NCBI GenBank assembly: GCA_023954415.1
Contig: JAMLIB010000005.1
Coordinates: forward strand, 62,001 to 126,000
Direction: 5' to 3'
Origin: Trueperaceae bacterium
GTDB taxonomy: Bacteria; Deinococcota; Deinococci; Deinococcales; Trueperaceae
Length of the DNA stretch: 64,000 nt
How positions within the stretch are numbered: the first letter of the stretch is position 1; each line of letters starts with the position of its first letter. The notes under the pieces were generated by a model that saw nothing but the letters and a program-made list of their open reading frames with translations, did not search any database and was not told where the DNA came from. This document shows positions 1 to 64,000 of this stretch, piece after piece. The position numbers were made by a program, and so were the translations under genes.

Positions 1-67
1 TTCTGGCCGACGGGGTCTGCTGGGAGGTCGAGCCTGGCCTCGGGTCCGAGGCGGCGGCCCGGCTCAC
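1..67 (-). CDS. possible start of an unidentified gene (partial)
   Basis: A GTG codon at 67-65 overlaps the stop codon of the preceding RodZ-like gene in a GTGA arrangement, and the frame stays open to the window edge (22 codons). The visible residues are rich in Ala, Ser, Pro and Arg and match no family I recognise. The tight overlap is typical of translationally coupled genes in this window, but so short an open frame in high-GC DNA could be chance. Confidence 0.3.
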   Translation of the reverse strand, partial: MSRAAASDPRPGSTSQQTPSAR

Positions 68-1257
68 CTGGCGCTGAACGCCCTACCCACGACGGCCCCG
101 GCCGAGCCCATGACCGTAGGGGCCCCGTCGCCGACCGTCACCTCGACGCCGGCGGCGTTGCCCGCATGCACGTAGACGGGGAGAGTGAAGCGGTAGACGG
201 CGCCGGGCGCGGCCGTCGTGTACACGAGCCGCTCGCCCTCGTTGCGCGCGGTGCCGCGGTAGACCTCGAGCCAGCTCGTGGCCCTCACGGTGATGAGGAC
301 CTCGTTGCCGCTCGGAGCCGCGCTCGAAGTGGTGGGGCTGGAAGCGCCGGGCTCGGCGTCGGCGGCCGTCAGCGCGAACTGGAGCGTGCCGCCCTCGGTC
401 AGGTCGACGGTCTGCTCGAGCGTCTGGTAGCCGTCGAGGCTCACGCGCAGCGTCCGGTTGGCGCGGGCCGTCACGGGCGCGGCGCGGATGGGAGTCACTC
501 CGGGGAGCATGAAGCCGTCCACGGCCACCTGCGCTCCCGCCGGCTCGGTGATGACGTCGATGAGCACGGTGCCGCCGACGGGCGTGCTCGTCTGGCCCCC
601 GCCGGCGAGCGGGGCCTCCAGGCCGGCGGCGGGGGGCACGGTGGCGGGAGTCGTAGGGGTGGTGGGGGGCACCTGGGTGACGGCGCTGCCAGGGCGGAAG
701 AACAGGGCGTTGTACCCCCACACCGCCAAGGCCACGAGCGCGACGACGAGCAGCACGGTCGGGACCATCGGGTTGATCCGGAAACCCCGCCCGGTGGAGC
801 GGCGCTTCGCCTGGCGCGGCGGCGGTTCGCCCCGCCGCTCCTTCTCCAGGCGCTCCTCCAGCGTGGTGAGACCGCCGGCGCGCTGGCGCTCCCGCTGGTA
901 GAGCTCGAGGGCCTCGTCGCCGGGTAGGCCGACGGCGTGCGCGAACAGCCTCACGAAGTTGCGGGTGTAGACGTCCTCGGGAAGGTCCGCGAAGCGACCC
1001 TCCTCGAGTGCGCGCAGGTACTCGCGGCGTACGTGCGTCAGCTCGGCGACGTCGCCGAGCTCGAGTCCCTTCGACTCGCGCGCCTCGCGGAAGAGGCGGC
1101 CCAGGTCGCCTGCGCCGGCTTGGCGCAGGTCCGCGCCAGCTTGGCGCAGGTCCGCGCCAGCTTGGCGCAGGTCGGCGCCGGTTTGGCGCAGGTCCGCGCC
1201 GGCGTGGCGCCCGTCGGCGCCGGTCAGTCGGGAGTCGGTGTCGTCCGAGGGTCTCAT
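64..1257 (-). CDS. RodZ-like HTH membrane protein with PEGA domain and N-terminal heptad repeats
   Basis: This 397-residue protein has a RodZ-type architecture: a cytoplasmic helix-turn-helix domain at about residues 50-120, a basic linker, one membrane span at about 164-187, then an extracytoplasmic part. RodZ proteins link MreB to the cell-wall elongation machinery. Outside the membrane a PEGA-like beta domain (about 225-295) precedes a C-terminal beta region resembling DUF4115 (about 318-397). Residues 13-47 are five 7-residue repeats of the type GADLRQA, encoded by 21-bp DNA repeats. The ATG overlaps the psuG stop codon as ATGA, so the two genes are probably coupled. The role in cell shape is inferred from architecture; a general HTH/PEGA membrane regulator is the alternative. 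Confidence 0.8.
   Translation of the reverse strand: MRPSDDTDSRLTGADGRHAGADLRQTGADLRQAGADLRQAGADLRQAGAGDLGRLFREARESKGLELGDVAELTHVRREYLRALEEGRFADLPEDVYTRNFVRLFAHAVGLPGDEALELYQRERQRAGGLTTLEERLEKERRGEPPPRQAKRRSTGRGFRINPMVPTVLLVVALVALAVWGYNALFFRPGSAVTQVPPTTPTTPATVPPAAGLEAPLAGGGQTSTPVGGTVLIDVITEPAGAQVAVDGFMLPGVTPIRAAPVTARANRTLRVSLDGYQTLEQTVDLTEGGTLQFALTAADAEPGASSPTTSSAAPSGNEVLITVRATSWLEVYRGTARNEGERLVYTTAAPGAVYRFTLPVYVHAGNAAGVEVTVGDGAPTVMGSAGAVVGRAFSAR
1120..1224. repeat. 21-bp tandem repeats inside the RodZ-like gene
   Basis: Five units with a 21-bp period begin at 1120, 1141, 1162, 1183 and 1204. On the plus strand each starts TTGGCGCAGGTCCGCGCC or a close variant; the fifth is the most degenerate. 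The period is a multiple of three, so changes in unit number add or remove one 7-residue heptad without shifting frame. Confidence 0.9.
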
Positions 1258-2192
1258 CGCACACCCGCCCCTACGAGATCGGGCGCCGCGCTGCTCGCGC
1301 CCGCGTACGCCGCCGCTATGCGGGCGGCAAGCCTGGCGTTCTCCTCCAATAGACGGAGGTTGACGGTCATCGTCTCGCCGTTCGAGAGCTTGGCGACGGC
1401 GTCGAGCATGTAGGGGGTGGTGTCGCGGCCGTGCACGCCTGCGGCCACGGCGCTCGCCCTGGCTGCTTGGAGCCAGGTATCGAAGCGGTCGCGGGGGAGA
1501 CCGGAACTGACCGGGTTGCTGATGAGCACCCCCGCGCCGAGGCCGAGGCGCTCCTGGGCGCGCAGGACCGCCGCCGCGGCCGCCGGGTCGTCGACCCTGG
1601 ACGGCAGGGGGATCGCCGTCTCCTCGACGAAGAAGCCCGCCAGGCGGTCGGAACGGTAACCGACCACGGGCACGCCGAGGGTCTCGAGGCGTTCGGTGGT
1701 CGCCTCAGCGTCCAGGATGCTCTTGGGGCCGGCGCATACCGTCAGGACGCGGTAGTTGGCCAGCGCGACGAGATCGGCCGACTCGTCGAACGGCGTGTCG
1801 TGCACGCCGCCGATGCCGCCGGTAGCGAACACCTTGATGCCCGCCCCGAACGCAGCGAAGAGGGTGGTGGCGACGGTGGTGCCGGCGTCGCGCCCGGCTG
1901 CGAGCAGGGCGGCGAAGTTCCAGAGGGAGGCCTTGTCGGCGCCCCCGGACGCCAGGCGTTCGAGGTCGGGGGGCTCGAGGCCGACCCTGACCTCGCCGGC
2001 GACGACGGCGACGGTGGCCGGCACGGCGCCTCCCTCGCGCACGACCTCCTCGAGACGCTTGGCGAGCTCGAGGTTGTGCGGGCGCGGCAGACCGTGGGTG
2101 ATGACGGTCGACTCCAACGCGACGACGGGCGCGCGTTCGGTCAACGCGTCCGCTACCTCGGTCGAGATGCGCAGCGAAGCTGGGAGGCTCAC
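1254..2192 (-). CDS. psuG: pseudouridine-5'-phosphate glycosidase
   Basis: The protein (312 residues) splits pseudouridine 5'-phosphate into uracil and ribose 5-phosphate in nucleoside salvage. It is a full-length member of the PsuG/IndA family: VALESTVI at 24-31, the glycine-rich FATGGIGGVH at 122-131, and CAGPKSILD at 153-161, whose Lys157 fits the Schiff-base lysine of the family. The start is GTG at 2192, seven bases after a TAATAT -10 box, which suggests a leaderless message. The RodZ-like gene follows with a 4-bp overlap. The usual partner kinase PsuK is not adjacent, although a PfkB-family kinase is encoded at 22-23 kb. Confidence 0.95.
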   Translation of the reverse strand: MSLPASLRISTEVADALTERAPVVALESTVITHGLPRPHNLELAKRLEEVVREGGAVPATVAVVAGEVRVGLEPPDLERLASGGADKASLWNFAALLAAGRDAGTTVATTLFAAFGAGIKVFATGGIGGVHDTPFDESADLVALANYRVLTVCAGPKSILDAEATTERLETLGVPVVGYRSDRLAGFFVEETAIPLPSRVDDPAAAAAVLRAQERLGLGAGVLISNPVSSGLPRDRFDTWLQAARASAVAAGVHGRDTTPYMLDAVAKLSNGETMTVNLRLLEENARLAARIAAAYAGASSAAPDLVGAGVR

Positions 2193-2199
2193 GAGGTCG

Positions 2200-2205
2200 A
2201 TATTA
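2200..2205 (-). promoter_or_regulatory. -10 box of psuG, leaderless type
   Basis: TAATAT on the minus strand lies 7 nt before the GTG start of psuG. This is the spacing expected when transcription begins at or next to the start codon. No good -35 box or Shine-Dalgarno sequence is visible. Confidence 0.6.
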
Positions 2206-2246
2206 CCCCAGCCGCATGAGCGCGACCGGTCGCGTTCGAGCCGTGC

Positions 2247-2252
2247 TACCCT
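2247..2252 (+). promoter_or_regulatory. extended -10 box of the FUN14-like gene
   Basis: TGC-TACCCT fits the extended TGnTANNNT form and ends 8 nt before a GTG at 2261. This supports GTG 2261 rather than the in-frame ATG at 2216 as the start of the FUN14-like protein. Confidence 0.45.
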
Positions 2253-2260
2253 GCCTGAGA

Positions 2261-2587
2261 GTGAACGTCGACCTCACGAGCGTCATGCCCTGGGTGCAGC
2301 AGCTGTCTTTCGGGGCCGTGGCGGGGTTCGTGGCGGGCTTCGCCCTCAAGAAGGTCGGCAAGTTCGTCGCGCTCGCCGTTGGCGTTCTCTTCGTCGTCAT
2401 CCAGCTCCTCGCCTGGTCCGGCTACCTGAGCGTCGACTGGGGCAGGATCCAGGCTTCGGTCGATCCGCTGCTCGAACCGACGAGGTTGGAGCAGTTGTGG
2501 CAAGGGCTCCTCGCCATGCTCACGTACAACCTGCCGTTCGGAGCCGCGTTTGTAACCGCGCTCGTGATCGGCTTGCGCCGCGGTTGA
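2261..2587 (+). CDS. FUN14-family small membrane protein
   Basis: A protein of about 108 residues with the FUN14 pattern: a glycine-spaced hydrophobic segment (FGAVAGFVAGFALKKVGK), a second helix leading to GYLSVDW, and a C-terminal membrane segment. Bacterial FUN14 proteins have no settled function; the mitochondrial homologues are mitophagy receptors. I chose GTG 2261 because a TACCCT -10 box ends 8 nt upstream; an in-frame ATG at 2216 would add 15 residues of Arg-rich sequence. It is divergent from psuG. Confidence 0.7.
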   Translation: MNVDLTSVMPWVQQLSFGAVAGFVAGFALKKVGKFVALAVGVLFVVIQLLAWSGYLSVDWGRIQASVDPLLEPTRLEQLWQGLLAMLTYNLPFGAAFVTALVIGLRRG

Positions 2588-2621
2588 GCGGCGTCGGCGA
2601 GCTCGGCAGACACGGTGTCCT

Positions 2622-2702
2622 CGACGCACCGTCGGAGCGCGGGGGAACCGGCGATGGCCTCGGCCTCACTTGCGGATACGGTGGCCTGCGACGCACCGTC
2701 GG
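2622..2702. repeat. pair of 14-bp direct repeats with internal dyad
   Basis: CGACGCACCGTCGG occurs at 2622-2635 and again at 2689-2702, 67 bp apart. Similarity extends to both sides (a CGGTG-CCT block before, a GGGAAC-CGG block after), so this looks like a diverged duplication of about 40 bp. Each copy contains a short dyad, CGACG-CAC-CGTCG. The rest of 2588-2819 holds nothing else I can identify. Confidence 0.6.
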
Positions 2703-2819
2703 CGTGTGAGGGAACCCGGTGCGGATCGGAGCGCCGGGTCTCCGGCCTGCGCCGCCGTATGCATGAGCGCGAGCAAGCGACATGAGTGACATACGCTCAA
2801 ATGGCTTGATAGACTGCGC

Positions 2820-2849
2820 TTGACACCACCGTTGGAGCCTGGATAGGAT
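2820..2849 (+). promoter_or_regulatory. sigma-A type promoter of groES-groEL
   Basis: A perfect -35 hexamer TTGACA (2820-2825) is followed after 18 bp by TAGGAT (2844-2849), a 4/6 match to the -10 consensus. Transcription would start near 2856, at the edge of the CIRCE-like operator. Confidence 0.7.
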
Positions 2850-2857
2850 ATGGCCGT

Positions 2858-2884
2858 TTGGCAGTCTCATGCCGAGACTGCCAA
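2858..2884. promoter_or_regulatory. CIRCE-like heat-shock operator
   Basis: TTGGCAGTC, nine bases, GACTGCCAA has the 9-N9-9 geometry of CIRCE (TTAGCACTC-N9-GAGTGCTAA). Each arm matches the consensus at 7 of 9 positions and the two arms are perfectly complementary; the pairing extends to 11 bp with a 5-base loop. It lies just after the predicted transcription start and before groES, where HrcA represses in other bacteria. No hrcA gene is in this window. Confidence 0.75.
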
Positions 2885-2909
2885 GTTCAGCCCTTCAATG
2901 GAGGAACCC

Positions 2910-3212
2910 ATGGCGGACAAGAAGCAGAACCTCAGGCCTATCGGCGACAAGGTCGTGGTCGAAGTCATCGACGAGCCCCAGACGACCCTAAGCGGCATCG
3001 TGTTGCCGGACAGCGCCAAGGAGAAGAGCCAGCGCGGCAAGGTCATCGCCGTCGGCAGCGGCAAGCTCCTGGACAACGGCTCGCGCGAGCCGATGGAGGT
3101 CAAGGTCGGCGACACCGTGCTCTTCGCCAAGTACGGCGGCACGGAGGTCGACCTGGGCGGTCAGGAGTTGATGATCCTGAGCCAGCGCGACATCCACGCC
3201 GTCCTCGAGTAA
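2910..3212 (+). CDS. groES: co-chaperonin GroES
   Basis: A 100-residue GroES, the usual length. It forms the heptameric lid of the GroEL folding chamber in the cytoplasm. Family features are [12 protein letters not shown] near the N-terminus, the mobile-loop region with [12 protein letters not shown], and the C-terminal [12 protein letters not shown] strand. The start is ATG 2910 (MADKKQ), preceded by GGAGG at 2900-2904. An ATG at 2850 in the same frame abuts the -10 box and cannot be transcribed from this promoter. groEL follows after 88 bp. Confidence 0.97.
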
Positions 3213-3276
3213 GGCGCGCCGCTCCCCGTAAAGACGAGAGCGCGAGATCAAGACCAACGACTTGTTACGTAACTAG

Positions 3277-4938
<1,662 letters not shown>

Positions 4939-5007
4939 GAGCCGCGCGCGAGGCGGCGTGGCCCGGGCGGCTCCCTAACGGAGCGCTGATGGGCCGAGCG
5001 CGCCACT

Positions 5008-5058
5008 ACGCTAAGACGAGGCGCCCCCGGGTAGACCGGGGGCGCCTCGTCTTAGCGT
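5008..5058. terminator. long hairpin after groEL
   Basis: A perfect inverted repeat pairs 5008-5030 with 5036-5058 (23 bp, extendable by a G-U pair) around the 5-base loop GTAGA. It lies 70 bp after the groEL stop. No T-run follows, so it may also act as a 3'-end stabilising structure or limit read-through into the next gene. Confidence 0.8.
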
Positions 5059-5081
5059 GAAACGTGAGGGCGCACGCGAGG

Positions 5082-5125
5082 TAACTTCGAGCATGCCGAC
5101 CGCACCCCCGGAGGTGTCGCCATGA
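5082..5125 (+). CDS. possible leaderless mini-cistron coupled to the phosphodiesterase gene
   Basis: A TAACTT -10-like box (5082-5087) is followed after 5 nt by ATG 5093. This opens a 10-codon frame (MPTAPPEVSP) whose TGA overlaps the ATG of the next gene as ATGA. The coding part is 5093-5125. The same arrangement occurs before pilT. Such a short frame may arise by chance, and nothing shows that it is translated. Confidence 0.35.
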
Positions 5126-6429
5126 CGGACCTGCAAGACCTCCTAGGCCCCGAGTTCGTAGCGCCGTACGCCTCGGGCCGCTCCCTCACGAGCGTGCCGA
5201 GCACCGTCGGGCACCTGCTCGGCGCCGGCGAGGGGTGGCGCTCGGCGCCGCTGGCACTGCCCGGCCTGCCCGGGAACGCTCGCAGGGTCGTCGTCCTCTT
5301 GGTGGACGGGCTCGGCTACCACCGGCTCGCCGATCAGGTGGCGAAGGACGACCTCGGCCTCGCCGCCCTGCTCGAGCGCTACACGCCCGGCTGGAGCCCG
5401 AGCGGACCGCTCGGCGAGCCCCTCCTCACCGTAGCGCCGTCCACGACGGTCGTCGCCACCACCGTCCTGGCGGGGAACGGGGCGAGCCCGGGCGAGACGG
5501 GCTTCCTCGGCTACACGCAGTACCTCCCACGCCCCGGCTTCGTCGCGAACATGCTCTTCTGGCGGCCGGCCTGGGCCGCGGCGGCGCGCAGCGGCGACCT
5601 CGAGGCCTGGGGCCTCGCGCCCGAGGCGGCGTTGCCGATCCCGACCGTCTACCAGGTCTTGGCGCCCCAGGGCGTGGCGAGCACCGCCTTCTACCCCCAC
5701 GAGATCACCCGGAGCCCCTTGTCGCGCATGCAGACCGCCGGGGCTCGCGTGCGCGGCTACATCGGCTGGGTCGACCTGTTGACGCAGCTGCGAGAGCACC
5801 TCGAGGCGTCGGCGGGCGGGCGCGGCTACAGCTTCGCCTACTTCCCCGACCTGGACTCGCTCCAGCACCGCGATGGCCCACCGAGCGCGAGCTACGCGCC
5901 CCTGCTCGAAGCGTTCGTGTCCGGGCTCGCGCGGCTGCTCGGGCGCCTGTCGCCCGCCGCGCGGCGCGACACCCTCGTCCTCGTCACCGCCGACCACGGC
6001 CACCACGCCGTACCGCCGTCCGAGGCGGCCTACCTGGGAGAGCTCGGCGAGCTGCGCCCCCTGCTGGCCCGCCGTGAGGGCGGCGAGCCGCGCCACGTCT
6101 ACCTCTACGCGCGCCCCGGCGCGGCGGACGAGCTCCATGCCGCCTGCGCGCGCTTGGGTGGGAGCTTCCTGGCGCTGCGCGGCGAGGAGGCGTTGGCTGC
6201 CGGCCTTTACGGCGACCCCGGTAGCCTGCACCCCGAGGCGACCAGGCGCGTCGGCGACGTGGTCCTGCTGGCCCGCGGAGGGGCGGCGCTCTGGGAGGCC
6301 GAGCGCGTGCGCGCCGAGCCGGGGGGCTCGGGGGCCGGACCGGCGGACCTGCCCGCCGGGATGCACGGCTCGCTCACCCCCGAGGAGATGCGCGTGCCGC
6401 TGCTGACGCTCGACCTCGGCGCCGGTTAA
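5122..6429 (+). CDS. alkaline-phosphatase-superfamily phosphodiesterase/nucleotide pyrophosphatase
   Basis: A 435-residue protein with the type I phosphodiesterase (NPP-like) fold. The metal-binding VVVLLVDGLGY is near residue 55. The nucleophile segment APSTTVVATT has Thr108/109 as candidate nucleophile, followed by the family signature PGETGFLGY. Further metal ligands are in YFPDLDSLQHRDGP and VTADHGHH. No signal peptide is visible, so it is probably cytoplasmic. The substrate cannot be told from sequence. GGAGG lies 8-12 nt before the ATG. Its stop codon overlaps the stop of gpmI on the other strand. Confidence 0.85.
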   Translation: MTDLQDLLGPEFVAPYASGRSLTSVPSTVGHLLGAGEGWRSAPLALPGLPGNARRVVVLLVDGLGYHRLADQVAKDDLGLAALLERYTPGWSPSGPLGEPLLTVAPSTTVVATTVLAGNGASPGETGFLGYTQYLPRPGFVANMLFWRPAWAAAARSGDLEAWGLAPEAALPIPTVYQVLAPQGVASTAFYPHEITRSPLSRMQTAGARVRGYIGWVDLLTQLREHLEASAGGRGYSFAYFPDLDSLQHRDGPPSASYAPLLEAFVSGLARLLGRLSPAARRDTLVLVTADHGHHAVPPSEAAYLGELGELRPLLARREGGEPRHVYLYARPGAADELHAACARLGGSFLALRGEEALAAGLYGDPGSLHPEATRRVGDVVLLARGGAALWEAERVRAEPGGSGAGPADLPAGMHGSLTPEEMRVPLLTLDLGAG

Positions 6430-8000
6430 CCCCGCGCCAGCAGGGACTTCCCCGTCATCTCGGGCGGTTGCGGCACGCCCAACAGCTCGAGCACCGTAGG
6501 CGCGACGTCACCGAGGATGCCGCCCGGGCGCAGGCGCGCGTCGGCCAGGGCGGGGTCGTCGCTCACGAGCACGCACGGCACAGGGTTCGTCGTGTGGGCG
6601 GTGTGGGGGCTACCGTCAGCCTCGAGCATCTTCTCGGCGTTGCCGTGGTCGGCCAGCACGATCGCGGCGCCGCCGCGCGCCAGCACGGCGTCGAGGACCT
6701 CGCCCAGGCAGGCATCGACGACCTCGCAGGCCTCGACGGCGGCGGCGATCACGCCCGTATGCCCGACCATGTCCGGGTTGGCGAAGTTGACGAGCACGAA
6801 GTTGTCGTCACGCTCCCGCAACCGCGCGGCGGTCAGCGCCGCCAGCTCGCGCGCGCTCATCTCCGGCTGCAGGTCGTAGGTAGCCACCTTCGGCGACGCG
6901 ACCATGCGCCGCTCCTCACCGACTTGCTGCTCCTCGCGCTGCGCGTCGAAGAAGTAGGTCACGTGCGCGTACTTCTCCGTCTCGGCCGTGTGGTACTGCT
7001 TCAGACCCGCTTCCGCCAGCACCTCGGGCAACGTCTCCAGGACGGGCGGGACGGAGAAGGCGAACGGGACGTGGAGCTCCTTGTCGTACTCCATGAGCGA
7101 GGCGAACGTCGTGCGCGGCGTCCGGCACCGCTCGAACCCGCCCCAGCCGTCGTCGCCGACGAGCGCGTGGCTGAGCTGCCGCGCCCGGTCCGTTCGGAAG
7201 TTGAAGTAGAGCACCGCGTCGCCGTCCCGCACGGCGCCGTCGTCGGCCGCACCGTCCTCGGACGGCGTGCTGTCCGTGGTGATCACGGTCGGCCGGATGA
7301 ACTCGTCCGTCTCGCCGCGGGCGTACGCGGCCTCGGCGGCCGCTACGGCGCTGCCGGCCGTGTACTCGCCCCGCGCGCACACGATCAGGTCGTAGGCGAG
7401 CTTGGTGCGCTCCCACCTGCGGTCGCGGTCCATGGCGTAGTACCGCCCGCAGACGGTGGCCACCCGAGCGTCGCAACCGGCCTCGCGCAAGCGGGCGAGG
7501 GCCTCCTCGAGCGTCGCGAGGTAACGAACGCCTCCGTCCGGCGGGGAGTCGCGCCCGTCCGTGAACGCGTGGACGCGCACCCGCGCGAGGCGCTCGCGAC
7601 CGGCGAGCTCCAGTAGGGCCAGGAGGTGCTTCAGGTCGGAGTGCACGCCGCCGTCGCTGACCAGGCCGAGCAGGTGCAGGGTGTGGCCACGAGCCGCGGC
7701 GAACGTTCGCAGCAGCACGGGGTTGGTGTAGAACGAGCCGTCGTCGATGAGCCCCTGGATGTACGTGAGGCTCTGCTTCACGACGCGCCCGGCCCCCAGG
7801 TTGAGGTGACCGACCTCGCTGTTGCCCATCTGACCTTCGGGCAGACCGACTGCCGGACCTGACGCCTGCAACTGGGTGTGGGGTCGCTCGCGCCACAGGC
7901 GGTCGAAGACGGGGGTGCGCGCGAGGGCGACGGCGTTGCCGGGCCCGGCAGGGGCCAAGCCGAAGCCGTCGAGGATTATCAGTGCCACGGGGTTGGTCAT
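6426..8000 (-). CDS. gpmI: 2,3-bisphosphoglycerate-independent phosphoglycerate mutase
   Basis: A 524-residue glycolytic enzyme that interconverts 3- and 2-phosphoglycerate using a metal-bound phosphoserine. LIILDGFG (Asp11) starts the metal site, GNSEVGHLNLGAG holds the catalytic Ser61, and LADHGNAEKM holds later metal ligands. The start is ATG 8000 (MTNPVALIILDGFG) behind GGAGA. A longer open frame upstream runs into the dciA coding region and is not real. Probably the last gene of recF-dciA-gpmI, 41 bp after dciA. Confidence 0.97.
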   Translation of the reverse strand: MTNPVALIILDGFGLAPAGPGNAVALARTPVFDRLWRERPHTQLQASGPAVGLPEGQMGNSEVGHLNLGAGRVVKQSLTYIQGLIDDGSFYTNPVLLRTFAAARGHTLHLLGLVSDGGVHSDLKHLLALLELAGRERLARVRVHAFTDGRDSPPDGGVRYLATLEEALARLREAGCDARVATVCGRYYAMDRDRRWERTKLAYDLIVCARGEYTAGSAVAAAEAAYARGETDEFIRPTVITTDSTPSEDGAADDGAVRDGDAVLYFNFRTDRARQLSHALVGDDGWGGFERCRTPRTTFASLMEYDKELHVPFAFSVPPVLETLPEVLAEAGLKQYHTAETEKYAHVTYFFDAQREEQQVGEERRMVASPKVATYDLQPEMSARELAALTAARLRERDDNFVLVNFANPDMVGHTGVIAAAVEACEVVDACLGEVLDAVLARGGAAIVLADHGNAEKMLEADGSPHTAHTTNPVPCVLVSDDPALADARLRPGGILGDVAPTVLELLGVPQPPEMTGKSLLARG

Positions 8001-8041
8001 ATGGTCTCCGATCGAGGTCGCGCGCGGCGGGCCGCGCGTCG

Positions 8042-8965
8042 TCAGCCTCGGCCCCCCGCCAACCGTAGGACGTTGGCGACGTGCGGGTCGAAGGCGTGGA
8101 AGTCGGCGGGCGTGAACGTCTCGGGCTCGCGCCCATGCTCGAGCGCGAGCCTGCACCGCACCACGCTCTCGAGCTGCAGGGCGAGGCGGTCGTCGGTCAC
8201 GGCGGCGGGCAGGAGGGTGGCGATGACGGAGTCGAGCGACCGGGCCGCCAGGTAGGCGGCCACGGCGCGCTCGTCCTCGCCGAGCCCGTCCACCTCCGCA
8301 CGGGGCGCCGTGCGGAGGCGTTCCGCGGCGGCCACTACCCGCCCCTCGTGGGCGTAGCGGTAACAAGCCTGGCATAGGGCGCGTTCCAGTTCCGCGTCGG
8401 CATCACGCCTGCCAGCCGCCTTGCGGGCGGCCTCCCTCAACGACTCCGGGCGCAAGGGTCCGTCGTGCAGGGCGCCGCAGGTCGGGCACGTGGTCCAGCC
8501 CAGCTCGCGGCGGGCCGCCTGCAGGCCGAGGAAGCGGGTGCCGGCCGCCAGCGTCGCTCGCTCCAGCTCCTCCGGCAGGTCGAGCCGTTGCAGGCTCGCG
8601 GTCAGCGCCGCGAGCGCGGCGGGGTCAGGCGCGATCAGCGCGCGGTTCGAGGCGGGCCGCTCGTCCCCGTCGTCCAGGCGCCCGACCTGGAAGCGGATGT
8701 CGCGGACGTCGGCGTTGCCGAGGTACGCGCGGTAAGCGTCGACGAGCCGGTGGCGCCCGAGGCTCAAGTGCATGGCCGTCTCGGAGTCGTTGACGTTGAC
8801 GTACAAGACCCCGTCGCGAAGGGCCACGGCCGTGCTGAAGGCGGCCAGCTCGGCCCCGGCGACGGCGCGCCACGCGATGACGGCCCCGGCGCGCCGCACG
8901 CCGCGCTTGACGGCGGCCCGGCGGAAGACCTCCTCGATCAGCTCCGAGACGTGCCGCTCACGCAC
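8042..8965 (-). CDS. DciA-like (DUF721) protein with a four-cysteine C-terminal extension
   Basis: Residues 1-97 of 307 match the DUF721/DciA domain, the helicase-loading factor that replaces DnaC in most bacteria. The remaining 210 residues are unusual. CPTC (Cys160, Cys163) and CQAC (Cys198, Cys201) make a C-x2-C...C-x2-C pattern suited to one zinc ion, followed by a helical region ending near 307. The gene starts inside the 3' end of recF (8-bp overlap), so the two should be coupled; recF-dciA adjacency fits a replication role. The zinc-binding reading is inference from cysteine spacing. Confidence 0.75.
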   Translation of the reverse strand: MRERHVSELIEEVFRRAAVKRGVRRAGAVIAWRAVAGAELAAFSTAVALRDGVLYVNVNDSETAMHLSLGRHRLVDAYRAYLGNADVRDIRFQVGRLDDGDERPASNRALIAPDPAALAALTASLQRLDLPEELERATLAAGTRFLGLQAARRELGWTTCPTCGALHDGPLRPESLREAARKAAGRRDADAELERALCQACYRYAHEGRVVAAAERLRTAPRAEVDGLGEDERAVAAYLAARSLDSVIATLLPAAVTDDRLALQLESVVRCRLALEHGREPETFTPADFHAFDPHVANVLRLAGGRG

Positions 8966-10016
8966 GGCTACCCTCCACCTGACGGGCGTGCCCGCCCGCC
9001 ATCTCGATCAGGACCTGGGCCAGCGGCGGAGGCTCCGTGCCGGAGACGAGGGCCTGCGGGGTCGCGCTCGCCAGCTCGAGGAGGTAGGCGCGCCTGGTCG
9101 CGTCGAGCTCCGCCGTGAAGTCGTCGATGAGCAGCACGGGCGGCTCTCGGTGCTTCTCGCTCAAGAGCCGGTACTCGGCGACCCGGAGCGCGAGGGCCGC
9201 CGTGCGCGCCTCGCCGCGCGAGCCGTACTCCGGCAGGGAGACGCCGTCCAGTTCGAGCCGCAGGTCGTCGCGGTGCGGCCCGACCAGGGTCTGGCCCCTG
9301 GCGCGTTCGGCCTGGCCCCCCGCCGCCAAGGCCTCCTCGAGGGAGAGTTCGCCTTGCGCCTTGCTCAGGCTCAGGGCGAGCGCCCCGGCCCCGGCCACCT
9401 CGCGGTAGACCTCGGTCGCCAACGGTGCGAGGCGCACGGCGGCGCGCTCCCGCAGCGCGCCGACCTCCGTCCCGAGGGCCACGAACCGCTCGCTCCACGG
9501 CGCCAGCTCGGCGCCGAAACGTCCGGCACGGAGGAGGGCGTTGCGCTGTTCGAGCACGCGGGAGTACTCGCGGTGGAGGAGGGCGTAGCGCAACGAGAGC
9601 TTGGTGAGGAGACCGTCCAGGTAGGCGCGCCGCGCGGCCGGCGGCCCGTGCACCAGGTCGCTGTCCTCCGGCGTGAGGAGCACGGCGCTCACGACGCGCG
9701 CCACGTCCCCGACCTTGGCCGCCTGACCGTCGACCTTCACGACCTTCTTGCCGGCCCCCAGGCCGACCTCGACGCGCGACACGCCCTCATCGTGCTCGAT
9801 CTCGGCCGCGACGTACGCCTCCTCCTCACCGAGCCTGACCTGGCGCGCGAGCTTGCCGCCGACCGCCTCACCCGTGCAGGCCAAGTACGCGGCGGCCAGG
9901 AGGTTGCTCTTGCCGGCCGCGTTGCGCCCGACCACCGCCACCACCCCGCTCGGGAAGTCGACGCGCGGCGTGCGCAGGTTGCGGAAATTGAGCTGCGTCA
10001 GGCTGACGAGCCGCAC
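8958..10016 (-). CDS. recF: DNA replication and repair protein RecF
   Basis: This is a 352-residue SMC-like ATPase that helps load RecA at single-strand gaps. The N-terminus LTQLNFRNLRTPRVDFPSGV leads into Walker A GRNAAGKSN at about residues 31-39. The ABC-type Walker B region PPVLLIDDFTAELD lies near residue 295. The start is GTG 10016, six bases after TAGACT, a leaderless arrangement. It overlaps dciA downstream. dnaA and dnaN are not next to it here. Confidence 0.95.
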   Translation of the reverse strand: MRLVSLTQLNFRNLRTPRVDFPSGVVAVVGRNAAGKSNLLAAAYLACTGEAVGGKLARQVRLGEEEAYVAAEIEHDEGVSRVEVGLGAGKKVVKVDGQAAKVGDVARVVSAVLLTPEDSDLVHGPPAARRAYLDGLLTKLSLRYALLHREYSRVLEQRNALLRAGRFGAELAPWSERFVALGTEVGALRERAAVRLAPLATEVYREVAGAGALALSLSKAQGELSLEEALAAGGQAERARGQTLVGPHRDDLRLELDGVSLPEYGSRGEARTAALALRVAEYRLLSEKHREPPVLLIDDFTAELDATRRAYLLELASATPQALVSGTEPPPLAQVLIEMAGGHARQVEGSRA

Positions 10017-10022
10017 GGGTCG

Positions 10023-10028
10023 AGTCTA
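10023..10028 (-). promoter_or_regulatory. -10 box of recF, leaderless type
   Basis: TAGACT on the minus strand ends exactly 6 nt before the recF GTG, so the predicted transcript begins at the start codon. No -35 match to TTGACA is evident. Confidence 0.6.
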
Positions 10029-10151
10029 CCGCCGCGCCGCTCGGCGCCCGGTTCCGCCGGCCGCCATGGCGTTCGTTGCGCCGGCGGAGAGGCCGCCGGC
10101 GAGGCCTAACAGAGCGTTCGCGCGGGGTAAGGGGCAGCAGCGGGCCGGTGC

Positions 10152-10157
10152 TAGACT
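10152..10157 (+). promoter_or_regulatory. extended -10 box of sufS
   Basis: TGC-TAGACT fits TGnTANNNT and ends 8 nt before ATG 10166, giving at most a two-base leader. It uses the same TAGACT hexamer as recF and pilT. Confidence 0.55.
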
Positions 10158-10165
10158 CCGAACAG

Positions 10166-11470
10166 ATGGACGAGCGCGACGTCTTGGCGCTGAGGCGCGA
10201 TTTCCCGATCCTGGGCCGCGAGGTCAACGGCCACCCCCTCACCTACCTGGACAGCGCGGCCTCCAGCCAGCGGCCCAGGCAGGTCGTGGCCGCCATGCAG
10301 GAGTACTACGAGCGCCACCACGCCAACGTCCATAGGGGCGCCCACACGCTCGCGACGGAGGCGACAGACGCCTTCGAGCGCGCCCGGGAGCGCGTGGCGC
10401 GCTTCATCGGCGCGCCGGAGTCGCGCTCGCTCGTGTTCACGCGCAACACGACCGAGGCCATCAACCTGGTCGCGGCGAGCTGGGGGCGGACGAACCTCGG
10501 GCCCGGCGACGAGGTGGTGCTCAGCGTCGCCGAACACCACGCGAACCTCGTGCCTTGGCACTTCCTCAAGCGCGAGCGCAGCATCGTCATCCGGCCCGTG
10601 CCGCTCACCGGGGAGCAGCGGCTGGACCTCGACGCCATGCGCTCGGTCATCGGCCCGCGCACGAAGCTCGTGTCGACCTTCCATATGAGCAACGTCCTCG
10701 GAGCCGTCAATCCGGTGGCCGAGATCGCCAGGCTCGCCCACGCGGCGGGCGCGCTCCTCCTCGTGGACGGAGCGCAGGGCGCGCCGCACCTCGAAGTCGA
10801 CGTGCGGGCGCTCGGTTGCGACTTCTACGCGTTCTCCGGCCACAAGATGCTCGGCCCTACCGGCATCGGCGGCCTATGGGCGCGAGCCGAGGTGCTGGAG
10901 GCGATGCCGCCCTTCCTGGGGGGCGGCGAGATGATCAGACGCGTGACGCTCGAGGACAGCACCTACGCCGATATCCCGGCGCGCTTCGAGGCCGGCACGC
11001 CGAGCGTGGCGGAGGCCGTCGGCCTGGCGGCCGCCGTCGATTACCTCGGCGCGGTGGGGATGGCCGAGGTGGCGCGCCACGACCACGAGCTCGCGGGCTA
11101 CGCGCTCGACCTGCTCGACGGCGTCCCGGGCCTGACGCTCTTCGGTCCCCGAGGCGACGACCGCGGCGGCATCGTCACCTTCGACGTGGCGGGGCTCCAT
11201 GCGCACGACGTCGCAACCATCCTCGACCTCGAGGGGATCGCTGTGCGAGCCGGCCATCACTGCGCCCAGCCGCTCGGAGCGGTCCTCGGGGTGGCCGCGA
11301 CCGCGCGAGCGAGCTTCTACCTCTACACCACGCGCGCCGAGGTCGAGCGCTTCGCTCTGGCCCTGCGGCGCCTCGTGGAGCGCTTCGGCGCGCACGGGCC
11401 GCGCGGGCGCGCGGCGCGCGGCTTGACGACGGCGCACACGCACGCGGCTCCGCGGCGCGAGGAGGCGTGA
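10166..11470 (+). CDS. sufS: cysteine desulfurase SufS
   Basis: A PLP enzyme that removes sulfur from cysteine for Fe-S cluster assembly. LTYLDSAASSQRP near the N-terminus, the PLP lysine in FSGHKMLGPTG (Lys227) and the persulfide cysteine in AGHHCAQPLG (Cys366) identify the SufS (group II) type. At 434 residues it is somewhat longer than usual because of a His/Arg/Ala-rich tail after about residue 410. ATG 10166 is chosen because homology begins there and a TAGACT box lies 8 nt upstream. sufU starts 7 bp after the stop, so the pair forms an operon. sufBCD are not in the window. Confidence 0.96.
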   Translation: MDERDVLALRRDFPILGREVNGHPLTYLDSAASSQRPRQVVAAMQEYYERHHANVHRGAHTLATEATDAFERARERVARFIGAPESRSLVFTRNTTEAINLVAASWGRTNLGPGDEVVLSVAEHHANLVPWHFLKRERSIVIRPVPLTGEQRLDLDAMRSVIGPRTKLVSTFHMSNVLGAVNPVAEIARLAHAAGALLLVDGAQGAPHLEVDVRALGCDFYAFSGHKMLGPTGIGGLWARAEVLEAMPPFLGGGEMIRRVTLEDSTYADIPARFEAGTPSVAEAVGLAAAVDYLGAVGMAEVARHDHELAGYALDLLDGVPGLTLFGPRGDDRGGIVTFDVAGLHAHDVATILDLEGIAVRAGHHCAQPLGAVLGVAATARASFYLYTTRAEVERFALALRRLVERFGAHGPRGRAARGLTTAHTHAAPRREEA

Positions 11471-11477
11471 AGCGGGC

Positions 11478-11912
11478 GTGGGCTTCCTAGACGACATCTA
11501 CCAGGACCTGATCCTCGAGCACTACCGCAGCCCCCGCCAGCATGGGGCGCTCGAGGGTCGGGGCGTAGTGGCGCAGGAGGGCGTCAACCCCAGCTGCGGC
11601 GACGAGCTGACGCTCTACCTGCGGCGCGGGGCGGAGGGCCTGGACGTCGGGTTCGTAGGCGAGGGGTGCGCCATCTCCCAAGCGTCGGCGAGCCTCATGG
11701 CGAGCGCCATCAAAGGCAAGGACGCCGGGCATGCGGCCGAGCTGTCTGCCGGTTTCCAACGCCTGATCCGCGGGGAGGAACCCGGCGTGGACCTTGGCGA
11801 CCTGCAGGCGCTCGCCGGCATCGCCAAGCTGCCGGCGCGCGTCAAGTGCGCGGTACTCCCCTGGAAGACGCTCGACGAGGCGTTGGCGCGACTGGGCGAC
11901 GACTGCTCCTGA
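11478..11912 (+). CDS. sufU: Fe-S assembly sulfur-transfer protein SufU
   Basis: A 144-residue IscU-like protein that accepts persulfide sulfur from SufS. The three zinc-ligand cysteines are Cys40 (NPSCGD), Cys64 (GEGCAIS) and Cys124 (RVKCAVLPW), with Asp42 as the likely fourth ligand. The start is GTG 11478, read directly after sufS. The insertion typical of SufU compared with IscU is present between the second and third cysteines. Confidence 0.95.
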   Translation: MGFLDDIYQDLILEHYRSPRQHGALEGRGVVAQEGVNPSCGDELTLYLRRGAEGLDVGFVGEGCAISQASASLMASAIKGKDAGHAAELSAGFQRLIRGEEPGVDLGDLQALAGIAKLPARVKCAVLPWKTLDEALARLGDDCS

Positions 11913-11946
11913 ACGCCCCGCTCGAACCCCACCAGGGCGAGCACAG

Positions 11947-12510
11947 CTAGGGCCTGACCGTGTCGTCCAGCAGCGCTTCCTCGGGATCGATGGTCCGCGT
12001 CTGCCTGGGCGTGGGGGCGACGGGGCCCGTCTCCGACACGCTTCCCGACGGCCGGGCCTCCACGTCGTCGTCCGCCTCCAGGGCCGTGGCGTAGGCTTGC
12101 AACAGGGCCCGGAACTGCTCCTTGAAGAGCCTGCGCTGCATCTCGAGGGCCTCCAGCCTGGCGTGGGACCGGAGGAGGCCGTCCTCGACGTCGGCCAGGC
12201 GCGCGCGGCGCTGGCGCTCGGCGTCGTCGAGGAGGAGCTGCGCCTCGCGCTTGGCCGTCTCCTTCAGGTCGCCGGCTATGCGCTCCGCGGCCATCACGGC
12301 GGTCTGCAGTTCGGCCTCGGCGTTACGCAGGCGCGCGACCTCCGCTTCGGCGGCGGAGAGCCGCTTGCGTAGGCCCTGGGACTCACGCAGCGCGTCCTCC
12401 ACCTCCAGCGCCAGGCGCTCCATGAACGCCTTCACCTCCCGCCGGTCGTACCCGCCCGCCCTACGCGAGAACTCGACATGCCGGATGTCGAGCGGCGTCA
12501 GTCTGCTCAT
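11947..12510 (-). CDS. DivIVA-domain coiled-coil protein
   Basis: A 187-residue protein whose start, LTPLDIRHVEFSRRAGGYD, matches the membrane-curvature-binding DivIVA domain. A long Arg/Glu/Ala-rich coiled coil follows at about residues 30-140, then a Pro/Thr-rich disordered tail. DivIVA proteins mark poles and septa in cell division and growth. The start is ATG 12510 with AAGGAGG at 6-12 nt upstream. It follows the nucleoside phosphorylase gene by 64 bp on the same strand and converges on sufU. Confidence 0.85.
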   Translation of the reverse strand: MSRLTPLDIRHVEFSRRAGGYDRREVKAFMERLALEVEDALRESQGLRKRLSAAEAEVARLRNAEAELQTAVMAAERIAGDLKETAKREAQLLLDDAERQRRARLADVEDGLLRSHARLEALEMQRRLFKEQFRALLQAYATALEADDDVEARPSGSVSETGPVAPTPRQTRTIDPEEALLDDTVRP

Positions 12511-12574
12511 GCGCCCTCCTTGACCCCGGTGGAGCCGCGGCCGTCCGCGAGGTCGCGCGCCGCAGTCGCCACGT

Positions 12575-13408
12575 CTACTCGAGACCCGGAAGCACCGCGC
12601 GAACGAGGCGGCGAAAGGTGGCGCCCGTGCGCGCGGCAACGGCCAGCACCTCGTCGCCCGTGGCGTGCTCGTCGCGATCCGGGAGCGCCATGTCCGTGAC
12701 CGTCGAGATGCCGAGGACCCGCATCCCCAGGTGCCGCGCCCTGATGACCTCGAACACCGTCGACATGCCGATGGCATCGGCTCCGAGGGTTCGGAACGCA
12801 CGCAGCTCCGCGCGGCTCGCGTACGCCGGCCCGCTGATGGCGAGGTAGACGCCCTCGCGCAGATGGATCCCTTCGGCGATGGCTGCCGAGCGCGCGCGCT
12901 CGACGTACTCTGGGTCGTAGCAGTCGAACATGACCGGGAACCGCGGGTAGGCGTCGTCGTTCGGTCCGATGAGCGGGTTCTGACCCGTGAAGTTGATGAA
13001 GTCGAGCTGCAGCATGATGTCGCCGGCCGCGAAGGCGGGGTTCAGCCCTCCGCACGCGTTGGTGACGACGAGGCTCCTGGCGCCTAGGCCATGCATGAGC
13101 GCGATGGGGTAGGTGCACTCTTGCGCGGTGAAGCCTTCGTAGGGGTGCACGCGACCCTGCATGGCTACGACCGACCTGCCCGCCAAGCGGCCCATGACGA
13201 GGCGGCCGGCGTGGCCGGGGGCGGAGGAGACCGGCATGCCGGGGATGGCGCCGTAAGGGACGGAGGTGGCGTCCTCGATCTCGTCCGCGAGCGGCCCCAG
13301 GCCGGAGCCGAGCACCAACGCTACCTCGGGCACCAGGCCGGTGGAGCCGCGCAAGGCATCGAGCGCCGCCCCCAGCCGGGCGTTCGCGTGAGCGACCACG
13401 TCTGACAT
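12575..13408 (-). CDS. purine-nucleoside phosphorylase
   Basis: A 277-residue trimeric-type PNP that phosphorolyses purine nucleosides to the base and ribose 1-phosphate. Family motifs are the phosphate-loop LVLGSGLG, QGRVHPYEGF, LVVTNACGGL, the base-site region PAYASRAELRAFRTLGAD, and VGMSTV-type GMSTVFEV. The start is ATG 13408; a TATGAT -10 box lies exactly 6 nt upstream and no Shine-Dalgarno is seen, pointing to a leaderless message. It may be cotranscribed with divIVA. Confidence 0.95.
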   Translation of the reverse strand: MSDVVAHANARLGAALDALRGSTGLVPEVALVLGSGLGPLADEIEDATSVPYGAIPGMPVSSAPGHAGRLVMGRLAGRSVVAMQGRVHPYEGFTAQECTYPIALMHGLGARSLVVTNACGGLNPAFAAGDIMLQLDFINFTGQNPLIGPNDDAYPRFPVMFDCYDPEYVERARSAAIAEGIHLREGVYLAISGPAYASRAELRAFRTLGADAIGMSTVFEVIRARHLGMRVLGISTVTDMALPDRDEHATGDEVLAVAARTGATFRRLVRAVLPGLE

Positions 13409-13414
13409 GGGCGA

Positions 13415-13420
13415 ATCATA
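13415..13420 (-). promoter_or_regulatory. -10 box of the purine nucleoside phosphorylase gene, leaderless type
   Basis: TATGAT (5/6 to TATAAT) on the minus strand is separated by 6 nt (TCGCCC) from the ATG. This is among the clearest leaderless promoters in the window. Confidence 0.65.
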
Positions 13421-13601
13421 ACCGCGGCCGGGCGCGCGCCGGAAGTTCGGGCCGGCGGGGCGGCCCGGCATTCACCGGGCGCGCGCCGTCGCGTCACGCC
13501 AGGCCCACGCTCAGGCGCTCCGTTGCGGGCGACCGAGGCCGAGCGCACGGCAGAGCTCGGCTCGCGCCCGCAGACGCTCTCAAACCTCTCACCTGCACAG
13601 G

Positions 13602-13607
13602 TAAACT
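13602..13607 (+). promoter_or_regulatory. -10 box of bamA, leaderless type
   Basis: TAAACT ends 6 nt before ATG 13614. The region 17 bp upstream does not resemble TTGACA, and no Shine-Dalgarno is present. Confidence 0.6.
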
Positions 13608-13613
13608 GCTCGC

Positions 13614-16253
13614 ATGCGACTAACCCGCCTGTACGTCGTCCTGGTCATCCTCCTTGCTACGCTGACGGCCTTCGCACAGCCGGCGGTGCAGGGCAGGCTG
13701 GTAGAGGTGCGCGTCACGGGCACCACGACCTACGCAGACATAGTGAGGACCATCGTCACGTCCCGCGTCGGCACCAACGCTCAGGACGTCGACCTGGAGG
13801 CAGAGCGCAACCGCGTCTACAGCCTCGGGACGTTCGAGACGGTCACGCTCACGATCGAGAACGCCGCGGCCGGTCCCGTCCTCGTCATCGCGGTCAAGGA
13901 GAACCCGCGGATCGGGGAGATCGAGTTCGAGGGCGCCACGAGCTTGCCGAGCGCTACGCTGCTCGAGGCCCTGCGAGTCACCAACCTCCTCGAGCCGGGC
14001 CGCGTGTACAACACGACCCGCGCCGAGGAGGCGAAGGACACCATCCGCCAACTCTACCGCCAGGCCGGCTTCCCGTTCGACGTCGAGGTCGACCTCGGGA
14101 TCGCGGCGGCGCCCGACCTCGCCGCGAGCGCCGACGCCGTGCCCGTGCGCCTCACCTACACGGTCGACGAGGCGGCGACGATAGACAGGGTCGTCTTCGA
14201 GGGCAACACCGTGCTCACGGACGGCGACCTCGGCCTCATGTTCCAGCCCTTGGAGCGTTCCGGCGAGTTCGACCCGCAGCAGTACAGCGCCACCGTCGAG
14301 GCCGTCGCCACGCGCTACCGCAACCTCGGCTACCGCGGCAGCGGCGTCGACACGAGCACCACGAGCCTGGTGGGCGGCGTGTTCACCGTGCGCGTCCTCG
14401 AGCTGACCATCTCGTCCATCGACACGACCGCCCTCGGAGTCGACCCGACCGCCCTCTCCCTCCACCCGGGCGACCTGTTCAACTACGACACGCTCCTGGC
14501 GGACGTGAAGCGCCTGGCCCGCGGCCGGTCCTCCGACATCCAGCTCGAGGCCGGCGTGTCGGCGAGCGGCGGCGTGCGCGTGACCTTCAAGCTCGGCGCT
14601 CCCGAGACCGCCGGCACCGTCGACGCCATCCGGATCGAGGGGAACACGGTCCTCGGCGCCGAGGAGCTGACGGCGGCGCTCAACCTCCAGGTCGGCGACA
14701 CCTTCACCTCCGTGCTCGCCCAGGAGGACTTCGGGGCCATCGTGCGGGCCTACCAGGCCGCCGGTTACCGCGTGCTGACGCGGCCCGACTTCTCCTACGA
14801 CGACGGCACGTACGTCCAGCGCGTCACCGAGCTCAAGACCGTCGGCTACGAGGTCCGGTACCAAGGCGAGCCGAGCTCGACCAAGGAGTCCGTCGTCACG
14901 CGCTACCTGCCGCCCATCGGCAGCGTCGTCTCCGACAAGCAGATCGTGGACGGCCTCAGGCAGGTGGCTGCGCTTGGCGTCGTCGACGTGCTCAACTACA
15001 ACCTCGAGCCCGCGGAGGGTCCGGACGAGGCGCGCGTGATCGTCGTGCTGGCCAAGCGCCAGACGGGCGAGCTGAGACCCGCCGCGGAGTACGCGACCGA
15101 CACGGGCTTCTCCGGCAGCCTCTCGTACTCCGAGAAGAACTTCCTCGGCTTGGCGCATACCGTCGGGGCCGAGGTCGACGTCCTCAACACCGACCTCGGC
15201 ATCATGCTCGGCGGGCGCCTCAACTACTCGATCCCGTGGCTGTACGTCGACGCGCTCGACTTCATGGAGGTGCCGACCTCCGTCAACGTCTCGCTCTACA
15301 GCGTCGTGAGCAACAACAACCCCCTCACGGTCGGCAACAGCACCACGGTCACGTACCCGGGCCTGGTCGACCGGGAGGAGAACAGGGTGCGCGTCGGCGA
15401 CTACGCGTTGCGCTCTAGCGGTCTCGGCTTCACCGTGGGCAGGCCGATCTTCGACTCCACCTACCTGACGGTCTCCGCCAACGGCGCCTACAACGAGTAC
15501 AAGCTCGAGCCCCCCACGGCGGAGTGCGACGTGCAAGGCGGCGTCGTGCAGAACCCGAGCACGTGCTCCACCCCGAGCAGCTTCGCGATCGACTACCTCC
15601 CGACGAGCGGCCTGTCCGCTTTCGTGGGTGCACGTGCCGTCTACGACACGCGCACCGACACCAACTTCCCGGCCGACGGCATGGGGGCGTACGGGGGCGT
15701 CGGAGTTGGCTTCGGGAACGACTTCCTGTTGAACGGCGTGCGTTCCGGCTACGTTTACGAGCAGGTGACGGCCGGCGTGCGCGGTTACGCGCGCGTCGCC
15801 GACCTGATGCCGGCGGAGGTGACGGACAAGAGCCACGTCTTCGCCGTCAGGTTGGACGTAGGGCACCAGTTCGGCGGCGATTACCCGGTGTCCAAGCGCT
15901 TCACCGTCGGGCGCACGAACGAGCTCGCTACGCAGATCCGCGGCTACACGGTGGACGACTTCTCGCTGTCCAAGACCTACGCCACGGCGTCCCTCGAGTA
16001 CCGCTACGACTTCGGGCTATCGACCGTCGCCACCCAGACCGTCATCGGCCTCGCCTTCGTCGACCTCGGCTGGGCCTCGAGCGTTCCTGGGTTCGCCGAC
16101 TACGAGACGCCCGTGTTCGCCGGCGCGGGCCTTGGCGTGCAGGTGAACCTCGGCTTCGCGGGGATCGTGCTGCCGGCCATCCGGCTCGACTACGCCTTCA
16201 GCGAGCGGCATCCGACCGGCGTGTTCGCCTTCCGGGTCGGACCCGTGTTCTAG
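13614..16253 (+). CDS. bamA: outer-membrane protein assembly factor, BamA/Omp85 family
   Basis: An 879-residue outer-membrane protein. A signal peptide (about 1-22, ending AFAQ) is followed by several POTRA-type repeats with the recurring pattern I-x-x-I-x-F-x-G (for example IGEIEFEG, IDRVVFEG, VDAIRIEG) up to about residue 480. A C-terminal beta-barrel ends in phenylalanine (FRVGPVF), the usual outer-membrane insertion signal. Omp85 proteins fold beta-barrels into the outer membrane, which indicates a diderm envelope. The gene stands alone between divergent PNP and convergent ychF. Confidence 0.92.
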   Translation: MRLTRLYVVLVILLATLTAFAQPAVQGRLVEVRVTGTTTYADIVRTIVTSRVGTNAQDVDLEAERNRVYSLGTFETVTLTIENAAAGPVLVIAVKENPRIGEIEFEGATSLPSATLLEALRVTNLLEPGRVYNTTRAEEAKDTIRQLYRQAGFPFDVEVDLGIAAAPDLAASADAVPVRLTYTVDEAATIDRVVFEGNTVLTDGDLGLMFQPLERSGEFDPQQYSATVEAVATRYRNLGYRGSGVDTSTTSLVGGVFTVRVLELTISSIDTTALGVDPTALSLHPGDLFNYDTLLADVKRLARGRSSDIQLEAGVSASGGVRVTFKLGAPETAGTVDAIRIEGNTVLGAEELTAALNLQVGDTFTSVLAQEDFGAIVRAYQAAGYRVLTRPDFSYDDGTYVQRVTELKTVGYEVRYQGEPSSTKESVVTRYLPPIGSVVSDKQIVDGLRQVAALGVVDVLNYNLEPAEGPDEARVIVVLAKRQTGELRPAAEYATDTGFSGSLSYSEKNFLGLAHTVGAEVDVLNTDLGIMLGGRLNYSIPWLYVDALDFMEVPTSVNVSLYSVVSNNNPLTVGNSTTVTYPGLVDREENRVRVGDYALRSSGLGFTVGRPIFDSTYLTVSANGAYNEYKLEPPTAECDVQGGVVQNPSTCSTPSSFAIDYLPTSGLSAFVGARAVYDTRTDTNFPADGMGAYGGVGVGFGNDFLLNGVRSGYVYEQVTAGVRGYARVADLMPAEVTDKSHVFAVRLDVGHQFGGDYPVSKRFTVGRTNELATQIRGYTVDDFSLSKTYATASLEYRYDFGLSTVATQTVIGLAFVDLGWASSVPGFADYETPVFAGAGLGVQVNLGFAGIVLPAIRLDYAFSERHPTGVFAFRVGPVF

Positions 16254-16281
16254 CGACCGGCCGGACGCGCTCCCGCACGTG

Positions 16282-16309
16282 GTGACGACACCGGACCGGA
16301 CGTCGTCAC
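16282..16309. terminator. inverted repeat between bamA and ychF
   Basis: GTGACGAC (16282-16289) pairs with GTCGTCAC (16302-16309) across a 12-base loop, between two convergent genes. There is no T-run. A modest bidirectional terminator is the likely role. Confidence 0.45.
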
Positions 16310-16349
16310 GGCGTGCGGCCGGCGTTCGGGGAGCCGGGTCGCCGGTTAG

Positions 16350-17435
<1,086 letters not shown>

Positions 17436-17501
17436 CTCACTCCCGTGCCCGCCCGACTCCGGAGCCGCGAGGCTCGTGTCTGGGACGGTCTCTCCTAGTG
17501 T

Positions 17502-17507
17502 TAGAGT
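17502..17507 (+). promoter_or_regulatory. -10 box of hom-thrC
   Basis: TAGAGT lies 9 nt before ATG 17517. Transcription would start about three bases before the start codon, so the hom message would have almost no leader. Confidence 0.45.
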
Positions 17508-17516
17508 GCGCCTGTC

Positions 17517-18638
17517 ATGAACTCACGGGCGACTTCCGAACCCGAAGCCTATCAGACGGAGCGCGGGCGCGGAGGACCCTCCACCCCCGGAAGCCCCCCA
17601 GAGCCGGCGGAAGCCTCCGCAAGCGCCGGACCCGCAGGCGGTGGCCGCCGCGCCAGGGTCGCGCTCATAGGCGGGGGCACCGTCGGCGGGGCGGTCGTCT
17701 CGCTCCTGGAAGGGCGACGGGAGTTCGAGCTCATCGGGGTGCTGGTGCGCGACGCCGGTCGTCGGCGCGCATTCCCGCGCGCCGACGAGCTCGTGACCGC
17801 GGACGCCCGTATCCTGGCGGACGCCGACGTCGTCGTGGAGGTCGCCGGCGGCACCGGCCAGCCGGCCGACCTGGCGCTGCGCCACCTCGCGCGCGGCCTG
17901 CCGCTCGTCACGGCGAACAAGGCGGCCCTGGCCGAGCGCTGGCGGGAGTTCCTCCCCCATACGCGTGAGGGGCGTGTCCACTTCGAGGCCGCCGTCATGG
18001 CCGGCACGCCGTCCGTCGGCGTCCTCGCCGGCTGTTTGCGAGGCTCCCGCCCACTGGCGTTGCACGCCGTGTTGAACGGCACGTGCAACGTGATCCTGGC
18101 GGCGATGGAGGAGGGGGGCACCTACACCTCCGCCTTGGCCGAGGCGCAGCGGCTCGGTTACGCCGAGGCGGACCCGACGCTCGACGTGGAAGGGCTCGAC
18201 GCCGCGCACAAGCTGAGCGTGCTCGGCCGGCTGGCCTTCGACCCGGACCTGGCGTGGCACGACGTGCGTTCAAGGACGCGCGGCATCAGCGGCCTCACGC
18301 CCGCCGCGATGGGGCGCGAGCTGGCGCGGGGTAGGCACGTCCGGCTCGTCGCCAGCATCGCACCTGAGGCGGGGCGCTGGGCGGCCACGGTGCGACCCGT
18401 GTCGTTGCCGCGCACCCACCCCCTCCTGACCACCGGCGCCACCAACGCCCTGCTCTTCTCCGGCGATCCCGGCGGCCTGATCGCGGTGCGTGGCCCCGGC
18501 GCCGGCGGCGGAGCCACGGCCAGCGGGGTGGTCGCCGACCTCCTCGCCGTCGCCGAGGGCGTAAAAGGCCCGCTGCCCTTGCGGACGGCCGCGACCGTAC
18601 CGGCCGGCGCGGCGGACGAAGGGATCGAGGAGCTGTGA
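17517..18638 (+). CDS. hom: homoserine dehydrogenase
   Basis: This 373-residue enzyme reduces aspartate semialdehyde to homoserine for threonine and methionine synthesis. A Rossmann motif VALIGGGTVGGAVV starts near residue 49. LVTANKAALAE and NGTCNVILAAMEEGGTYTSALAEAQRLGYAEADPTLDVEG carry the catalytic-domain signature. There is no C-terminal ACT domain, so feedback control by threonine through ACT is not expected. The first 46 residues are a Gly/Pro/Ala/Ser-rich extension not found in typical enzymes; the -10 box 9 nt upstream supports this start. The stop overlaps the start of thrC. Confidence 0.95.
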   Translation: MNSRATSEPEAYQTERGRGGPSTPGSPPEPAEASASAGPAGGGRRARVALIGGGTVGGAVVSLLEGRREFELIGVLVRDAGRRRAFPRADELVTADARILADADVVVEVAGGTGQPADLALRHLARGLPLVTANKAALAERWREFLPHTREGRVHFEAAVMAGTPSVGVLAGCLRGSRPLALHAVLNGTCNVILAAMEEGGTYTSALAEAQRLGYAEADPTLDVEGLDAAHKLSVLGRLAFDPDLAWHDVRSRTRGISGLTPAAMGRELARGRHVRLVASIAPEAGRWAATVRPVSLPRTHPLLTTGATNALLFSGDPGGLIAVRGPGAGGGATASGVVADLLAVAEGVKGPLPLRTAATVPAGAADEGIEEL

Positions 18639-19951
18639 TGCGCTACCGGAGCACCCGTGCCGGCCGTTCCGGCGCGCCGGACGTCTCGTTCGACGACGCC
18701 ATGCTCGCCGGGCTCGCGCCGGACGGCGGCCTCTACTGGCCAACGAGCATCGCCCCGCTGCCGCTCGGCTGGGAGGCCGCCGAGTCGCCTGCCGCCCTTG
18801 CGCTGGCCGTCTTGCCGCCTTACATGGGGACGGGCACCGCGACGGCCGTCGCGGCCGGACTCGACTTCGAGTGGCCCGTCACGCGCCTGTCGGAAGACGT
18901 CTTCGTGCTGGAACTCTTCCACGGGCCGACGGCGGCCTTCAAGGACGTGGGCGCCCGGTCGCTGGCCAGGGCGATGGACGCCGCGCTGACCCGCAGGGGC
19001 GAGCGGGTCACGGTGCTGGCGGCCACGTCCGGCGACACGGGCAGCGCCGTGGCGGACGCGTTCGCCGGCCTTGAACGCGTCCGCGTCGCCGTGCTCTACC
19101 CCTCCGGCGGCGTCAGCCCCGTTCAGGAAGCGCAGCTGACGGCGGCCAGACCGGGCGTCAGGACCTTCGCGGTGGCCGGAACGTTCGACGACTGCCAGCG
19201 CCTCGTCAAGGCGGCGTTCGCCGACGCCGAGCTGGCGGCCGTGCGGCTCTCCTCGGCGAACTCGATCAACGTCGGCAGGCTGCTGCCGCAGCTCCTGTAC
19301 TACCTGTGGGGCACCGCGCGCGCCTGGGAAGCGCTCGGGCGCCGCGAGCCCTTCGAGGTCGTCGTTCCCAGTGGCAACCTCGGCAACCTCACGGCCGGGA
19401 TGCTGGCCGCAGAGGCGGGCATGCCCGTGGCCGGCTTCCTGGCGGCGCACAACCGCAACGACTACTTCCCGCGCCATCTGGCAGGGGAGGCGGACGCCTA
19501 CGCGTTCGACGGGAGCGTGCGGACGCCGTCGAACGCCATGGACGTCGGCGCGCCGTCGAACTTCGAGCGCCTGTACGAGGGGTTCGGAGACGACCTACGC
19601 CGCCGGGTCTCGGCGATGCGCGTCGACGACGCCGCGACGCTGGGGCGCATGCGGGCCACGTACGAGCGCTACGGCGCGCTCGTGTGCCCGCACACCGCGG
19701 TCGGCCTGGAGGCGCTCGAGCGGTACCGGGCTGGCGAAAGCGCGGCGAACGGACGCGCCGCCGTAGCGCCGGCGCTCGTGCTCGCCACCGCGCACCCGGC
19801 CAAGTTCCCGGAGTCCGTGTTCGAAGCGACGGGCGTTCACGCGCCGGTGCCGCGTATGCTCGAACGCTTCGGGCGCATGCCGAGGCGCGTCGAGAGCCTG
19901 GCGGCCGAGCCGGCGGCACTCCGTGCCGCGCTCCTAGCGTGGCCTGATTAG
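18638..19951 (+). CDS. thrC: threonine synthase
   Basis: A PLP enzyme of 437 residues that converts phosphohomoserine to threonine. DGGLYWPTSIAPLP near the N-terminus, the PLP lysine in GPTAAFKDVGARSLARAM, AATSGDTGSAVADAF, and the phosphate loop SGNLGNLTAGMLA identify the long, bacterial ThrC type. ATG 18638 gives a TGATG junction with hom; a GTG at 18635 is an alternative. Homoserine kinase (thrB), which makes the substrate, is not adjacent. The 3' end is partly duplicated downstream. Confidence 0.96.
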   Translation: MRYRSTRAGRSGAPDVSFDDAMLAGLAPDGGLYWPTSIAPLPLGWEAAESPAALALAVLPPYMGTGTATAVAAGLDFEWPVTRLSEDVFVLELFHGPTAAFKDVGARSLARAMDAALTRRGERVTVLAATSGDTGSAVADAFAGLERVRVAVLYPSGGVSPVQEAQLTAARPGVRTFAVAGTFDDCQRLVKAAFADAELAAVRLSSANSINVGRLLPQLLYYLWGTARAWEALGRREPFEVVVPSGNLGNLTAGMLAAEAGMPVAGFLAAHNRNDYFPRHLAGEADAYAFDGSVRTPSNAMDVGAPSNFERLYEGFGDDLRRRVSAMRVDDAATLGRMRATYERYGALVCPHTAVGLEALERYRAGESAANGRAAVAPALVLATAHPAKFPESVFEATGVHAPVPRMLERFGRMPRRVESLAAEPAALRAALLAWPD

Positions 19952-20024
19952 CTCCTATGTGTGCCGCGCTCCTGGCGTGGCCCGATTAGCTCCCGTGCGC
20001 GGGGCTCCTAGCGTGGCCGGACCG
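19923..20024. repeat. imperfect 36-38 bp tandem repeat spanning the thrC stop
   Basis: The last codons and stop of thrC (19923-19960) are repeated at 19961-19998 with few changes, and a shorter, more diverged third copy follows from about 19999. The CTCCTAGCGTGG core recurs at 19931, 19969 (one change) and 20005. The second copy keeps a TTAG after the same core. No gene or clear terminator is visible in 19952-20068. Confidence 0.75.
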
Positions 20025-20068
20025 GCTGTGCCCCGCACCGCCAGAACGGCAGGATCGGCCGGTACTCG

Positions 20069-20944
20069 CTAGCGCCTAACGGCGAAAGGGCCGCGCTCGT
20101 CGGACCCGAGGTGCACGACCTTCAGCTCGCGCATCAGCTTGGCCACGTGCGCGAGCACGCTCTTCTCGGCGAGGGCCAGGACGGCCTCCGGATGATCGGG
20201 GTAGACGCGGCGCGTGATCTCCGCCGCGTCCGCCGCGCCGAGGTCGAGGGCGGCGAGGACCTGCGCCTCGCGCTCGAGCCGGTGGTCGGCCAGCTCGCGC
20301 AAGCGCCGCGCCGGCGCGGCGATCGCGGCGCCGTGGCCCGCCCCGAGCACGGGGGAGCCGAGGGCCGCGAGGCGCTCGAGGCTGGTGAGGTAGTCGCCGA
20401 CGTCTCCCTCGGGGAGGCCGACCCACACCGAGCCCGCGGCTGAAGCGAGGTCGCCGACTAGGACGGCCTCCGGCAGCGTGCCGCCCTGTCCCGTCACGGT
20501 GAACGAGAGGTGGCCGGGGCTGTGGCCCGGGGTGTGCAGCGCCCGGATGGCTACATCGCCGACGGTGAGCACTCGGCCGTCGGCCAGGAACGTCGTTTGC
20601 CACTCCTCCGGTAGCGCGCCGGCCTCCGCCGCGTGCGCGTACACGGGCGGTGGGGAGCCGGTGCGGACCGCCTCCGATCTCAGCAACGCCGGGACGCCGC
20701 CGACGTGGTCGGGGTGGGTGTGCGTGAGCAGCACGCCCTTGAGCAGCCGCACGCCGGCGCCGGCCAGCGCCGCCGCCAGCAGGGTGTCTGCCTCCTGCCG
20801 GTCGGAGCCCGGGTCGACCACGACCCCGACGTCGCCGTGCGCGACGACGTAGCCGTTCACGTGGTCGTAAGGGGGCAGGGTGTCGCACGGTAACTCCACC
20901 CTCCAGACATGCTCGGAGAGGCGCTCGACCGCTCGCTCCTTCAC
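20069..20944 (-). CDS. metallo-beta-lactamase-fold hydrolase with C-terminal winged helix
   Basis: The 291-residue protein has the MBL metal site: THTHPDHVGG (HxHxDH), HTPGHSPGHLSF, VLVGDLAS and GAGHGAAI. A C-terminal region of about 60 residues resembles the winged helix of LACTB2-like hydrolases. The substrate is unknown; LACTB2-type enzymes include ribonucleases and thioester hydrolases. The GTG start at 20944 overlaps the upstream S41 protease stop as GTGA, with GGAGG in front, so the two are probably coupled. Confidence 0.88.
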   Translation of the reverse strand: MKERAVERLSEHVWRVELPCDTLPPYDHVNGYVVAHGDVGVVVDPGSDRQEADTLLAAALAGAGVRLLKGVLLTHTHPDHVGGVPALLRSEAVRTGSPPPVYAHAAEAGALPEEWQTTFLADGRVLTVGDVAIRALHTPGHSPGHLSFTVTGQGGTLPEAVLVGDLASAAGSVWVGLPEGDVGDYLTSLERLAALGSPVLGAGHGAAIAAPARRLRELADHRLEREAQVLAALDLGAADAAEITRRVYPDHPEAVLALAEKSVLAHVAKLMRELKVVHLGSDERGPFAVRR

Positions 20945-22080
20945 CTTGCCTCCTCCAACCGCTGCAGCGTCGCGATGGCGACGGGTAGCGCTTCGTCCGG
21001 ATCGGTCTCGACGTCCGGTGCGACGCCGCGGCCTTCCCACGTCGGGCCGCCGATGGGCGCAAGCACCCCCGCTGCCACCCAGGCTTGGGAGCCGTCGCGC
21101 AGGCAGAAGGGCAGTAAGGCCTCGACGTTGCCGGCGCTGCGCTCGCCGACGACCGTCGCGCGCCCGCGCGCTTGCAAGGCGCCTGCCAGACCCTCGGCCG
21201 CGCTGTTGACACCGTCGTCCACGAGCACTGCCAGCGGTAGGTCGGTCTCGGGCAGGCCGATGGCGGGGTAGGGGAGCGGGAGCGCCCAGGTCGTCACCGT
21301 GCGCCACAGCAGGCCGCGCGTGAACACACCCGCCACCTGCATCATCGTGAGGAGCCTGCCCCCGGGGTTGCCGCGCAAGTCGAGGACTATGGCCCACGCG
21401 CCCTCCTCCTGGACCCGCGCGACGGCGCTCCGCACGGCGCCGGCCGTCCCGGCTGAAGCCAGGTCGGGCAGGCGGACGTAGCCGACCCCTTCCGGTGTCA
21501 GGCCGTACGTCACGTTCGCCTCGTGCCCGGAGGCGCGCAGGTCTGTAGGCACGCGTTGGCCGAGCACGACGGGGAGCTCGGTCCATGTGCGCACCGACCG
21601 GGGCGCCTGGAGGCCGGAGAACAGCATGATGCACGGGAGGTCGCCGTACTCGGCGCGAACCGTGGCCACCTTCGCCGGCGGCACGAAGACGGAGTGGTCG
21701 TCGCCGAGCTCCGCGTACATCTCCTCGAGCGTGGCGTAGAACTCGTCGTCGTTCGCCGCCGCCGCGGCCCTCGGTCGGTACTCCTCGCCCACGGCGGCCC
21801 AGTCGACGCCCGTCCTGGCGATGTTCCAGTAGCGCGTGTTGACGAGGTCCCAGGCCGCCTCGAACCGGTCGGCGTAGTCCGCCGCCGCCGCCCGGCCACC
21901 TACCGTCAGCGCGAGCAGGGCGCAGACGAGTTGCGGCACGGCCCTGAGCCAGGCGCGACCCGTACCGCCGCGCCGGCCGGCACCGCGCGGCGACGGCGAA
22001 CCGGGAGAAGCGCTCCTCGCTAGCCCGGTTCCGTCGGCCGCGTTCCGGCTAGGCCGTGGCGTCCGTGGGTATCGCGGCAT
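20941..22080 (-). CDS. S41-family peptidase-like protein
   Basis: A protein of 379 residues or fewer with the tail-specific-protease (S41) core: LVNTRYWN near the start of the domain, LDLRGNPGGRLLTM, the candidate nucleophile serine in DDGVNSAAEGLAGAL, and VGERSAGN. A hydrophobic segment (LVCALLALTVGGRAAAA) makes it likely to be exported. Two points are open. The start may be a GTG at 21939 rather than ATG 22080, which lies inside the PfkB gene. The lysine that normally completes the Ser-Lys dyad (as in VGEKTFGKG) is replaced by arginine in VGERSAG. No PDZ domain was recognised. Confidence 0.8.
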   Translation of the reverse strand: MPRYPRTPRPSRNAADGTGLARSASPGSPSPRGAGRRGGTGRAWLRAVPQLVCALLALTVGGRAAAADYADRFEAAWDLVNTRYWNIARTGVDWAAVGEEYRPRAAAAANDDEFYATLEEMYAELGDDHSVFVPPAKVATVRAEYGDLPCIMLFSGLQAPRSVRTWTELPVVLGQRVPTDLRASGHEANVTYGLTPEGVGYVRLPDLASAGTAGAVRSAVARVQEEGAWAIVLDLRGNPGGRLLTMMQVAGVFTRGLLWRTVTTWALPLPYPAIGLPETDLPLAVLVDDGVNSAAEGLAGALQARGRATVVGERSAGNVEALLPFCLRDGSQAWVAAGVLAPIGGPTWEGRGVAPDVETDPDEALPVAIATLQRLEEAR

Positions 22081-22993
22081 GGCGTTCCAGTGTGGCGGCG
22101 TCGAGCACGAGACTCTGCGCGCCGACCACGGTGGTGTTGAGCGCGCCGGCGACGTTGCCGAGGCGCGCCGCGCCGTAGAGATCGTGACCGGCCATGATGG
22201 CGTGCGCGAACGCCGCCGTGTAGTAGTCGCCCGCGCCGGTCGAGTCGATGACGTTGTCGATCTCGTGGGCCTCGACGAGCTCGGTGAACTCGGAGTTGAT
22301 CACGATCGAGCCCATGGCACCGACCTTGACGACGATCTGCTCGATGCCGTCCTCGCGCAGGTCACGCACGGCTTCCGAGATGGTCGTGCGCCCCGTCAGC
22401 AGGTAGAGCTCGCGTTCGTTCATCAGCCAGTAGTCGATGCCGCGCAGGGCAGGTATCAGGCGCTCCTGCAGCGCCCTCACGGCGCCGGTGCCAAGGTCGA
22501 CGAAGGTAGTGAGCTTGTGCTTGCGGGCGAGGTTGAGCGCTTGAAGCGCGTACTCCTTCTGCGGCCCACCCATGAGGCTGTAGGCGCTCATGACGAGGGC
22601 GTCGCAGTCCGCGATGGCCTCTTCCCTGAGCTCGGCGGAGTCGAGGTGGCGGCTGGCGCCGGCTGCGCTGATCATGGTGCGCTGCGCGTCCGGCGTGATG
22701 ATGAGGGTGACGGAGCTCGTCTGGAGGACCTCGTCCTTCTGCACGAGGCGCATGTCGACGCCGGCGGCGGCGAGGTTGCGTAGCGCCAACTCCGAGAACG
22801 GGCCGACGCCGACACGGGTGGCGATACGGGTCTTGTTGCCGAGACGAGCCAAGACGGTGGCCACGGTGCCCCCCGAGCCACCAGGTTGCATCACGGCTCG
22901 GATGGCGGAGACCTCGCCACCCGGGTCCGGGAACTCCCTGACGAAGTACATCTGGTCGACGGTCGCGTCGCCGACGACGAAGAAATGGGCCAT
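22049..22993 (-). CDS. PfkB-family carbohydrate/nucleoside kinase
   Basis: A complete 314-residue ribokinase-like sugar or nucleoside kinase. The N-terminal MAHFFVVGDATVDQ, the glycine-rich PGGSGGTVATVLARLG, and the catalytic DSTGAGDYYTAAF anion-hole motif are all present. The substrate is not clear from sequence; ribose, fructose, adenosine and pseudouridine kinases share this pattern. Since psuG is present in the window without its kinase, a pseudouridine kinase role is possible but unsupported by position. GGAGAG lies about 10 nt before the ATG. Confidence 0.88.
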   Translation of the reverse strand: MAHFFVVGDATVDQMYFVREFPDPGGEVSAIRAVMQPGGSGGTVATVLARLGNKTRIATRVGVGPFSELALRNLAAAGVDMRLVQKDEVLQTSSVTLIITPDAQRTMISAAGASRHLDSAELREEAIADCDALVMSAYSLMGGPQKEYALQALNLARKHKLTTFVDLGTGAVRALQERLIPALRGIDYWLMNERELYLLTGRTTISEAVRDLREDGIEQIVVKVGAMGSIVINSEFTELVEAHEIDNVIDSTGAGDYYTAAFAHAIMAGHDLYGAARLGNVAGALNTTVVGAQSLVLDAATLERHAAIPTDATA

Positions 22994-23062
22994 GCGCAGT
23001 TACTCTCCTACCGGCGTACCCCGGCGGGCGGCCGGGAGTCGGGCGCTTTCTTTGCTTAGGGG

Positions 23063-23068
23063 AGTATA
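23063..23068 (-). promoter_or_regulatory. possible -10 box upstream of the PfkB gene
   Basis: TATACT on the minus strand (5/6 to consensus) lies about 70 bp before the kinase start, within the 122-bp gap after rsmA. No convincing -35 element was found. Confidence 0.35.
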
Positions 23069-23115
23069 CCCACGTCATTCATGAGTAATGGTGGTGCCAC
23101 CCCTGGCGTCACCCT

Positions 23116-23997
23116 TCACACTAGCGGCGTCGGGGCCTCGAGCCGATCAGCGAGCGCGCGCAACGTCCGCAGGTCGAGCTCCTCGGCCCGGACGAGCGGT
23201 AGCAACCCCAACTCCCCGAGCGCCGCCTCGACAACGCCCCGCTCATAGCCGGCCAGCACGAGGTTCTTGACCAACGTCTTGCGCCGGTGGGCGAAGGCCT
23301 GGTGTATGAGTTTGAAGAGCCCGGGGTCGGGGGTCGCCGCCGGATCGGTGTCCAGGCGCACGACGGCCGACGTCACCTTGGGCGGGGGGAGGAACGCGCC
23401 GGGCGGCACGGTGCGCACGACACGCGCGCGGCCGAAGTGGCCGACGAGTAGCGAGAGCGCGCCGTAAGCGCTCGAGCCGGGCGCGGCGGCCAACCGTTCC
23501 GCCACCTCACGCTGCACCAGGAACACGAGGCGCGAGAAGCGACCGGACTCGAGCGCCCTGGCCACCACGGGCGTGGCGACGTTGTAAGGCAGGTTGGCGA
23601 CGAGCTTGGCGCGCGCGGGCATGCGGCCCAGGTCGAACGTCAAAGCGTCGCCGTGCACGAGCTCAAGGCTCCCCGGCCCGGCCAGGGCCAGCTCCTCGGC
23701 GAACTCCTCGCGGAGGTGGGGGAGCAGGCGCGCGTCGAGTTCCACGCTCGTCACCGCCGCCCCGGCCGCGAGGAGGGCGGCCGTCAGCACCCCGAGGCCG
23801 GGCCCGACCTCCAGGACGGGGTCGCCCCGCGCGACCTCGGCGGCGGAGACGATGGCGCGCAGCGCCGCCTGATCGACGAGGAAGTTCTGCCCGAACGACT
23901 TGCGCGCCTCGAGCCCGTGGCGCTCCAGGACCTCGCGGACCCTGCGCGGAGCGCTCAAGGCGTGGCGGTCGGGAGGTGCGGGCGCTTCCGTGCTCAA
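23116..23997 (-). CDS. rsmA: 16S rRNA (adenine1518/1519-N6)-dimethyltransferase
   Basis: This 293-residue KsgA/RsmA enzyme dimethylates two adenines near the 3' end of 16S rRNA. KSFGQNFLVDQ, the SAM-binding LEVGPGLGVLTAALL, VELDARLLP, and the catalytic motif NLPYNVATPVV are intact, followed by the C-terminal helical domain (HRRKTLVKNL). The TTG at 23997 is the most upstream plausible start; homology would also allow a start about 12-14 residues later. It lies 78 bp after carD. Confidence 0.95.
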   Translation of the reverse strand: MSTEAPAPPDRHALSAPRRVREVLERHGLEARKSFGQNFLVDQAALRAIVSAAEVARGDPVLEVGPGLGVLTAALLAAGAAVTSVELDARLLPHLREEFAEELALAGPGSLELVHGDALTFDLGRMPARAKLVANLPYNVATPVVARALESGRFSRLVFLVQREVAERLAAAPGSSAYGALSLLVGHFGRARVVRTVPPGAFLPPPKVTSAVVRLDTDPAATPDPGLFKLIHQAFAHRRKTLVKNLVLAGYERGVVEAALGELGLLPLVRAEELDLRTLRALADRLEAPTPLV

Positions 23998-24075
23998 GTC
24001 ACCAGCGGTCCCGCGGTCCCGTCAGGGTGAACGGAACGGCGGGCGTTCCCGAAACGGTGTGTCGCACGGGGCCTA

Positions 24076-24567
24076 TCAGACGCCGTGCGCGGCCATGGCG
24101 GCGACGAGCATGGCGTCCGCCTCCTCGAGACTGACGTCCAGCACGACGGCCAGCTCGCTCCCCAGCATGGACCTGGCGTTGTCGAGGACTTCCCGCTCCG
24201 TGGCGGCCAGGCCCTTCTCGACGTCGCGCTTGGCTAGGACGCCGATCAGGCGGGCGAGGTCGTACGCGCTCCCGCGCGCCAGGATGTCCTGCTCGGCACG
24301 GTAGCGCGGCGGCCACTGGGCGGGCAGCGTGAGGTCGGCCTGCTCGACCGAGCGCATGAGGCGGTCGACCTCCTCCTTGCCCACGGTGTGGCGCAGGCCC
24401 ACCTCGACGCCCTTCCTGAGCGGCACGAGCACCTCCATGTCGCCCTTGACGAAGACTACCTTCAGGTAGTCGTGGGTCTCCCCGAGGACGGCGCGCGACG
24501 TGCGCTCCGCCACCACCCCAGCGCCCTGGGACGGGTAAACGACGTGGTCACCCACCTTGAAGGTCAT
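24076..24567 (-). CDS. CarD-family transcriptional regulator
   Basis: A 163-residue protein with the CarD/CdnL architecture: an N-terminal Tudor-like RNA-polymerase-interacting domain (FKVGDHVVYPSQGAGVV to about residue 65) and a helical DNA-binding domain. CarD proteins bind the polymerase beta lobe and stabilise open complexes, often at rRNA promoters. ATG 24567 (MTFKVGD) is chosen; a TGG-TACTCT box ends 8 nt before it. A GTG 18 bases further up overlaps that box. Confidence 0.93.
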   Translation of the reverse strand: MTFKVGDHVVYPSQGAGVVAERTSRAVLGETHDYLKVVFVKGDMEVLVPLRKGVEVGLRHTVGKEEVDRLMRSVEQADLTLPAQWPPRYRAEQDILARGSAYDLARLIGVLAKRDVEKGLAATEREVLDNARSMLGSELAVVLDVSLEEADAMLVAAMAAHGV

Positions 24568-24575
24568 GTTCGGCA

Positions 24576-24581
24576 AGAGTA
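24576..24581 (-). promoter_or_regulatory. extended -10 box of carD
   Basis: TGG-TACTCT on the minus strand fits TGnTANNNT and ends 8 nt before the carD ATG, giving a near-leaderless transcript. Confidence 0.5.
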
Positions 24582-24636
24582 CCACAGCCCCTGCGCTCGC
24601 CCTGGACCGTGTCGAGCACGCCTGCCCCTGGTCTAT

Positions 24637-26307
24637 TCAGGCGAGCCCGACGAGCGGCGCCCAGTGGGGGTAGGCGACGAACGCCCACAGCGCCAGCCCC
24701 GTGACGACGGTGACGACGCCGGCGATGAGGACCGTCGCCTGCGGCTCGCGGTCGCCCTTGCGCGTGGCGAGCGCAGCCATGGCCGCACCCAAGGCCACGG
24801 ACGCCGCCACCGTCGCGCCCGTGGCGAACGGTGCCCGCCCGCCGTAGCCGGCGGCCACCGCCAGCGCGGCAGCGGCCACGACCAGCGGCGCGGCGCCGAC
24901 GAACGCGCCTGTGCGTCTGGGCCGCGCGCCGCCGCGACGGGTGCGAGCGGTGAGCGGCGCCGCGACGAGGAGGTAAGGCAGCGACACCAGGGCGCCGAGG
25001 ACGCCGACCAGGACGGCGGTGAGCGCCTGGCCGATCGCCTGCTCCAACGCGTACCAGGGGTTCCAACCCATGGCGCGTGCCAGGCGGTCCCGCCACGTGA
25101 GCCGCATCGGCGTGCGGTCGTCGCTCGTGAACAGGCGGACCGCGCCGCCCTCGGCGCGCCCGAGCCAGGCGATGGCGTCGGGGGTGGTGGGGGTCGCCAT
25201 CACGAACTCCGCCCCTTCCACCGTCACGGGCGACCAGAGCACGTTCGTGACGGGCGCCGCCGCGCCTGCCTCGCCCAGGACGTCGGTGACGTCGAAACGC
25301 CTGAAGCTCGCACCGTCCACCGAGTAGACGTACGGCCACGCGGCCGCGAGGAGCCGGCCCGAGGCGGGGACCCGCCGAGCGTCCGACACGCGCGTGACGG
25401 CGAGGGCGACGGGGCCGCCGGTCGTCGTGGAGGCGGGCTCGACGGGCCGCGTACCGGCGCCGACGGGCGCCCCCTTGGCGGCCGGACGCCGCTCGACCAG
25501 CGCGGCTCGCAGCCGGCTCTCCTCGTCGCTCCACGCTGCCAGCGCCCCACCCGGCGTCGCGGTCACGAGCGCCCGCTGGCGCTGGTCGGTGACGTCGGCG
25601 GCCCCGAGCGGCAGGGCTGAGGAGGCCGCCCCGGCCGGGTCGACGAGGAGCGCGAACGCGTTCCATTCCGAGTCGACGCCGAGCTCGGTCCGCTCCGTCT
25701 TGCCCTCGAGCCAGGCGAGCCACAGGCCGCCGTCGTCCGCCTGCGCGTAGGTCGCGCCCCGCACCGAGAGCTCCGTCGTGTGCAGCACGAGCTCGTCGCC
25801 GCTCGCGTCAAGGGGCAGGAGCGTCAGATGGGCGGCCCCGCCGCTACGCAAGGTCGCCAGCGCGTAAGGCACGCCTCCCAGAGTGACGAAGTCGAAACGC
25901 ACCTCCAGCGGGTCGTCCAGGAGCGGTGTCACGCTCCCGCGCCACCACAGGAAGTGGTGATAACGCCCCGTCGCGCGGTCGCGCTGCGCCCACGCGACGG
26001 CCAACTCGCCGGCGACCGTGCCGGCGCTCACCTGCCGCACGCTCTGGGCGGGCGCGAGCAGCCGCGGCTCCCAGGGGCCGGCCATGGGGCTAGCTGCCAT
26101 CCAGACCCCCACCTGATCGGCCCAGACGAGCTCGACCGCGTCGGGGCCGGCCGCTGCACCGACGGTGGCTACGGCGCCGTTGCCAGGGAGCTTGGTGGGG
26201 CGGCCCCACCCACCGTCGGCCGCCAGAGGTTGCGCGCGGGCGTGGCCCAGCAGGGCGGCGAGGAGCGAGAAGACGATGACGGGGGTGGCGAGGGCCGACC
26301 GGCGCAC
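24637..26307 (-). CDS. exported protein with large soluble domain and C-terminal membrane helices
   Basis: I do not recognise this 556-residue protein. A signal peptide (VRRSALATPVIVFSLLAALL, cleaved near ARAQ) is followed by about 400 residues with repeated beta-strand stretches of the form WAxQ, LAVAWAQRD, LWLAWLEG and LAAWSDEE, suggestive of a beta-propeller. Four hydrophobic helices then span about 420-550. It would be a membrane-anchored protein with its large domain outside the cytoplasm. The GTG start at 26307 is 1 bp after the uvrB stop, so it is cotranscribed with uvrB. Confidence 0.7.
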   Translation of the reverse strand: MRRSALATPVIVFSLLAALLGHARAQPLAADGGWGRPTKLPGNGAVATVGAAAGPDAVELVWADQVGVWMAASPMAGPWEPRLLAPAQSVRQVSAGTVAGELAVAWAQRDRATGRYHHFLWWRGSVTPLLDDPLEVRFDFVTLGGVPYALATLRSGGAAHLTLLPLDASGDELVLHTTELSVRGATYAQADDGGLWLAWLEGKTERTELGVDSEWNAFALLVDPAGAASSALPLGAADVTDQRQRALVTATPGGALAAWSDEESRLRAALVERRPAAKGAPVGAGTRPVEPASTTTGGPVALAVTRVSDARRVPASGRLLAAAWPYVYSVDGASFRRFDVTDVLGEAGAAAPVTNVLWSPVTVEGAEFVMATPTTPDAIAWLGRAEGGAVRLFTSDDRTPMRLTWRDRLARAMGWNPWYALEQAIGQALTAVLVGVLGALVSLPYLLVAAPLTARTRRGGARPRRTGAFVGAAPLVVAAAALAVAAGYGGRAPFATGATVAASVALGAAMAALATRKGDREPQATVLIAGVVTVVTGLALWAFVAYPHWAPLVGLA

Positions 26308-26308
26308 G

Positions 26309-28369
<2,061 letters not shown>

Positions 28370-28377
28370 GACCCTTC

Positions 28378-28383
28378 ATTGTA
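28378..28383 (-). promoter_or_regulatory. -10 box of uvrB, leaderless type
   Basis: TACAAT on the minus strand (5/6 to consensus) ends 8 nt before the uvrB ATG. It lies in the 45-bp gap after the ABC exporter gene, so uvrB probably has its own promoter. Confidence 0.5.
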
Positions 28384-28414
28384 CTTGCCCCGGGGTCTCC
28401 GCCCCGGCGCCGCG

Positions 28415-30283
28415 CTACGGGCGGGCGGCCAGCGTGGCGCCGGCGCGTTCGGCGCCCGCGAACTGCAATCGGTAGAGCTCGGCGTACACCCCGCCGCGCG
28501 CCAGGAGCTGGTCGTGGGTGCCGGACTCGACGACCGTCCCGCCCGCCAGCACGACGATCCTGTCGGCACGGCGCACGGTGGAGAGCCGGTGGGCCACGAC
28601 GAACGTCGTCCGCCCGCGCATGAGCACGTCGAGGGCCTGCTGCACGAGCGCCTCCGACTCGCTGTCGAGCGAGCTCGTAGCCTCGTCGAGCACGAGGATG
28701 GTCGGGTCCTTCAGGAGCGCGCGGGCGATGGCGAGCCGCTGCCGCTGGCCGCCCGACAGCATGACGCCCCGCTCGCCGACCTGGGTACGGTAGCCGTCCG
28801 GGAACGCCGTGATGAAGTCGTGCGCGTTGGCGGCCCGCGCCGCGGCCTGCACCTCGGCGTCCGTCGCCTCTGGCCGACCGTAGCGCAGGTTCTCCAGGAT
28901 GCTGCCCGAGAAGAGCTGCGTCTCCTGCGGGACCATCCCGATGCGCTTGCGCAGTTCGGCGGTGGCGAGGTCGCGTACGTCGACGCCGCCGACGCTCAGG
29001 CGCCCGGCCGTAACGTCGTAGAAGCGCGGCACGAGACTGATGAGGGTGCTCTTGCCCGCGCCGCTCGGGCCGACGATGGCGACGACCTCGCCCGGTCGGG
29101 CCTCCAACGTCACCCCCTTGATGACGTCATCCTTGCCGCGTCCGTAGCTGAAGCCCACGTCCTCGAAACGGACGTGCCCCGCGTCGGCCGCGAGCTGGAC
29201 GGGCTCGGCAGGCTCTGGCAGGTCGCTGGTCTCGTCGAGGATCTCGAACACGCGCCGGGAGGCCCCGACCGCCTGCTGCAACTGCGCCCACAGGTCCGTG
29301 AAGGTGCCGATGGAGCCCGCCACGAAGACCGTGATGAGCAGGAACGCGACGAGGTCGCCGCTTCCCAGCGCCCCGGACACGGCGAGGCGGCCGCCGTACC
29401 AGAGTACGACCGCGAGGCCGGCCGACATGGCGAGCATGACCGCCGGCACGAAGTACGCCCTCAGCCTCACGCGTTTCAAGGCGCTCCGGAACGCGTCGCC
29501 GATGGCGCGGTCGTAGCGGTCGCGCTCCCACCCCTCGGCCGTGAACGACTTGACGACGCGGACGGAGGCGAAGGCCTCGTCCGCCACGGCCGTCGCCTCC
29601 GCCAGGTCGTCCTGGAACGCGGTGCTCGCCTTGCGCAGCCCGCGGCCGAAGAACGCAGCCGCCACGACTACGGCGGGGATGACGCCGAGCATCAGGAGCG
29701 TCAGGCGCCACTCGAGGACGAGGAGCACCACCAGCCCGCCGAGGAGCGTTATCCCCTGGTTGACGAACTGCGCGAGCTGTTGTGACACGGCCGCCTGGAG
29801 CGTGGCGATGTCGGCCGTGAGCCGCGAGGTCAGCTCGCCCGTCTTGCGCGTCTCGAAGAAGGAGACGGGGAGCCCGATGAGGTGGCCGAAGACGCGCGTG
29901 CGCATGTCGGCGACCACCGCCTCGCCGACGCGGCCGAGCAGGTAGACGCGCAGGAAGTTGAACACCGCCTGGACGAGCATGAGGCCGAGGAGCACGAGCG
30001 CCACGCGGTTGAGCTCCGCCGTGGCGAGGCTCGGGGCCGTGCCCGGCCGGAACGCCGAGTTGAGCAGGTCGCGTATCAGGAGGGGGAAGACGAGGCCGAG
30101 CGCGCCGGAGACGGCGACGGCGATCACGCCTGCCACCACCGTCCCCCTGTGGGGCCGCAGGAACGAGAACAGGCGGCCGAGGCGCGCGAGGTCCTCGCGG
30201 CTCAGGCGGCGGGAGCGCGACGCCGGACCGCCCTCGTCGTCCGTGCCTGTCGGGGCATTACGGCGGATGCGAGAGAAAGCCAC
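28415..30283 (-). CDS. ABC exporter, fused transmembrane and ATPase domains
   Basis: A half-transporter of 622 residues of the MsbA/multidrug type. After a basic N-terminus, six membrane helices (about 40-330) precede the nucleotide-binding domain. The latter has Walker A GPSGAGKSTL, Q-loop MVPQETQLFSG, signature LSGGQRQRLAIARAL, Walker B ILVLDEATSSLD and H-loop VAHRLSTVRRAD. It should work as a homodimer exporting lipid or drug; the substrate is not predictable. The start GTG 30283 lies 5 nt after TAGCCT on the minus strand. Confidence 0.92.
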   Translation of the reverse strand: MAFSRIRRNAPTGTDDEGGPASRSRRLSREDLARLGRLFSFLRPHRGTVVAGVIAVAVSGALGLVFPLLIRDLLNSAFRPGTAPSLATAELNRVALVLLGLMLVQAVFNFLRVYLLGRVGEAVVADMRTRVFGHLIGLPVSFFETRKTGELTSRLTADIATLQAAVSQQLAQFVNQGITLLGGLVVLLVLEWRLTLLMLGVIPAVVVAAAFFGRGLRKASTAFQDDLAEATAVADEAFASVRVVKSFTAEGWERDRYDRAIGDAFRSALKRVRLRAYFVPAVMLAMSAGLAVVLWYGGRLAVSGALGSGDLVAFLLITVFVAGSIGTFTDLWAQLQQAVGASRRVFEILDETSDLPEPAEPVQLAADAGHVRFEDVGFSYGRGKDDVIKGVTLEARPGEVVAIVGPSGAGKSTLISLVPRFYDVTAGRLSVGGVDVRDLATAELRKRIGMVPQETQLFSGSILENLRYGRPEATDAEVQAAARAANAHDFITAFPDGYRTQVGERGVMLSGGQRQRLAIARALLKDPTILVLDEATSSLDSESEALVQQALDVLMRGRTTFVVAHRLSTVRRADRIVVLAGGTVVESGTHDQLLARGGVYAELYRLQFAGAERAGATLAARP

Positions 30284-30352
30284 GCCCAAGGCTACTATGG
30301 TCGAACGCCGTGTCCGGTGCTCGCGTAGCGCCGCAGGCGCCTGGGAGGGAAC

Positions 30353-32347
30353 GTGCAGAGGAGCGCCGCCACCGAGCCGCTGTGGACGCCGACGCCGGAA
30401 CGCGCCGGCGCCAGCGCCATGGAGGCGTTCCGCCTGACCGTCGAGCGGACCGCGCTCACGCCCCTGCCCGACTACGACGCGCTGCACGCCTTCAGCGTCG
30501 CGCGCCCCGACGAGTTCTGGGCGGGGCTGGCCGCCGAGTTGCGGTTGCCTCTCACGGCGCGCCCGTCCGCCGTCAGGTCCGGCGACCCGCTGCCCCGCAC
30601 CCGGTGGTTCCCGGGCGCCACCCTCAACTACGCCGCGGCGCTGCTCCAGCCGGCCATCGGCGCCGCCGCCCCAACTGGCGCGGCCCTCATCGGGGTCGGT
30701 GAGCCGGGCGAGGACGGGGAGGTCCATGAGCGGCGCTGGTCGTGGGACGAGCTTCGCGCCGAGGCGGCCGCGGCGCAGGCGGCGTTGCGGGCCGCCGGGG
30801 TCGGCGAGGGCGACGCGGTGGCCGCGTTCGCCGCCAACGTGCCGGAGACGGTCGTCCTCCTGCTCGCGTGCGCCTCCATGGGCGCCGTGTTCACGTCCTG
30901 TTCGCCCGACTTCGGCGCGGCGGCGGCCGGCGCCCGGTTCGGACAGCTCGCGCCCAAGCTCCTCTTCGCCAGCCCCGTCTACCGTTACGGCGGGGTGACG
31001 CGCGATGTCGCGGGCACGGTCCGCGACATCGCGCGCTCGCTCCCGAGCTTGCTGGGAACCGTGGAGTTTCCCTACCCGGGGGAGGCGCCGCGCCTGCCCG
31101 GCGTTCCGGGCTGGCGGGCTTGGCTGGCGCCCCACCGGGGCGCGCCGGCGCCGGAGTACGCCGCGCTCCCGTTCGACCATCCCTTGTACGTGCTCTACAG
31201 CTCCGGTACCACGGGCTTGCCAAAGGCCATGGTGCACCGCGCCGGCGGCGTGCTCCTCACTCATCGCAAGGAGCACGCCCTCCACTCCGACATCCGCGCC
31301 GGCGACGTCGTCTTCTACTACACGACCACGGGCTGGATGATGTGGAACTGGCTCGTCTCCGCCCTCGCGTCCGGTGCCACCGTCGTCCTGTACGACGGCT
31401 CGCCCGCCTACCCGGACACCCTGGCGACGTTCCGCCTCGCGGAGCGGCTCGGCGTCACGTTCTTCGGCACGAGCGCGCGGTTCCTGCAAGGCCTGGCGGC
31501 GGAAGGCGCGAGGCCCGGCGACGCTTGCGACCTGAGCGCGCTGCGCACCGTCGCCTCGACGGGCTCGCCCCTCTCGCCGCGCGGGTTCGAGTACGTCTAC
31601 GCCGCGCTCAAGGAGGACGTCCACCTGGCGAGCATCTCGGGCGGCACGGACATCGTGGGCTGCTTCATGCTCGGCGTTCCGACGCTGCCCGTGTTCGCCG
31701 GTGAGATCCAACGCCCGGGGCTCGGCGTCGACCTCCGCGTGCTGGACGAGAGCGGGAACGAGGTGCGCGAGGCGGCGGGGGAGCTCGTCTGCGCCTCCGC
31801 GCTCCCCTCGATGCCCCTCCGCTTCGTCGGCGACGACGACTTCGGGCGCTACACCGCCGCCTACTTCGGCGTCTACGCCGGGCTCTGGCGCCACGGCGAC
31901 CTCGTGGAACGAACCGGCAACGGCGGGATCGTCGTCTACGGTCGGTCGGACGCCACCCTCAACCCCGGCGGGGTGCGCATAGGCACGGCGGAGATCTACC
32001 GCCCGCTCGAGGCGATCGGGGAGGTGAGGGAGGCGGTGGCCGTGGCCAAGCGCACGGGTGCCGACGGTGAGGACCAGGAGATCTGGCTCCTCGTCGTGCT
32101 ACGCGCGGGCGCGAGCCTCGGAGGCGGGCTGGAGGCGCGCGTGAAGCAAGCCATCCGCGAGGCGGCGTCGCCGCGCCACGTGCCGAAGCGCGTCGTGGAC
32201 GTTCCCGAGCTGCCGCGCACTCGCTCCGGCAAGGTCATGGAGCTGGCCGTGACGCGCTTGGTGAACGGCGAGCCGATCGCCAACCGCGAGGTCGTCGCGA
32301 ACCCTGAGTCGCTCGACGCGCTGGCCCGACGCTTGGCTAGCCTTTGA
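30353..32347 (+). CDS. acetoacetate-CoA ligase
   Basis: This 664-residue protein is an ANL-superfamily AMP-forming ligase. Motif A3 is YSSGTTGLPKAMVH, A5 is STGSPLSPRGFEYVY, A7 and A8 are WRHGDLVERTGNGGIVVYGRSDATLNPGGVRIGTAEIY, and the catalytic lysine is in RTRSGKVMELAV. Length and the FYYTTTGWMMWNWL segment fit acetoacetyl-CoA synthetase better than acetyl-CoA synthetase. It activates acetoacetate for lipid or PHB metabolism. The GTG start has GGAGGGA upstream and a possible TACTAT -10 box at 30293-30298. Confidence 0.88.
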   Translation: MQRSAATEPLWTPTPERAGASAMEAFRLTVERTALTPLPDYDALHAFSVARPDEFWAGLAAELRLPLTARPSAVRSGDPLPRTRWFPGATLNYAAALLQPAIGAAAPTGAALIGVGEPGEDGEVHERRWSWDELRAEAAAAQAALRAAGVGEGDAVAAFAANVPETVVLLLACASMGAVFTSCSPDFGAAAAGARFGQLAPKLLFASPVYRYGGVTRDVAGTVRDIARSLPSLLGTVEFPYPGEAPRLPGVPGWRAWLAPHRGAPAPEYAALPFDHPLYVLYSSGTTGLPKAMVHRAGGVLLTHRKEHALHSDIRAGDVVFYYTTTGWMMWNWLVSALASGATVVLYDGSPAYPDTLATFRLAERLGVTFFGTSARFLQGLAAEGARPGDACDLSALRTVASTGSPLSPRGFEYVYAALKEDVHLASISGGTDIVGCFMLGVPTLPVFAGEIQRPGLGVDLRVLDESGNEVREAAGELVCASALPSMPLRFVGDDDFGRYTAAYFGVYAGLWRHGDLVERTGNGGIVVYGRSDATLNPGGVRIGTAEIYRPLEAIGEVREAVAVAKRTGADGEDQEIWLLVVLRAGASLGGGLEARVKQAIREAASPRHVPKRVVDVPELPRTRSGKVMELAVTRLVNGEPIANREVVANPESLDALARRLASL

Positions 32348-33221
32348 CGGCCCCTGCCGTCAGCCCCGCGACGATGCGCTGCTGGAACACGAGCACTAGG
32401 ACCACCAGCGGGATGGTGACGATGACGGCCGCGGCCATGATCTCGCCGAACGGCTCCTGACGCGCGATCTCGCCGGTGAACAGGGCGATGGCCACGGGCA
32501 CCGTCCGCGCCGGCGGGTCGATCACGGTGAACGTGAGGGCGAAGAGGTACTCGTTCCACGCCTGGATGAAGGCGAGGAGCCCGGTGGTCACGAGCGCCGG
32601 CGCCGTGAGCGGCAGCAGGACGTGCCTGAACGCCTGGAAGAGCGTGGCCCCGTCCACCTGCGCCGCTTGCAGGAGCGAGTCGGGCAGCCCCTTGAAGAAC
32701 GACGTGAGCACCCAGACCGTGAACGGCAGCGTGAAGAGCAGGTACGACAGGATCATGCTCGGGATGGCGGGCAGCGCCAGGAGGCGTATCACGGCGTAGA
32801 GCCCCGCCAGCACCGCGATCTGCGGGAACATCGTCATGGCGAGGATGACGTAGAGCGATGGGCTGCGACCCCGGAAACGCATCTTGCCGAGGGCGTAGCC
32901 GGCGAAGGAACCGGCGGCCAACGACAGGAGCGTGACGCAGCTCGCCACGAGCGTCGAGACGAGCATCGCGCGCACGAAGCGGTCGTTGCTGAGCACGGCC
33001 TTGAAGTTCGTCAGCACGGGCTCCGCGGGCCACAAGGTGGCCGGGGTCCTTATCAGTTCCGGCTGCGACTTCAGGGCGGACACGAGCGCCCAGTAGAACG
33101 GGAACATCAGGTAGACGAACAGGACGGCGATGAGCAGCCAGAAGAGGGTCTTGCCGACGATCTTGCCGACGATCTTGCCGCGTGGCCGCCGGCCGGAGGC
33201 GGTGTTCGCCGCGCCCGTCAC
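32337..33221 (-). CDS. sugar ABC transporter permease (MalG type)
   Basis: A 294-residue inner-membrane permease of carbohydrate uptake family 1. It has six helices and the cytoplasmic EAA loop LLQAAQVDGATLFQAFRHVLLPL, which docks on the ATPase. The GTG start at 33221 overlaps the upstream permease stop as GTGA. Near the N-terminus GKIVGKIVGK comes from a 12-bp tandem duplication. No ATPase gene is nearby, so a shared MsmX/MalK-type ATPase elsewhere is expected. The 3' end overlaps the end of the convergent ligase gene by 11 bp. Confidence 0.9.
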   Translation of the reverse strand: MTGAANTASGRRPRGKIVGKIVGKTLFWLLIAVLFVYLMFPFYWALVSALKSQPELIRTPATLWPAEPVLTNFKAVLSNDRFVRAMLVSTLVASCVTLLSLAAGSFAGYALGKMRFRGRSPSLYVILAMTMFPQIAVLAGLYAVIRLLALPAIPSMILSYLLFTLPFTVWVLTSFFKGLPDSLLQAAQVDGATLFQAFRHVLLPLTAPALVTTGLLAFIQAWNEYLFALTFTVIDPPARTVPVAIALFTGEIARQEPFGEIMAAAVIVTIPLVVLVLVFQQRIVAGLTAGAVKG

Positions 33222-34321
33222 TGCGTGTCCACCTTCATGGAGCGGACGTAGAGGATCGCGAAGACGAAGATGATGACGAAGATGGTCACCGATGCCGCCG
33301 ACGAGAGCCCCATGTCGCGACGACTGATGAGCATGTCCTGGGCGAAGCTCGCCATCGAATAGCGTTGGTTGCCGAGTACCACCTGGAAGATATCGAACAC
33401 GCGGAGCGAATCGAGGGTGCGGAAGATGAGGGCCACCGCGAGCGTCGGTGTGAGCAGGGGCAGGGTGATGCCGAAGAAGCGCCTCACGACTCCGGCGCCG
33501 TCCACCTTGGCGGCCTCCGCGTACTCGCTCGGGATGGTGGAGAGGCCCGCGAGCAGGAGCAGCGCCATGAACGGCGTCGTCTTCCAGACGTCCATCATGA
33601 TCATGCTCGGTAGCTGCAGCGTGGGGTTGCCGAAGAAGTCGGTGCGGCCGTCGGAGAGCCCCAGGTACGAGCCGAGGGCGTTGAAGAGCCCCGCCCGCGT
33701 GGGTTGCAGCATCCACTCCCAGATGCGGGCCGACACGACGGTGATCACTGCCCAGGGCACGAGCATCGCGGCGCGCATCAGCCCGCGGCCGCGGAAGTTG
33801 CTCGCGAGGGCCAACGCTATGACCATGCCGAGCACCGTCTCGAGCGCGACGGCGATGACCGTGAACACGACCGTGTCCCACACCGCCCTTATGAAGTCGG
33901 CGGAGATGGCGCCGAGCACGTAGCGCTTACCTAGGAGCCCGAACTGGAAGACCTGCCGGTAACGCTGGGGCGAGCGCGGGAGGACGGATACCGCCGACTC
34001 GTACTGCACGCGGCCGTCCTGCCTCACGACCTGACCGGCGTCGTCGCGGCGGGCCGGCAGCTCCCGGATGGTGAAGGACAGGAGGGTGCGGTAGTTGTCG
34101 AGGCCGACGAAGCTCGTGGGTTGCGAGCTGGCGAACTTGGCGTTGGTCAAGCTCGAGTACACGACGCGCCCGAACGGGTAGGCGGCGATGATCGCCAGGA
34201 TGATGAAGGTGGGGAGCAGGAGGCCGTAGGCCGTCCGCCGCTCCGCTCGCAGTAGGCTCGACGTTCCGCGGTCGCGCCGGTCGCGTGTCCGGCGCGCTCC
34301 CGCCTGGCTCTCACCCGTCAT
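33218..34321 (-). CDS. sugar ABC transporter permease (MalF/UgpA type)
   Basis: The 367-residue partner permease. After an Arg-rich cytoplasmic start, the first helix (LLLPTFIILAIIAAYPF) is followed by an extended extracytoplasmic loop of about 80 residues before the core helices, as in MalF-like subunits. The EAA loop is EYAEAAKVDGAGVVRRFFGITLPLLTP. It forms the heteromeric channel with the MalG-type protein and takes sugar from the binding protein encoded upstream. Confidence 0.9.
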   Translation of the reverse strand: MTGESQAGARRTRDRRDRGTSSLLRAERRTAYGLLLPTFIILAIIAAYPFGRVVYSSLTNAKFASSQPTSFVGLDNYRTLLSFTIRELPARRDDAGQVVRQDGRVQYESAVSVLPRSPQRYRQVFQFGLLGKRYVLGAISADFIRAVWDTVVFTVIAVALETVLGMVIALALASNFRGRGLMRAAMLVPWAVITVVSARIWEWMLQPTRAGLFNALGSYLGLSDGRTDFFGNPTLQLPSMIMMDVWKTTPFMALLLLAGLSTIPSEYAEAAKVDGAGVVRRFFGITLPLLTPTLAVALIFRTLDSLRVFDIFQVVLGNQRYSMASFAQDMLISRRDMGLSSAASVTIFVIIFVFAILYVRSMKVDTQ

Positions 34322-34388
34322 GCACTCGAACTCCTCCCTGCCATGCCCGCGCTTAATGATGGCTAAGGGGCCGGCCTAAAGGTGCGTA

Positions 34389-34417
34389 CGGGGGCCGACC
34401 TGGTGGGTCGGCCCCCG
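34389..34417. terminator. hairpin between the sugar-binding protein and permease genes
   Basis: A perfect 12-bp stem pairs 34389-34400 with 34406-34417 around a 5-base loop, in the 187-bp gap. With no T-run it is likely a partial terminator or mRNA-stabilising structure, giving more binding protein than permease. Nothing else was recognised in this gap. Confidence 0.6.
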
Positions 34418-34508
34418 CGCCGCGAACGGCCGGGACAACTCTGCGTGGGTCCGCGGACTCACTTAGGTTCGCAGCGGACCCGCGGCCACGAGTCCCGAGC
34501 CGGCTGCC

Positions 34509-35780
34509 TCAGGGCTGCCCGGTGGGGAAGCCCGTGACGTCCTCGATGTCGGCCTCGATCTCCGCGACGGCGTCAGCTGCCGTGGCCTGGCCCGTCATCA
34601 CGCTATGCACGCCCGTGTAGAAGGCGCGGGAGACGGCGGCGTAGTCGGGCGCCGTGGCCGTCGATGGCCTCGCGACCGCGTTGATGAAGACGTCGTAGAG
34701 CGAGCCGAAGAACGGCACGGCCGCGAGGACGTCCTCGTCCTGGTACAGGGCCATGACGGTCGGGTTGTAGCTGCCTTCGACGGCGCGGATCTTCTGCTCG
34801 TCGTAGGAGGCGAAGAAGAGCGCCACGTCGGCGGCCACGGCCGGGTTCTTGCTGTACTTGGAGACGGCGAGTTGCCAGCCACCGAGGGTCGCTGCAGGAG
34901 AGCCGTCAGGACCGGCCGGCAGCGGGCTGACATCGAACTTGCCCGCGATCACGCTGTCCGAGGCGTTGCCGAGCGAGTAGGCGTACGGCCAGTTGCGCAT
35001 GAACGCGGCGTTACCGGCCTGGAACATGTTGCGGGCGGACTCCTCGTCGAAGCTCGTCACGCCGTTCGGGGCGATGGTGCCCACCCACGACGCGGCCGTC
35101 TCCAGGGCGGCCACGGCCTTCGGGTTGTTGATCGTGATGACGCCGGCCGGGCTGACGATCGAGCCGCCGCCGAAGGAGGAGACCCACTCGAGGGCGTCGC
35201 ACGTCAGGCCCTCGTACGAGTTGCCCTGGAAGACGAAGCCCCAGAAGTCGGGGTTGCCGGCGGCGCGCTCGCCGTCCTGGATCGTCTGCGCCATGCTCGT
35301 CAGCTCGCTCCACGTGGCGGGCGGCCCGTCGAAGCCGTACTTCTCGAGAAGGTCGCTGCGGTAGTAGAGGAGGCCGGCGTCCGTGAACCAGGGGATGCCG
35401 ACCAGGTGGCCGTCGACCGTGTTGTTCTCGATGATGGCGGGGAAGTGCTGGTCGGCGACGTCCCTGGCGCCGTAGTCGTAGAGGTCGACGAAGTGCTCGG
35501 CCATGTCGCCGGGCCAGATGACGTCGATCTGGAACACGTCTACGTCGGAGGACTGCGCCTCGAACATCTGCAGGTAGAGCGCCTGGCGGTTGTCCGTCAG
35601 GTCGGGGGTCTCGAGGACGTTGACGGTCACGTCCGGGTGGAGTGCCATGTAGCGCGCCGCAGCGGCCCTGCTCAACTCGAGTTCCTGGCCGACGGCGCCG
35701 GTGGCCACCGTCACCACCGTCTGCGCTTGCGCGGCCGCCACCGCTACCGCGGCGAGTGCGAGTATCAGGATCTTACGCAC
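34509..35780 (-). CDS. sugar ABC transporter substrate-binding protein
   Basis: A 423-residue extracytoplasmic solute-binding protein of family 1 (maltose/trehalose-like). The signal peptide [19 protein letters not shown] precedes TVVTVATGAVGQELE. Typical features are DVFQIDVIWPGDMAEHFVDL, GIPWFTDAGLLYYRSDLLEKYG and a C-terminal lobe with LGGWQLAVSKYSKN. The GTG start at 35780 has AGGTGA 5-10 nt upstream; a second GTG 9 bases earlier is less favourable. It is the first gene of a binding protein-MalF-MalG operon. Confidence 0.92.
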   Translation of the reverse strand: MRKILILALAAVAVAAAQAQTVVTVATGAVGQELELSRAAAARYMALHPDVTVNVLETPDLTDNRQALYLQMFEAQSSDVDVFQIDVIWPGDMAEHFVDLYDYGARDVADQHFPAIIENNTVDGHLVGIPWFTDAGLLYYRSDLLEKYGFDGPPATWSELTSMAQTIQDGERAAGNPDFWGFVFQGNSYEGLTCDALEWVSSFGGGSIVSPAGVITINNPKAVAALETAASWVGTIAPNGVTSFDEESARNMFQAGNAAFMRNWPYAYSLGNASDSVIAGKFDVSPLPAGPDGSPAATLGGWQLAVSKYSKNPAVAADVALFFASYDEQKIRAVEGSYNPTVMALYQDEDVLAAVPFFGSLYDVFINAVARPSTATAPDYAAVSRAFYTGVHSVMTGQATAADAVAEIEADIEDVTGFPTGQP

Positions 35781-35841
35781 GGTTCTCACCTCTCTACTTC
35801 CTTTGAGACGCCGCCACACGACCGGTCGGAGAGTGGCGGCC

Positions 35842-35864
35842 AGAGTACTTGCGAACGCGTACGC
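35842..35864 (-). promoter_or_regulatory. candidate promoter and operator of the sugar ABC operon
   Basis: TACTCT on the minus strand (35842-35847) could be the -10 box. Beside it, GCGAACGCGTACGC (35851-35864) is a 14-bp imperfect palindrome of the form GCGnACGCGTnCGC, with the central CG seen in LacI/GalR-family operators. The rest of 35865-36057 shows no gene; a short AT-rich patch lies near 35921. Confidence 0.3.
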
Positions 35865-36057
35865 CCGGGCCGCGCTGCTTACGACTCTCGTCGCGTGCCG
35901 GGCGCCCCATGAGCTGATTTTTGACGCGTCGCGTTCAGCCCCAGGATACCGCCGTCCACTTGGTCGTGTGTGGGCAGGCGTCACGGTGGGCGGCTCCGAG
36001 CAGTGCTAGGCGCCCGGCTCCTACGCCCGCGGCGCGGCTCCGGGGGTACGGGGTCGC

Positions 36058-37128
36058 TCAGGACGACCCGACCGGTCCGCGCCTTCCGAGGAGCTGCGCG
36101 ACCTCGTTCTGCAGCTCGAGCTCCTGGAACGGCTTCACGAGCCATTCGGCCTTCGGGAGGCGGCGGAAGAGCCCGGCGCGCGGCGGCTCGTCCACGAGGA
36201 CGAGCACCGGCAGATGGGCCTGGGCTCCGCCCTTGCGCAACTCGCGGACCAGGTCCCACGCGCGTCCCTCGTCGTCGTCGACCAGCAGGGCGCGCGGATG
36301 GTGCTCGGAGATGCCCGCGACCACGTCCTCGTACCCGGTCGTTGCCGTGCGCAGCCCACCGCGCTGCAGCGCGAGCATGATGAGCCGCCTCAGCGCCTGA
36401 CTCGCCCCGACCACGAGGACGAGGGGCTCGTCCGCCAGGTACGGCGAGCGCTCGACGACCCGGAGCCGCTCCAACTGACCGAGCACGTGGTAGACGCGCT
36501 GCTCACCCATGTCCAGCTCGGCCGCTATCGCCCTGGCGGAGCTCTTGGAGTCGACCTGGGCCAGTACTTCCCACGCGCCGGGCGGCAGGTCCGCCTTGGT
36601 CGGGTCGCCGGAGCGCGAGAAGACGGCCTCGGGGGGGACGCTGACCTCCCGCACCTCCTCGGTGCTCTGGATGACGCGCATGAGTAGGACGAGGGCGTCG
36701 ACGCCGTGGCCGAAGGGGACCTGCGAGGCGTTCGCGTCGACGTCGTGGAACTCGAAGGCGCCGTCCGACCACGTGAGCACCTCGCCGACGACATCGAACG
36801 CCTGGCGTTCGATGGCCCGCGCGAGGTCGTCCTCCGTGAGGATGCCCCGTTCCACCGCCATGCGCCCAAGCAACGTGCCCGGGCTCTCCCGCCTCTGCGT
36901 CATCAGGATCTCTTGCACCTCGAGCGCGGTGACGAGGTCCATGCGCACGAGCACCTCGCCGAGGTGGGCGCCCGAGCGCATGTGCGCGTACGCGACCCTG
37001 CCCTGGGTGAAGTAGATGCGCGCGTGCTTCTCCTTGCGCTCCACCGTGAGGATGCCCGACTTCTGACTGAGCGCGATGAGCTGGAAGACGTCGGAGAGGG
37101 GGGCGCTCTTCAGGCTCCCCTTCAGCAT
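36058..37128 (-). CDS. DUF4388 protein with degenerate receiver domain
   Basis: A 356-residue regulator-like protein. The N-terminal half is a DUF4388 domain (LKGSLKSAPLSDVFQLIALSQKSGILTV), as in PatA-type response regulators, plus a region with LLGRMAVERGILTEDDLARAIERQ. The C-terminal ~115 residues look like a receiver fold: a conserved-position Asp in LLVDDDEG (Asp284-286) and Lys in WLVKPF. The acidic pair that should end the first strand is missing (LVLVVGASQ). It follows ruvB by 58 bp. Motility or polarity control is the usual setting for this family, and pilT lies elsewhere in the window. Confidence 0.75.
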   Translation of the reverse strand: MLKGSLKSAPLSDVFQLIALSQKSGILTVERKEKHARIYFTQGRVAYAHMRSGAHLGEVLVRMDLVTALEVQEILMTQRRESPGTLLGRMAVERGILTEDDLARAIERQAFDVVGEVLTWSDGAFEFHDVDANASQVPFGHGVDALVLLMRVIQSTEEVREVSVPPEAVFSRSGDPTKADLPPGAWEVLAQVDSKSSARAIAAELDMGEQRVYHVLGQLERLRVVERSPYLADEPLVLVVGASQALRRLIMLALQRGGLRTATTGYEDVVAGISEHHPRALLVDDDEGRAWDLVRELRKGGAQAHLPVLVLVDEPPRAGLFRRLPKAEWLVKPFQELELQNEVAQLLGRRGPVGSS

Positions 37129-37186
37129 GGCGCCCTCATGGGGCCTGACGGTGCGAGGCTCTTCCCGCCGCCCGCGGGCGTACGGA

Positions 37187-38188
37187 TCACGCCCGGTTCT
37201 CCGGTTCGCCGGCGAAGAGCGGCGCGGCCTGGCCTTGCGGCACGCTCAGGCCGAGGTGGTGGTACGTGGCGGGGGTGGCCATGCGGCCGCGCGGCGTGCG
37301 CACCAGCAACCCCCGCTGGATGAGGAACGGCTCGTAGACCTCCTCGAGCGTCGCCCGGTCTTCGGACACGGCCGTCGCCAGCGTGTCCAGGCCGACCGGC
37401 CCGCCGGCGAAGCGCTCCACGAGCGCGCCGAGGATGGCCCTGTCGCGCCGGTCGAGGCCGGCGTCGTCGATGTCGAGCGCGTCGAGGGCGAGCTTGGCCC
37501 GCCTGGAGTCTATCGCCTCCTCGCCGGCCATCTGGGCGTAGTCGCGTACGCGCCTGAGCAGGCGCTTCGCTATGCGCATGGTCCCCCGCGAGCGCCTGCC
37601 TATCTCCAGGGCGGCCTCGTCGCTGAGCCCGTAGCCGAGCTGCCGGGCGTCCACCGTGACCGACTGGGCGAGGTCGGCATCGGAGTAGTAGTCGAGATGC
37701 TCGATGATGCCGAAGCGGCTGCGCAGCGGGCCCGTGATGAGGCCCGGGCGCGTCGTGGCGCCGACCAACGTGAAACGCGGGAGCTCCAGGCGGATGGACC
37801 GCGCCGCCGGCCCCTGGCCGAGCACGATGTCGATCTTGAACTCCTCCATGGCGGGGTAGAGGTGCTCCTCGGCGACCCGGCCGAGGCGATGGATCTCGTC
37901 TATGAAGAGGACGTCGCCCGGCTCGAGCGAGTTCGTGAGGATGGCCGCCAGGTCGCCGGGCTTCTCGATGGCCGGTCCGGACGTCACCCGGATGCCGACG
38001 CCCAGCTCCGCGGCGATGATGTGGGCCAAGGTGGTCTTGCCGAGCCCGGGAGGGCCGTACAAGAGCACGTGGTCGAGGGCCTCGCCGCGGTCACGGGCAG
38101 CGCCGAGGTACACCTCGAGCTTGCGTTTCAGCCGCCGCTGACCGACGTAATCGGCCAAAGACGCCGGCCGCAGGCGCACCTCGTCCAC
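37187..38188 (-). CDS. ruvB: Holliday junction branch-migration helicase RuvB
   Basis: This 333-residue AAA+ motor drives branch migration with RuvA. Walker [17 protein letters not shown], Walker [13 protein letters not shown], sensor 1 [19 protein letters not shown] with the arginine finger region, and the C-terminal winged helix ([15 protein letters not shown]) are all present. The start is GTG 38188, seven nt after TACGCT. An upstream in-frame ATG would add only Arg/Ala-rich sequence beyond the promoter. Confidence 0.97.
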
Positions 38189-38195
38189 GCGGGCA

Positions 38196-38201
38196 AGCGT
38201 A
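38196..38201 (-). promoter_or_regulatory. extended -10 box of ruvB, leaderless type
   Basis: TGG-TACGCT on the minus strand ends 7 nt before GTG 38188. The same TGGTACGCT occurs before the gene at 59064-59804. Confidence 0.55.
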
Positions 38202-38309
38202 CCACGCGCCCCGCGACGGCCCGGGGAAGCCGCCCCGGCGTACGCCGAGCGCCGACGTCGCCGCCACGCCCCGTCGGCTCCCGGGGAAGCCGACGCTCGC
38301 TTAGGAAGC

Positions 38310-38340
38310 TTGAAGCGTCCGCGCACCGATGCGGTAACGT
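38310..38340 (+). promoter_or_regulatory. possible promoter of the phosphoribosyltransferase gene
   Basis: TTGAAG (38310-38315), 19 bp, then TAACGT (38335-38340). Six nt later ATG 38347 opens a five-codon frame (MDNGS) that ends at 38364, 27 bp before the gene. A leaderless five-codon upstream ORF is possible. Confidence 0.4.
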
Positions 38341-38391
38341 GCTTGAATGGACAACGGGAGCTAGCCCCTGGCCGGCTCGGGAGGCTCAACC

Positions 38392-38925
38392 ATGCTCACT
38401 CACCATGTGCGCGTCGGAGACCAGGAGCGCGACCTGAAGGTCGTGAACGTCGGCGCCGTCTCGGTGGCGCTGCTCAACCTGCTCGGCGACACGGCGCTGA
38501 CGGAGGCCGCCGCGGAGGAGCTCGTGAAGCGCTTGCCGCACGGCGTGCAGACGCTCGTGACGCCCGAAGTGAAGGCGGTGCCGCTCGCCCACGCGATGAG
38601 CGTGCGGAGCGGCCTGCCGTACGTCGTGGCGCGCAAGACCGAGAAGCCGTACATGGTCGACGCCTACAAGAAGAGCGTCATCAGCATCACCACCGGCAAG
38701 CCGCAACTCCTGGTCATCGACGGGGAGGACGTCGGCAAGCTGCGCGGCAAGCGCGTCGCCATCGTCGACGACGTCGTCTCCACCGGCGGCACGCTCACGG
38801 GGCTGGTCGAGATCCTCCAGGAGATCGGCGCCGAGGTGGCGGCCACCATGGTCGTCTTCACGGAGGGCGACGAGCGCGACGACGTGGTGGCGCTCGGCCA
38901 CCTGCCCCTGTACCCGGACGCTTGA
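38392..38925 (+). CDS. adenine phosphoribosyltransferase-like protein
   Basis: A 177-residue type I phosphoribosyltransferase. The PRPP-binding loop is [14 protein letters not shown] near residues 123-136, and [19 protein letters not shown] forms the flexible-loop region. It joins a purine-type base to PRPP in salvage; length and motifs fit Apt or a PurR-like relative, but base specificity is not certain. GGGAGG lies about 9 nt before the ATG. Confidence 0.8.
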
Positions 38926-39011
38926 GGGCGCGGACGACCCGCGCCCGCCCGGCCTCGGCTTAACCTGCAGTCACTTGGGCGGCGCGCTGTCGCCTAGGAG
39001 CCCGACGAACG

Positions 39012-40844
39012 ATGGCCGACGCCAAGGACCTCATCAAGGAACGCCTCAACATCGCCGACGTCATCGGCGAGGTCGTGGCGCTCAAGCCGGCAGGCCGTGG
39101 CCAGCTCAAGGGGCTGTGCCCGTTCCACGGCGAGAAGACCCCGAGCTTCCACGTCCACGTCGACCGCGGCTACTTCTACTGCTTCGGGTGCCACGCCAAG
39201 GGCGACGTCTTCGACTTCGTCATGCGGACGCAGGCGCTCACGTTCACGGACGCGCTGCGCCTGCTGGGGGAGCGGGCCGGCGTCGCGGTGAGCGTCGGTG
39301 GCCACGAGCCCCACAAGCGCGACCTCTTCGACGTCAACCAGCTCGCGCTCGACTACTTCAGGTCGCACCTGAGCGGACCGGCGCTCGAGTACCTGACCGG
39401 CCGCGGGTTGGAAGAGGCCACCATAGCCGCGTTCGAGCTCGGCTACGCCCCGGCCGGCTGGGACGGCCTCCTGCGGCACGCCCGCGCCAAGGGCGTGCGC
39501 GAGGCCGACCTCCTCGGTCTGGGGCTCGTCATCGAGAACGAGCAGGGGAGGCGGTACGACCGCTTCCGCGAGCGCGTGATGTTCCCCATCCGCGACGGCC
39601 TCTCGCGCCTCGTCGGCTTCGCCGGCCGGGTGCTCGATGCCGGCCTGCCTAAGTACATGAACAGCCCCGAGTCGGAGCTGTTCCGCAAGGGGGAGCTGCT
39701 CTACGCCCTCGACAAGGCGCGCCCCGAGATCAGGCGCACGGGCGAGGTCGTGGTGGTCGAGGGGTACATGGACGTCATCGCCTTGCACCAGGTCGGCATC
39801 ACCAACGCCGTGGCTGCGCTCGGGGCCGCCCTGACGGCCGAGCAGGGCGACGCCCTCGCGCGCCTGGACGCCCGGGCCGTCAAGCTCGCGTTCGACAGGG
39901 ACGAGGCCGGGCAGAGGGCGGTGCTCGCGGGACTGGACCAGGCGGTCGGCCGGCGGTTCATGGTGAGCGCCATCGGCGTCCCGCACGGGAAGGACCCTGC
40001 CGAGGCGGTGCTCGGAGGGCACCTCGAGGACTTCCGCGCCGCGTTGAGCCACGGCCTCAGCGAGGTCGAGTTCCGCTTCAAGCGGGTGAGCGAGCGCTAC
40101 GACGTGCGCACGGTCGACGGCCAGCGGGCGGTGCTCGAGGAGCTGCAGGGCGTGCTGCGGCCGAGGGACGTCTTCGACCCGGTGGCGGCCGAGATGCGCC
40201 GGCTCGTGATCGAGCACTTGGGCATAGACGCCGCGCGGCTGGACGAGTGGTTGACGTCCAAGGCGCGCAGGGCGCCGAGTCAGACGGAGATGCGCGGCAT
40301 GAGCAAGCAGCGCATGGAGCTCGGCCAGGTCCGGCGGCTGGAGCTGGAGATCGTCGCGCTCCTGCTACTCGAGCCGCAACATCTGCGGCGGCGGCTGGCC
40401 GTCGCCGTCGACGGCCTCCCGGACGCCGACGCCGACTCTGCCCTCCTTGAGCTAAGGCGCCACTGCTCCGAGCGCGGGTACGACGCCGACGCCGTGCTGA
40501 GCGTCTACCGTCAGCGGGACGACGGGGCCGTCGTACTCGAGCGCCTCCTGGCCGGCGACGACGGCGGCGACGCGCGCATGGACGTCGACGGGCAGCTCGC
40601 GAAGGCGCTGTCACGCCTGCGGGAGCTGCGCCTCGAGGCGCAGAAGGAGGAGGGGGCGGCCCGCCTCCTGGCCCGTCGTGCGGAGCTCGCCCAGCGCCTG
40701 GCCAGTGCGGAAGCCGGCGACGCGGACCTGGCCGCGCTCTACCTCGAGCTCCAGGAGATCCAGGACGTGCTGGCGGCGCGTGACGCCGAGCGGAGGTTGC
40801 GCGTGCCGGCGGCGTACTCCAGGCAGCGCAAGAAGCGCGGCTGA
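39012..40844 (+). CDS. dnaG: DNA primase
   Basis: A 610-residue primase that makes RNA primers at the replication fork. The CHC2 zinc domain has Cys36, His39, Cys57 and Cys60 (CPFH ... CFGC). The catalytic core contains YDRFRERVMFPIRD and the TOPRIM motif VVVVEGYMDVIALHQVG with DRDEAGQRA. The C-terminal helical region for helicase contact is present. AGGAG is 11 nt before the ATG. The helicase-loader-like dciA is elsewhere in this window. Confidence 0.97.
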   Translation: MADAKDLIKERLNIADVIGEVVALKPAGRGQLKGLCPFHGEKTPSFHVHVDRGYFYCFGCHAKGDVFDFVMRTQALTFTDALRLLGERAGVAVSVGGHEPHKRDLFDVNQLALDYFRSHLSGPALEYLTGRGLEEATIAAFELGYAPAGWDGLLRHARAKGVREADLLGLGLVIENEQGRRYDRFRERVMFPIRDGLSRLVGFAGRVLDAGLPKYMNSPESELFRKGELLYALDKARPEIRRTGEVVVVEGYMDVIALHQVGITNAVAALGAALTAEQGDALARLDARAVKLAFDRDEAGQRAVLAGLDQAVGRRFMVSAIGVPHGKDPAEAVLGGHLEDFRAALSHGLSEVEFRFKRVSERYDVRTVDGQRAVLEELQGVLRPRDVFDPVAAEMRRLVIEHLGIDAARLDEWLTSKARRAPSQTEMRGMSKQRMELGQVRRLELEIVALLLLEPQHLRRRLAVAVDGLPDADADSALLELRRHCSERGYDADAVLSVYRQRDDGAVVLERLLAGDDGGDARMDVDGQLAKALSRLRELRLEAQKEEGAARLLARRAELAQRLASAEAGDADLAALYLELQEIQDVLAARDAERRLRVPAAYSRQRKKRG

Positions 40845-40884
40845 ACCGGGGCGATGGGCGCCCCTCCGGGACGTTCGTCCTTGA

Positions 40885-40913
40885 TTGACACCCCCAAGAT
40901 GCCCTGATATGTT
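40885..40913 (+). promoter_or_regulatory. sigma-A promoter of the V-ATPase operon
   Basis: A perfect TTGACA (40885-40890), a 17-bp spacer, then TGA-TATGTT (-10 at 40908-40913, with the TG extension). Transcription should start near 40920. Confidence 0.75.
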
Positions 40914-40922
40914 TGGAGAGAA

Positions 40923-41033
40923 ATGCGTCAGCGGCGCTGTTCGCCACAACGTCGCGTTTTTTTGTGCGTACTACTAACCGAGGACGACACCGACAACACC
41001 TGGGCCAGCTCATCGGCGCCGGTGTTGGCATGA
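40923..41033 (+). CDS. possible 36-codon leader ORF before the V-ATPase genes
   Basis: ATG 40923 lies about three bases after the predicted transcription start and opens a 36-codon frame ending at TGA 41031-41033. It begins MRQRRCSPQRRV, unusually Arg-rich, and ends 15 bp before the first subunit gene. It spans a terminator-like hairpin at 40931-40963, so its translation could decide whether transcription continues. This is inference; no homologue is known to me. Confidence 0.4.
   Translation: MRQRRCSPQRRVFLCVLLTEDDTDNTWASSSAPVLA
40931..40963 (+). terminator. terminator-like hairpin in the V-ATPase leader (candidate attenuator)
   Basis: GCGGCG (40931-40936) can pair with CGTCGC (40950-40955; one G-U pair) and is followed by a run of seven T at 40957-40963. 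Runs of this length are very rare in this high-GC window. The 13-base loop makes the hairpin only moderately stable. Confidence 0.45.
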
Positions 41034-41048
41034 CGGAAGGAGGGCCGC

Positions 41049-41369
41049 TTGGAAGCACAGGGTGAACGACTGCTCCAAGACCTGGTGACCCAGGAGAAGA
41101 ACTTGGTGCGCAAGGTCGAGGAGGCCAAGGCCAGCGCCAAGGCCGGCGTCGAGGCAGCGGTGGCCGAGGCCGCCAAGGTGGTCGGGGACGCCAAGGCGAA
41201 GGCCGAGGCGGCCGCCAAGCGCGAGCTCGAGGCCGCTACCAAGGAGGCCGAGGCCGCGCGTGAGGCCATCGTCAAGGCCGCCCGCGAGAGCGCGGAAGCA
41301 CTCAACGCGAAGGCGTCCGCCAACGGCGCCAAGGCGCTGACGGTCGTGCTGGAGAAGGTCCTGCCATGA
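41049..41369 (+). CDS. V/A-type ATPase peripheral stalk subunit G
   Basis: A 106-residue coiled-coil protein made almost wholly of Ala, Glu and Lys, matching the G (H) subunit that pairs with subunit E in the peripheral stalk. Thermus has its counterpart at the same place, first in the operon. The start is TTG 41049 with AAGGAGG 6-12 nt upstream. The stop overlaps the start of subunit I as ATGA. Confidence 0.85.
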   Translation: MEAQGERLLQDLVTQEKNLVRKVEEAKASAKAGVEAAVAEAAKVVGDAKAKAEAAAKRELEAATKEAEAAREAIVKAARESAEALNAKASANGAKALTVVLEKVLP

Positions 41370-43357
41370 TCGCGACGATGGACCAGGTGGTGGTGGTCGG
41401 GAGGCGCAGCCGCGCCAAGGACGTCCTGACGAGCCTCCAGAGCCTGGGTGTCGTGCAGGTCGACGCTCTCGAGCCCGGCGAGAAGCAAGACGCCATCAAG
41501 CGCCTCAGGCTCGCCGGGGCGGAGCTCGAGGCGAAGGAGAGCTGGGACCGCATCGTCGCCCGCTCCTCCTCGCTCGTCGCAGTCCTCGGTGTCCAGCCCG
41601 ATGCCCAAGCGCGCGTCGAGACCGGCTCCGACCCTGCCGCCATCGAGCGCGATCTCGCCCAGGTCGGCGCGCAGGTCGACCGTCTCGTCGCCGAGCGGGG
41701 TGAGATCACGGACGAGCTGGAGCTCATCGGCACGTACCAACCGCTCCTGCGCGACCTGGCCCCGCTGCAAGGCCCGCTCGACGACTCCAAGTACCTTGGC
41801 GCCATCGCGTTCCTCATGGAGCAGGACGGCCTCGACAAGATCAAGGAGAAGGTCGGCGAGCCCATGGGCGGCGCCGTGGCTTTCGCCGCGCGCCCGTACA
41901 AGGGCGGCCTGCTCGCCCTCGCCGTCACCTTGCGCTCGCGCCTCGCCGAGCTGCGCAGCGCGCTCGGCCGCCTGGGCGTCGCCGAGGTGGCGTTGCCGGA
42001 GAGCTACGCCGGCCAGGGCGTGGCCAAGGCCGCGCACAGGATGGAGGAGCGCGCCAGGGTGCTGCCCCAACGCCTCGAGTCCATCCGCACCGACCTCGCC
42101 AAGCTGGCGTCGCAGCACGGCTCCCGCTTGGCGGCCATCGACCGCGTCGCCCATAACAACCGCGAGCGTTACGCGCGGCTCGAGGACCTCGCGGAAGGCC
42201 GCTACGGCTTCGCCCTCCAAGGCTGGGTGCCGAGCGCGCAGCGCGAGAACGTCGTGGCGTCCCTTGGCAAGCAGTTCGGGAGCGACGTCGTGATCTCCAC
42301 GCGCGAGGCCGACGCCCATCACGACAGGAACGTCCCCGTCAAGTTCGAGAACCCCGCGTGGGTGAGGCCGTTCACCGGCCTGCTCGCCCTGTTCGCGCCG
42401 CCCAAGTACGGTAGCTTCGACCCGTCCTGGACCCTCGCCGTCTTCTTCCCGCTCTACTTCGGCATCGTGGTAGGCGACATGGGCTTCGGCATCCTCTTCG
42501 CCGCCATCGCCTTCTGGCTGCGCAAGCGCGGCGAGGCCGGCAAGAAGCTCGACCTCGGCCCACTCAACATCGTGGTGCCGCCCGGCGCTCTCAAGCCGAT
42601 CAGCACCGTCATCCTCTGGTGCGCGGCCTGGAGCATCGTGTGGGGCTTCATGTTCGGAGAGTTCTTCGGTAACTTCCTGGAGCACTTCCCGGCCGGCCGG
42701 CCCGTGTTCTACACGACGCTGCACCACCACGAGGGTTACGGCCTCATTAACGTGCCGCTCTTCCGCGTCGAGGTCTTCACCCCGCTGCTGCTCCTCAGCA
42801 TCGGCTTCGGGGTGCTTCAGGTCGTCGGCGGCTGGGTGATCAGGGTCATCTACGGCGTCAAGCATCACGACATGAAGCACGTCTTCGAGGGTGTCGGCAT
42901 GGCCGCCGGCCTCGTCGCGATCGTGCTCTTCGCCTGGGCGTACCTGAGCGGCGCCATGAGCCCGCTCGTCACGGCCGTCGTCGCCATCGGGTTCGTCGTC
43001 TTCGTCGCCTGCGTGGTGCTGGCCAAGATGCCGCTCATGCTGGTCGAGCTGATCTCGAACTCCGGCAACATCCTCAGCTACCTCCGACTCTTCGCGGTCG
43101 GGCTGTCTGCGGCCCTCGTGGCGAACCTCGCCACGGACCTCGGGTTCGCCCTGTCCGGCACCCTCCCGGTGCTCGGACCCATCCTGGGTATCGTCGTCGG
43201 CCTCGTGGTTCATCTGACGGCGATCACCCTTACGATCATCGGGCATACGCTGCAGCCCTTGAGGTTGCAGTATGTCGAGTTCTTCACCAAGTTCGGCTTC
43301 TACGACGAAAGCGGCCGACCGTACAGACCGTTCAAACTCCTAGGAGGAAAGTCATGA
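41366..43357 (+). CDS. atpI: V/A-type ATPase membrane subunit I (a)
   Basis: A 663-residue stator subunit. The N-terminal ~340 residues are soluble and partly coiled coil and link to the peripheral stalks. The C-terminal half holds about eight membrane helices forming the ion half-channels next to the c ring, including the conserved FYDESGRPYRPFK end and LVELISNSGNILSYLRLFAVGLS. Overlaps the genes on both sides by 4 bp. Confidence 0.95.
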   Translation: MIATMDQVVVVGRRSRAKDVLTSLQSLGVVQVDALEPGEKQDAIKRLRLAGAELEAKESWDRIVARSSSLVAVLGVQPDAQARVETGSDPAAIERDLAQVGAQVDRLVAERGEITDELELIGTYQPLLRDLAPLQGPLDDSKYLGAIAFLMEQDGLDKIKEKVGEPMGGAVAFAARPYKGGLLALAVTLRSRLAELRSALGRLGVAEVALPESYAGQGVAKAAHRMEERARVLPQRLESIRTDLAKLASQHGSRLAAIDRVAHNNRERYARLEDLAEGRYGFALQGWVPSAQRENVVASLGKQFGSDVVISTREADAHHDRNVPVKFENPAWVRPFTGLLALFAPPKYGSFDPSWTLAVFFPLYFGIVVGDMGFGILFAAIAFWLRKRGEAGKKLDLGPLNIVVPPGALKPISTVILWCAAWSIVWGFMFGEFFGNFLEHFPAGRPVFYTTLHHHEGYGLINVPLFRVEVFTPLLLLSIGFGVLQVVGGWVIRVIYGVKHHDMKHVFEGVGMAAGLVAIVLFAWAYLSGAMSPLVTAVVAIGFVVFVACVVLAKMPLMLVELISNSGNILSYLRLFAVGLSAALVANLATDLGFALSGTLPVLGPILGIVVGLVVHLTAITLTIIGHTLQPLRLQYVEFFTKFGFYDESGRPYRPFKLLGGKS

Positions 43358-43665
43358 GCAAGGCAGTCAGGGTTCTCTCCACCATCTCCCTCTTCACCAT
43401 CTTCGGCGCCGTCGCCTTCGCCCAGGCGGCCGGCGGCCCCAGCGTCGGCGCGGGCCTCATCGCCCTCGGTGCCGGCCTGGCCATCGGCCTCGCCGCCATC
43501 GCCGTAGGCATCGCCCAGGCCGCCATCGGTAGCGCCGGCGCCGGGCTCCTCGCCGAGCGCCCCGAGGCCTTCGGTCAGGTCCTGATCTACCTCGTCATCC
43601 CCGAGACGCTCATCATCTTCGGCTTCGTCATCGCGTTCTTCCTCAACAACCAGATCGGCGGGTAA
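43354..43665 (+). CDS. atpK: V/A-type ATPase subunit K (c-ring proteolipid)
   Basis: A 103-residue proteolipid with an N-terminal signal-like segment (1-23, ending AFAQ) followed by two membrane helices (about 33-66 and 73-97). The ion-binding glutamate is Glu84 in LVIPETLIIFGF. One hairpin per subunit and the leader-like N-terminus are as in the Thermus ring protein. GGAGG lies 8 nt before the ATG. Confidence 0.95.
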   Translation: MSKAVRVLSTISLFTIFGAVAFAQAAGGPSVGAGLIALGAGLAIGLAAIAVGIAQAAIGSAGAGLLAERPEAFGQVLIYLVIPETLIIFGFVIAFFLNNQIGG

Positions 43666-43667
43666 GC

Positions 43668-44258
43668 GTGGCTGATCTTTCGGCTCTGCTCGAGAAAGAG
43701 GCGAGCACCGAGATCGAGACCATCCGCTCCGAGGCGCAAGGCCGCGCCTCGGAGATCGTTGCGGGTGCGCGCGCGGAGGCCGAGAGCATCGAGGCCGCCC
43801 GCGCCCGCGCCAGCAAGGCGCAGGGTGAAGCGATGTTGGTGCGCGCCAAGTCGGCGGCGCAGCTCGAAGCGGCATCGTTGCGCCTCAAGGCGCAGTACGA
43901 GGGCGTCGAGAGCGTCTTCGCGGCCGCCAGGGCCAAGCTCGACGCGCTCCTCGCCGACGAGGCGGCCTACGCCCCCGTCTTCCGCAAGCTGCTCGCCGAG
44001 GCGCTCGCCGGCGCGGGCGGCCAGGCCGTCAAGTCCGTCGTCGTGGCGGCGCGCGACCGCGCCCTCGCGGAGAAGGCCGCCGCCGAGGCCGGCATCACGG
44101 CCCCGGTCGAGACGGCCGACGACGTGAACGGTGGCGTGCGCCTGCGGACGGTCGACAACAGCATCATAGAGAACACGCTCCACGGCCGCCTGGACGCGCT
44201 GCGTGGCGAGCTCGCGTCGGAGGTCTCGGCGGCGCTCTTCGGCGCCAAGGCGGGTTGA
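43668..44258 (+). CDS. atpE: V/A-type ATPase subunit E
   Basis: The 196-residue peripheral stalk subunit: an N-terminal coiled coil (EASTEIETIRSEAQGRASEI) and a C-terminal globular domain (GGVRLRTVDNSIIENTL) that binds the catalytic head. The GTG start follows subunit K by 2 bp. Confidence 0.93.
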   Translation: MADLSALLEKEASTEIETIRSEAQGRASEIVAGARAEAESIEAARARASKAQGEAMLVRAKSAAQLEAASLRLKAQYEGVESVFAAARAKLDALLADEAAYAPVFRKLLAEALAGAGGQAVKSVVVAARDRALAEKAAAEAGITAPVETADDVNGGVRLRTVDNSIIENTLHGRLDALRGELASEVSAALFGAKAG

Positions 44259-44264
44259 CGAGGC

Positions 44265-45290
44265 ATGTCTAGCGATTACGGCTACATCAACGCGCGCGTC
44301 AAGGGCATGAAGGCCAAGCTCCTCGGACAGGCGTTCTACCAGACCGCTCTCGACGCGAGCGACTTCAAGACCTTCACGGCCGGCCTCATGCAGACCCCGT
44401 ACATGCGGGAGCTGGAGGAGGCGCAGGCGCGCGCGAGCGGCCTCGGCGCCGTGGATCAGGCCGTGGCGCGCAACGTCTATCACACGGCCCACGGCCTCCT
44501 GACCTTCTCGGACGGTCAGGCGCGCCAGCTCATCGGCATGCTGCTGATGCGCTTCGACCTCGCTAACGTCAAGGCGATAGCCAGGGGCAAGCACGCCGGC
44601 AAGGGCCTCGAGGAGATCCAGGGGTCGCTCTTCCCGGCCGGCGAGCTCAAGCCGAGCCTGCTCGAGCAGGCTGCGGTGGCATCCGACATGGCCGCCGCCG
44701 CCCAGGTCCTCGCCTTGGCGAGGACCGAGGTGACCTCGGCCTTCCTGAGGGCCGCGCGACGCTACCAGAACGAGCCGGACCTCTACACCCTCGAGGTCGC
44801 GCTCGACCAGGCGTACTACGCGGGCATGCTGGAGCGCGCCGAGGCGGCCAAGGCGCCGGCCGCGCTGAAGCGCCACCTGCAGCTCGAGATCGACGCCGCG
44901 AACCTGCGCACCGCCCTGAAGGTCAGGGGTATGGGCGCCGGCGCCGCGCGCGAACTCTTCATCCGCGGCGGTCGCGAGCTCAGACGCGACACGTTCGAGG
45001 CCCTGATCGGCGACCAGGAAGGCGCGCTCTCCGCGCTGACCGGCGGCACGTTCGCTGCCGTGGTGACGGCCGTCCAGAGCGACGGCGGCCTCGGCGCCGC
45101 CGAGGCCGAGATCCGCAAGGTCCTGGACGAGGACGCCAAGCGCATCTCCTACGCTCCCCTCGAGATCGGCGTCGTCGTCGACTACCTGCGGCGCAAGGAG
45201 GCGGAGGCGGCGCAGCTCAGGCTGCTCGCACGCGGCAAGTTCTACGGCGTCCCGCGCGCCGCCCTCGAACGGGAGCTGACCCATGCCTAA
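44265..45290 (+). CDS. atpC: V/A-type ATPase subunit C
   Basis: A 341-residue funnel-shaped subunit of the AtpC/d family that connects the central shaft to the c ring. It is all helical, starting YGYINARVKGMKAKLL and containing NLRTALKVRGMGAG. It overlaps subunit F by 8 bp. Confidence 0.92.
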   Translation: MSSDYGYINARVKGMKAKLLGQAFYQTALDASDFKTFTAGLMQTPYMRELEEAQARASGLGAVDQAVARNVYHTAHGLLTFSDGQARQLIGMLLMRFDLANVKAIARGKHAGKGLEEIQGSLFPAGELKPSLLEQAAVASDMAAAAQVLALARTEVTSAFLRAARRYQNEPDLYTLEVALDQAYYAGMLERAEAAKAPAALKRHLQLEIDAANLRTALKVRGMGAGAARELFIRGGRELRRDTFEALIGDQEGALSALTGGTFAAVVTAVQSDGGLGAAEAEIRKVLDEDAKRISYAPLEIGVVVDYLRRKEAEAAQLRLLARGKFYGVPRAALERELTHA

Positions 45291-45609
45291 GCTGCTCGTC
45301 CTCACGGACGCGGAGACGGCCATCGGCTACCGCCTGGCGGGCGTCGAGGTACGCGAGAGCGTGCCGAGCGAGGCCGTCCACGCGCTCGAAGAGATCATCC
45401 ACTCCGACGAGTACGGGCTCGTGGTCGTCGACGAGGGCCTCATCCACGACCCGGCCAAGGCCGGCGAGCGCGCCATGCGCGGCCGCGACCTTCCCGTGCT
45501 GCTAAGCGTCCCGAGCCTCGGGGCCGCGTTCGGCGAAGGCGACGACGCCGTCACCTACATGAAGGACTTGGTGCGAAGCGCCATCGGCTTCGACATCAAG
45601 TTGGAATAG
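45283..45609 (+). CDS. atpF: V/A-type ATPase subunit F
   Basis: A 108-residue Rossmann-like central-shaft subunit. KLLVLTDAETAIGYRLAGVEV and YGLVVVDEGLI are the family hallmarks. In Thermus this subunit modulates ATP hydrolysis. The gene starts within the end of subunit C. Confidence 0.92.
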   Translation: MPKLLVLTDAETAIGYRLAGVEVRESVPSEAVHALEEIIHSDEYGLVVVDEGLIHDPAKAGERAMRGRDLPVLLSVPSLGAAFGEGDDAVTYMKDLVRSAIGFDIKLE

Positions 45610-45625
45610 CGGGAGATAACTGACA

Positions 45626-47365
45626 ATGGCCATCGAAGGCAAGATCCAACGCATCTCCGGCCCCGCCGTCATCGCCGAAGGCATGATGGGCGCGCGCATG
45701 TTCGACATCGTGCGCGTGGGCAAGGAGAACCTGATCGGCGAGATCATCCGCCTGGACGGTGAGACGGCGTTCGTGCAGGTGTACGAGGACACGGCTGGCC
45801 TCAGCGTGGGCGAGCCCGTGATCTCGACCGGCCTGCCGCTCGCGGTCGAGATGGGCCCCGGGATGCTGAACGGCATCTTCGACGGCATCCAGCGACCGCT
45901 CGACAAGATCCGCGAGGCTTCCGGTACCTACATCGACCGCGGCATCACGGTCAACTCGCTCGCGCGCGACAAGCGCTGGGCGTTCACCCCGACCGTCAAG
46001 CCGGGCGACAAGGTCTCGGGCGGCTCCGTCATCGGCACCGTCCCCGAGTACCAGTTCACCCACAAGATCCTCGTGCCGCCTACCGTCTCCGGCACCGTGA
46101 AGAGCGTGGCCGCCGCCGGCGACTACACCATCGACGCGGTCGTGGTCACGTTGGAGGACGGCACCGAGCTGAAGATGTACCACCCGTGGCCCGTGCGCCA
46201 GCCGCGCCCCGTCGCCAAGAAGCTCGACCCCGTCACGCCGTTCCTCACGGGCATGCGCATCCTCGACGTGCTCTTCCCGCTCACCATGGGCGGCACGGCC
46301 GCCATCCCCGGTCCGTTCGGCTCCGGCAAGACGGTGACCCAGCAGTCGATCGCGAAGTACGGCAACGCCGACATCGTCGTCTACGTCGGCTGCGGCGAGC
46401 GCGGTAACGAGATGACGGACGTGCTCGTCGAGTTCCCGGAGCTCGTCGACCCGAAGAGCGGCGACCCGCTCATGCAGCGCACCGTGCTCATCGCCAACAC
46501 GTCCAACATGCCGGTGGCCGCCCGCGAGGCGTCCATCTACACGGGCATCACCCTGGCCGAGTACTTCCGCGACCAGGGCTACTCCGTCTCGATCATGGCC
46601 GACTCCACGAGCCGCTGGGCCGAGGCCCTGCGCGAGATCTCCTCGCGCCTCGAGGAGATGCCTGCCGAGGAAGGCTACCCGCCGTACCTCGCCTCGCGCC
46701 TCGCGGCGTTCTACGAGCGCGGCGGCCGCGTCACGACGCTGGCAGGCGACGAAGCCGCCGTCTCGATCATCGGCGCCGTGAGCCCCGCGGGCGGCGACTT
46801 CTCCGAGCCCGTCACCCAGGCCACGCTCCGCATCACGGGCTGCTTCTGGGCCCTCGACGCCTCGCTCGCCAGGCGGCGCCACTTCCCGGCCATCAACTGG
46901 AACCGCTCGTACTCGCTGTTCACGCCCATCATCGAGGACTGGTACCGCGCCAACGTCGCTCAGGACTACCCCGAGCTTCGCGACCGTGCCGTCACCATCC
47001 TGCAGCAGGAGAGCGACCTCCAGGAAGTCGTCCAGCTCGTCGGTCCGGACGCCCTCCAGGACCAGGAGCGCCTCGTCATCGAGGCCGGCCGCATCCTGCG
47101 CCAGGACTTCCTCCAGCAGAACGGCTACGACCCCGTCGACGCCTCCTGCTCCATGACGAAGGCCTACGGCATGCTCACGATGATGCTGCGCTTCTACGAG
47201 CAGGCCAAGGCCGCCCTCGACGCCGGCGGCACGGTCGACGAAATCCTCAAGAACCCGGTGATCGAGAAGATCCAGCGCGCGCGCTACGTCGCGGAGGACG
47301 AGTTCTCCGCGTACCAGGGTGGCGTGATGGCCGAGCTCGACAAGGGCTTCGCGGTCGCCGCGTAA
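45626..47365 (+). CDS. atpA: V/A-type ATPase catalytic subunit A
   Basis: This 579-residue catalytic subunit carries the P-loop [13 protein letters not shown], the V/A-specific non-homologous insertion (about 110-200), and the arginine-finger-facing [27 protein letters not shown] region. With three B subunits it makes the hexameric head. GGGAGA is upstream of the ATG, 16 bp after subunit F. Confidence 0.98.
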
Positions 47366-47378
47366 GGCTAGGAGAGAG

Positions 47379-48803
47379 ATGAGCAGCAACCTACTCAAGA
47401 AGGTCTACAGCGAGGTCAGCTACGTTTCCGGGCCGCTCCTGTTCCTCCAGAACGCGCCCGACCTCTCCTACAACGCCATCGTCCAGATCAAGGACGGGGC
47501 GGGGCGCGTGCGCGGCGGTCAGGTCATCGAGGTGTCGAAGGACTACACGGTCCTCCAGGTCTTCGAGGAGACCTCGGGCATCGACCTCTCCAGCACCACG
47601 GTCAGCCTCGTGGACAACGTCGCCCGCCTCGGCGTGGCGCGCGAGATGATCGGCCGCCGCTTCAACGGCGCCGGCGAGCCCATCGACGGCCTGCCCCCCG
47701 TCGTGGCCGACAAGCGCCTCCCCATCGGCGGCGCGCCCATCAACCCGGTGGCGCGTCAGAAGCCCGAGGAGTTCATCCAGACCGGCATCTCTACGATCGA
47801 CACGCTGATCAGCCTCGTCAGGGGCCAGAAGCTCCCGATCTTCTCCGGCTCGGGCCTCCCGGCCAACGAACTGGCCGCGCAGATCGCGCGCCAGGCGACG
47901 GTGATCGGCGAGGACACGGAGTTCGCCGTCGTGTTCGCGGCCATGGGCGTCACGCAGCGCGAGCTGACGTTCTTCACGCAGGAGTTCGAGCGCACCGGCG
48001 CCCTCGCGCGCTCCGTGCTCTTCCTCAACAAGGCCGACGACCCCGCCGTCGAGCGGCTCCTCACGCCGAAGATGGCCCTCACGGCCGCCGAGTACCTCGC
48101 GTTCGAGCTGGGCTACCACGTGCTCGTCATCCTCACGGACATGACGAACTACTGCGAGGCCCTGCGCGAGATCGGCGGCGCCCGCGAAGAGATCCCCGGC
48201 CGCCGCGGCTACCCCGGCTACATGTACACCGACCTTGCGTCCATCTACGAGCGCGCGGGCGTGGTCGAGGGGCTCAAGGGCTCCATCACCCAGCTCCCGA
48301 TCCTCACGATGCCCGATGACGACGTCACGCACCCCATCCCCGACCTGACCGGCTACATCACGGAAGGTCAGATCTACCTGGCGCGCGCGCTGCACAACAA
48401 GGGCGTCTACCCGCCCATCAACCCCGGTCCGTCCCTCTCGCGCCTCATGAACAACGGTATCGGCGAGGGCAAGACGCGCAAGGACCACAAGAACGTGGCC
48501 GACCAGCTCCAGGCCGCGTACGCCAACGGCCTCGACCTCAGGCGCCTCGTCGCCATCACGGGCGAGGACGCCCTCTCCGAGAACGACAAGCTCTACCTCA
48601 AGTTCGCGGACGAGTTCGAGCGCCACTTCGTGAACCAGGGCAGCGCCGACCGCTCCGTCGAGGAGTCGCTGTCGATCGCGTGGGCCATCCTGTCGCAACT
48701 GCCGAAGAGCGAGCTCACCAGGCTCTCCAACGACCAGATCGACAAGTACTACGGTGCCAAGATGGACGAGCTCTGGGGCGCCATCCGTCAAGACCGGCTC
48801 TAG
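47379..48803 (+). CDS. atpB: V/A-type ATPase regulatory subunit B
   Basis: A 474-residue non-catalytic head subunit with no functional Walker A, as in the family ([20 protein letters not shown]). It supplies the arginine finger from the [14 protein letters not shown] region. GGAGAG lies just before the ATG, 13 bp after subunit A. Confidence 0.98.
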
Positions 48804-48813
48804 GGAGTAGGCC

Positions 48814-49446
48814 ATGGCAGAGAACATCGCCCCGACCAGATCGAACCTCCTCCAGAGGCGCGACCAGGTCAAGCTCGCCATCCGCGGCGCCGACCTGCTG
48901 AAGCGTAAGCGTGACGCCCTGGTCGGCGAGTTCTTCGCGCTCGTCAAGTCCTCCCTCGAGGCGCGGCGCGAGCTCTCGCGAGCGAGCCGCGACGCGTACT
49001 TCGCCCTCTTCCTCGCCAACGCCTGGGACGGCCCAGAGGCCGTCGGGAGCCTGGCGCTCGCCGAGGAGCGCACCCTCGAGATCGGGCTGAAGATGGAGAA
49101 CATCTTCGGCGTCAAGGTCCCGCAGGTGCAGCCGCCCACGTTCGACGACGCCCTGCCGTTCTCGCCCGTCGGCGCCGGCGCCTCCACCCTGGAGGCCGCC
49201 AGGCAGTTCCGCAAGCTCGTAGAGGCCATCACCAAGGTGGCCGCCACCGAGACGAGGCTGCGGCGCATCGGCGAGGAGATCAAGAAGACGAACCGGCGCG
49301 TCAACGCGCTGGAGCAGCTCGTGATCCCGGGCATCAACTACGAGATCAGGAGCATCCGCAGCGTCCTCGACCAGCGGGCGCTCGAGGAAGTGACGACGCT
49401 CAAGCGCATCAAGGCCAAGCTGGAGGCGCGCGAGAAGGCCGGTTGA
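48814..49446 (+). CDS. atpD: V/A-type ATPase central shaft subunit D
   Basis: The 210-residue rotor shaft, two long helices in a coiled coil: PTRSNLLQRRDQVKLAIRGADLLKRKRDAL at the start and RVNALEQLVIPGINYEIRSIRSVLDQRALEE near the end. It is the last gene of the operon, followed by a hairpin. Confidence 0.95.
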   Translation: MAENIAPTRSNLLQRRDQVKLAIRGADLLKRKRDALVGEFFALVKSSLEARRELSRASRDAYFALFLANAWDGPEAVGSLALAEERTLEIGLKMENIFGVKVPQVQPPTFDDALPFSPVGAGASTLEAARQFRKLVEAITKVAATETRLRRIGEEIKKTNRRVNALEQLVIPGINYEIRSIRSVLDQRALEEVTTLKRIKAKLEAREKAG

Positions 49447-49490
49447 CCGGGTTGCGGTCCTGACCGCCCCTACTAAGCGGCATCACTGCG

Positions 49491-49516
49491 GAAGGCGCCC
49501 CCAGCGGGGCGCCTTC
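49491..49516 (+). terminator. hairpin after the V-ATPase operon
   Basis: A perfect 11-bp stem pairs 49491-49501 with 49506-49516 around CAGC, 44 bp after the last stop. Only short T pairs follow. The remaining gap to 49640 holds nothing I recognise. Confidence 0.65.
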
Positions 49517-49641
49517 GCTTGGTCCGGCCGGGCGAACGTACCGGCTCCCTCCACCTTCGCCAGCCTGCCGCACGACGCGCGTAGCGTCGTGGTGGACGCT
49601 ACGGCTCGCCTGCCAACGCGCTGGCGCGTGTGACGCACGCT

Positions 49642-49669
49642 TTGACAGGGTGGCGAGCTACCGGATAAA
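49642..49669 (+). promoter_or_regulatory. sigma-A promoter of the amino acid ABC operon
   Basis: A perfect TTGACA (49642-49647) is followed after 16 bp by GATAAA (49664-49669). The start point would be near 49676, giving a leader of about 70 nt with GGAGGGGAG at 49697-49705 and AGGAAGG near the gene. Confidence 0.65.
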
Positions 49670-49747
49670 GTCCCGTAGACCCCTTTCTTGCTCCCTTGGA
49701 GGGGAGTCGACAATCCATTTCCATGCGTCACGCAGGAAGGTGAACCA

Positions 49748-50773
49748 ATGACCCGATACTTCCGGTTCCTCGTAGCGCTGGCTCTAGTCGTTAGTGCCGG
49801 CACCGTATTCGCTCAAGGCCGACTCCAGGCCATCAAGGACCGCGGCGAGCTCCGCTGCGGCGTCAACGCCAACCTCCCGGGCTTCGGCGTTCCCGACGCC
49901 TCCGGCGCCTACACGGGCTTCGACATCGATTTCTGCAAGGCGATCGCGGCCGCCGTCTTCGGCGACGCCTCCAAGGTCGTCTACCGTCCCCTGACGGCCG
50001 GCGAGCGCCCCACGGCCCTCCAGTCCGGCGAGATCGACGTCCTCATCCGCAACACCACCCGCACCAGCATCCGCGAGACCGACTGGGGCGCGAACTTCGC
50101 CCCCACCACGTACTACGACGGCCAGGGCTTCATGGTGCGCAAGGACTCCGGCATCAACAGCCTGCGCGACTTCGAGGGCCGCTCCATCTGCGTGCAGTCC
50201 GGCACCACGACGGAGACGAACCTCGGCACCACGCTCGCCGGCCTCGGCGTTCAGTTCACTCCGGTCATCTTCGAGACGGCGCCCGTGCTGATAGCCGCCT
50301 ACGACGACGGCCAGTGCGACGGTTGGACGACGGACGGCTCCGGCCTCGTCTCCTACCAGACCCAGCTCCGCGTACCAAGCGACCACAAGATCCTCCCGGT
50401 CATCATCTCCAAGGAACCGCTCGGCCCCGCCGTCCTGCACGGTGACGACCAGTGGTACGACGTCGTCTCCTGGACCGTCTACGCCCTGTTCGACGCCGAA
50501 GAGTACGGCGTGACGCAGGCGAACGTCGACGACATGCTCCTCAACGCCGCCGACCCGCAGGTGAAGCGCCTCCTCGGCGCCCCCGGCTCCGAGTCCTACG
50601 TCGAAGCCTTCGGCCTCAGCGCCGACGCCTTCTACCAGGTGATCAAGGCGGTCGGCAACTACGGCGAGATCTTCGATCGCAACCTTGGCTCCGGCTCCGT
50701 GTTCGGCCTCGAGCGCGGCATCAACGCCCAGTACTACGACGGCGGCCTCATCTACGGGTACCCGTTCAACTGA
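49748..50773 (+). CDS. general L-amino acid ABC transporter substrate-binding protein (AapJ-like)
   Basis: A 341-residue family 3 solute-binding protein. The signal peptide (about 1-22, ending VFAQ) is followed by LQAIKDRGELRCGVNANLPGFGVPD, then FDIDFCKAIAAAVFGD, and DQWYDVVSWTVYALFDAEEYG, which are typical of AapJ/BztA. It delivers a broad range of L-amino acids to the permeases encoded downstream. ATG 49748 follows AGGAAGGTGA. A six-codon frame (49723-49743) just upstream is noted but not called. Confidence 0.93.
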   Translation: MTRYFRFLVALALVVSAGTVFAQGRLQAIKDRGELRCGVNANLPGFGVPDASGAYTGFDIDFCKAIAAAVFGDASKVVYRPLTAGERPTALQSGEIDVLIRNTTRTSIRETDWGANFAPTTYYDGQGFMVRKDSGINSLRDFEGRSICVQSGTTTETNLGTTLAGLGVQFTPVIFETAPVLIAAYDDGQCDGWTTDGSGLVSYQTQLRVPSDHKILPVIISKEPLGPAVLHGDDQWYDVVSWTVYALFDAEEYGVTQANVDDMLLNAADPQVKRLLGAPGSESYVEAFGLSADAFYQVIKAVGNYGEIFDRNLGSGSVFGLERGINAQYYDGGLIYGYPFN

Positions 50774-50793
50774 GCGCGGCCTGAACTGATGGC

Positions 50794-50831
50794 AGCGGCG
50801 CCCTTCGGGGCAACACCCGAACGGCGCCGCT
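50794..50831 (+). terminator. large hairpin between aapJ- and aapQ-like genes
   Basis: The stem pairs 50794-50802 with 50823-50831 (9 bp) and, after one mismatch, 50804-50809 with 50816-50821 (6 bp), loop GCAACA. The T/C-rich stretch TCTTCTCTC follows. Probably a partial terminator that raises binding-protein output relative to the permeases. Confidence 0.65.
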
Positions 50832-50937
50832 CTTCTCTCGCTCGTGGGAGCGGCCAGACCGCTCGACTCCAACGATGGCAGGCCCGGCGAAAGAGACCAT
50901 GACGACCGACTGCCAGAGAACGGGACCTTGAGGACGC

Positions 50938-52752
50938 ATGCAGCCAGGTAAGCCGAGCGTGAGCGCGTCGACGGCCGTCGTGCCTTTCTGGCGCAACGTC
51001 AAGATCATCGGCGTTATCGCGCAGTTCGTGTTCGTCATCGCGCTGGTCGCGGGCGTCGGTATCCTCGTCAACAACGTCGTCACGGCTTTGGCGAAGGCCA
51101 ACCTGCCGGCCGACTTCTCTTTCCTCGGCAAGCCGGCCGGCATCCCCATCGCCGAGCGGGCCGTCCCGTACCAGGTGACCGACACCTACGCCCGGGCCCT
51201 TCTCATCGGGTTCCTCAACACGCTCAAGGTCGCCATCGTCGGGGTGGTCCTGGCCACGGTCATCGGCGTCCTCATGGGCGTCATGCGTTTATCTAGCAAC
51301 TGGCTCGTCCGGACCATGGCGAGCGTATATGTGGAAGTCTTGCGCAACATCCCGCTCGCCGTACAGATCGTCTTCTGGTACTCCGCGGTGCTGCTCCCGT
51401 TCCCGCCGCGCATCAGCGATCCCATAGCGCTGCCCGGCGGTTTGATCATGTCCAACGTCGGCTTGGCCTTCCCGTTCCTGTACCCCACCTACCGGTTCGG
51501 AGTATGGGTGCCGTACCTGGTCGCGGCCGCGGTGCTCGCCGGCGTCGCGTGGTGGTGGCGTAGGCGGGCGCTCGCCAAGGCCGACAGGGTCGGAAGCGTT
51601 TGGCCGTTCCCGGTCGTCACGTTCCTGGTGGTCGCCGGCGTCGGCCTCGGCCTCTCGTACGTAGGGCGCTCCGTTCCGAGCGACCTCACGTTCACGTTCG
51701 AGGCCGACCGCGGCAGAGGCACGACGGCGTTCGTGGCCGACGGCAAGTCGCGGCCCGCGGCCTTCGTACCCGTCGCCATCGAGATCGAGAAGGCCAGCCT
51801 CACCGTCAGCAGCCAGAACCTCGTCGAGTCCCGTCAGGACGTCAGGGGCAGCGTGCGGTTCCCGCTCATGAGCGAGAACGAGGCGGACGCCTTCGAGTTC
51901 GCCTTCGCGGACGCCGAGGCCGCCGAGGAACGCGGCTTACAGCTCAGCTTCGACAAGTACCCGTCGGTCGCTACGATCTACGTCGACGGCAACGGCAACG
52001 GCAGACTCGATGCCGACGAGGACGTCGACCCGGCGACGAACCGGGGCTACGGCGGGGTGGACGTCGTCATGACGGTCACGAACTTCCGGCGTACCCTCGT
52101 GTCCGACCGCGATGGTCAGGTTCGCACGCCCACCTTCAAGCACGCCGATGACGTGGCCGCCGCGGCGGTGGAGGAGAGCGCCGCGCCGCGGGCCGGCACG
52201 CGCTTCTCCGCCTTCGGGCAGGCCGCGACGGCCGCGGTCTCGGAATCCGCGCTCACGGCCAAGACCGAGATCCAACCTGTCGGCGCCTTGGTCTTCAGCC
52301 GCGCTTACGTGCCCGTCTCCAACTACGAGGGCGGCATGCGCCTGACGGTCAACTATCTGGCGCTGCTGCTCGCGTTGGTCGTCTACACCTCGGCGTTCAT
52401 CGCGGAGATCGTGCGCGGCGGCATCCTGGCAGTGCCCAAGGGCCAGCGGGAGGCTGCGCGGGCCATCGGTCTCTCCGGCACGCAGACGTTCTCCCTCATC
52501 ATCTTCCCCCAGGCCATGCGGATCGTCCTCCCCCCGATGATCAGCCAGTACCTCAACCTCACGAAGAACTCGTCGCTCGCATCGCTCGCCGGGTACGCGG
52601 AACTGTTCGTCATCGCCAGCGTGGTCAGCAACCAGACGGGCGCCGCAATCCCGATCGCCCTGCTGCTCATCGGCTCTTATCTCGTCATCAGCCTCGCGTT
52701 CTCGGTGGTCCTCAACCAGGTGAACGCGCGGTTGGCACTAGTGGAGCGTTGA
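50938..52752 (+). CDS. amino acid ABC permease (AapQ-like) with large EF-hand-containing insertion
   Basis: This 604-residue inner-membrane permease is about 200 residues longer than usual AapQ proteins. Helices occur at about 20-45, 85-115, 130-155, 190-210 and 220-242. The C-terminal permease core starts near residue 469 with YLALLLALVVYTSAFIAEIVRGG and the EAA loop KGQREAARAIGLSGTQTFSLIIFPQAM. Between about 245 and 465 is a hydrophilic insertion, predicted outside the membrane from the position of the EAA loop. It contains DGNGNGRLDADE at 350-361, a complete EF-hand loop with ligands at positions 1, 3, 5, 9 and 12. Confidence 0.9.
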   Translation: MQPGKPSVSASTAVVPFWRNVKIIGVIAQFVFVIALVAGVGILVNNVVTALAKANLPADFSFLGKPAGIPIAERAVPYQVTDTYARALLIGFLNTLKVAIVGVVLATVIGVLMGVMRLSSNWLVRTMASVYVEVLRNIPLAVQIVFWYSAVLLPFPPRISDPIALPGGLIMSNVGLAFPFLYPTYRFGVWVPYLVAAAVLAGVAWWWRRRALAKADRVGSVWPFPVVTFLVVAGVGLGLSYVGRSVPSDLTFTFEADRGRGTTAFVADGKSRPAAFVPVAIEIEKASLTVSSQNLVESRQDVRGSVRFPLMSENEADAFEFAFADAEAAEERGLQLSFDKYPSVATIYVDGNGNGRLDADEDVDPATNRGYGGVDVVMTVTNFRRTLVSDRDGQVRTPTFKHADDVAAAAVEESAAPRAGTRFSAFGQAATAAVSESALTAKTEIQPVGALVFSRAYVPVSNYEGGMRLTVNYLALLLALVVYTSAFIAEIVRGGILAVPKGQREAARAIGLSGTQTFSLIIFPQAMRIVLPPMISQYLNLTKNSSLASLAGYAELFVIASVVSNQTGAAIPIALLLIGSYLVISLAFSVVLNQVNARLALVER

Positions 52753-52753
52753 C

Positions 52754-53959
52754 ATGATCCAGCCGCGCCCCGCCCCCGTGAAGGCTCACGGCTTCAGGTT
52801 CTGGCTGCGTAAGAACCTCTTCAACGGTCCGTTCAACACCGTGCTGACGTTCGTGGCGGCGGTAGTGGTGGCCTGGTCGCTATACAACCTTGCCAACTTC
52901 GTCTTCGTCGAAGGCTCATGGGGACAGGTCTGGCGCAACATGCGGCTCTTCGGCGTCTACCGCTACCCCCCCGAGTACCTCTGGCGCCCGCTCCTCGCCC
53001 TCGGCATCATGTTGGGCCTGATGGGAGTCATGGCCGGCGCCGGCGGCCGGAAGTCGATCGTGGCGGGCGCGTTCCTGCCGATCCAGGGCTTCGTCGCCGT
53101 CGTGTCGGTCGTCGCCATCCTGTTCTGGCCCTCCGTGCGCTTCCTCTGGCCCGGCGCGCTCGCCCTCGGCTTCCTCGGCTACTTCATCGGCAGCCGCTGG
53201 CCGCGCTCCGTCAAGTACCTGCCCTGGGGTTGGGGCGCCTGGCTCGTCGTCGGCTACCTGCTCCTCAGCGGCCTGACGACCGGCGGCACGCTCGGCAAGG
53301 TGCCCGTGCGCGACTGGGGCGGCTTCCTCCTCACCCTCATCCTGTTCACGGGCATCATCCCGAGCTTCCCGATCGGCATCGCTCTGGCGCTCGGCCGCAA
53401 CAGCAAGCTGCCCGCCATCAAGTACTTCTGCATCGGCTTCATCGAGGTAGTGCGCGGGGCGCCGCTCATCATGTGGCTCTTCATCGCCTCGCTGCTCTTA
53501 CCCCTCATCCTCAACGTCGACGCGAACTCCCTGCCCGCCATCATGCGGGCCTACGTGGCCATCACGCTCTTCTCGGCCGCGTACATGGCGGAGAACGTCC
53601 GCGGCGGGCTCCAGGCCGTACCGCGCGGTCAGGGCGAGGCGGCCCGCGCTCTCGGCCTCTCCGCGTGGCAGACGACCCTGCTCATCGTGCTGCCGCAGGC
53701 GCTGCGAGCCGTCATCCCCGCCATCGTCGGGCAGGCGATCGGCCTGTTCAAGGACACGTCGCTCGTCTTCATCGTCGGCCTGGTGGACTTCTTCAAGGTC
53801 GGCGACATCGTGTCCGTCCAGCCCGAGGCGCTGCTCGTCACGGGCGGCGTCAAGCTCGAGGTCTTCCTCTTCATCGCCGTGATCTACTTCTTCTTCGCCT
53901 ACCGGATGTCCATCGCCAGCCGGCAACTGGAGAAGCGCCTGGGGGTGGGGGAGAGATGA
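52754..53959 (+). CDS. amino acid ABC permease (AapM-like)
   Basis: The second permease, 401 residues, of the His/Glu/Gln family with about eight helices. The EAA loop is [29 protein letters not shown], and [15 protein letters not shown] is characteristic of AapM/BztC. It starts 1 bp after the AapQ-like gene. Unlike that partner it has no large insertion. Confidence 0.93.
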
Positions 53960-53997
53960 GCCGTACCACCGGCTTCAGCTACGGAGGTTACACGTGA
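53956..53997 (+). CDS. possible 13-codon cistron bridging aapM- and aapP-like genes
   Basis: ATG 53956 overlaps the upstream stop as ATGA and opens a 13-codon frame ([13 protein letters not shown]). Its TGA overlaps the GTG of the ATPase gene as GTGA. The frame contains the GGAGG used for the next start. It might carry ribosomes across the 34-bp gap; it may equally be chance. Confidence 0.35.
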
Positions 53998-54779
53998 GTG
54001 ACGTGGCCAGCGCGCCCGCCCCTGTCAGAGCCGACGCCCCGCCGACGGGCCAGCGGATCATCGAGATCGAGGGCCTCAACAAGTGGTACGGGGAGTTCCA
54101 CGTCCTGCGCGACATCAACCTGTCCGTCAACCGGGGCGAGGTCGTCGTCGTCATCGGGCCGTCCGGTTCGGGCAAGTCGACGCTCATCCGGTGCATCAAC
54201 CGCCTCGAGGAGCACCAGCAGGGCAAGATCGTCGTCGACGGCGTCGAACTGACCGACGACGTGCGCGCGATCGACCAGATCAGGCGCGAGACCGGCATGG
54301 TGTTCCAGTCGTTCAACCTCTTCCCGCACCTAACGGTGCTCGACAACATCACGCTCGCCCCGACGCGCGTGCGCAAGTGGAAGAAGTCGAAGGCCGAGGA
54401 GCGCGCCCGCTTCTTCCTCGAGAAGGTCGGCATCCCCGAGCAGGCGCACAAGTACCCGGGCCAGCTGTCCGGCGGGCAGCAGCAGCGCGTGGCCATCGCG
54501 CGCTCGCTCACGATGGAGCCGAAGGTCATGCTCTTCGACGAGCCGACGAGCGCCCTCGACCCCGAGGTCATCGGCGAGGTGCTGCAAGTGATGGTCAACC
54601 TCGCCAAGGAAGGCATGACCATGGTCGTGGTCACCCACGAGATGGGGTTCGCACGCGAGGTCGGCGACAGGGTCGTCTTCATGGACGCCGGTCAGATCGT
54701 GGAGGTCGGCAGCCCCGAACACTTCTTCACGAACCCGAAGGAGGCGCGCACGCGCTCCTTCCTGTCCAAGATCCTGTGA
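53994..54779 (+). CDS. amino acid ABC transporter ATP-binding protein (AapP-like)
   Basis: The 261-residue ATPase of the importer. After a Pro/Ala-rich start the domain has Walker [11 protein letters not shown] (about 55-64), Q-loop [17 protein letters not shown], signature [15 protein letters not shown], Walker [15 protein letters not shown] and H-loop [10 protein letters not shown], all as in polar amino acid transporters (GlnQ/HisP type). GTG 53994 has GGAGG 7 nt upstream. Confidence 0.95.
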
Positions 54780-54914
54780 GCGCGGCGGAGCCCGGATGCC
54801 GTGGGGGGCGTCGGGAGGCGCGCGGATCGCGCCCGGCAGTGCGACGGGCGCGCGTCCGGAGAACGCTATCAGCGTCCCGCGCGGAATGTCACATGAGCGC
54901 CGCGCCGGCGCGCC

Positions 54915-54962
54915 TAGACTAGCGGCATGAGCGAGAGCTCCTCCCCGAGGGAAGGCATATGA
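54915..54962 (+). CDS. leaderless-type promoter and 11-codon mini-cistron coupled to pilT
   Basis: TAGACT (54915-54920) is followed after exactly 6 nt by ATG 54927. The frame has 11 codons (MSESSSPREGI) and its TGA (54960-54962) overlaps the pilT ATG as ATGA. The ORF itself is 54927-54962. TAGACT is also the -10 box of recF and sufS, which supports the promoter; expression of the peptide is untested. Confidence 0.45.
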
Positions 54963-56128
54963 GCGACGCGGCCGGCGGTCGTGGCATAAGGATCGCGGAC
55001 GTGCTGCGCAACATCGTCGCCAAGGGCGCGTCCGACATCCACCTGCAGGCGGGGGCGCCGCCCTACATGCGCGTGGACGGCGAGCTGTACCCGTTCGAGG
55101 GCGTGCCGACGCTGACGCCTGAGCAGACGGAGCAGATCGCCCTCGCGATGATGAGCGAGTCGCAGCGCGAGGTCTTCAGACATAGGCACGAGGTCGACTT
55201 CGCGTTCACCATCCCGAACATCGCCCGCTTCCGCTGCAACGTGTTGCGCCAGCGCGGCTCCGTCGGGGTCGTGATGCGCGTCATCCGCGACGCGATCCCG
55301 AGCTTCGAGTCGCTCGGCCTCCCGACCGGCGTCGTCACGGAGCTCGTCAGCCAGCCGCGCGGCCTAGTCCTCGTCACAGGTCCGACGGGCTCTGGGAAGA
55401 CGACGACGCTGGCCGCGATGATCGACTTCATCAACCGGCGCTTCGCTCGCAACATCATCACGATCGAGGACCCGATCGAGATCCTCCACCGGAACCAGAA
55501 GAGCCTGGTCATCCAGCGCGAGATCGGCCTCGACACGGCAGACTTCGTCGGTGCCCTCAAGTTCGCCATGCGCCAAGACCCGGACGTGATCATGGTCGGC
55601 GAGATGCGCGACAAGGAGACGGTCGAGGCGGCCATCTCGGCGGCCCAGACGGGCCACCTCGTGTTCAGCACGCTGCACACCCTCGACGCCATCCGCACCG
55701 TGAACCGTATCATCGACTTCTTCCCGCCGCACGAGCGCGACCAGATCCGCATCCTGCTGGCGGAGTCGCTCCTCGGGATCTTCAGTCAGCGCCTGCTGGC
55801 GCGAGCCGACGAGGGCGGCCGCGTGCTGGCGCTCGAACTGCTCATCAACACGCCCCTCATCCGCGACTACATCAAGGACGAGGAGAAGACGCCGCTCATC
55901 AAGGAAGCGCTCATGCAGGACAACCTGCGCGGCATGCAGACGTTCGACCAGCACCTCGTCGAGCTTTACCTGGCCGGGCGCATCACGATGGAGGACGCGA
56001 CCTTCACGGCCACCAGCCCGCACGAGTTCAGGCTCATGGTCACCCAGCGGCAAGGCGGCGTCGGCTCGGACGAGCTCCGCGACGTCACGGGCGCGGGCAT
56101 GCACCCTTCGCGGGGCGGTCTGCGCTGA
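54959..56128 (+). CDS. pilT: type IV pilus retraction ATPase PilT
   Basis: The 389-residue hexameric ATPase depolymerises type IV pili for twitching and DNA uptake. The N-terminal domain has GASDIHLQAGAPPYMRVDGEL; Walker A GPTGSGKTT is at 141-149; the Asp box is IITIEDPIE; the His box is AQTGHLVFSTLHT; and the PilT-specific AIRTVNRIIDFFPPHERDQIR supports PilT rather than PilB. The last ~30 residues are an unconserved tail. No other pilus genes are adjacent. Confidence 0.95.
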   Translation: MSDAAGGRGIRIADVLRNIVAKGASDIHLQAGAPPYMRVDGELYPFEGVPTLTPEQTEQIALAMMSESQREVFRHRHEVDFAFTIPNIARFRCNVLRQRGSVGVVMRVIRDAIPSFESLGLPTGVVTELVSQPRGLVLVTGPTGSGKTTTLAAMIDFINRRFARNIITIEDPIEILHRNQKSLVIQREIGLDTADFVGALKFAMRQDPDVIMVGEMRDKETVEAAISAAQTGHLVFSTLHTLDAIRTVNRIIDFFPPHERDQIRILLAESLLGIFSQRLLARADEGGRVLALELLINTPLIRDYIKDEEKTPLIKEALMQDNLRGMQTFDQHLVELYLAGRITMEDATFTATSPHEFRLMVTQRQGGVGSDELRDVTGAGMHPSRGGLR

Positions 56129-56144
56129 CGTTCGCGGCTCGGTG

Positions 56145-56174
56145 CCGTCCACTCGTTGTCGCCTGCTTGGACGG
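56145..56174. terminator. weak inverted repeat between pilT and rimO
   Basis: CCGTCCA (56145-56151) pairs with TGGACGG (56168-56174) over a 16-base loop, between convergent genes. Low stability. Confidence 0.3.
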
Positions 56175-56178
56175 TGGT

Positions 56179-57666
56179 TCAGCGGCGCTTGGCGTCGGCT
56201 AAGTGGCCGACCTCTGCCGGGGTCCACGTCCGGCCTCCCAGCACGGCGGGGCGCCACGCCGGCTGCTCGACGACCGTGCCCCGTAGGTCGTAGGCGTCCG
56301 CCTCGGTAACCCTAACCCTGACCAGGTCGCCGATCTTGACGGTGCCGTCGGAGTCGGCGAGGACGTTGCCGTCGATGCCGGGCGCGTCGCCCTTGGAGCG
56401 GCAGACGAGTTCGCCGGGGGCGCTGCCGTAGTCGTCGACGATGGCGTCCACCACGGTGCCGACCTTCGCTCGGAGCTTCTCCGCCGAGATGGCCTGCTGC
56501 AACTCCATGAGCCGCGCGTAGCGCTCCTGCTTGACCTCTTCGGGCACCGCGTCAGGCAGGCCGTTGGCGTCGGCCTCGGGCACGTCGCTGTAGGTGAACG
56601 CGCCGACGCGGTCAAGGCGCGCCTGTGCGAGGAAGTCGAGGAGTTCCGTGAACTCGCTCTCCGTCTCACCGGGGAACCCGACTATGAAGGTCGAGCGGAG
56701 CGTGAGGTCCGGGCAGACGGCGCGCCAGGCCTCGATGGTCTCCAGGTGGCTACGCGCGCCGCCGGGGCGGCGCATGGCGCGCAGGATGCGCGGGCTCGCG
56801 TGCTGCAGCGGGACGTCGAGGTAGGGCAGGAGCCTGCCTTCCGCCATGAGTGGGATGAGGTCGCGCACGTGCGGGTAGGGGTAGACGTAGTGGAGCCTGA
56901 CCCAGGCGCCCAGCTCGCCGAGCTCCTTGACCAGGTCGACGAGGTGGGCGCGCACGGCTCGCCCCTGGTACTCGCTCGTCCGGTGGCGCAGGTCGTTGCC
57001 GTAGGCGCTGGAGTCCTGGGCGATGACCATGAGCTCCTTGGTGCCGGTGGCGACGAGACGCGTGGCCTCGTAGAGGACATCGCCGGCGTCGCGCGACGCG
57101 AGGTCGCCACGGAGCTTGGGGATGATGCAGAAGCTGCAGCGGTGGTCGCACCCTTCCGCGATCTTCAGGTACGAGTAGTGGCGCGGCGTCAGCTTGACGA
57201 ACGCCGGGTCGGCGACGGCGCCGCGCGTGCCCGCCACCGGCAGGAGGGAGGTGAAGGGGTCGTGCGCCCTAGGCAAGGCCGCGTGCACCGCGCTCATGAC
57301 GCCGCCGACGTCCGCCTGGCCCGTGATGGCGAGGACCTTGGGGTGGCGCTCGCGGATCGTCTCGGGGCGTTCGCCGAGGCAGCCCGTGACGATGACCTTG
57401 CCGTTCTCCCTGAGCGCCTCGCCGATCGCCTCCAGCGACTCCTCGACGGCCGGGGTTATGAAGCCGCACGTGTTGACGACGACCACGTCCGCCTCGTCGT
57501 AGCCGGGCACGACGGCGTAGCCTTCCACCCGAAGCTGGCTCAGGATGCGCTCCGAGTCGACGAGCGCCTTCGGGCAGCCGAGGCTGACGAAGCCGACGCG
57601 GCCCGGTCCGGTGGCGGCGTTCGCCGCTATGCGAGATGCAGCTTCGAGGTCCCGGATGGTCGTCAT
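56179..57666 (-). CDS. rimO: ribosomal protein S12 methylthiotransferase RimO
   Basis: A 495-residue radical-SAM enzyme that adds a methylthio group to an aspartate of ribosomal protein S12. The N-terminal UPF0004 domain holds one Fe-S cluster (Cys31, Cys67, Cys96) and the radical-SAM domain the other in [10 protein letters not shown] (Cys173, Cys177, Cys180). A C-terminal TRAM domain follows, then a ~30-residue tail. CGCP-type [11 protein letters not shown] and HRCSFCIIP favour RimO over MiaB. A possible TGT-TACACT -10 box ends 10 nt before the ATG. Confidence 0.95.
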
Positions 57667-57697
57667 ACCGCCGCCGAGTGTAACAGTAGGTCCGCCG

Positions 57698-59053
57698 TCA
57701 ACGGCTCGTCACGGCGAGCTGCTCCCAGGGGTCGGGCAGGCGCGCGCCGCGCTGCGTGAGCAACGGCCGCACGAGCCCGGCGAGGTAGAGCGATCCGGCC
57801 ACGAGCAGGAGCGGGGCGCCGGCGGCGCGCGCGGCAGCCGTGGCCGCGTCGAGGGCGGCCGCGGTGTCCGCCACCACGGTCGCGCCGGGCCACACCGCCG
57901 TCGGCGTCTCGCCGCGCGCGGCCTCCGTGACGATCACCGTGGCCGCACGCGGCGCGAGCGTGTCGAGCACCCGCTGGCCCTGCTTGCGGGCGAGGGCCCC
58001 GAAGAGGAGGGTGTAGCCGGGTGTCACCTCTGCCGCCAGCCGCGCAGCGGCGGCCGGGTCGTGCGCGCCGTCCAGGACGACGAGCAGCTCACCGCCGCGG
58101 TCGCCTTGCACCAGGAAACGTTCGAAGCGTGCGGGGAGGGCCGGGGCGCGGAGGCCGGCGGCGACGGCCGGCTCCGGAACGGCGAGGAGCCGGAGCGCCG
58201 CCGCGGCCAGACGCGAGTTGGCCCGCCGGTTGGCGTTGGCGCCGGCGAGCGTCCCGGACGGCGCCCCGGTCGGCGGCGCAGCGAGGTCGTCCGCGACGGC
58301 GCGCGGAAGTTCGAAGAGGCCGTCGCTCGCCGCGCCGGCGTTCCGCGACGTGTCCGAGACGAACGGGTCGAGGTGGAAAGGCGCGCCGAGCCTCGCGGCC
58401 TGCGCCGCTGCGACAGCGACCACCTCCGGCTGGGAGGCGCCGCACACGACCGGAACGCCTGCGCGGAAGGCGCCCGCCTTATCGGAAGCGATGGCGGTGA
58501 GCGTCGTGCCGAGCGTGTCCATGTGGTCGAGGTCGACGTTCGTGAGCACGACGACATCGACGGGCCTTACGGCGCGCGTGGCGTCGTGCAGGCCGCCGAC
58601 GCCGGCCTCGAGCACGCAGGCGTCCGCGCTCGCCGCGAACCGCTCGAGGGCGAAGGCTAGCGTCCACTCGAAGAACGCAGGCCGCAGCCCCTCGTCGTGG
58701 GGCCAGGCGTCGTCGAGGCGTCTGGCACGTTCGACGAACGCCACGAGCGCCGCCTCTGAGACGGGCACGCCGTCCACGGCCACGCGCTCGCGGAACTCCT
58801 CGACGTGAGGCGAGAGGAACCGGCCGGTGCGAGCACCGGAAGCGCTCAGGCCGCGCGCGAGCATAGTGGAGACGGTGCCCTTGCCGTTGGTGCCCACCAC
58901 CACGGCCGTCGGGGTCGGCGGCTTCAGGCTGAGCTCGCGCAGGAGCGTGGCCGCCCTCGCGCTGGTGCGCCTGCCACCGGAGCGGGTCCTGGCGTAGAGC
59001 CACTGGAGCGCCTCGGCGTAAGCGGTGGCGGCCGCGGCAGGGCCTCGCGTCAT
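57698..59053 (-). CDS. folC: dihydrofolate/folylpolyglutamate synthase
   Basis: A Mur-ligase-family enzyme of 451 residues that adds glutamate to folates. P-loop [43 protein letters not shown] and [15 protein letters not shown] are characteristic. Whether it also has dihydrofolate synthase activity is not decidable here. ATG 59053 is chosen; it starts 10 bp after the stop of the preceding gene, so both are probably cotranscribed. Confidence 0.93.
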
Positions 59054-59063
59054 CCCGTGGCGG

Positions 59064-59804
59064 TCAAGCGCGCCGGCGGCGGCGCGGCCGGCGGCGGGGT
59101 CCGCGCTGCTCGCCCTTGTCCTGGGCCTTGCCGCCGTTGCCCCCGCCCCCGCCCCCGCCACGCCTGCGGCCGCCGCGGACGGGCGCCTCGCCGAACGGCT
59201 CGAGCGCCGCCTCGCTCGCGACCTTGATGAGGAGGGCGTCGAGATGCCCGTCGGCCAGGCGTTGGGTGAGCTTGAGGATGTGATGCGGCGCCTGGTTATC
59301 CACGTAGACGACGCTCTGCCCGGGGTGGATGACGTACGCGCGCGCGCGGCGCGGGCCAAACGGGCCGTCCAGCTCCACCTCACCGCCGTACTGGACGCTG
59401 ACCGTCTTGCCGAGGAGGGGGATGAGCACCGGCTCGGCGCGTTCACCGATCGTCCTGAGCTCGTGCAGCAAAGATAGGGGGTCGCGGTAGGAGACGAGGT
59501 ACGGGACGCTCGCCTGGTCCTTCTGACCTTTGACGGCGGAGACGAGCCCCGTCTGCGGGTCGAACGTCACGTCGAAGCTGCGCGACTCGTTCCGTTCCTG
59601 CGTCTCCTCGAGGTAACGCAGGGAGAAGAACCGCTCGGCGCTGCAGCGGCTGCGTTGCACCACGGTGGCGTTGCCCAGCGCGCCCTGGAACTGCGCCTTG
59701 CCTTCCAGCTGCGTGTGGCGACCCTTGAGCTCCGTCTTGATGACCTGCGTGCCGGCTGGCTTGCCGCGGTAGGTGTACCGGAAGCTCATGACCTCGACCG
59801 ACAT
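59064..59804 (-). CDS. conserved protein, DUF3108-like, with Arg/Gly-rich tail
   Basis: A 246-residue protein I cannot assign with certainty. Residues 1-200 are beta-rich, beginning MSFRYTYRGKPAGTQVIKTE and including YRDPLSLLHELRTIG, reminiscent of DUF3108. There is no signal peptide, unlike many DUF3108 proteins. The last ~35 residues are an extreme Gly/Arg tail (GGRRRGGGGGGGNGG, then RRRPRRRRRA), likely disordered and able to bind nucleic acid. The ATG lies 7 nt after TGG-TACGCT, a leaderless-type promoter. folC follows after 10 bp. Confidence 0.6.
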   Translation of the reverse strand: MSVEVMSFRYTYRGKPAGTQVIKTELKGRHTQLEGKAQFQGALGNATVVQRSRCSAERFFSLRYLEETQERNESRSFDVTFDPQTGLVSAVKGQKDQASVPYLVSYRDPLSLLHELRTIGERAEPVLIPLLGKTVSVQYGGEVELDGPFGPRRARAYVIHPGQSVVYVDNQAPHHILKLTQRLADGHLDALLIKVASEAALEPFGEAPVRGGRRRGGGGGGGNGGKAQDKGEQRGPRRRPRRRRRA

Positions 59805-59811
59805 GGGTCGA

Positions 59812-59817
59812 AGCGTA
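59812..59817 (-). promoter_or_regulatory. extended -10 box of the DUF3108-like gene and folC
   Basis: TGG-TACGCT on the minus strand ends 7 nt before ATG 59804, identical to the ruvB promoter in the nine core bases. Confidence 0.55.
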
Positions 59818-59863
59818 CCACCTGTCGGGCCCGCGTTCGCTGGCTGCAGCGCCAGGCGGACGC

Positions 59864-60958
59864 TCAGAACGGGAGGTCGCCGTCGCTCAGCTGGCTGAGC
59901 TCCTGGGTGCTCCTGCCCTGGCGCAGCACGTTCATCAGGAGCGCCACGACGGCCGGGTCGAGCGTCTTGCCGGCCCTGGCGTCGAGCGCCTTCTCGACGT
60001 CGCGCATGGGTAGGGCCTCGCCGCGTTCGCTGCTCAGGAGGTCGAACGCGTCCGCGACCGCGACGATGCGCGCCAGGAGCGGGATGTCCTCCTTGCGCAG
60101 GCCGTCAGGGAAGCCGGAGCCGTCCCACGCCTCGTGGTGGTGGCGGATGCCCTCGGCGGCCGGGGCGAGGAGGTCGCTGGCCGCGACCATGTTGGCGCCG
60201 CGCTGCGGGTGGTCGAGGTCCTCGATCTTCTGGTCGAGCCCGTTGCCGAGCTTCCCGATGTCGTGGAGCATGGCGGCGAAGTAGAGGTCTGCCAGCTGCG
60301 CCCGGGTCGAGCCCATGGCGCGGCCGAGGGCGAGGGCGTAGGCCGTCACGCGTTCGGCGTGGCCAAGCTGGGCGAAGTCGACGGCCTCGAACGCCTGTAC
60401 GAAGGCGCGGGTGAACTGCACGAGGCTTAGCTTGGCCATGCGGAGCTCGGTCGCGCGGTCGTGGGCCTCGCCGAGGACAGCGCCCCAGCGCGTGGCCAGC
60501 TTCACGTCCTCGTCGGTGAAGCCGGGTTGGCCGTGCCTATGCAGCACGAGCGCGCCGTGGCGCTCGTAGCGACCGGCCACGGGCACGACGAGCGCGCTCG
60601 TGGCCTCGCGTAGGCCGAGGTTGCCGTAGTCGGAGCGGACGCCCGCCTCGTTGCTCGTGAAGAGCTCGGCGACCAGGTTCGGCACCAGGCGCGGGCCGAC
60701 GCTGCGCCAGGGGCCGTTCATGGCCGGCAGGCGGAGCAGGGCGTCGTCGTACCCGAGTTGAGCCTCGAACGTGTAGCCGCGGCCGGCGTCCCCGCCGACC
60801 ACGTAACCGCGCACGTCGCCCGGCAGGTAGCCGGCGAGGGCCTTCAGCACCTCGGTGCCCCGCTCCTTGGCACTCCTGGCATGCAGGAGCCCCTCGCACG
60901 TGGCGATCGCCTCCGGCGCGCGGGTAGTAGTGTCGTTCGCGAAGATGCGTCTGAACAC
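59864..60958 (-). CDS. GAF-like/HD-GYP domain protein
   Basis: A 364-residue signalling protein. The N-terminal ~190 residues resemble a GAF sensor domain. The C-terminal part is an HD-GYP phosphodiesterase domain: LGHAERVTAYALALG, the HD pair in LHDIGKLG, then HHHEAWDGSGFPDGL, with GFP in place of GYP, and ARIVAVADAFDLL. HD-GYP enzymes hydrolyse cyclic di-GMP. I chose GTG 60958 because AAGGTGG lies 8 nt upstream and a TATGCT -10-like box (61007-61012) lies between it and an alternative in-frame ATG at 61051. Confidence 0.8.
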   Translation of the reverse strand: MFRRIFANDTTTRAPEAIATCEGLLHARSAKERGTEVLKALAGYLPGDVRGYVVGGDAGRGYTFEAQLGYDDALLRLPAMNGPWRSVGPRLVPNLVAELFTSNEAGVRSDYGNLGLREATSALVVPVAGRYERHGALVLHRHGQPGFTDEDVKLATRWGAVLGEAHDRATELRMAKLSLVQFTRAFVQAFEAVDFAQLGHAERVTAYALALGRAMGSTRAQLADLYFAAMLHDIGKLGNGLDQKIEDLDHPQRGANMVAASDLLAPAAEGIRHHHEAWDGSGFPDGLRKEDIPLLARIVAVADAFDLLSSERGEALPMRDVEKALDARAGKTLDPAVVALLMNVLRQGRSTQELSQLSDGDLPF

Positions 60959-61164
60959 GTCAAAGCCACCTTGGCCCAGGCTCCTCGACTCGGCCCGGTC
61001 AGGGGGAGCATACCCGCTGACCCGGCCGATCCGCTGCGAGGAACTGGGCATCAGGCCCCGAGCGGGGCGGCTACGCGTAGGGCACGGCGCCGAGGGGACG
61101 CGCGCGCTGGCCTGCCTCCGGGCGCGGCGGCACCGGGCAGGCCCGGACCGGCGCGCGGCGTCGT

Positions 61165-61170
61165 TATGAT
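61165..61170 (+). promoter_or_regulatory. -10 box of serS, leaderless type
   Basis: TATGAT (5/6 to consensus) ends 7 nt before ATG 61178. Two other ATGs overlap or abut this box, so 61178 is the best start. Confidence 0.6.
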
Positions 61171-61177
61171 GACCGCC

Positions 61178-62458
61178 ATGCTCGACCTGCGCTTCATCCG
61201 CGAGAACACCGCCGCCGTCCGGCGCGCCATCTCAGACAAACAGATGCCGGACGCCCTGGAGAAGCTCGACCAGCTGCTGCTCGTCGACGAGGAGCACCGG
61301 CTCCTCAAACGCGACCTCGAGGAGAAGCAGGCCGAGCGCAACGCCAACGCCCGCCTCGTCGGACAGCTGAAGCGCGAGGGCTCTGATGCCGGCGAGCTCA
61401 TGGCCGCCATGGCCGGCCTGTCCGACGAGGTCAAGCGGTTGGAGGACAGGGAGCGTTCGCTTCAGACGCAGTTGGACGCGCTACTCCTCGAGGTGCCCAA
61501 CCTGCCGCACGCGAGCGTGCCGTACGGCGTGAGCGAGCATGACAACGTCGTGGCCAAGGAGTGGGGCGAGAAGCCGACGTTCGCGTTCGAGCCGCGCCCG
61601 CACTGGGAGCTCATGGCGGCGCGGGGCTGGGTGGACTTCGAGGTGGGCGTCAAGGTCGCCGGCGCCGGCTTCCCCGTATTCAAGGGCGCTGGCTCGCGGC
61701 TCGTGCGCGCCCTGCGCAACTACTTCCTGGACCGCCTGGCCGTGGCCGGCTACGTGGAGATCGTCCCGCCTCTGATGGTCAACGCGGCCTCGGCGACCGC
61801 CACCGGTCAGCTGCCGGACAAGGAAGGCCAGATGTACGAGGTCACGGACGGCTTCTTCCTGATCCCCACCTCGGAGGTGCCCGTCACCAACGTGCATAGG
61901 GACGAGATCCTCGCGCTGGAGGAGCTGCCCATCAAGTACACGGCGTTCACGCCGTGCTTCCGCCGGGAGGCCGGCAGCCACGGCAAGGACGTGCGCGGCC
62001 TCAACCGCGTCCATCAGTTCGACAAGGTCGAGATGGTGCAGTTCTGCGCGCCAGAGGGCTCGTACGCGGCCCTCGAGGAGATGACGAGGATCGCGGAGGG
62101 CTTCCTGGAGGAGCTGGGCCTCGCCTACCGGCGCCTCCTCATGTGCACGGGCGACCTCGGCTTCACCCAGGCGAAGAAGTACGACCTGGAGGTCTGGAGC
62201 CCGGGTCAGGGGCGCTGGCTCGAGGTCTCGAGCGTCAGCAACATGGAGGCGTTCCAGGCGAGCCGCTTGCGGACGCGCGCGCGTCCGGGCGGCGTGACGG
62301 GTAAGGGGAAGACGGAGAGCGTCCACACCTTGAACGGCAGCGCGCTGGCCTTCCCGCGCACGATCGCGGCGCTCGTCGAGACCTACCAGGAGGCCGACGG
62401 CGCGGTGCGCGTGCCGGGGGCGCTGCGCGACTACCTGGGGGCGGCCAGGCTGGAGTGA
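61178..62458 (+). CDS. serS: seryl-tRNA synthetase
   Basis: A 426-residue class II synthetase. The N-terminal tRNA-binding coiled coil (about 25-105) is followed by the catalytic domain with motif 2 (FTPCFRREAGSHGKDVRGLNRVHQFDKVE) and motif 3 (GSALAFPRTIAALVETYQ). TSE(V) in LIPTSEVPVTN binds serine. Length and motifs are complete. Confidence 0.98.
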   Translation: MLDLRFIRENTAAVRRAISDKQMPDALEKLDQLLLVDEEHRLLKRDLEEKQAERNANARLVGQLKREGSDAGELMAAMAGLSDEVKRLEDRERSLQTQLDALLLEVPNLPHASVPYGVSEHDNVVAKEWGEKPTFAFEPRPHWELMAARGWVDFEVGVKVAGAGFPVFKGAGSRLVRALRNYFLDRLAVAGYVEIVPPLMVNAASATATGQLPDKEGQMYEVTDGFFLIPTSEVPVTNVHRDEILALEELPIKYTAFTPCFRREAGSHGKDVRGLNRVHQFDKVEMVQFCAPEGSYAALEEMTRIAEGFLEELGLAYRRLLMCTGDLGFTQAKKYDLEVWSPGQGRWLEVSSVSNMEAFQASRLRTRARPGGVTGKGKTESVHTLNGSALAFPRTIAALVETYQEADGAVRVPGALRDYLGAARLE

Positions 62459-62468
62459 GCGGCTAGGC

Positions 62469-62493
62469 CCCCGGGCCGGTCGTCGGTCCGGGG
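62469..62493. terminator. hairpin between serS and gatC
   Basis: CCCCGGGCC (62469-62477) pairs with GGTCCGGGG (62485-62493), with one G-U pair and a 7-base loop, between convergent genes. Confidence 0.5.
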
Positions 62494-62505
62494 CGGCTCG
62501 CGCCC

Positions 62506-62799
62506 TCAGTCGTCCTCGAGCGTGCGCGGCACCTCGAAGAAGCCGTCCTTGGCGGCGGGAGCCAGCGCCAGGGCCGTGGTGGTGGGTAGGGACGGCGCCA
62601 GGACGTCGGCCCGCATGGCGGTGGCCGGCGCTAGGGGTGGGCGCCATTCGTCCTCCCCCTCGACGTCGGCGGCTTGCAGCCGGGCCAGGTAGTCGAGGAG
62701 CGTGCCCAGGTCGGAAGCGACCTCGGCTGCCTCGTCGGGCGCGAGCTCCAGTCGTGCGAGGCGTTGCAGGTGCTCCAGACGGTCGTCTGTCCGCGTCAT
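62506..62799 (-). CDS. gatC: Asp-tRNA(Asn)/Glu-tRNA(Gln) amidotransferase subunit C
   Basis: A 97-residue small subunit of GatCAB, which makes Gln-tRNA or Asn-tRNA by transamidation and is stabilised by GatC. LEHLQRLARLELAPDEAAEVASDLGTLLDYLARLQAADV and the C-terminal FFEVPRTLEDD are the family ends. The start is ATG 62799 (MTRTDD), 7 nt after TGC-TAGCAT; an ATG 9 bases upstream overlaps the promoter. gatA and gatB are not in the window. Confidence 0.93.
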   Translation of the reverse strand: MTRTDDRLEHLQRLARLELAPDEAAEVASDLGTLLDYLARLQAADVEGEDEWRPPLAPATAMRADVLAPSLPTTTALALAPAAKDGFFEVPRTLEDD

Positions 62800-62806
62800 C
62801 CGCGGC

Positions 62807-62812
62807 ATGCTA
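62807..62812 (-). promoter_or_regulatory. extended -10 box of gatC, leaderless type
   Basis: TGC-TAGCAT on the minus strand ends 7 nt before ATG 62799. Confidence 0.55.
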
Positions 62813-62889
62813 GCACGCGCGCCGACCTAGGCCGCTGCGGCCTTGCTCGCTGCGGCTCTGGTCTTCGGCGCTGGTGCCGGAGCCAGGGC

Positions 62890-63627
62890 TCAGCGCCCCA
62901 AGACGAGCCCAACCACCCAGTAGAAGAGCACCGCCAGCGGCAGGGCGGGCAGCATGGCGGCCACCCTGAGGCGCTTGACGTCGAGGAGCCCCAAGCCGAG
63001 CGCGACGATCATGAGCCCGCCGACGCCGTTGACGAGCAGCACGCGCGGGTCGGCGGCTGGGTCGGGTATCAGGTTCGAGAACGCCCCGGCAGCCAGCGAC
63101 AGGCCCCCTTGGTAGACGAGCACGACGAGGGCGGAGGCGAGGACGCCGAAGCCGAAGCTGGCCGCCAACGCGAGCGCCGAGAAGCCGTCGAGCGCCGACT
63201 TGAGGACGAGGAAGCCCGCCTCTCCAGATAGACCGTTCTGGATACTGCCGAGGAGCGTCAGCGGACCGACGCAGAAGAGGAGGGAGGCCGCGACGAACCC
63301 TTCCGTGAACCGCCCCTTGCCCTTCAGGCGCGCCTTGAGGAGCACGCCGAGCCGCTCGAGACCGGCCTCGATGCGCCACCATTCCCCGAGGGGCGCCCCG
63401 ATGGCGAGGGCCATGAGGCCGACGATCACGCCGGGCGGGTCGGTGACCTTGGCCAGGTCGAAGGCGTTCGCGATGCCGATGTACACCGTCACGAGGCCGA
63501 TGGCCTGCATGACGGCCTCGGTGATCCGAGACGGCAGCTTGCCGCTCACCGCAAGACCGATGGCGGCGCCCCCGACCACGGTCGCCACGTTGAGCCACGT
63601 GCCCCAGGTCTGGTCGAAGAAGGTCAT
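62890..63627 (-). CDS. DUF554 family membrane protein
   Basis: A 245-residue protein with about seven membrane helices, complete over the DUF554 family: TWLNVATVVGGAAIGLAVSGKLP at the start, IVGLMALAIGAPLGEWWRIE, and FVAASLLFCVGPLTLLGSIQNGLSG. The family has no firmly known role; transport has been suggested. Its ATG overlaps the preceding stop as ATGA. Confidence 0.9.
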   Translation of the reverse strand: MTFFDQTWGTWLNVATVVGGAAIGLAVSGKLPSRITEAVMQAIGLVTVYIGIANAFDLAKVTDPPGVIVGLMALAIGAPLGEWWRIEAGLERLGVLLKARLKGKGRFTEGFVAASLLFCVGPLTLLGSIQNGLSGEAGFLVLKSALDGFSALALAASFGFGVLASALVVLVYQGGLSLAAGAFSNLIPDPAADPRVLLVNGVGGLMIVALGLGLLDVKRLRVAAMLPALPLAVLFYWVVGLVLGR

Positions 63628-64000
63628 GCGGCCCCGCCCTCGGGCGGGGCTCGGCGCAAGACGAGGACCGTGACGCCGGCGCCGACGACTAGGGGGATCC
63701 CGACCAGCCAGATCAGCCAGGTCGACAGCGAGCGGGGGGCGACGGGCGTCGGCGGCAGCACGAACGGGATAGCGCCGTTGACCGCGCCGCCGACCTCGAG
63801 CGGCACGTTGGCGATCGCCTCCTCGTTCAGGAAGGTCGTGTCGCGCACACTGAGCGTGTACGTGCCCGCGGCAGGGGCCCGGAGCGTGCCGCGGTAACTC
63901 CCCTCCGCCGCGCCCTCGGCGAACTGGCCGGAGGCCTCGTCGGGAGTGACGGCCAGGAACTCGCTCGCCTCCGTGCCGACGACGCTCTCGGGCACCGGCG
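63624..64000 (-). CDS. C-terminal part of a secreted, membrane-anchored protein (partial)
   Basis: The frame continues past the window edge. The visible ~125 residues contain a beta-rich region (GSYRGTLRAPAAGTYTLSVRD) typical of extracellular Ig-like or VWA-associated domains. A Pro/Ser linker and one membrane helix (LIWLVGIPLVVGAGVTVLVL) follow, then a short cytoplasmic tail. The identity of the full protein cannot be told. It precedes the DUF554 gene with a 4-bp overlap. Confidence 0.6.
   Translation of the reverse strand, partial: PVPESVVGTEASEFLAVTPDEASGQFAEGAAEGSYRGTLRAPAAGTYTLSVRDTTFLNEEAIANVPLEVGGAVNGAIPFVLPPTPVAPRSLSTWLIWLVGIPLVVGAGVTVLVLRRAPPEGGAA

Follow-up and report, generated by a model that had tools for sequence, protein, structure and literature searches.

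A predicted extracytoplasmic beta-module with a conserved calcium-loop pattern inserted into the AapQ-type permease of Trueperaceae

What has been inserted into an amino-acid ABC permease of a Trueperaceae bacterium, on which side of the membrane does it lie, and what could it contribute there? The question arises from a 64,000-nucleotide stretch of contig JAMLIB010000005.1 (the window), in which the open reading frame at 50938-52752 on the plus strand encodes a 604-aa AapQ-type amino-acid ABC permease with an insertion. PF00528 (BPD_transp_1) scores 48.5 bits on this protein (cut-off, 26.4), which places it in that family, and HEQRo_perm_3TM (TIGR01726, amino-acid permease 3-TM domain) also matches above its cut-off. 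The presence of a substrate-binding protein gene upstream and of genes for a second permease and an ATPase downstream implies an aapJ-aapQ-aapM-aapP operon:

49748-50773, plus strand: AapJ-like soluble substrate-binding protein (SBP_bac_3, family 3; TIGR01096 below cut-off)
50938-52752, plus strand: AapQ-type permease (PF00528 BPD_transp_1, E=1.1e-12; homologues)
52754-53959, plus strand: AapM-like partner permease, without insertion (PF00528, E=2.4e-16)
53994-54779, plus strand: AapP-like ATPase (ABC_tran, E=2.1e-40; GlnQ-like)

The order aapJ-Q-M-P is kept in relatives whose contigs span the operon, and amino-acid transport is the putative function of the importer, judged by family and operon membership. 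The N-terminus of AapJ has a signal peptide without a lipobox cysteine. AapM frames of 646-655 aa in two relatives (L007 and L008) represent read-through upstream of the likely start and contain no second insertion. Upstream of the operon lie two frames (47379-49446) that we take, from sequence recognition, to resemble V/A-type ATPase subunits B and D, and the gene that follows it (54959-56128), recognized in the same way, presumably encodes a PilT/type II secretion-type ATPase.

AapQ-like permeases have 397 aa in Rhizobium leguminosarum and 398 aa in Paracoccus. The interval from residue 240, at the end of a helix, to the conserved GG (465-466) spans 198-253 residues in 25 Trueperaceae AapQs and 19 residues (23 in one) in 12 insert-free AapQs, seven of them from Deinococcota and five from Proteobacteria. 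Since the usual linker of the insert-free AapQ L028, QPLEYGVPIRGNFGVNGG, matches residues 449-466 (GALVFSRAYVPVSNYEGG) in the alignment, the true insertion extends from about residue 243 to 448. The original prediction, an insertion of about 220 residues at 245-465 of an AapQ-like permease, was thus right about the insertion, and about its host, as the aapJQMP operon and PF00528 confirm, but its boundaries had to be tightened. An assembly artefact, a frameshift or a recent insertion was ruled out by the open frame in 27 Trueperaceae genomes. The two features that define the position of the insert in the permease are:

51664-52281, plus strand: insertion, residues ~243-448 (about 205 extra), not in ordinary AapQ (alignment)
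52414-52482, plus strand: EAA (coupling) loop, residues 493-515, cytoplasmic (invariant residues; family knowledge)

In type I importers the EAA loop lies on the cytoplasmic side, and in this protein its residues R493, G502, Q503, E505, A506 and G511 are invariant. In the AlphaFold2 model, helices are predicted at residues 21-53, 84-117, 122-152 (broken), 187-215 and 223-240, followed by the insert and then by a helix at 471-497, which runs into the EAA loop. The loop at residues 206-223, preceding the helix that leads to the insert, contains five basic residues and one acidic residue. This charge suits the cytoplasmic side, and the helix after the insert enters the cytoplasmic EAA loop; the insert is therefore placed on the extracytoplasmic side. 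Helix order, EAA loop and the positive cytoplasmic-side loop all bear out the earlier claim that it lies outside the membrane.

The AlphaFold2 model of the full protein has block-mean pLDDT values of 82-93 over residues 241-400, and the insert modelled alone reaches a mean pLDDT of 81.6 with nearly the same secondary structure as in the full protein. Two parts of the insert can be distinguished, the second of which is about 30 residues shorter in three relatives (L025-L027):

51670-52137, plus strand: folded all-beta part, residues ~245-400, two SdrD_B-like units (AlphaFold2; hhalign)
52138-52260, plus strand: variable Ala-rich, mostly disordered linker, residues ~401-441 (pLDDT <50 at 412-435)

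The commonest Pfam match of the insert is SdrD_B (PF17210), found in 10 of 27 members at E values up to 10 (best 0.00097), with a best printed score of 19.1 bits, below the curated cut-off of 29.7 bits. Profile comparison with an SdrD_B alignment, built from 18 domains of one related Deinococcota genome, gave an hhalign score of 44.3 over 47 columns for the second unit (at most 15.4 in 100 column shuffles) and of 40.3 over 29 columns for the first (best shuffle, 21.3), which indicates a remote sequence relation to SdrD_B domains. In a structural second look, CnaB-type pilins and adhesins were aligned with Z values of about 3-4.5 over 59-72 residues, a similarity that may reflect only a common arrangement. 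Foldseek found no significant match for the insert alone in the PDB, and only ABC permeases and noise for the full model. Searching PDB sequences with the profile of the insert returned only chance matches to protein A, and NCBIfam models gave only a marginal 'sunset' match to the insert, in three members. Because the SdrD_B scores are below the cut-off, the Foldseek search is blank and the Z values are low, we refer to the insert as SdrD_B-like and do not file it as a member of that family. Together, the profiles and the model support two tandem SdrD_B-like beta units with putative calcium loops. A fused substrate-binding domain in the style of OpuA or GlnPQ was also considered and rejected, as the insert contains no SBP-type match. 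As a separate observation, two very long open frames of 4191 and 6346 aa in a genome of another Deinococcota family (L084 and L085 on C4 and C68 of G040, family f5) contain many SdrD_B repeats.

Each unit has one loop region of the calcium-binding type:

51721-51750, plus strand: degenerate first calcium loop TTAFVADGKS, residues 262-271 (alignment)
51985-52020, plus strand: second calcium loop DGNGNGRLDADE, residues 350-361 (directly after strand 344-349)

In the second loop, the putative ligands D350, N352, N354, R356 (main chain), D358 and E361 follow the spacing 1, 3, 5, 7, 9, 12. Across the 27 homologues, position 1 is always Asp, position 3 Asn or Asp, position 5 Asn, Asp or Ser, and position 12 Glu (27/27 each); position 6 is Gly in 24, and every homologue has a hydrophobic or aromatic residue at position 8. 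The window's loop departs slightly from the others: where most have Arg at position 2 it has Gly, and where the other 26 have Gly at position 11 it has Asp. Shuffling the insert yielded the EF-loop pattern by chance in 12 of 20,000 trials. Twenty of 27 relatives have a first loop of the DxDGDG type behind an RGRGTVF strand; L015 and every one of the six genomes of the window's genus have a degenerate one. The two loop regions are alike (hhalign score 37.2 across 23 columns, against at most 18.3 in 100 column shuffles). The EF-hand loop of the original prediction is therefore upheld as a conserved 12-residue ligand pattern and not as a helix-loop-helix domain: AlphaFold2 places strand 344-349 before the loop and strand 375-388 after it, with no flanking helices, so an EF-hand domain was rejected, and Pfam EF-hand models gave no credible match among insert members (one at E = 8.8). 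In the B domains of SdrD, an EF-hand-like calcium site lies directly behind the A strand, in the A-B loop (PMC13174682), and the melting temperature of SdrE is raised by calcium (PMC3775735). By analogy with the Sdr B repeats, we infer that the second loop would bind Ca2+ constitutively and stiffen the module.

A search of 111 genomes of the phylum with the insert profile revealed 27 strong matches, none of them outside a single family, and every named relative with the insert is a Trueperaceae, Truepera or 'Deinococci' metagenome bin. No insert match was found in 12 listed genomes of the family; those of the 12 that were also searched with the full protein contained weaker permease matches (best E 1e-18 to 1e-3) or none. 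Among the genomes searched, the insert thus appears, by sequence matching, only in Trueperaceae/Deinococci. A scan of named genomes with two short peptide patterns recovered eight loci against 27 already known, so the insert may also occur outside the family or the Deinococcota. Comparison of one representative insert (L008) with 72,556 plasmids gave no match, and plasmid-borne spread was rejected. In a phylogeny built on the permease core, the 25 proteins with the insert are monophyletic (100/99 support; recovered in 100% of 200 bootstrap trees), and a single gain therefore explains the data. One genome (G010) contains two aap systems, one with an insert-bearing AapQ (L022, C31) and the other with an insert-free AapQ (L068, C20). 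The literature searched contained no description of this insertion. As for the objection foreseen at the outset, a common insertion with poorly conserved ligands, the insertion is indeed common within one family, but its ligands are strongly conserved.

Given these data, we consider it about an even call that the insert is a calcium-rigidified periplasmic module that aids the docking of AapJ, stabilizes the AapQ-AapM pair, or both, a reading based on analogy. According to this model, two SdrD_B/CnaB-like beta-modules would have entered AapQ of Trueperaceae as a pair in a single event, in the short periplasmic loop that connects to the helix preceding the EAA loop. Constitutive binding of a single Ca2+ by the second A-B loop would stiffen the module, which could then stand beside the translocation path and assist the docking of freely diffusing AapJ, and/or hold AapQ and AapM together, in the manner of the MalF P2 loop. 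The solubility of AapJ makes a docking aid plausible. The divergence of the insert shows a partial correlation of 0.14-0.17 with that of AapJ (AapM and the AapQ core controlled) and of 0.45 with that of AapM; these values come from few data, carry no formal significance test, are not independent tests and are weak for docking. With such weak covariation with AapJ and so few data, docking is preferred on functional analogy only. Further points against the model are the low conservation of the insert, SdrD_B scores below the cut-off, the lack of a significant Foldseek match, and ordinary AapQs, including the second copy in one Trueperaceae genome, which work without the insert. The built-in docking domain proposed in the original prediction stays plausible, although the divergence of the insert hardly tracks AapJ beyond shared phylogeny.

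The same correlations bear on a possible, if somewhat unlikely, alternative, in which the calcium-rigidified module packs on AapM or on envelope components as a structural stabilizer or spacer and makes no contact with AapJ. It would account for the closer tracking of AapM (0.45) than of AapJ (0.17), non-independent as these tests are, and it agrees with the properties of Sdr proteins, in which each B motif contains a calcium loop, and calcium favours a compact, more stable protein (PMC3775735). It is rather improbable that the insert decorates AapQ in this lineage with little effect on function and persists through folding constraints alone. Consistent with such a decoration, conservation is lower in the insert than anywhere else in AapQ (mean 0.55 vs 0.74-0.79 in the core), its tail is disordered, and ordinary AapQs function without it. 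Nevertheless, it is kept in all 27 Trueperaceae orthologues found, and outside the calcium loop E297, P342, G370, G393 and R396 are invariant in the 27 homologues, which shows a constrained fold. The dN/dS of the insert in eight pairs (Nei-Gojobori) is 0.08-0.48, above that of the core in most pairs and well below 1; the insert is under purifying selection. A bolder possibility is a long shot: that adhesin-type calcium modules form a second built-in docking site for the soluble binding protein, whose calcium state would set the strength of transport, and so make up a calcium-dependent counterpart of MalF P2 that evolved independently in Trueperaceae. Least probable of all is the calcium-responsive uptake of the original prediction, in which reversible Ca2+ at the loop would switch transport: the invariant D1 and E12 ligands and the extracytoplasmic position would suit it, but the core fold of an SdrD B domain survives calcium depletion, which points to a mainly structural role of these loops (PMC13174682), the window's genus has only a degenerate loop 1, and the second loop follows a strand and offers no helix-loop-helix switch, which leaves the claim unsupported.

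The insert is real and conserved in the Trueperaceae lineage, is probably calcium-stabilized, and may aid docking or stabilize the permease pair. Its occurrence implies that an ABC importer permease gained a folded extracytoplasmic domain once, in one bacterial family, and this domain may derive from a kind of module that is elsewhere found in surface adhesins. The insert-bearing and insert-free aap systems of G010 represent a natural contrast for what insertions like MalF P2 add.

Compared with the AapQ/BztB permeases of the PAAT family (AapJQMP and BztABCD), the Trueperaceae protein has the same operon order, core TM segments and EAA loop, and belongs to the long variant with an extra TM pair, but contains about 205 extra periplasmic residues before the helix to the EAA loop, where ordinary members have 19-23. 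With EF-hand proteins it shares the 12-residue loop spacing and the ligand types; however, its loop has a strand before it and beta structure after it in place of flanking helices. The MalF P2 loop is likewise a large folded periplasmic insertion, carried by one of the two permeases of an importer with a soluble binding protein. MalF P2 precedes the permease core helices, whereas the Trueperaceae insert lies within the core, before the helix to the EAA loop, and no sequence relation between the two was seen. Contact of MalF P2 with MalE is attributed to Daus (2007, 2009) as relayed in PMC3150292. The closest likeness in the loop region is to the SdrD_B/CnaB B modules of Gram-positive adhesins and pilins, which share the order of a strand, a DxNxNGxxDxGE loop, a GV.V.L strand and a DxxG strand, but the predicted Trueperaceae module consists of two units set into a transporter loop instead of a surface repeat array.

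Follow-up and report, generated by a model that had tools for sequence, protein, structure and literature searches.

In the genome of a Trueperaceae bacterium, the gene encoding the pilus ATPase PilT is preceded by a putative leaderless mini-cistron of 11 codons whose stop codon overlaps the pilT start codon as ATGA. The anatomy of this start region, the leaderless promoter signature ahead of it, and the retention of both the ATG and the exact overlap while the length and peptide of the short frame change can be read directly from the letters of this and related genomes. A layout that is kept with differing peptides suggests a ribosome-delivery device of the mycobacterial kind (see below). The best reading, which we consider probable, is that ribosomes would load at the 5' AUG, translate the mini-cistron and re-initiate on pilT. 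Positions are those of the window, i.e., the whole stretch of 64,000 nt that was analyzed; genome-wide counts refer to the 3.2-Mb draft genome that contains it, to which, among named relatives, Deinococcales and Trueperaceae MAGs are closest.

The pilT start region and its promoter

The hexamer TAGACT (54915-54920, plus strand), a -10 element of the TANNNT class, is followed by agcggc and by an ATG at 54927, which opens the frame ATG AGC GAG AGC TCC TCC CCG AGG GAA GGC ATA TGA (54927-54962, plus strand; MSESSSPREGI). The TGA of this frame (54960-54962) and the pilT ATG (54959-54961) form a common ATGA (54959-54962, plus strand), and the frame, at 11 codons shorter than 50, differs in phase from pilT. 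When the window letters are read directly, the layout of hexamer, six-base gap, ATG, 11 codons and ATGA given for this site in an earlier note is correct to the base. The following frame (54959-56128, plus strand; 389 aa) encodes a PilT/PilU-family ATPase of type IV pilus retraction (TIGR01420, E 3e-147), and its neighbors are an ABC-transporter ATPase frame ending at 54779 on one side and a convergent rimO on the other. A Shine-Dalgarno (SD)-like sequence for pilT, GAGGGAAGG (54947-54955, plus strand), lies within the mini-cistron, and a TCACA element (54889-54893, plus strand), contained in GGAATGTCACA, is located 21 nt upstream of the hexamer. As a side observation, ATGAGCG occurs three times in this region, at 54893, 54927 and 54959 (spacings of 34 and 32 nt), and the mini-ORF and pilT have a common opening, ATGAGCGA; the mini-ORFs of two orthologous loci, L007 and L008, open otherwise.

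TANNNT ahead of start codons is a described leaderless promoter in Deinococcus-Thermus (Zhong et al., 2025, PMC12340547). In the present genome, TANACT-N6-ATG is found at 41 sites versus four for the reversed control, and a frame of at least 80 codons is opened at 38 of these 41 sites, all of which were read, some frames reaching the end of the stretch read; on these two counts TANACT-N6-ATG is the leaderless promoter signature of the genome. Short frames occupy the remaining three sites, namely the pilT mini-ORF, a 14-codon frame at an SSADH-like gene (see below), and a 10-codon frame on a 7-kb contig, where no frame of at least 90 codons starts near its stop. When the gap is 5 or 7 nt, 35 ATG sites, drawn from a listing of 100 out of 127 places, comprise 29 long and six short frames, and RTGA coupling is seen in none of these six. 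The leaderless start that had been proposed for the mini-cistron is backed by this promoter geometry, and the A of ATG 54927 is probably the first base of the message, a transcript start that we infer from the -10 spacing and the genome-wide enrichment.

The hexamer had also been described as the one used by recF and sufS. Frames resembling the two do carry it, but start codon and spacing vary: TAGACT-N6-GTG (minus strand, 10028) precedes a frame that we take, from its N-terminal sequence, to be RecF-like, and TAGACT-N8-ATG (10152) precedes one that we take on the same grounds to be SufS-like. By itself TAGACT is not enriched in the window (five occurrences versus 6.44 expected), and the meaningful signal is the -10 hexamer, the spacing and the ATG together. 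A scan of 54700-55000 for consensus -35/-10 promoters returned no match.

Retention of the overlap among pilT orthologues

Thirty-nine genomes of the family were searched, including that of the window, and 37 gave a PilT-family match. Counts refer to 29 orthologous loci that are 65-100% identical (L001, L005-L032); a 30th, in G029, is close to the edge of its contig and was added afterwards, and the other nine genomes have matches of at most 51% identity or none. Duplicates (L034-L037, L051), outgroups (L038, L039, L071), the locus at 51% identity (L033) and the remaining named loci stand outside the counts. An exact RTGA overlap with an out-of-frame mini-ORF is present in 11 of the 29 orthologues, from four genera (g1, g8, g11 and g14; loci L001, L005, L006, L007, L008, L011, L015, L016, L017, L018 and L019), so that the joining of mini-cistron and pilT survives in relatives. 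Two further loci have an inexact mini-ORF, whose stop lies beyond the pilT GTG in L009 and ends 8 nt short of the pilT ATG in L021. In six loci (L010, L012-L014, L022, L023) the start of pilT itself is an ATG 7-9 nt past the -10 element, and ten have no ATG at the leaderless position. In L032, the frame GTG AGG AGG TCG CCA TGA, of five codons from a GTG, ends on the pilT ATG; it was read as the Shine-Dalgarno sequence itself and excluded from the coupled count, and L031 has GCG at the place corresponding to this GTG. The locus of G029 (TAGACT-N7-ATG, eight codons, ATGA) fits the coupled layout, a modest test since it belongs to the same genus as L017. On the PilT tree the coupled state needs four changes, and well-supported branches force at least two of these. 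The earlier note had named disappearance of the short frame from close relatives as evidence against the arrangement, and this is not what is seen: all five same-genus loci keep a +1 ATG frame, four of them with an exact ATGA or GTGA.

Because the presence of an ATG in mini-ORF loci is partly a matter of construction, the promoter was picked again blind to the ATG, as TCACA-N20..23-TANNNT, in the 30 pilT loci. This pattern is present in 22 loci, with a gap of 21 or 22 nt in each. An ATG follows the -10 element at 5-9 nt in 19 of the 22 (four at 5, seven at 6, seven at 7 and one at 9), and none is found at offsets 0-4, 8 or 10; the three promoter loci without such an ATG are L020 (GTG at 7), L024 and L026. 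Thus, an ATG is kept at the presumed transcription start both where it is the start of pilT itself and where it is not. At the family level the device is dispensable, given the ten orthologues that lack it and the three promoter loci without the ATG. The TCACA element is too distant for a standard -35 and is possibly an activator site. Genome-wide, its promoter pattern is not enriched (four matches versus four in the control), and a TCACA regulon was dropped on this count, although the gap is exactly 21 in three of the four matches; one of two other TCACA sites lies ahead of a 244-aa ORF, and the second has no pilus gene nearby by eye.

Given an ATG at +1 and an RTGA at the pilT start, exact coupling has a null expectation of 0.26 with simulated spacers and 0.24 with shuffled real ones. 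It is observed in six of eight sequence-distinct lineages (P about 0.005 at a null of 0.26 each), which were defined after looking, have shared ancestry and are not fully independent; when same-genus lineages are merged except L009, four of six are exact (P 0.04). The distance from the ATG to pilT in the six exact lineages is 23, 29, 32 or 44 nt.

The short frame itself varies in length and peptide. Coupled mini-ORFs are 8, 10, 11 or 15 codons long and encode MSESSSPREGI, MRPVTGGGSR, MKRTWVRRAVSGDEP, MQCHDRRGSGT, MTLRPSLPLPILVAP and MASSEARA in the coupled lineages. Identity over codons 2-7 across the eight mini-ORF lineages (0.28) is that expected from composition (0.29), and all six variable codons inside two close groups change the amino acid; thus, the peptide is not the selected feature. 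Identity of the flanks between lineages is likewise at chance. What was found is the mycobacterial type of pattern, an architecture that is kept (11 of 29 exact, two inexact, plus G029) while the peptide diverges, and a conserved cluster of codons for a single amino acid, as in poly-Cys attenuators, is absent across the lineages. The suggestion of the earlier note that PilT could be controlled through the Ser-rich peptide or its AGG and ATA codons is not supported, given this lineage-to-lineage variation and the nonsynonymous changes, and codon sensing is unlikely because neither peptide nor rare codons are conserved. As for the two codons having been called uncommon, ATA is indeed rare (1.6 per 1000) but AGG only moderately so (7.9 per 1000), as counted in 35 long frames of the window (17,392 codons). 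In the same frames ATT (Ile) is nearly absent, with one occurrence versus 439 for ATC and 28 for ATA.

The anti-SD duplex of GAGGGAAGG has an energy of -8.1 kcal/mol (-7.5 on a shorter stretch). Mean anti-SD energies at pilT are -8.1 kcal/mol in the 11 coupled loci, -0.5 in the six direct leaderless loci and -8.2 in the ten others, two of which (L027, L028) have a weak SD; among coupled lineages it is strong in L007 and L011, and weak in L008 (-4.0) and L015 (-6.2). Outside the direct leaderless loci, therefore, pilT is usually equipped with an SD, and ribosomes leaving the mini-cistron would accordingly arrive at an SD-assisted start. Re-initiation is often aided by SD motifs that lie inside upstream genes (PMC6728339). 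The idea that translation opens a structure in which the pilT start is hidden found no support, accessibility being mixed across the nine folded loci (start unpaired 0.26-0.52); with no clear sequestration of the start region, there is no obvious need for coupling to open a structure.

Other candidate coupled genes in the genome

The pattern TANNNT-N6-ATG-N5..35-RTGA has 33 matches genome-wide versus seven in the control. In four of these matches the TGA is in frame without an earlier stop. Three of the four lead to long frames, i.e., pilT, a 409-codon frame that is presumably an aminotransferase and a 140-codon frame, and the fourth leads to a frame of 17 codons. The SSADH-like gene (L114 in this genome; best family TIGR01780, below the cut-off on a partial sequence) is a further coupled case beyond these four candidates, appearing in the list of 33 only through a shorter match, and its 14-codon leaderless mini-cistron ends in ATGA. 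This mini-cistron is exact in G000, G021 and G022 (L189, L190 and L191), that is, including the two nearest species. At the other 26 of the 29 family loci, 21 genes start 5-8 nt past a TANNNT and five show neither arrangement. In L191, whose coupling was confirmed separately, a TAGGCT-N7 also stands before the gene, and the mini-cistron holds TAG(A/G)CTCGG...CATG twice, as near-copies spaced by about 42 nt. To judge from this one locus, it looks as though a leaderless promoter-start module had undergone duplication, with the outer copy becoming the mini-cistron.

The other two long frames behave differently between close species. The +1 ATG of the aminotransferase-like gene (L224, L225, L226) is kept in three species, of which only G000 has an exact overlap; the 140-codon frame (L232, L233, L236) is coupled in G000 and G022, the ATG being lost in G021. 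The instability of these two couplings weakens the claim that every such overlap is selected. As far as these genome comparisons reach, pilT is the widely retained case of the predicted coupling, and conservation elsewhere is mixed.

Mechanism, rival explanations and known systems

Firing of the pilT promoter would yield an mRNA that begins at AUG 54927, on which a 70S ribosome would load as on other leaderless mRNAs of the phylum. The ribosome would then translate the 11 codons of the mini-cistron, terminate at TGA 54960 and, aided by GAGGGAAGG, re-initiate on the overlapping pilT AUG at 54959. The peptide would be a by-product, and what is kept would be the 5' AUG as entry point and the phase by which the ribosome reaches the start of pilT. 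PilT output would thereby be set below one per pass of the mini-cistron, such that the mini-cistron could set the dose of this pilus retraction motor.

A different role for the 5' AUG is unlikely, though less so than the other rivals: it could load ribosomes on standby, stabilize the mRNA or be the relic of an old start, with pilT initiating alone and the overlap incidental. Independent 30S initiation is possible because most coupled lineages have an SD-like sequence for pilT itself, and precedents come from E. coli, where the 5'-uAUG of ptrB raises downstream expression partly without translation of the uORF and where removal of the uAUG of rhaB, which opens an 8-aa leaderless ORF ending in ATGA, was without effect (PMC4965119). 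An indirect argument against this role is that the overlap is exact in six of eight lineages despite four different distances, and the overlap is also present where the SD is weak (L008, L015). That the overlap is an accident, which the earlier note had regarded as a real alternative, is very unlikely in light of the phase statistics (P about 0.005, or 0.04 merged). ATGA arises easily when the second codon begins with A, as in pilT, and an ATG may happen to follow TAnnnT; with RTGA at the pilT start in all coupled lineages, the right phase alone suffices (null about 0.26), merging leaves four of six lineages exact, and among the four in-frame candidates genome-wide one leads to just 17 codons and two are unstable between close species. 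These points have to be set against the ATG found 5-9 nt past the -10 element in 19 of 22 promoter loci, with flanks no more alike between lineages than by chance, the 41 versus 4 enrichment of the site, and the fit of G029, albeit from the genus of L017.

An attenuator in which stalling on Ser, AGG or ATA codons tunes pilT is highly improbable. The AGG and the ATA, the latter a rare codon, are kept in L001, L005 and L006, but other lineages have no Ser cluster or common residue pattern, the six variable codons are all nonsynonymous, no intrinsic terminator-like site was detected in 54700-55000, and no Rfam family matches 54700-55100 above its gathering score, the sole match scoring 17.6 bits versus 37.8 needed. 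An amino-acid attenuator was rejected on the lack of conserved codons, terminator-like site and Rfam family. We find it scarcely credible that the transcript has another origin, such as read-through from the ABC-transporter genes upstream, and that the ATG is therefore not 5'-terminal. The scan did find the interval from the ABC gene to pilT free of terminator-like sites; read-through is nevertheless compatible with a local start, the signature is enriched genome-wide, and the ATG stands 5-7 nt past the -10 element in 18 of the 22 promoter loci. A programmed frameshift from the mini-ORF into pilT was set aside by reasoning: the would-be N-terminal extensions share no sequence, and with an RTG of its own at the overlap, pilT does not need a frameshift.

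Leaderless mRNAs are common in Deinococcota and, to our knowledge, regulation through the leaderless start has been little described. As a broader and more tentative proposal, to which we give somewhat less than even chances, the 5' AUG of Trueperaceae may be a conserved ribosome entry around which genes alternate between direct and mini-cistron starts, the latter being recurrent, born by duplication (caught half-way at the SSADH-like gene) and long held at pilT. The pilT gene occurs in direct leaderless, coupled and leadered versions, with one promoter layout in 22 of 30 loci. This natural series makes 5'-AUG loading followed by re-initiation testable as a distinct route, with its cost or gain relative to a plain leaderless start.

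In E. coli, where leaderless mRNAs are rare (PMC9031893), the rhaB and ptrB 5'-uAUG mRNAs resemble the pilT layout in having a 5'-terminal AUG, a short ORF and an SD-led gene; rhaB shares even the ATGA after its 8-aa ORF but, unlike what is proposed here, tolerates loss of the uAUG (PMC4965119). Termination-reinitiation is also described for pairs of ordinary genes whose stop and start overlap, the upstream frame often containing an SD (PMC6728339), whereas the upstream frame in the pilT case is putatively leaderless and has 8-15 codons. The -10-adjacent leaderless genes of Deinococcus-Thermus likewise place TANNNT directly ahead of the start codon (Zhong et al., 2025, PMC12340547); that study treats the gene's own start codon, as opposed to the start of a mini-ORF, and the terms "short ORF", "small ORF", "pilT" and "Truepera" are absent from its main text. 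Among the matches listed in the part of the literature that was covered, no earlier report of pilT with leaderless coupling, or of leaderless genes in Truepera, was found. The closest parallel is in mycobacteria, where leaderless "coupled" small ORFs with RTGA overlaps, some with unconserved peptides, have been described (Shell et al., 2015, PMC4633059). Here as there, a short ORF that is leaderless, putatively so at pilT, has a TGA in common with the downstream RTG, and, in some of the mycobacterial cases, its placement and coupling are kept over its peptide; the mycobacterial case has transcript and ribosome-profiling support, whereas that of pilT comes from another phylum and is known from its sequence. 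With this architecture described for mycobacteria, and rhaB as a single-gene parallel, the kind is already known. The putative pilT mini-cistron is a new, widely retained case of it in Deinococcota and, unlike the mycobacterial coupled ORFs, one that has been traced across four genera at one gene.
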